Made by a program: the position numbers and the translations under genes. Shown here piece by piece: positions 1-15,758 of a stretch of 15,758 bases of DNA (its first letter is position 1; each line of letters starts with the position of its first letter). Below the pieces are notes generated by a model. It was not told where the DNA came from. It did not search any database and worked only from the letters and a program-made list of their open reading frames with translations. Source of the stretch: Treponema sp. (lineage in GTDB: Bacteria; Spirochaetota; Spirochaetia; Treponematales; Breznakiellaceae); assembly GCA_031278025.1 (NCBI GenBank), contig JAITLF010000082.1:1-15758 (forward strand), written 5' to 3'.

Positions 1-1
1 G

Positions 2-511
2 TATGCCAATGCGTACTATAACCGGGGCGCCGCCTATGCCGGCAAAGAGGAGTATGACAAGGCCATAGCGGACTACGATCAGGCGCTGCGCCTCGACCCC
101 AATCGTGCCGAAGCCTACAATAACCGGGGCATCGCCTATGCCGGCAAAGAGGAGTATGACACGGCCATAGCGGACTACGATCGGGCGCTGCGCCTCGACC
201 CCAATCGTGCCAATGCCCACAATAACCGGGGCATCGCCTATGCCGGCAAAGGGGAGTATGACAAGGCCATAGCGGACTACGATCAGGCGTTGCGCCTCGA
301 CCCCAATGATGCCACGGCCTGCTATAACCGGGGCAACGCCTATGCCCACAAAGGAGAGTATGACAAGGCCATAGCGGACTACGATCGGGCGCTGCGGCTC
401 AACCCCACGTATGCCAATGCGTACTATAACCGGGGCGCCGCCCGCGCTGGGAAAGGGGATTACGCCCGCGCCCGTGCGGACTGGGAAAAGGCGGTGCAGA
501 TCAACCCCAAT
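2..511 (+). repeat. 102-bp tandem repeats inside the TPR gene
   Basis: Five consecutive 102-bp units begin at 2, 104, 206, 308 and 410, each encoding one 34-residue TPR. Units 2 and 3 differ at about 7 of 102 bases. The head of unit 1 (tatgccaatgcgtactataa) recurs exactly at the head of unit 5 at 410. The similarity reaches synonymous positions, so the units are recent copies and copy number may vary between strains. More copies probably lie upstream of the window. Confidence 0.85.
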
Positions 512-562
512 CACGTCCAGGCACGGGGCAATCTTGAAGTCCTGCGGCGCATGGGCTATTGA
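2..562 (+). CDS. TPR-repeat protein, 3' part (5' end outside window)
   Basis: The frame is open from the window edge to the TGA at 560-562, so the gene starts upstream and only about 186 codons are visible. The visible protein is five complete 34-residue TPR units and half of a sixth. Each has the pattern NRGxAYAxKGEYDKAIADYDxALRLDPN, with the usual TPR small and aromatic positions (G8, Y11, A20, P32). The last full unit drifts (GDYARARADWEKAVQINPNH) and the protein ends soon after in EVLRRMGY, typical of a terminal capping repeat. TPR arrays are protein-protein interaction scaffolds; no catalytic domain is visible, so the function is unknown. The units are almost identical at DNA level, which suggests recent duplication. 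An internal ATG at 290 is not a sensible start because the repeats continue upstream of it. Confidence 0.85.
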   Translation, partial: YANAYYNRGAAYAGKEEYDKAIADYDQALRLDPNRAEAYNNRGIAYAGKEEYDTAIADYDRALRLDPNRANAHNNRGIAYAGKGEYDKAIADYDQALRLDPNDATACYNRGNAYAHKGEYDKAIADYDRALRLNPTYANAYYNRGAARAGKGDYARARADWEKAVQINPNHVQARGNLEVLRRMGY

Positions 563-778
563 GGGGAGGCCGGGCGCGGGCTATTGAGCGGGCGGCGGCA
601 ATACGCCGCATAACGCGCCCCGGCAGAAGGCGGCCCAGGGTCCCGTTGCGGCTGAATGCAAAGCAAGAAGTCTTAACGGGCACCCGCGGGAGCCTTCCCC
701 CGCCGTATGCTTTCCTAATGGCAAAACCGCGAATTCAAACATTGACACGGCGGGGAATATTCTTCAAACTGTTAGCAT

Positions 779-1171
779 ATGACCCAAGCTTTGGAAGATT
801 ATCTCGAAATGGTTAGTTTTCTCGCGGATGACGGGGCTGTCCGGGTAACGGATATTGCCTCCCGGCTGGGCGTATCCAAGCCTTCGGTGTTGAACGCGCT
901 TAAAAACCTGGAAGATGAGGGGCTTCTTGAGCATGAGCGGTACCGCGGCGTTACGCTGACCCAAACCGGCATAGTCCTGGCGGCGGAGATACGCCAGCGT
1001 CATCATGTCCTGGCCGCTTTTCTCCGGGATGTGGTCGGGGTGGATGCCGAAACCGCCGAAAAAGATGCCTGTAAAATGGAACACATACTTTCAGAGGTAA
1101 CGTTGGAAAAGATGAAGGCCCTGATCCCTGTCCGCCGTAAAAAGAAAAAAGTTACCCCCCCGTCTTCATAA
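779..1171 (+). CDS. DtxR/MntR-family metal-dependent transcriptional repressor
   Basis: This 130-residue protein has the DtxR/MntR layout. A winged helix-turn-helix occupies residues 1-65 (VRVTDIASRLGVSKPSVLNA is the HTH, ERYRGVTLTQTG the wing), followed by the metal-binding/dimerisation helices at 66-112. It lacks the C-terminal SH3 domain of DtxR and ends in a basic RRKKKKK tail. Aligned by eye to B. subtilis MntR, the expected ligands are Asp7, Glu10, His75, Glu101 and His102, but the position of MntR Glu99 is Cys98, as in DtxR. Proteins of this type repress Mn or Fe uptake genes when metal is bound. No transporter lies beside it here, so the target is unknown. No good ribosome-binding site precedes the ATG. 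A TTGACA at 742-747 is a possible -35 box, but no convincing -10 follows at normal spacing. Confidence 0.85.
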   Translation: MTQALEDYLEMVSFLADDGAVRVTDIASRLGVSKPSVLNALKNLEDEGLLEHERYRGVTLTQTGIVLAAEIRQRHHVLAAFLRDVVGVDAETAEKDACKMEHILSEVTLEKMKALIPVRRKKKKVTPPSS

Positions 1172-1182
1172 CGTTATCTTAC

Positions 1183-2058
1183 GTGGCGTTTGTAAACGAA
1201 GCCTTTGAAGCCTACTACCGCGCTTGTTTCGGATCCCGATGGGAATCTCTGCGGCAATGCCTCCTGAAAAACGCCGGGGCCGTCCCCTATACCGGAGGAC
1301 GCGCCGCCCTCCTCACTGCGCCCTATCTTCTTGATCGGTCTTCCATCCTGGCGGCCCAGTCCCTCCGGCTCCCGGCGGAAGGGCTCATCCTGGATGCCTG
1401 CGCCGCTCCGGGAGGCAAGTCCCTGGTGATAGCCTCCAATATGAGCGGGGAAACCCGCCTTCTGTCCAACGAGCTTTCCCGCGAAAGGCGGCGCAGGCTG
1501 GCAAAGGTTCTGGACGGACACCTGGACGCCGCCCTTCGGGAGCGGGTACAGGTGTCCGGGTTTGACGCCGCAGCCCTGGCGGGTAAAAAAAGAGCGCATG
1601 AACGGTTTGACGCCCTGCTCCTGGACGTCCCCTGCTCAAGCGAGGCCCATGTACTCCAAAACCCGGCGGCCCTGGCGCAATGGACACGCGCCCGCCCCCG
1701 GTTCCTTGCCAAACGGCAGTGGGCCCTCCTCTCGGCGGCCTTCCTGCTCCTGCGTCCCGGCGGGTCTTTAGTCTACGTTACCTGCGCCCTCTCTCCCGAC
1801 GAAAACGACGGGGTGGTTTCCCGGCTCCGGGAAAAATACCGGGATGCCGTTAGCCCCGACGCGCCGGACTTTCCGGAAGGGGAAGAAACCCTTTACGGGC
1901 GGCTGCTCCTTCCGGATCAGGCGGACGGCATGGGTCCCATGTACGTGGCCCGGTTCAGGAAAGGCGTTGTCAGTCCCGGTAGTAATCCACCCGGCGGAGG
2001 AAAAGACCCTGGGGCGGCAGGGTGGGACCAGCGCGGCTCCGGTCGCCGGAACGGATGA
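1183..2058 (+). CDS. RsmB/NOP2/Sun-family RNA (cytosine-5) methyltransferase
   Basis: SAM-dependent RNA m5C methyltransferase. Motif I, the SAM-binding loop, is DACAAPGGKS at residues 71-80. Motif IV is DVPCSS with Cys151. Motif VI is YVTCALSPDEND with Cys201. The two cysteines are the catalytic/release pair of this family. At 291 residues it lacks the N-terminal NusB-like RNA-binding domain of RsmB. The opening FEAYYRACFGSRWESLRQCL resembles NSUN3/NSUN4-type enzymes, so the substrate (rRNA or tRNA) cannot be assigned. The start is GTG at 1183, 11 bases after the regulator's stop, with no clear Shine-Dalgarno; the two genes are probably cotranscribed. The family normally ends near VARFRK (residue 260). 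About 31 extra residues, rich in Gly and Pro, come from reading antisense into truA, so the tail is probably non-functional. Confidence 0.88.
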   Translation: MAFVNEAFEAYYRACFGSRWESLRQCLLKNAGAVPYTGGRAALLTAPYLLDRSSILAAQSLRLPAEGLILDACAAPGGKSLVIASNMSGETRLLSNELSRERRRRLAKVLDGHLDAALRERVQVSGFDAAALAGKKRAHERFDALLLDVPCSSEAHVLQNPAALAQWTRARPRFLAKRQWALLSAAFLLLRPGGSLVYVTCALSPDENDGVVSRLREKYRDAVSPDAPDFPEGEETLYGRLLLPDQADGMGPMYVARFRKGVVSPGSNPPGGGKDPGAAGWDQRGSGRRNG

Positions 2059-2749
2059 GATCCGCCACTTCGTCCGGGGGCAGCCCCCGCTCCTCGCAGT
2101 AAAGCAGGGTTCCCCCTATGGACCGGACCATCTTCCAGAGGAAGGCGTTGGCGCGTATCTCGAACACCAGGACATCCCCTTCGATAAAAAACCAGGCGTG
2201 GGTGATGTAACGGCTCCGCGACTTGCAGGAATCCCGCAGGCTGGCAAAGACAGAACAGTCAGTCTCCCCCCTAAGCAGGCGGGCGTAGTCGTTGAGGAGG
2301 GAGATCCGGGGGTACCGCCAAAGCGGAAGGGCGTACCTGATTTCGTGGGGGAAGGGAGGGCGGCCCAAGATGAAGCGGTACTGGTAGGTCCGGAACTTGG
2401 CGTCGAAACGGGCGTGGAAGTCTTCGCGGGTTTCCCGTCCTTCCAGGATACGGACTTCACGGGGAAGGAGGCTATTAAGAGCCGGAACAAAGCGGCGCCC
2501 TTCCATGCCCGCAATACCGGTGTAGAAGTTGGCCACTTGGCCGGTAGCATGGACCCCCGCATCGGTACGGCCGGAACCGGTAAGAGCTACAGGCTTCTTG
2601 TGAAGCCGTTCCAAAGCGGCTTCAATGACGCCCTGAACGGTAGCGTTTTCCGGCGAACCCTGACGCTGCCAGCCGGAAAACCCGGCGCCGTCATAGGCGA
2701 TAAGGAGCCTGATGTTTCGCAGGGGACCGCCTGACGTCCCGGTCATCAT
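1970..2749 (-). CDS. truA: tRNA pseudouridine(38-40) synthase TruA
   Basis: TruA isomerises uridines 38-40 in the anticodon arm of tRNAs to pseudouridine. The 259-residue protein carries the family landmarks. These are LIAYDGAGFSGWQRQ near the N-terminus, the catalytic-loop motif SGRTDAGVHATGQVANF with nucleophile Asp63, KFRTYQYRFI in the middle, and FLWKMVRSIGGTLL in the C-terminal half. Length matches the family (E. coli about 270). The start ATG at 2749-2747 overlaps the TGA of the upstream DUF2225 gene (ATGA), which implies translational coupling; a second ATG follows immediately. It is the last visible gene of the minus-strand operon, and its 3' 89 bases overlap the convergent methyltransferase gene. 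Confidence 0.96.
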   Translation of the reverse strand: MMTGTSGGPLRNIRLLIAYDGAGFSGWQRQGSPENATVQGVIEAALERLHKKPVALTGSGRTDAGVHATGQVANFYTGIAGMEGRRFVPALNSLLPREVRILEGRETREDFHARFDAKFRTYQYRFILGRPPFPHEIRYALPLWRYPRISLLNDYARLLRGETDCSVFASLRDSCKSRSRYITHAWFFIEGDVLVFEIRANAFLWKMVRSIGGTLLYCEERGLPPDEVADLIRSGDRSRAGPTLPPQGLFLRRVDYYRD

Positions 2750-3606
2750 TCATCGGTCTCGTTTAGTTCTTGACTGAGGCTATTGTAGAGATTCCGAGCA
2801 TGTTCCAGAAGGGGGCCCGGTTTATTTTTGGAAGTCTTGCCCAGGCCGAATATCTTCGCGATGGTACGTTTCGCATCCCCCAGGGCAGCGCGCCATTCTT
2901 CCGCATTATTCCGGGCGCCGTACTTGAGCTTGAGAAGGCCGTAAAGGTAGAGCACTCCTTCATAGGAATAATTTTTATCCGTATCCGGGCCGAATATATT
3001 GGCTGCCGACAAGGTTTCCGTACCTTGCTGTTCCCGCTGTATTGCTTCGGAATAGAAAAACTGGGCTTTCTTCTTAAAAAGCAAGGCAACCCAGCCGTAA
3101 TGCTGGCCGGGATACTTCTCATCCATGTCTTCCAAAAGCCACCCGGTCCGCAGGGCCGCAATGCCCTGCTTAATCGTGGGGGAAAATTCTTTGGGATAGT
3201 AATCGTAACATCGGACCACAAGGTATAAAGACGCCGCCCCGCTGATAAGATTCCGGGGTTTATAAAAATCAACCTGGGGAAAAATACGCCTCACATCGGC
3301 CATGCGTTTATCCTCATCCGCAAGGACCTGGTTTTTGGCCGCCTTGGGAAAGCTGGAGAAATCCTTATCCATAGAGGCAAACCAACATTCGGGGCATACG
3401 ATGGCCGCATAAGCCAAAGGGTAAACCTCCCCGTATTTTGCGGAAGGCAGGTAAAGACGGCGAAGTTCGTCGGTAAGTTCCCCGGCAATAAGACGGCCGC
3501 TGCCCGATCGAAGTTCTTCCCGGCGGAAAGCGGTTTGGCAAACCGGGCAGACATACTTCTCTTTTGACATAAACGATAATTTTAATTCTCGGTCATCTCC
3601 ACTCAT
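2746..3606 (-). CDS. DUF2225 family protein with two CxxC zinc-ribbon motifs
   Basis: From the chosen start this is 286 residues. Two Cys pairs, CPVC at 20-23 and CPEC at 71-74, probably bind zinc or another metal and sit at the N-terminus as in DUF2225 proteins. The rest is helical, with TPR-like segments (for example YYPKEFSPTIKQGIAALRTG and VLYLYGLLKLKYG). No signal peptide or membrane segment is seen, so it is probably cytoplasmic. The biochemical role of DUF2225 is not known. The frame extends to a GTG at 3621, but the ATG at 3606 has a proper TTAGGAG Shine-Dalgarno just upstream and is preferred. The gene sits between acpS (30-base gap) and truA (4-base overlap) in one operon. Confidence 0.85.
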   Translation of the reverse strand: MSGDDRELKLSFMSKEKYVCPVCQTAFRREELRSGSGRLIAGELTDELRRLYLPSAKYGEVYPLAYAAIVCPECWFASMDKDFSSFPKAAKNQVLADEDKRMADVRRIFPQVDFYKPRNLISGAASLYLVVRCYDYYPKEFSPTIKQGIAALRTGWLLEDMDEKYPGQHYGWVALLFKKKAQFFYSEAIQREQQGTETLSAANIFGPDTDKNYSYEGVLYLYGLLKLKYGARNNAEEWRAALGDAKRTIAKIFGLGKTSKNKPGPLLEHARNLYNSLSQELNETDE

Positions 3607-3636
3607 TGAAACTCCTAACACGTTCCCGGCGGGCGT

Positions 3637-4011
3637 TTATCCCGCCTCAAGAACAACCATGGCTATCGCGTTATCCCGCTCATGGGTCAACGAAAGATGT
3701 ATTCTGTCGGCCCCGCATCGTTGCAAGGCCGCAAGGGCGGTCCCAAATATCCCGATTTCCGGCCTTCCGTTATGGCGATTCACCACCATGATGTCTTTCA
3801 ACACTATCCCCGCAAGTCCCGTCCCCAGGGCCTTGCCAAAGGCCTCCTTCGCGGCAAACCGGGCCGCCAGGGACAGTTCCGCAGCGGCCCCCTTAGCAAG
3901 GGCCGACGAAAGTTCATCGGGGTGAAAATACCGTTCAGGCAAGCCCGGTATCCTGAGCCACCGCTTTAACCGGTCAACATGAACCACATCTACGCCTATA
4001 CCGACTATCAT
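3637..4011 (-). CDS. acpS: holo-[acyl-carrier-protein] synthase AcpS
   Basis: AcpS transfers 4'-phosphopantetheine from CoA to the serine of apo-ACP, switching on fatty-acid synthesis. The 124-residue length is normal for the AcpS-type transferases. The diagnostic motifs are GIGVDVVHVDRL at residues 4-15, with metal ligand Asp8, and RFAAKEAFGKALGTG at 51-65, with Glu56 and Lys60. The C-terminal HLSLTHERDNAIAMVV is the usual strand-and-helix signature. The start ATG overlaps the cdaR stop (ATGA), so translation is likely coupled. Confidence 0.97.
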   Translation of the reverse strand: MIVGIGVDVVHVDRLKRWLRIPGLPERYFHPDELSSALAKGAAAELSLAARFAAKEAFGKALGTGLAGIVLKDIMVVNRHNGRPEIGIFGTALAALQRCGADRIHLSLTHERDNAIAMVVLEAG

Positions 4012-5036
4012 AGCTGCTCATCCTCGATCTGGTCCCCGTCATTTTTCCCGTTCTCTCCGTCCTCCCCGTTCAGGGGAACGGCCGTAACATCCACGGATGG
4101 AGGAACGACGCTGCCGATCAGGGTGAAAGACTGGGGGATGTCCGCCTGAACCGGCAGGGTATACACGCCGCCTTCGGTGATGAGGGAACAATCCACGTAC
4201 AGGATGTCCATCCCGGGCTCAAAGGACTCAATCTCGCTTTGAGGCCCTTCAATGCGTATGTTCCCAGTTTCCACCGCCACAGTCCCCTCAAAGTCCCCGC
4301 TAAGACCGCGAATTCCAATAGACAAACCTTCAAAACTCCGTATCATGATGTATTGTCTAACCAGTCCCCGGAATTCGGTTATCCCATCCCCCCGGATAAT
4401 CAGCAGGGGGTCCCGGTTTATAATGTGTACTGTGACGGTAAAATCTTCGCTTCGCCCGCCCAGATCGATAACCCCGGTGTATAATTCCGAAAGGCCGCTC
4501 ATACGCCGCAGCGGGCCGTCCACCACCACCTGAGTAGGGGTCAGGGTGCGGGACACCAACTCATATCCTTCCGCCAACTCCCCCTGGATATCGGGTTTCA
4601 GGGGGACATACTTGCTGATCTTCCGATCCAACTCAATAGAGACTTCCGGGGGGTCCACGCTGATTTCCAGGGGATCAACCCCCAGGGCTGTCCCCTCCCG
4701 GCGAACCTGTACCGGCACCCGGTACACCCCTTCGGCAGTGTACTTGGAAAGGTCCAGGTAAACATCAATGTCATCCTCCAATATGGGATAGATGCTGTTT
4801 GCCTCCCCCCGCAGAGTAACCCGGACCATACGGGGATAAGAGCTGGCGTGAACCAGATTTCCGCTCATTTTTTCTATCCGCAAGGGGGCTGAAAAAAACC
4901 GGTTCTCCAAAAGGCTTGTACGGTGAAACACAAAAAGAATAACCGCCAGGGCCACTGAGAGGACCTTAACATGCCAGTTCGCGGCAATTTTGGCAAGAAT
5001 TTTTTCGCTGTTCCAGAATGTCTTTTTTTTCATCAT
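4008..5036 (-). CDS. cdaR: YbbR/CdaR-type protein, membrane-anchored regulator of diadenylate cyclase
   Basis: The 342-residue protein has an N-terminal cytoplasmic stretch, one membrane helix at about residues 23-38 (VKVLSVALAVILFVF), and an extracytoplasmic part with several YbbR-type beta repeats. Typical repeat elements are VRVTLRGEANSIYPIL, DIDVYLDLSKYTAEGVYRVP, VVVDGPLRRM and IRIEGPQSEIESFEP. The C-terminus is a low-complexity acidic Gly/Asn tail of about 20 residues. In Firmicutes CdaR binds and tunes CdaA and is encoded next to it. The same order here, with a 5-base gap after cdaA, supports the assignment. Two tandem ATGs at 5036 and 5033 leave the exact start open by one codon; the Shine-Dalgarno is weak. 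Confidence 0.9.
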   Translation of the reverse strand: MMKKKTFWNSEKILAKIAANWHVKVLSVALAVILFVFHRTSLLENRFFSAPLRIEKMSGNLVHASSYPRMVRVTLRGEANSIYPILEDDIDVYLDLSKYTAEGVYRVPVQVRREGTALGVDPLEISVDPPEVSIELDRKISKYVPLKPDIQGELAEGYELVSRTLTPTQVVVDGPLRRMSGLSELYTGVIDLGGRSEDFTVTVHIINRDPLLIIRGDGITEFRGLVRQYIMIRSFEGLSIGIRGLSGDFEGTVAVETGNIRIEGPQSEIESFEPGMDILYVDCSLITEGGVYTLPVQADIPQSFTLIGSVVPPSVDVTAVPLNGEDGENGKNDGDQIEDEQL

Positions 5037-5041
5037 TACTT

Positions 5042-5911
5042 CTATTCTGCCTGCATAGCGTCTAAAGCCGCAGCCGGCAAACCAGCCGTATCGCTTTCAC
5101 GGGGATCCATACCTTCCGCCGGGGTTCCGTCCGGGGCGGCGCCCCGGACGCCCCGGTCCAAAAGTTCCCTCAGTTTACGGGTCGCCTCTATAGGGGACAG
5201 GTCGTAGTAGAGTTTCCCATCGTAGGCCAGGGAAATAGCCCCAGTCTCTTCGGAAACCACCAAAATCACCGCATCGCTCTGTTCCGACATCCCCAGGGAA
5301 GCCCGGTGCCGGGTTCCAAAACTCTTCCTGATGTCCTGCTGTTCCGACAGCGGAAGGAAGCATCCCGCCGCCACAATGCGGCCGTTCTGTATAATCATAG
5401 CCCCGTCGTGAAGGGGGGTATCGAATTCAAAAACGGTAACGATCAGACTGGATGATATTTCCGCATTCAGTCTGGTTCCTGTATCGACAATGTTCCTTAG
5501 ATTGACCCGCCGGGGGAAAACCACCAGGGCGCCCCGTTTCTGCTGAGACAGGATCTCCGCCGCGGTAACCACCGCTTCAAGCTGGCCTATACGGGGCTTG
5601 CTGCCGGGCCTGAATAATTCCCCCTGCCCCAGCCGTATGATGATCTTCCGCAGCTCAGGCTGAAACACAATAGCTATAGCGATAAAAAGCCCCGGGGCCA
5701 TCTTGTCTAAGATCCATTGAAGGGTGGTCAACTTGAATAAGTACGCAACCCCGTACACCAGGGCCAGCAGTCCCGCTCCTCTAACAAGCTGCGCCGCCTG
5801 GGTTTTTATCAAAAGCTCGTAGGCTTTATAGAGTAAAAACGCCAGGATCGCAATGTCCAGGATAGGACGAAAAAAATCATACCCGGTCTGAAAGCGCTGA
5901 AACCATTCCAT
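5042..5911 (-). CDS. cdaA: Membrane diadenylate cyclase CdaA (c-di-AMP synthase)
   Basis: CdaA condenses two ATP into cyclic di-AMP, a second messenger for potassium, osmotic and cell-wall homeostasis. Three N-terminal membrane helices are visible, at about residues 16-35, 43-59 and 72-84, followed by FQPELRKIIIRLG. The DAC catalytic domain covers about 110-250. It has the DGA motif in TPLHDGAMII (Asp169-Ala171) and the RHR motif in GTRHRASLG (201-203), so it should be active. KRGALVVFPRRVNL aligns with the family's GALIVIER region but has an unusual Pro-Arg-Arg. About 35 residues after the domain are low-complexity Gly/Ala/Pro. AGGA lies 8 bases before the ATG, and the gene starts 13 bases after dxs. 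glmM, often third in cdaA-cdaR-glmM clusters, is absent here; acpS takes its place. Confidence 0.96.
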   Translation of the reverse strand: MEWFQRFQTGYDFFRPILDIAILAFLLYKAYELLIKTQAAQLVRGAGLLALVYGVAYLFKLTTLQWILDKMAPGLFIAIAIVFQPELRKIIIRLGQGELFRPGSKPRIGQLEAVVTAAEILSQQKRGALVVFPRRVNLRNIVDTGTRLNAEISSSLIVTVFEFDTPLHDGAMIIQNGRIVAAGCFLPLSEQQDIRKSFGTRHRASLGMSEQSDAVILVVSEETGAISLAYDGKLYYDLSPIEATRKLRELLDRGVRGAAPDGTPAEGMDPRESDTAGLPAAALDAMQAE

Positions 5912-5924
5912 GTGTTTAATCCTG

Positions 5925-7967
5925 TTATAAGAAGGAGGAAGCCGCGGACTTGCTCCGCACGTCCGGCCCTTCTACAGGGGCGTTGCCCTCATCGGTTTGG
6001 AACGGCCGCGTTTGATAAAAATAACCGGCATCGTTCTTTTCCGCAACGCGCCTCATAAGATCCCGGAATACATTCAACACGCGGGAAGCGATACCAGGAC
6101 CATCAAGGCCGTTGAAACGGAGGAGTTCTTCCCGGCTGCCCTGCGCGATAAAGCCTTCCTCTACCCCCAAAACCAGGATACGGGCAGGCGAATTCCGGCG
6201 GAGGGCGAGACCGGCGGCATATTCCCCAAAGCCGCCCTGGCGCATCCCCTCCTCAATGAAGGCAACCATCTTGTAGCGCCTGAGTATATCGCCAAGATAG
6301 TCTTCGTCTATGGGCTTGAGAAACCTGAGGTTATAAAGGTCCGCCCCTATGCCCCGGCGGGAAAGGAGTTCCGCCGCTTCCCGGACCTGGGGATAAAGGC
6401 CGCCGGTAAAGGCCAGGCACAGCGGAGCGTCTTCGCGGCGGATAAAGACCCCCCGGCCCTTTTCCAGGGGCAGGGAAAAGGCGGCTTCCTCATCCGGGCA
6501 GGCGGCTTTGGGGTAGCGGATCACCGAGGGACCCGGTTCGGCCAGAGCCCAGTCCAGCATGTTCCGGAGTTCCCCGCCGCCTGCGGGGGCCAGGATGGTC
6601 ATATTCGGAGCGGAGCGGAAGAGGCTGATGTCGAAGAGGCCCTGATGGGTCTCCCCGTCATCCCCAACAAAGCCCGACCGGTCCAGGGCGAATACCACCG
6701 GCAACCCCTGAAGGCTTGTATCGTGGATAACCTGATCCGCCGCACGCTGAATGAAGGTCGAATAAACAGCCGCTACGGGCCGCAGCCCCCGGGCGGCCAG
6801 CCCGGCGGCGAAAGTAACGGCGTGTGCTTCGGCAATACCCACGTCAAAGAACCGTTTGGGAAACTGGATTTTAAAGGGAGACAAGCCCGTCCCCTTCTCC
6901 ATAGCGGCGGTGATCGCCACTACCCTGCCGTCACGGGCGGCCGCTTCCCGCAAGGAAGCGCTGAAGGCCCCGGTAAAGGACATTCCCCCGCCGCCTGAGG
7001 AATCCCTGTCCCTGGCGCGGACGGCGCCTGGGATCAAACCGCCTGACACCGAAAAAGAAGAAACCCCGTGGTAACTGCCGGGATCGTCCTCGGCAAAGCC
7101 GTAACCCTTGCCCTTCCGGGTTATCACGTGGATAACCACCGGACGGCCGAGCTTTCTGACATCCCGAAACACCTGTTCCATCTGCTGGATATGGTGGCCC
7201 TCAATAGGCCCCACATACTCGAATCCCAAGTCCACAAAAAAATTATCGGTATAAAAGACCGCTTTAACCGCCCGTTTCATACGGACCACCAGATCGTAAA
7301 AGGCTTCGCCGATAATGGGCAGGCTCTTGGCCATGTCGTCAAATTTCCGGCGGAAACTCTGGTACCTGGCCTGCATACTCAGGCGGCTTAAGTATTTGGA
7401 AAGCCCCCCTACATTAGGGCCTATGGACATCTTATTGTCGTTGAGCACCACCACTAACGGGAGGGCAAGCTGCCCCGCATGAGACAGCGCTTCATAGGCA
7501 AGGCCGCCGGTCAGGGCGCCGTCGCCGATAACGGCCACAACCCGGCCATCTCCCCCCAGGATACGCTCGCCGGTAAGGAGCCCCAGGGCGGCGGAAATGG
7601 AGGTGGAGGCATGGCCGGTGTTGAACACATCGTGGGGGCTTTCGGAATGTTTGGGGAACCCCGCGATTCCGTTTGCCCGGCGGAGGGTCCCAAAGGCTTC
7701 AAACCGGCCGGTTAGCAGCTTATGCGTATAGCACTGGTGGCCCACATCCCAGACTATCTTGTCATGAGGAGACTGAAACACCCGGTGCAGGGCTATCGTC
7801 AGTTCCACGACCCCCAGATTAGAAGCCAGATGCCCCCCGTTCCGGCTGACGGTAGACACGATTACCCTGCGGATCTCGGCGGCCAACCCGTTTAATTCAG
7901 CGTCCGTAAGGTTTCTGATATCCTCCGGTCCCTTGATGCCGGATAAACGCAGGTTAGCCTGACGCAT
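5925..7967 (-). CDS. dxs: 1-deoxy-D-xylulose-5-phosphate synthase
   Basis: Dxs is the thiamine-diphosphate enzyme that joins pyruvate and glyceraldehyde-3-phosphate in the first step of the MEP isoprenoid pathway. Landmarks are GGHLASNLGVVELTIALH (His46), WDVGHQCYTHKLLTGR (His77) and FNTGHASTSISAALG (His119). The ThDP/Mg motif runs from GDGALTGGLAYEAL (148-) to LNDNKMSIGPNVG. The pyrimidine-domain motif is DVGIAEAHAVTFAAGLA, and a transketolase C-terminal domain ends near SRVLNVFRDL. The protein is 680 residues, longer than the usual 620-640; a hydrophilic tail of about 50 residues at the C-terminus accounts for most of this. The ATG at 7967 follows GTAGGGTGAT. Only about 33 bases separate the start from the terminator hairpin upstream, so dxs may depend on readthrough or on a promoter within that gap. 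Confidence 0.97.
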   Translation of the reverse strand: MRQANLRLSGIKGPEDIRNLTDAELNGLAAEIRRVIVSTVSRNGGHLASNLGVVELTIALHRVFQSPHDKIVWDVGHQCYTHKLLTGRFEAFGTLRRANGIAGFPKHSESPHDVFNTGHASTSISAALGLLTGERILGGDGRVVAVIGDGALTGGLAYEALSHAGQLALPLVVVLNDNKMSIGPNVGGLSKYLSRLSMQARYQSFRRKFDDMAKSLPIIGEAFYDLVVRMKRAVKAVFYTDNFFVDLGFEYVGPIEGHHIQQMEQVFRDVRKLGRPVVIHVITRKGKGYGFAEDDPGSYHGVSSFSVSGGLIPGAVRARDRDSSGGGGMSFTGAFSASLREAAARDGRVVAITAAMEKGTGLSPFKIQFPKRFFDVGIAEAHAVTFAAGLAARGLRPVAAVYSTFIQRAADQVIHDTSLQGLPVVFALDRSGFVGDDGETHQGLFDISLFRSAPNMTILAPAGGGELRNMLDWALAEPGPSVIRYPKAACPDEEAAFSLPLEKGRGVFIRREDAPLCLAFTGGLYPQVREAAELLSRRGIGADLYNLRFLKPIDEDYLGDILRRYKMVAFIEEGMRQGGFGEYAAGLALRRNSPARILVLGVEEGFIAQGSREELLRFNGLDGPGIASRVLNVFRDLMRRVAEKNDAGYFYQTRPFQTDEGNAPVEGPDVRSKSAASSFL

Positions 7968-8000
7968 ATAATCACCCTACCCCCAATCCACTTCTTTACG

Positions 8001-8032
8001 AAAAAAATAAAACCGCGGTATAGGCCGCGGTT
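8001..8032 (-). terminator. Rho-independent terminator between the small ribosomal protein gene and dxs
   Basis: On the minus strand, AACCGCGG (8032-8025) and CCGCGGTT (8018-8011) form an 8-bp GC-rich stem with a 6-base loop, followed by TTATTTTTTT. It lies 14 bases after the stop of the 29-codon gene and 33 bases before dxs. It probably ends most transcripts of the tiny gene and may let only part continue into dxs. Confidence 0.85.
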
Positions 8033-8045
8033 CCCAAAAAGAACA

Positions 8046-8135
8046 CTATTTATTCTTATGCCGATTTTTTCTGAGTTTCTTTTTACGTTTATGGGTTGCA
8101 ATCTTTCTGAGTTTGCGCTTTCTTCCGCAGGGCAC
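8046..8135 (-). CDS. Tiny basic ribosomal protein, bS22/mS38 (AURKAIP1/COX24-domain) type
   Basis: This is a 29-codon gene. Translation from GTG at 8135-8133 starts MPCGRKRKLRK, passes through IATHKRKKKLRKNRHKNK and stops at TAG 8048-8046. More than half of the residues are Lys or Arg, and the ATHKRKKKLRKNRHK core is the signature of the short bacterial AURKAIP1/COX24-domain proteins. That family includes mycobacterial small-subunit protein bS22 and mitochondrial mS38. A strong AAAGGAGGGG Shine-Dalgarno lies 7 bases upstream, a good promoter (8177-8205) precedes it and a terminator follows, so the gene is well delimited. The likely role is a small-subunit ribosomal protein near the decoding centre; this rests on family resemblance recalled from memory. 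A longer overlapping minus-strand frame (8194-7892) lacks such support. Confidence 0.88.
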   Translation of the reverse strand: MPCGRKRKLRKIATHKRKKKLRKNRHKNK

Positions 8136-8176
8136 CTCAACCCCTCCTTTCTGCTCATCAACAGGAAATTTAATTT

Positions 8177-8205
8177 AGTATGCCCCCGGGGCAAAAAAAG
8201 GTCAA
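8177..8205 (-). promoter_or_regulatory. Candidate sigma-70 promoter for the minus-strand operon
   Basis: On the minus strand, TTGACC (8205-8200) and CATACT (8182-8177) are separated by exactly 17 bases. They lie about 40 bases upstream of the tiny ribosomal protein start. The spacer contains T7 and a GCCCCGGGGGC dyad. It is placed to drive the small gene and, by readthrough past the terminator, dxs-cdaA-cdaR-acpS-DUF2225-truA. Confidence 0.55.
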
Positions 8206-8255
8206 TAGGGCGCTTAAATCATCGAAAACCCGCCGCCGGTATTGCCGTCAGGCGC

Positions 8256-8675
8256 CTTTGCGGCCAATTCCGGAGTATTCCTGATTAAGAATGGAGTATT
8301 CCTGATCAAGAATGGAGTATTCCTGATCAAGAATGGAGCATTCCTGATCAAGAATGGAGCATTCTTGATCAAGAATGGAGCATTCTTGATCAGGAATGGA
8401 GCATTCTTGATCAAGAATGGAGCATTCTTGATCAGGAATGGAGCATTCTTGATCAGGAATGGAGCATTCTTGATCAGGAATGGAGCATTCTTGATCAGGA
8501 ATGGAGCATTCTTAATCAGCACGGGGGCCTTTCTGATCGAACAATGAGCCTTTTTGATCGAACAATGAGCCTTTCTGATCGAACAATGAGCCTTTTTGAT
8601 CGAACAATGAGCCTTTTTGATCGAAGCGGGGGCCTTTGCGATCGAACAATGAGCCTTTGCGGGCGGTACAGGCGC
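8256..8675. repeat. Array of twenty 21-bp tandem units centred on GATC, in a divergent intergenic region
   Basis: The units run without indels from 8256 to 8675. Family A is units 1-12, starting at 8277, with a 16-base core like ATTCTTGATCAAGAAT and a 5-base link GGAGC or GGAGT. Family B is units 13-18, starting at 8529, with core CTTTYTGATCGAACAA and link TGAGC. The outermost units (8256-8276 and 8655-8675) keep the 21-bp register but are degenerate. Sixteen units hold GATC at the same position; unit 1 has GATT and unit 12 has AATC. The cores at 8361 and 8403 are perfect 16-bp palindromes. Because 21 is a multiple of 3, long open frames result on both strands (heptads GAFLIKN or MSLFDRT on plus; NAPFLIK or KAHCSIR on minus), but none has a ribosome-binding site. 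The array lies between the divergent promoter near 8200 and the ATP-grasp gene at 8745. Its function is unknown. Confidence 0.95.
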
Positions 8676-8744
8676 TCCGGTAACCCCGCGGGCGGCAAAA
8701 CTCAAGACTATGGTTAAGCGGGGAGCTTCCCGCGGGGGTACACT

Positions 8745-10424
8745 ATGACGGCGGATCGGACACTTATCATTCTTGGCGCGGGGATCATGCAGGGACCTTC
8801 CATCTCCCTTGCCCGGAAGATGGGGCTTAAGACCCTGGTGGTTGACGGGGACCCCCAGGCAATCCGGGCTTCCTGGGCGGACCGGTTTGAACACCTCGAT
8901 CTTAAAGATAAAGAAGGGATTGAGGCGCTGGCCCGGTCCGTGCAAAAAGAAGGCGGTCTTGGCGGCATCATGACCGCGGGCACGGATTTTTCCGCCACCG
9001 TGGCCTGGGTCGCCCAGCGCCTGGGGCTTCCGGGCATCCCCTACGAAGCGGCCCTAAACGCCTCGGATAAGGAACGAATGCGCCTGAGTTTTCGCGCCGC
9101 CGGAATCCCGGTTCCTCAATTCGTGGTCCTGCGCGGCCTGCCCGAACGGGATTTTTCCCTTCCTTTTGCCTATCCCGCCGTGGTAAAGCCGGTGGACAAC
9201 ATGGGGGGCCGGGGCTGCCGGCGCATCAACTCCCGTGAAGAGCTGGAAGCCGCCGTGCCGGATGCCGTCAGGTTCTCCCGGTCTGGCCGGGTCATTGTTG
9301 AAGAATTTCTGGACGGCCCGGAATTTTCCGTAGACGCCCTGGTGTGTCAGGGGGAAATCTCCATCTGCGGCCTGGCGGACCGGCATATCTTCTTTCCGCC
9401 GTATTTTATCGAGATGGGGCATACCATGCCCGCCGCCCTGGACGCAAACTCGGCGGACAGCCTGCTTGCGGCGTTCAAAGATGGGGTCCGGGCCTTGGGA
9501 CTGGCCGGCGCGGGCAGTTTCGGCGCGGCTAAAGGGGACCTGAAGCTCACTTCCCGCGGCCCCCGTATCGGGGAGATCGCCGCCCGTCTTTCAGGCGGTT
9601 ATATGTCCGGCTGGACCTACCCGTACGCCTCCGGCGTGGAGCTTACCCGCGGCGCTATCCTGGCGGCCCTGGGGCAGGTTCCCCAAAACATGCGGCCCGC
9701 CCGGTCCTGGACCAGCGCCGAGCGGGCCTTCATTTCTATTCCGGGGATAATTCGTTCCCTGCACGGCCTGGAGGAAGCCGGCTCGTTACCCCACGTAAAG
9801 GATGTCTTTCCGCGGGTTCAGCCCGGCAGCAGGGTTACGTTCCCCGAAAACAACGTCGCCAAGTGCGGCAATGTCATCACCGCCGCCGCCCTCAGGGAAA
9901 CCGCCGTCAACGCCGCGGATTCCGCCGCCCGTACTATCCGCATACGTCTGGAAGTCCCGAATGCCGAAACCAGCGCTTTTCTGGACCGGTCTCCCGATGC
10001 GTGCCGCGGCGAAAGCGGCTTTCCCCCCAGCGCCTTTTCCCTTACTCCCGCTCTGGCAGCCTTAGCCGCGGCCCTTCCCGAATCGGCCCTGCCCGAACCG
10101 GCCCTGCCCGCAGCCGTGGCTGCGGCCCTCCCCGCAGCCTTAGCTGCTTCGTCCGGACAGCGCGGTCCTTCCCTCATCCCCTTCCCGGCCTTTGCCGAGT
10201 CGGGCCTCCGGGATTACCAGGGAAGGACGGTGGCGGAGAGTCTGAGGGCGGTTCGGGAACTTTCCGGGTTTCCGCTTGTCCTTGACGCCAATCCCGGCGG
10301 CCCCTTTCTGGGCCGCGGCTTCTGGGCCGCCCTTATCCGGGGCGGGTATCAGGGGGCCCTGTATTATGTGGACCGGTACGTTCCCGCGGAATTTCAGGAA
10401 GTTAGGGATGAAAAAAAAGGATGA
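8745..10424 (+). CDS. ATP-grasp ligase-like protein with C-terminal extension
   Basis: The 559-residue protein begins with a pre-ATP-grasp nucleotide-type fold (LIILGAGIMQGPSISLARKMGLKTLVVDGD). It resembles the opening of carboxylate-amine/thiol ligases such as PurK/PurT, biotin carboxylase and CarB. The ATP-grasp domain covers about 105-330. Key elements are YPAVVKPVDNMGGRGCRRI (Lys148, Gly-rich loop 154-157), VIVEEFLDGPEFSVDALV (Glu186-Glu187) and GPRIGEIAARLSGGYMSG (Glu277, Arg281), so catalytic function is plausible. The substrate is unknown. Residues about 432-470 are an Ala/Leu/Pro linker (repeated ALPE/ALPA). Residues about 485-545 form a separate short domain (DYQGRTVAESLRAVRELSGF, DANPGGPFLGRGFWAAL) that I do not recognise. 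GGGGG lies 5 bases before the ATG, and a small GCGGG/CCCGC hairpin (8718-8733) sits just upstream. The stop is 6 bases before the amidase start. Confidence 0.85.
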   Translation: MTADRTLIILGAGIMQGPSISLARKMGLKTLVVDGDPQAIRASWADRFEHLDLKDKEGIEALARSVQKEGGLGGIMTAGTDFSATVAWVAQRLGLPGIPYEAALNASDKERMRLSFRAAGIPVPQFVVLRGLPERDFSLPFAYPAVVKPVDNMGGRGCRRINSREELEAAVPDAVRFSRSGRVIVEEFLDGPEFSVDALVCQGEISICGLADRHIFFPPYFIEMGHTMPAALDANSADSLLAAFKDGVRALGLAGAGSFGAAKGDLKLTSRGPRIGEIAARLSGGYMSGWTYPYASGVELTRGAILAALGQVPQNMRPARSWTSAERAFISIPGIIRSLHGLEEAGSLPHVKDVFPRVQPGSRVTFPENNVAKCGNVITAAALRETAVNAADSAARTIRIRLEVPNAETSAFLDRSPDACRGESGFPPSAFSLTPALAALAAALPESALPEPALPAAVAAALPAALAASSGQRGPSLIPFPAFAESGLRDYQGRTVAESLRAVRELSGFPLVLDANPGGPFLGRGFWAALIRGGYQGALYYVDRYVPAEFQEVRDEKKG

Positions 10425-10430
10425 AAAAAT

Positions 10431-11801
10431 ATGAAGATGACTATGGTATTCCGATTTCTTTCGCTTGTTATTCCGGATATCTCTTTTACCGGCCGTAACT
10501 GCCGGGAGGGGGGGCCGGCGTCCGCGTTCTGGCTGCTGCTGGGTTTCCTCCTGTTCCCGTGTCCTCAGAGCTTCCCTCAGATTCCTCCGCCCGGTTCCAT
10601 TTCCGATCCGGTGGGGGTTCCGGTTCCCGGCCAGACCATAGCGCCGGGCCAGGTTCCTATTCCCGGTCCTTCGGGCGTCCCGGTTATACCTGCGCCGGCG
10701 GGCGGCGTCCCGGTTCAGCCAGCCGCTACAGGGGGCGGAACGGCGGGAACCGGCAATATTCCGCGTGTAGGGGCTGTCCCTGAAGAGGCTGTTCAGGCGG
10801 CTGCCGGAGTCCTGTCCCTGGACGAGGCATTGGGGCGAATCGGTCTCTCCGGCCTTGAACTCCACTGGGATCCCTTCTTCGGAACGGGGACCTTTATCGT
10901 GGCGGGACATACCCTCGCCTTTGATACCGGGAGTCCCGGAGAAACCGGCTTCATACTCCTGGATTTTCGGGAAATCTTCCCGGTTCCTGTTCCCTTTGTC
11001 CGCAACGGGCTCCTCTGGTTCCCCGAACCCTTTATCGCCGCCCTGAAACGGACGCTGGACGCCTTTGGCGATGACGACCGCTCCCGGTTCAGGATAGCCG
11101 CCATCGTAGTGGATCCGGGGCATGGGGGCAAAGACCCGGGAGCGGTGGGAAACCACGTAATCAACGGGAAACCGCTTAGGGTTATGGAAAAAGATGTTAC
11201 CCTGGCAACCTCAAAGTTCCTCCACGCCCGGCTCTCCGAGGCTTACCCGAACAAACGGATACTCCTTACGCGGGAGGGAGATACCTACCCTACCCTGGAA
11301 GAGCGGGTCGCCATCGCCAATTCGACGCCGCTTAAAGATAATGAAGCTATCGTGTTCGTTTCCATTCACGCTAACGCTTCTTTTAACCGGGAAGCCCGGG
11401 GCTTCGAGGTATGGTATCTCAGTCCGGAATACCGCAGAACCGTCATAGACGGGGATAAATACGCAGATTCCGCAGAAGTCATTCCCATCCTTAACGCCAT
11501 GCTGGAAGAAGAATTCACCACCGAAAGCATCATGATGGCCCAGTCCCTGGTTCGCAGGGTAGCTGAGGACCTGGGAAATCACCTTCCTTCCCGTGGTATC
11601 AAGGCGGAAGAGTGGTTTGTGGTGAGGAATGCCCGTATGCCTTCGGTTCTGGTAGAATTGGGCTTTGTCTCCAACAGGGAAGACGCCCTCTTCTTGTCGG
11701 ACGAGGTTCACTTGCGGAGTCTCGCAGACTCGTTATATAAAGGGATCGCGGATTTTGTGGCGGCTTTTGAGGGGACGGGAGGTTTTACGGCAATCAGATG
11801 A
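10431..11801 (+). CDS. N-acetylmuramoyl-L-alanine amidase (Amidase_3, zinc-dependent)
   Basis: It cleaves the amide bond between muramic acid and the stem peptide of peptidoglycan, in the periplasm. The catalytic domain is residues about 222-446. Zinc and catalytic residues are visible: His231 in VVDPGHGGKDPGA, Glu253 in MEKDV, His313 in VSIHANAS and Glu409 in VLVELGFVSN. A hydrophobic export signal (ASAFWLLLGFLLFPCPQSFPQ) lies at residues 30-50, after an unusually long n-region. A Pro/Gly-rich linker (51-110) and a small domain (about 127-212), possibly like copper-amine-oxidase N-domains, come before the catalytic domain. The ATG at 10431 has AAGGA upstream that overlaps the ATP-grasp stop, so the genes are coupled. 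It ends in ATGA, shared with the GerMN gene. Cell separation or cell-wall turnover is the likely role. Confidence 0.93.
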   Translation: MKMTMVFRFLSLVIPDISFTGRNCREGGPASAFWLLLGFLLFPCPQSFPQIPPPGSISDPVGVPVPGQTIAPGQVPIPGPSGVPVIPAPAGGVPVQPAATGGGTAGTGNIPRVGAVPEEAVQAAAGVLSLDEALGRIGLSGLELHWDPFFGTGTFIVAGHTLAFDTGSPGETGFILLDFREIFPVPVPFVRNGLLWFPEPFIAALKRTLDAFGDDDRSRFRIAAIVVDPGHGGKDPGAVGNHVINGKPLRVMEKDVTLATSKFLHARLSEAYPNKRILLTREGDTYPTLEERVAIANSTPLKDNEAIVFVSIHANASFNREARGFEVWYLSPEYRRTVIDGDKYADSAEVIPILNAMLEEEFTTESIMMAQSLVRRVAEDLGNHLPSRGIKAEEWFVVRNARMPSVLVELGFVSNREDALFLSDEVHLRSLADSLYKGIADFVAAFEGTGGFTAIR

Positions 11802-12355
11802 AACGGATTAACAAGGGCGCGGGGATCGCCGGTTTTTTCAGGAGGAAGTATTGCCACCGGTTGATATATCTTCTCTTATTGGCGGTTCCGGCTGTGTTTG
11901 AGTATTACTCCAGCGATTTTGTCAAACGGACTTTTGTGTTTTATGCCAGAGATACCGATGAAGCCGAAGTAGAGGAGCGTATCCTTCCCGCGATGCCTAC
12001 CCAGGAGCTTGCCCTCCGGCAATATGTTGAAGAAACCCTTTTGGGACCGATTTCACCGGAGGCTGAGCCTCTGTTTCCCCGGGAGACCGTTCTGAGGTCT
12101 TTGATTTACCAAGACGGAATCGTTTACGCCGATCTTTCTCTGGCCGCCGCCTTACCCTATTCCCCCGGTACGGAGGCTTTCAGAAGTTTGCGTATCCTCC
12201 ACCAGGGTATCAGGCGGGATTTCGGTTTTGTGCGGGATGTACGCCTGTTCATAGAGGGTAAAGAAGCGTATTATGAACGGTTTCGCGGTCTTTCCGTCTT
12301 CCACACCAATAGCCGGATGTGTTCGGCTGGTATTATCCTTCAGAAAAAAAATTAA
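11798..12355 (+). CDS. GerMN-domain membrane-anchored protein
   Basis: The 185-residue protein has a basic N-terminus, one membrane or signal-anchor helix at about residues 21-37 (LIYLLLLAVPAVFEYY) and an extracytoplasmic GerMN-like domain at about 65-165. The domain match rests on ALRQYVEETLLGPISPEAEP, IYQDGIVYADLSLAAA and SLRILHQGIRRDFGFVRDVR. GerMN domains are known from spore germination protein GerM and from cell-wall-associated proteins, often encoded beside amidases. Its start overlaps the amidase stop by 4 bases (ATGA), so a joint role in peptidoglycan remodelling is the natural inference. Spirochaetes do not sporulate, so a germination role is excluded. Confidence 0.8.
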   Translation: MKRINKGAGIAGFFRRKYCHRLIYLLLLAVPAVFEYYSSDFVKRTFVFYARDTDEAEVEERILPAMPTQELALRQYVEETLLGPISPEAEPLFPRETVLRSLIYQDGIVYADLSLAAALPYSPGTEAFRSLRILHQGIRRDFGFVRDVRLFIEGKEAYYERFRGLSVFHTNSRMCSAGIILQKKN

Positions 12356-12394
12356 ATATCGCATTAAAAAGTTATAAATGTGCGTAAAAGGCGG

Positions 12395-12422
12395 TTGACA
12401 AAGTCATGGAATCTCGTATATT
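12395..12422 (+). promoter_or_regulatory. Sigma-70 promoter of flaA
   Basis: TTGACA at 12395-12400 and TATATT at 12417-12422 are 16 bases apart, close to consensus. The sequence before it (12356-12390) is AT-rich with A-tracts, like an UP element. The leader to the flaA ATG is about 45 bases. No sigma-28-type motif was needed to explain the gene, in line with spirochaetal flaA being transcribed by the housekeeping sigma factor. Confidence 0.8.
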
Positions 12423-12474
12423 TTTATTATATCAAGATTTTTAATCTAAGGTGAATACTGAAAGGAGCTGTGTA

Positions 12475-13527
12475 ATGAAACGGATCTTTATTCTTGTCGC
12501 CATCACGTTGTTAGTTATGGGATCGTCGGTTGCGGAAGAGGCAATTCTTATTGATTTTTCCAAGTTGACCGCCGATTTCATTCCCGATCAGGACGACAAA
12601 CCCACCCAGAACCGTGCGACTGTCATGGATTTTTCCCAAGTTGCTGGCGGTAGCTTCACCACCGAACAGAAAGCGGTGATGAAGACCTCTCTTGCTATTA
12701 ATAACTGGGAAGTAAAACTCGCGTCTTCCTCACGAAGTATCCAGAATGAGGTTCGGAGTTATGTTTTGGAAGCCCCATCCAAACAATGGGGTACCGTCAT
12801 GGGGGTTCGGGTTCATTTTCCTGTCGAGCCGTGGAATTCCTGGGCTGCTATTAGGCCGCCCTTTGATATTCCGGCTTTTGAGCCCGCAGGGGAAGTAGAC
12901 GACGAAGGTAATATAACCGTTGCCGAGGATTCTGATGGGATCACCACTTCCAGTCGTTTTGAAGACGGGTATGGCGTTGTAAAGAACGTTGGGACCATCA
13001 AGGCTCTGGCGGTGAATGTGTATGGTCTCAATTTTCCCTATACCCTGTACGCGATTCTTATTGACAATCAGGGAGTTGAAACAAAGGTGTATTTAGAGCC
13101 TCTTAATTTTGATGGTTGGGCTGAACGCAGGTGGACCAACCCCGCTTATACTACCCAGGTGCGTAACCGGGAACTGCGTTTGTATCCGCTTTATCCCTTT
13201 TCTACTCCTTTTGTGAAATTCGGCGGATTCATAATTCAGCGTGATAAAGATCAGGTGGGCGGTGATTTCATCACCTACTTCAAAGATGTCAAGATCATCT
13301 ACGATCAGGCGGTGCTTGATACAGACCGGGACATTGACGATGAAGCGTTGTGGAACATTATCAAGGAACGGGAAACTGAAAAGAAGATCTCTGAAATGAA
13401 ACGGTTTGGTCAATACCAGGTAATGAGGTATCTTGATCTTCAGAAACAGGCAACTGAAACTCAGTTTACGCCTACCGCTACTGGTGATGCTGATACTGGT
13501 AATGCTGAAGGCGGAGATCAAGAATAG
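12475..13527 (+). CDS. flaA: Flagellar filament outer layer (sheath) protein FlaA
   Basis: FlaA forms the outer sheath of spirochaetal periplasmic flagella around the FlaB core. The 350-residue protein matches the treponemal family in length. It opens with a Sec signal peptide, MKRIFILVAITLLVMGSSVA, with likely cleavage after Ala20, followed by EEAILIDFSKLTADF. Family-like segments include TVMGVRVHFPVEPWNSWAAI, IKALAVNVYGLNFPYTLYAI, GWAERRWTNPAY and ELRLYPLYPFSTPFVKFGGF. The C-terminus is acidic and Thr/Gly-rich. The frame is open from a GTG at 12451, but the ATG at 12475 has AAAGGAG 8 bases upstream and starts the signal peptide, so it is chosen. GC looks lower here than in the flanking genes. 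The gene has its own promoter and a strong terminator, so it is monocistronic. Confidence 0.97.
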   Translation: MKRIFILVAITLLVMGSSVAEEAILIDFSKLTADFIPDQDDKPTQNRATVMDFSQVAGGSFTTEQKAVMKTSLAINNWEVKLASSSRSIQNEVRSYVLEAPSKQWGTVMGVRVHFPVEPWNSWAAIRPPFDIPAFEPAGEVDDEGNITVAEDSDGITTSSRFEDGYGVVKNVGTIKALAVNVYGLNFPYTLYAILIDNQGVETKVYLEPLNFDGWAERRWTNPAYTTQVRNRELRLYPLYPFSTPFVKFGGFIIQRDKDQVGGDFITYFKDVKIIYDQAVLDTDRDIDDEALWNIIKERETEKKISEMKRFGQYQVMRYLDLQKQATETQFTPTATGDADTGNAEGGDQE

Positions 13528-13561
13528 GAATATCTTCTAGTTATCAGCTGGAGTATACTGA

Positions 13562-13607
13562 AAAGCTGTCTGAAAACACAATAATCGGTTTTCAGACAGC
13601 TTTTTTT
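13562..13607 (+). terminator. Rho-independent terminator of flaA
   Basis: AAAGCTGTCTGAAAAC (13562-13577) pairs perfectly with GTTTTCAGACAGCTTT (13588-13603) around a 10-base loop, and a T7 run covers 13601-13607. It lies 34 bases after the flaA stop and about 20 bases before the next gene. Confidence 0.95.
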
Positions 13608-13627
13608 ATACCTGGAGAAGAAAACTG

Positions 13628-14857
13628 ATGAGAAAAAATAAGTCTGTTCCTATTCGGCAAAAAATCTGGGAAACTTACAACCGCCTCGCTAAAGCCATGT
13701 CCTGCGTAACCAAGATTATGGAAGTCCGTATAGAAGACGCGCTTCGGGATCTTCCCTCAACTCCAACCATTAAAAGCCGGTTTAAGAATTTCCTAAGCTA
13801 TTATAAAAAGTATCTCCGTATCCTCATGCAGAATGAAGGCGAAGAGGAGTCGGTGCTTATTACCGATTTAATTGGCATACGGATCATCTGTCCCTTTATT
13901 GAGGACATTGCCAGGGTACAGGCGGCCCTCCAAAAAAAATTTGAAGTCCTGGAAGTGGACCACAAGGGATCGAATCATAGCTTTAGGGAATTCGGTTATC
14001 AATCAACCCATTTGCTTATCCGTATACCTCAAGATGTCATCGGGGAACGGGGCGCTCTTGCCTTCGACATAGCGGAGATTCAGATCAGAACTATACTCCA
14101 GGATGCTTGGGCGGAGGTGGAACACGAGTTGGTCTATAAATCTGAGTTTACCCCCTTTGATACCCCTATAAAGCATAAACTCGCAGCGGTTAACGCTACC
14201 CTAAGTCTGGCGGATATTATTTTCCAGGAGATCCGTGGCTATCAGCGCCAGGTGAACAATCAAATAGGAGAACGCCGGGATTCGTTTTTTAAAAAAATTG
14301 AGAAAACCGTTGATGCCTTCCTGGTTGAGGAGGCCCCAGATCCCGCATCTGGCGCTTCTCCGCCCCCCCGATCGCTTGTAACCGCTTCCATGGATGATAT
14401 GCTCCTTAACGCGCTCTATGCTCATAATAAAAGCCGATTCTCTGAAGCCATCACTTACTACAGCCGTATCCTGGAACTGAGCCCCGATAATTCCGTCAGT
14501 TCCCTGGTCTACAAGCACCGGGGCATGGCGAACTTTGCTCAATCCCTGTATCAGGATGCCATTGAGGATTTTACCCGTTCCCTGGAACTGGATCCCTCCG
14601 CCTACAAAGCTCTCTATTATCGGGGCATCGTTAAAAGCGTCCTGCGGCAATACCCCGAAGCTGCGGAGGATTTTACCCTTTCCCTTAAAATTAACCCCTA
14701 TCAGTCCTTTGGATTCTACCGCCGGGGGCAGGCTTACTACCACCTGGAAGATTATCCCCAAGCCCTGGCCGACTGCGAAGCCGCTCTGTCCCTGGACCCT
14801 GCCAACAGCTCTATTGAAAAGCTCCGCCAACTGGTACTGAAAAAGTTCAAGATGTAA
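13628..14857 (+). CDS. RelA/SpoT-type (p)ppGpp synthetase domain fused to TPR repeats
   Basis: The N-terminal half (about 1-205) is an alarmone synthetase domain. It has IKSRFKNFLSYYKKYLRIL (substrate-binding basic helix), ITDLIGIRII with Asp80 (metal), SFREFGYQSTHLLIRI with Tyr124 (base stacking), and AEIQIRTILQDAWAEVEHEL with Glu150. No HD hydrolase, TGS or ACT domain is present, so it should make (p)ppGpp from GTP or GDP plus ATP without degrading it. After a Pro/Ser linker (234-250), residues about 255-400 form roughly four TPRs (ALYAHNKSRFSEAITYYSRI, SLYQDAIEDFTRSLELDPSA and others). These are likely a protein-binding sensor module. TGGAGA precedes the ATG by about 10 bases. The strong flaA terminator upstream means it needs its own promoter or readthrough. 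Confidence 0.9.
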   Translation: MRKNKSVPIRQKIWETYNRLAKAMSCVTKIMEVRIEDALRDLPSTPTIKSRFKNFLSYYKKYLRILMQNEGEEESVLITDLIGIRIICPFIEDIARVQAALQKKFEVLEVDHKGSNHSFREFGYQSTHLLIRIPQDVIGERGALAFDIAEIQIRTILQDAWAEVEHELVYKSEFTPFDTPIKHKLAAVNATLSLADIIFQEIRGYQRQVNNQIGERRDSFFKKIEKTVDAFLVEEAPDPASGASPPPRSLVTASMDDMLLNALYAHNKSRFSEAITYYSRILELSPDNSVSSLVYKHRGMANFAQSLYQDAIEDFTRSLELDPSAYKALYYRGIVKSVLRQYPEAAEDFTLSLKINPYQSFGFYRRGQAYYHLEDYPQALADCEAALSLDPANSSIEKLRQLVLKKFKM

Positions 14858-14991
14858 GGAGGACACAACCAGAAAGTCGGGAAAGCGTACACCTATGGGG
14901 ATAGAAGGGAACATCTGCCGGCTGAGGCACAGGGTACGGAAGGCGTGCAGGAGAACCTGCTGCTTTTCAAAGAAAATTCTTTATCACCTGA

Positions 14992-15017
14992 AGGCTTTCA
15001 GCCTGGTATTCTTTTTT
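14992..15017 (+). terminator. Weak candidate terminator after the RelA/SpoT-TPR gene
   Basis: AGGCT (14992-14996) and AGCCT (15000-15004) form a short stem with a 3-base loop. GGTATTC and T6 at 15012-15017 follow. An alternative stem CTGAA/TTCAG overlaps it. The stem is short, so this is tentative. The rest of 14858-15024 shows only a small GCAGG/CCTGC hairpin and no supported gene. Confidence 0.35.
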
Positions 15018-15024
15018 ATCAACT

Positions 15025-15758
15025 ATGGCCATGTGTGACTTATCATACTTTCTGCATCACCACCTGTTTTACGATGCGCCGCTGGTGATCGGGCACCGCT
15101 GGTACGGGACGGACGGCAGCTATCAGGACGCTCACGGCTGGGTGCGGAGCCTCCGCATGGACGGCGTGGGCAAGGCCTATGCCGTCGTTACGGACGTTTC
15201 ATCAGATCTGAAAAAGATGGTGGCGGAAAAGAAACTCAAATATATGTCGGTGGCGATATACGAGAACGGCAAGGTGGACGAAAACCAGCCGTCGTATTTA
15301 CGGACTATCGCCCTCTCGGGCCGGGACACGCCGGCGGTTGTGGGAGCGAAACTGCCTGCGCATTTTTCGCTTGCCCCCGGTGGCATGGTTTGTTTTGCCA
15401 AAGAGGAAGGGCATATCACCGTGTTTCCAGCAAGGTAGGCGCGGCGGAAATAAAAACCTTTTCCGGCGGCACGGGAAAGGAATCCAATGAACCGGAGGTA
15501 CACATGGATGGAGTTGTGCAAGCGCAAATCGAAAAACTGAAAGCGGATTTTGCCGCGCAGAACGAGCGGATGGCCGCGCTGCAGAAAGAAAGCGCCGAAC
15601 TCAAAGACGCCGGAAAGAAGGCCGAATCGGAGGCGTATTTCGGAAAGCTGCGGGACGAGGGGAAAATCCCCCGGTGCAGTTCGACAACGCCGTCGGCGTT
15701 GACTGCGGTCTTGAAGGGGAGGCGCGGAAAAACTTCGGGGCGCTTTTCGCCGGGGCGG
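15025..15758 (+). pseudogene. Mu-like prophage gpI (protease/scaffold) remnant, frameshifted and 5'-truncated
   Basis: The first segment, from ATG 15025 to TAG 15438, contains YDAPLVIGHRWYGTDGSY, DAHGWVRSLRMDG, YAVVTDVSSDLKKMVAEKKL and SYLRTIALSGRDTPAVVGAK. This is the plan of Mu-type I protein, the prohead maturation protease. After HITVF the protein continues in another frame (SSKVGAAEIKTFSGG), as if one T were missing from the run near 15424-15426. It then runs through a coiled-coil stretch (VQAQIEKLKADFAAQNERMA). At the five-C run 15668-15672 a second shift is needed: adding one C restores IPPVQFDNAVGVDCGLEGEA and an open frame to the window edge. The normal I-protein N-terminus is missing and is replaced by MAMCDLSYFLHHH. 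The gene is decayed, or these are homopolymer sequencing errors. More prophage sequence probably lies to the right. Confidence 0.7.
15494..15506 (+). promoter_or_regulatory. Internal ribosome-binding site and ATG for a gpZ-like scaffold
   Basis: GGAGG at 15494-15498 lies 5 bases before ATG 15504 inside the gpI frame. Translation from here gives MDGVVQAQIEKLKADFAAQN and so on, a charged coiled coil. In phage Mu the scaffold protein Z starts internally and in frame within gene I, so this site fits that arrangement. The product would still meet the frameshift at 15668-15672. Confidence 0.5.

Follow-up and report, generated by a model that had tools for sequence, protein, structure and literature searches.

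Bacterial minisatellites, among them the VNTR loci used in MLVA, arise by local duplication and turn over in copy number, and we know of none with a unit length fixed across a whole family or with a density such as that reported below. CRISPR arrays, plasmid iterons and the GATC clusters of oriC are marked by regular spacing or by GATC density. REP, BIME and REPIN elements with their RAYT (TnpA_REP) transposases are described as short (20-40 bp) dispersed palindromic repeats (PMC2817692, PMC3733652, PMC3116915, PMC8266576), the units of BIMEs alternating in orientation (PMC2817692). The nearest published parallel found is the tandem repeats of Borgs, which are described as many, recent and independently arisen, lying within and between genes and virtually missing from host genomes (PMC9879509). 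Borg units are perfect, without SNPs and A-rich, with units of 18, 20 and 21 nt named and a mechanism described there as not established (PMC9879509), whereas the units described here vary in a graded way and are mostly 21 or 23 bp long where their lengths peak. In the excerpts of the open-licence PMC literature at hand, Breznakiellaceae papers included, no description was found of an array class with units fixed at 21 or 23 bp. Such a class, wider than the single array from which we started, is the interesting part of this analysis.

The starting array lies between two divergent gene runs in the window, by which we mean the whole stretch of 15,758 nucleotides that was analysed. The features are as follows.

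3637..7967, minus strand: gene run left of the array, with dxs, cdaA (DAC domain), ybbR and acpS.
8046..8135, minus strand: very short basic open reading frame of 29 codons that heads the dxs operon, read by eye with a GTG start.
8210..8271, no strand: left junction; beyond 8209 the homology to G045, the closest relative found, is lost, and unaligned and remnant-like sequence leads to block A.
8272..8523, no strand: block A, 12 units of 21 bp with the consensus GGAGCATTCTTGATCAAGAAT.
8509..8529, no strand: A-to-B transition unit with AATC, the sole unit without GATC between the first and the last GATC.
8530..8658, no strand: block B, about 6 units of 21 bp, TTTYTGATCGAACAATGAGCC, with GATC kept.
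8659..8708, plus strand: right junction; homology to G045 runs from 8687 (by eye from about 8678).
8745..12355, plus strand: gene run right of the array, with an ATP-grasp ligase, an N-acetylmuramoyl-L-alanine amidase and a Germane (GerMN) domain protein.

Direct reading and counting bore out the first-pass annotation in its description of 20 successive 21-bp frames at 8256-8675 without a single indel, the first and the twentieth frames being remnant-like only. The 16 GATC in register were likewise recovered, ten at 8304-8493 and six at 8535-8640, spaced by 21 bp and once by 42 bp; GATC three times in register was counted 12 times in the window, compared with 0.01 expected from 200 shuffles. 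Tandem Repeats Finder reported 11.8 copies at 8272-8518 and 6.3 copies at 8527-8658, both with 0% indels. One kept core among otherwise varying bases, as had been proposed, was not what the units displayed; they fall into a block A (GGAGCATTCTTGATCARGAAT) and a related block B (TTTYTGATCGAACAATGAGCC), with variation graded along the array. The units are contiguous and head-to-tail, without alternating orientation, and the longest run of identical units is four (84 bp). The array differs from CRISPR arrays in lacking unique spacers, and from iterons and oriC clusters in that a Pfam scan of 15 proteins from the window gave no replication initiator and in that its place is not conserved. The 29-codon frame, labelled a ribosomal protein in the first-pass annotation, had no Pfam or NCBIfam match and the label was not confirmed; its peptide is 97-100% identical upstream of dxs in four other loci (L001, L002, L003 and L009). 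Two other repeats were observed in the window. One at 3-436 is a 102-bp tandem repeat of 4.3 copies and looks like an ordinary TPR-type coding repeat, and the other, of about 45 bp at 5930-5973 in the 3' end of dxs, recurs at 18 additional sites in G045 (78-94% identity) and is a separate dispersed short repeat.

Within the array, unit identity fell from 18.9/21 between neighbours to 10/21 between units 17 apart. Shuffling the unit order gave p 2e-4 for all 18 units and likewise for block A, and p 0.44 for block B alone. Neighbours were more alike than distant units in 23 of 26 arrays of at least 10 units, a test that took in block A of the window and the loci selected by GATC. Because units resemble their neighbours more than they do units farther off, the array grew by local tandem duplication, of which graded similarity is the mark, and not as twenty independently selected sites. 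With head-to-tail units and a history of local duplication, the window array has the character of a minisatellite.

Among the collection scanned, the window dxs was closest to that of a Treponema MAG locus (L001, 74%). The spirochete family of the window is Breznakiellaceae; the nearest named genomes are MAGs called Treponema or Spirochaetaceae, and their names read as a termite-gut origin. For repeat periods, 120 stretches (1,206,986 bases) from ten genomes (G001, G004, G007, G022, G043, G044, G045, G046, G064 and G124) were sampled. G004 was included because of a dxs locus described below (L004), and G022, G043 and G064 were picked for earlier 21-bp matches, so that the sample favours 21; the contigs of these genomes were taken by number, with those of G022 and G043 that already matched excluded. 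A dxs or ATP-grasp locus, or another repeat, was the reason for picking ten contigs of G045 and a single contig from each of G044 and G046. The 132 arrays of at least 2.5 copies comprised 42 with a period of 21 bp, 6 of 22 bp, 20 of 23 bp and 2 of 24 bp, and none at 19, 20, 25 or 26 bp. With at least 3.5 copies (n = 94) the numbers were 33 at 21 bp, 15 at 23 bp, 6 at 22 bp and 2 at 24 bp. Further peaks of the sample stood at 10 bp (9 arrays) and 14 bp (7 arrays); the 10-bp arrays of TAATCCGTGT type in L112, L113 and L116 occupy several places in one genome (G001). This pile-up at 21 and 23 bp agrees with the earlier view that the 21-bp period exceeds accident. Density (at least 3.5 copies) reached its maximum of 20.7 arrays per 100 kb in G022, and no array was present in the sampled stretches of G007, G044, G045, G046 and G124, although G045 has 23-bp GATC matches elsewhere in its genome. 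The arrays share local duplication and turnover with minisatellites and VNTR loci and differ in the fixed lengths and in the density of G022.

The same two lengths appeared when motifs repeated four times in register were searched in the 195 genomes of the family to which L001 belongs. GATC gave 2 genomes at 20 bp (both with 5-bp microsatellites), 36 at 21 bp, 11 at 22 bp and 39 at 23 bp, and CTAG gave 0, 36, 9 and 27, respectively; 68 of the 195 genomes had either motif at 21 or 23 bp. The 21-bp matches include perfect 7-bp microsatellites of 10-17 copies (L082, L086, L088 and L107; 7 x 3 = 21). The same unit families recur at several loci of one genome. Two arrays were seen in L004. One, following dxs, has a 21-bp period and a different sequence; the other, at the contig end (10519-10694), has a 23-bp period, alternates GATCGCGAC and GATCAGGAA half-units and runs off the contig. 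Among 68 other dxs loci (L013-L080, 1.05 Mb), none of the 8 arrays of at least 3.5 copies had a period of 21-23 bp. In the 394 genomes of the class, searched outside the family at 23 bp only, the GATC pattern was found in three, of which two belong to the family and one did not look tandem by eye; the CTAG pattern was found in G032 of the family and in G469, G545 and G575 outside it, which are possible other carriers. No match at 20, 21, 22 or 23 bp was found in G025, G027, G147 and G149, whose ATP-grasp gene lies on a contig of more than 1 Mb. Absence from well-assembled genomes, if general, may be the reason that no description was found.

Viral contigs gave at least 120 stretches with GATC five times at 21 bp, and among the 80 such matches listed (L295-L374), 58 lay in 21-bp tandem arrays, 7 in arrays of 7, 12 or 15 bp and 15 in none; the array class is therefore not exclusive to the family. 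Phage origin of the window array was considered and rejected, as the block A pattern had no exact match in viral contigs and the block B core had 17 single 16-base matches there, about what we estimate as chance for a collection of this size.

The reading that we favour, and regard as probable, is that the window array represents a type of dispersed tandem array that is frequent in its spirochete family, a mobile or recombining minisatellite with a unit-length ruler. Sequence changes from one array to the next, but the unit keeps to a length of 21 or 23 bp, or more rarely 22 bp; units multiply by local tandem duplication, a related array lies at an unrelated locus of another species, and the class is concentrated in one family with turnover of both sequence and place. 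Seeds would be spread by recombination or transposition and then amplified locally, perhaps helped by hairpin formation in block A, and the arrays may act as recombination joints. GATC and its helical phase would be by-products. Some ruler would measure the unit, either the geometry of a stem plus loop or an enzyme cutting both strands 21 or 23 nt apart. There is no need of a regulatory role to explain the window copy. A more specific proposal, which we put forward only tentatively and consider unlikely, is that the family has a dedicated activity that duplicates short DNA of any sequence in fixed lengths of 21 or 23 nt, more rarely 22 nt, for example by paired nicks of fixed stagger with fill-in or by hairpin-directed HUH cutting, and that the arrays so seeded are rearrangement joints as well.

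Arrays of related sequence in other genomes speak to the dispersal that the favoured reading assumes. The block A core at 21-bp spacing, with two mismatches allowed, matched 4 of the 195 genomes, the match in G005 being weak and its array having another core. In G184 an A-type array turns into B units (TTTCTGATCGAACAAAGAGCC, 20/21 identical to the window); it adjoins a sigma-70-like gene, with neither dxs nor the ATP-grasp gene within the 1.7 kb read, and the ATP-grasp gene of this genome lies on another contig. Arrays built on a similar core lie on four or more contigs in each of G131 and G135. Related arrays therefore occur at unrelated places in different species. Among the loci viewed by eye, L274 has an array with an inverted end, and its A-to-B transition AATGGAGCCTTTCTGATCGAACAA resembles the window unit at 8509..8529.

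The ATP-grasp gene itself is present in 165 of the 195 genomes. At its 30 best orthologous loci no array of the class was found before it, where L217 and L198 cover only 184 and 370 bp upstream, respectively. Upstream of the gene, L193 has a 28-bp repeat in 2 copies and L200 a 20-bp repeat in 2.0 copies, and the sole 21-bp row (L203, 2.2 copies) lies at the 3' end of the gene. The first-pass annotation had suggested looking for a conserved place beside the same genes, and had named absence or random placement in close relatives, with indels that break the period, as signs against its reading; across these 30 loci the place is not conserved and the array was not seen, and indels within the window array stand at 0%. 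A different gene precedes the ATP-grasp gene in 26 of the 30 loci (it was not found in L203, L204, L213 and L215), and from its sequence the C-terminal part of the product looks like a methyltransferase.

G045 is 94% identical to the window up to 8209 and 89% identical from 8687, on two contigs. On the right, the break cuts into the final codons of the gene found before ATP-grasp in G045, and only that tail is left in the window. The array thus sits on a synteny breakpoint, in an arrangement not seen at the 30 ATP-grasp loci, and the junction could be either a true rearrangement or an assembly join. A general link between arrays and breakpoints is only suggestive: in L004 dxs is immediately followed by an array, in the position that cdaA holds in several relatives, but L009 has neither cdaA within 10 kb after dxs nor such an array there. 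That metagenome assembly has falsely joined two loci, each ending in such an array, so that the junction but not the array would be chimeric, seems to us an outside chance. The contig switch of G045 across the array fits this, as does the position of 15 of 54 arrays at the end of a sampled stretch, three of them with exactly 118 bases; but identical units in the window run to 84 bp at most, the unit order is coherent and a gene tail is kept directly beside the right edge of the array.

Simple replication slippage that started from a chance seed and left unit length unconstrained is a rather less likely account of the arrays. It was named as the alternative in the first-pass annotation, and its first part stood, since the units did arise through local duplication and both sequence and place turn over as slippage would have it. 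Slippage alone predicts no fixed unit lengths, however, and 68 of the 132 arrays fall at 21-23 bp with none at 19, 20, 25 or 26 bp, the 20-bp matches in the 195 genomes are microsatellites only, and the 23-bp pattern is rare in the class outside the family.

The block A unit can pair over its full length (TCAAGAATG[GAG]CATTCTTGA) with a 9-bp stem and a 3-nt loop; the consensus stem of 9 compares with a shuffled mean of 3.8 (p 0.001), and the whole unit is a near-perfect palindrome. As single-stranded DNA, the part at 8419-8481 folded with a z of -4.35 and the left part at 8293-8355 with only -1.48. In block B, palindromy was not significant (p 0.63) and the fold z was -0.03. The array had no Rfam match at gathering score, and nearly all sub-threshold matches were microRNA families, which were taken as artefacts of a palindromic repeat. 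Across 49 non-redundant units, a set from which overlapping and similar (>80%) arrays were excluded, self-complementarity was in modest excess (mean z 0.85, p 1e-4), with 7 units at p<0.05. Covariation was tested on 50 of 54 arrays, GATC-found loci included; compensatory arm pairs on one diagonal numbered 29 against 26.5 expected from column shuffles, and 2 of the 21 arrays with at least two compensatory pairs had p<0.05. With palindromy modest and arm covariation not above shuffles, a hairpin ruler is weakly supported. L144 and L165 are among the arrays that seem by eye to keep stems through G-T pairs. Selection for an RNA hairpin was rejected, as compensatory pairs were not aligned on one stem axis beyond shuffles.

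Genes for enzymes that may act on hairpins were compared with array number. Y1_Tnp matches occurred in 119 genomes of the 195-genome set, with up to 21 per genome among the matches listed, so that high counts are lower bounds. At least 5 copies were present in 17 of the 26 genomes with at least 20 array matches and in 23 of the 169 others (odds ratio 12, p 7e-8, kinship uncorrected), with exceptions both ways: 9 of the 26 array-rich genomes have fewer than 5, and 14 genomes with at least 10 have fewer than 5 array matches. The excess of self-complementarity and the Y1_Tnp link point weakly to hairpin-directed single-strand enzymes. The gene of the hairpin nuclease SbcD was found in 13 of the 26 array-rich genomes and in 65 of the 169 others (p 0.29); it was commoner in genomes with any array match (38/68 vs 40/127, p 0.001). 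Loss of SbcD as the cause was rejected, array-rich genomes lacking sbcD no more often.

On these data, REP- or BIME-like arrays spread by REP-associated (Y1, HUH) transposases have a small chance of being the explanation, about equal to that of slippage. They resemble the present arrays in having several families per genome, here shared among loci, and the Y1_Tnp correlation and a GGAG directly 5' of the block A palindrome, GGAG being a tag of REPs, point the same way. The resemblance ends there: the units here are head-to-tail with a period of 21-23 bp, vary in sequence between arrays and are mostly not significantly palindromic (block A p 0.001, block B p 0.63, 7/49 of the class at p<0.05); the Y1 exceptions and uncorrected kinship weigh on the correlation as well.

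A quite unlikely reading, proposed in the first-pass annotation, is an operator, nucleoid or methylation-sensing array in which a protein or a Dam-type methylase would recognise GATC dyads that all face the same side of the DNA and would govern the two divergent operons. Its best evidence, and the evidence contrary to the favoured reading, is the core like TTCYTGATCARGAA in G131, G135 and G184, which is steadier than the more variable 7-bp spacer, as a selected binding site would show; this comparison is conditioned on the core, for which the search was made. The dyads of block A are perfect, and a promoter-like match on the minus strand (8205-8177) has the array on its upstream side, though such matches are at chance level (1 found vs 0.9). 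GATC as a selected element did not hold, however: among the 49 units it occurs in 3 (near chance), as does CTAG, with TTAA in 11, and at 21 bp CTAG-phased genomes are as many as GATC-phased ones (36/195 each). The window array being one of a large class of many unrelated sequences, its GATC looks incidental. Helical phasing fared no better as a rule, since 23 bp is 2.2 helical turns and arrays of that period are no less widespread than those of 21 bp (39/195 vs 36/195 genomes for GATC). Block B has no dyad symmetry, and with the array at 0/30 orthologous loci and another gene before ATP-grasp in most of them, the switch is unsupported.

That the array codes for a heptapeptide repeat (GAFLIKN / APFLIKN) is hardly credible. 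In its favour, frames are open on both strands and five database proteins have like repeats, but NCBIfam gave no match above cut-off, a palindromic unit yields a like peptide on both strands, and the common 22- and 23-bp arrays of the class cannot keep frame, so that coding cannot be the rule. A crude test of gene context in 54 arrays placed 6 in a long open reading frame, 13 between tandem frames, 6 between divergent and 0 between convergent ones, and 14 at an end, with 15 unclassed. The database proteins with FLIKN-type repeats (P0001-P0005, one named 'Tfp pilus assembly protein PilZ') are probably in-frame readings of such arrays.

In conclusion, the fixation of units at 21 and 23 bp whatever the sequence is explained neither by slippage nor by helical phasing. 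A fixed unit length would point to an unrecognised length-measuring process in bacterial DNA. In this family, the arrays would help to explain broken assemblies, given the 15 of 54 at a stretch end, and could supply joints for rearrangement.
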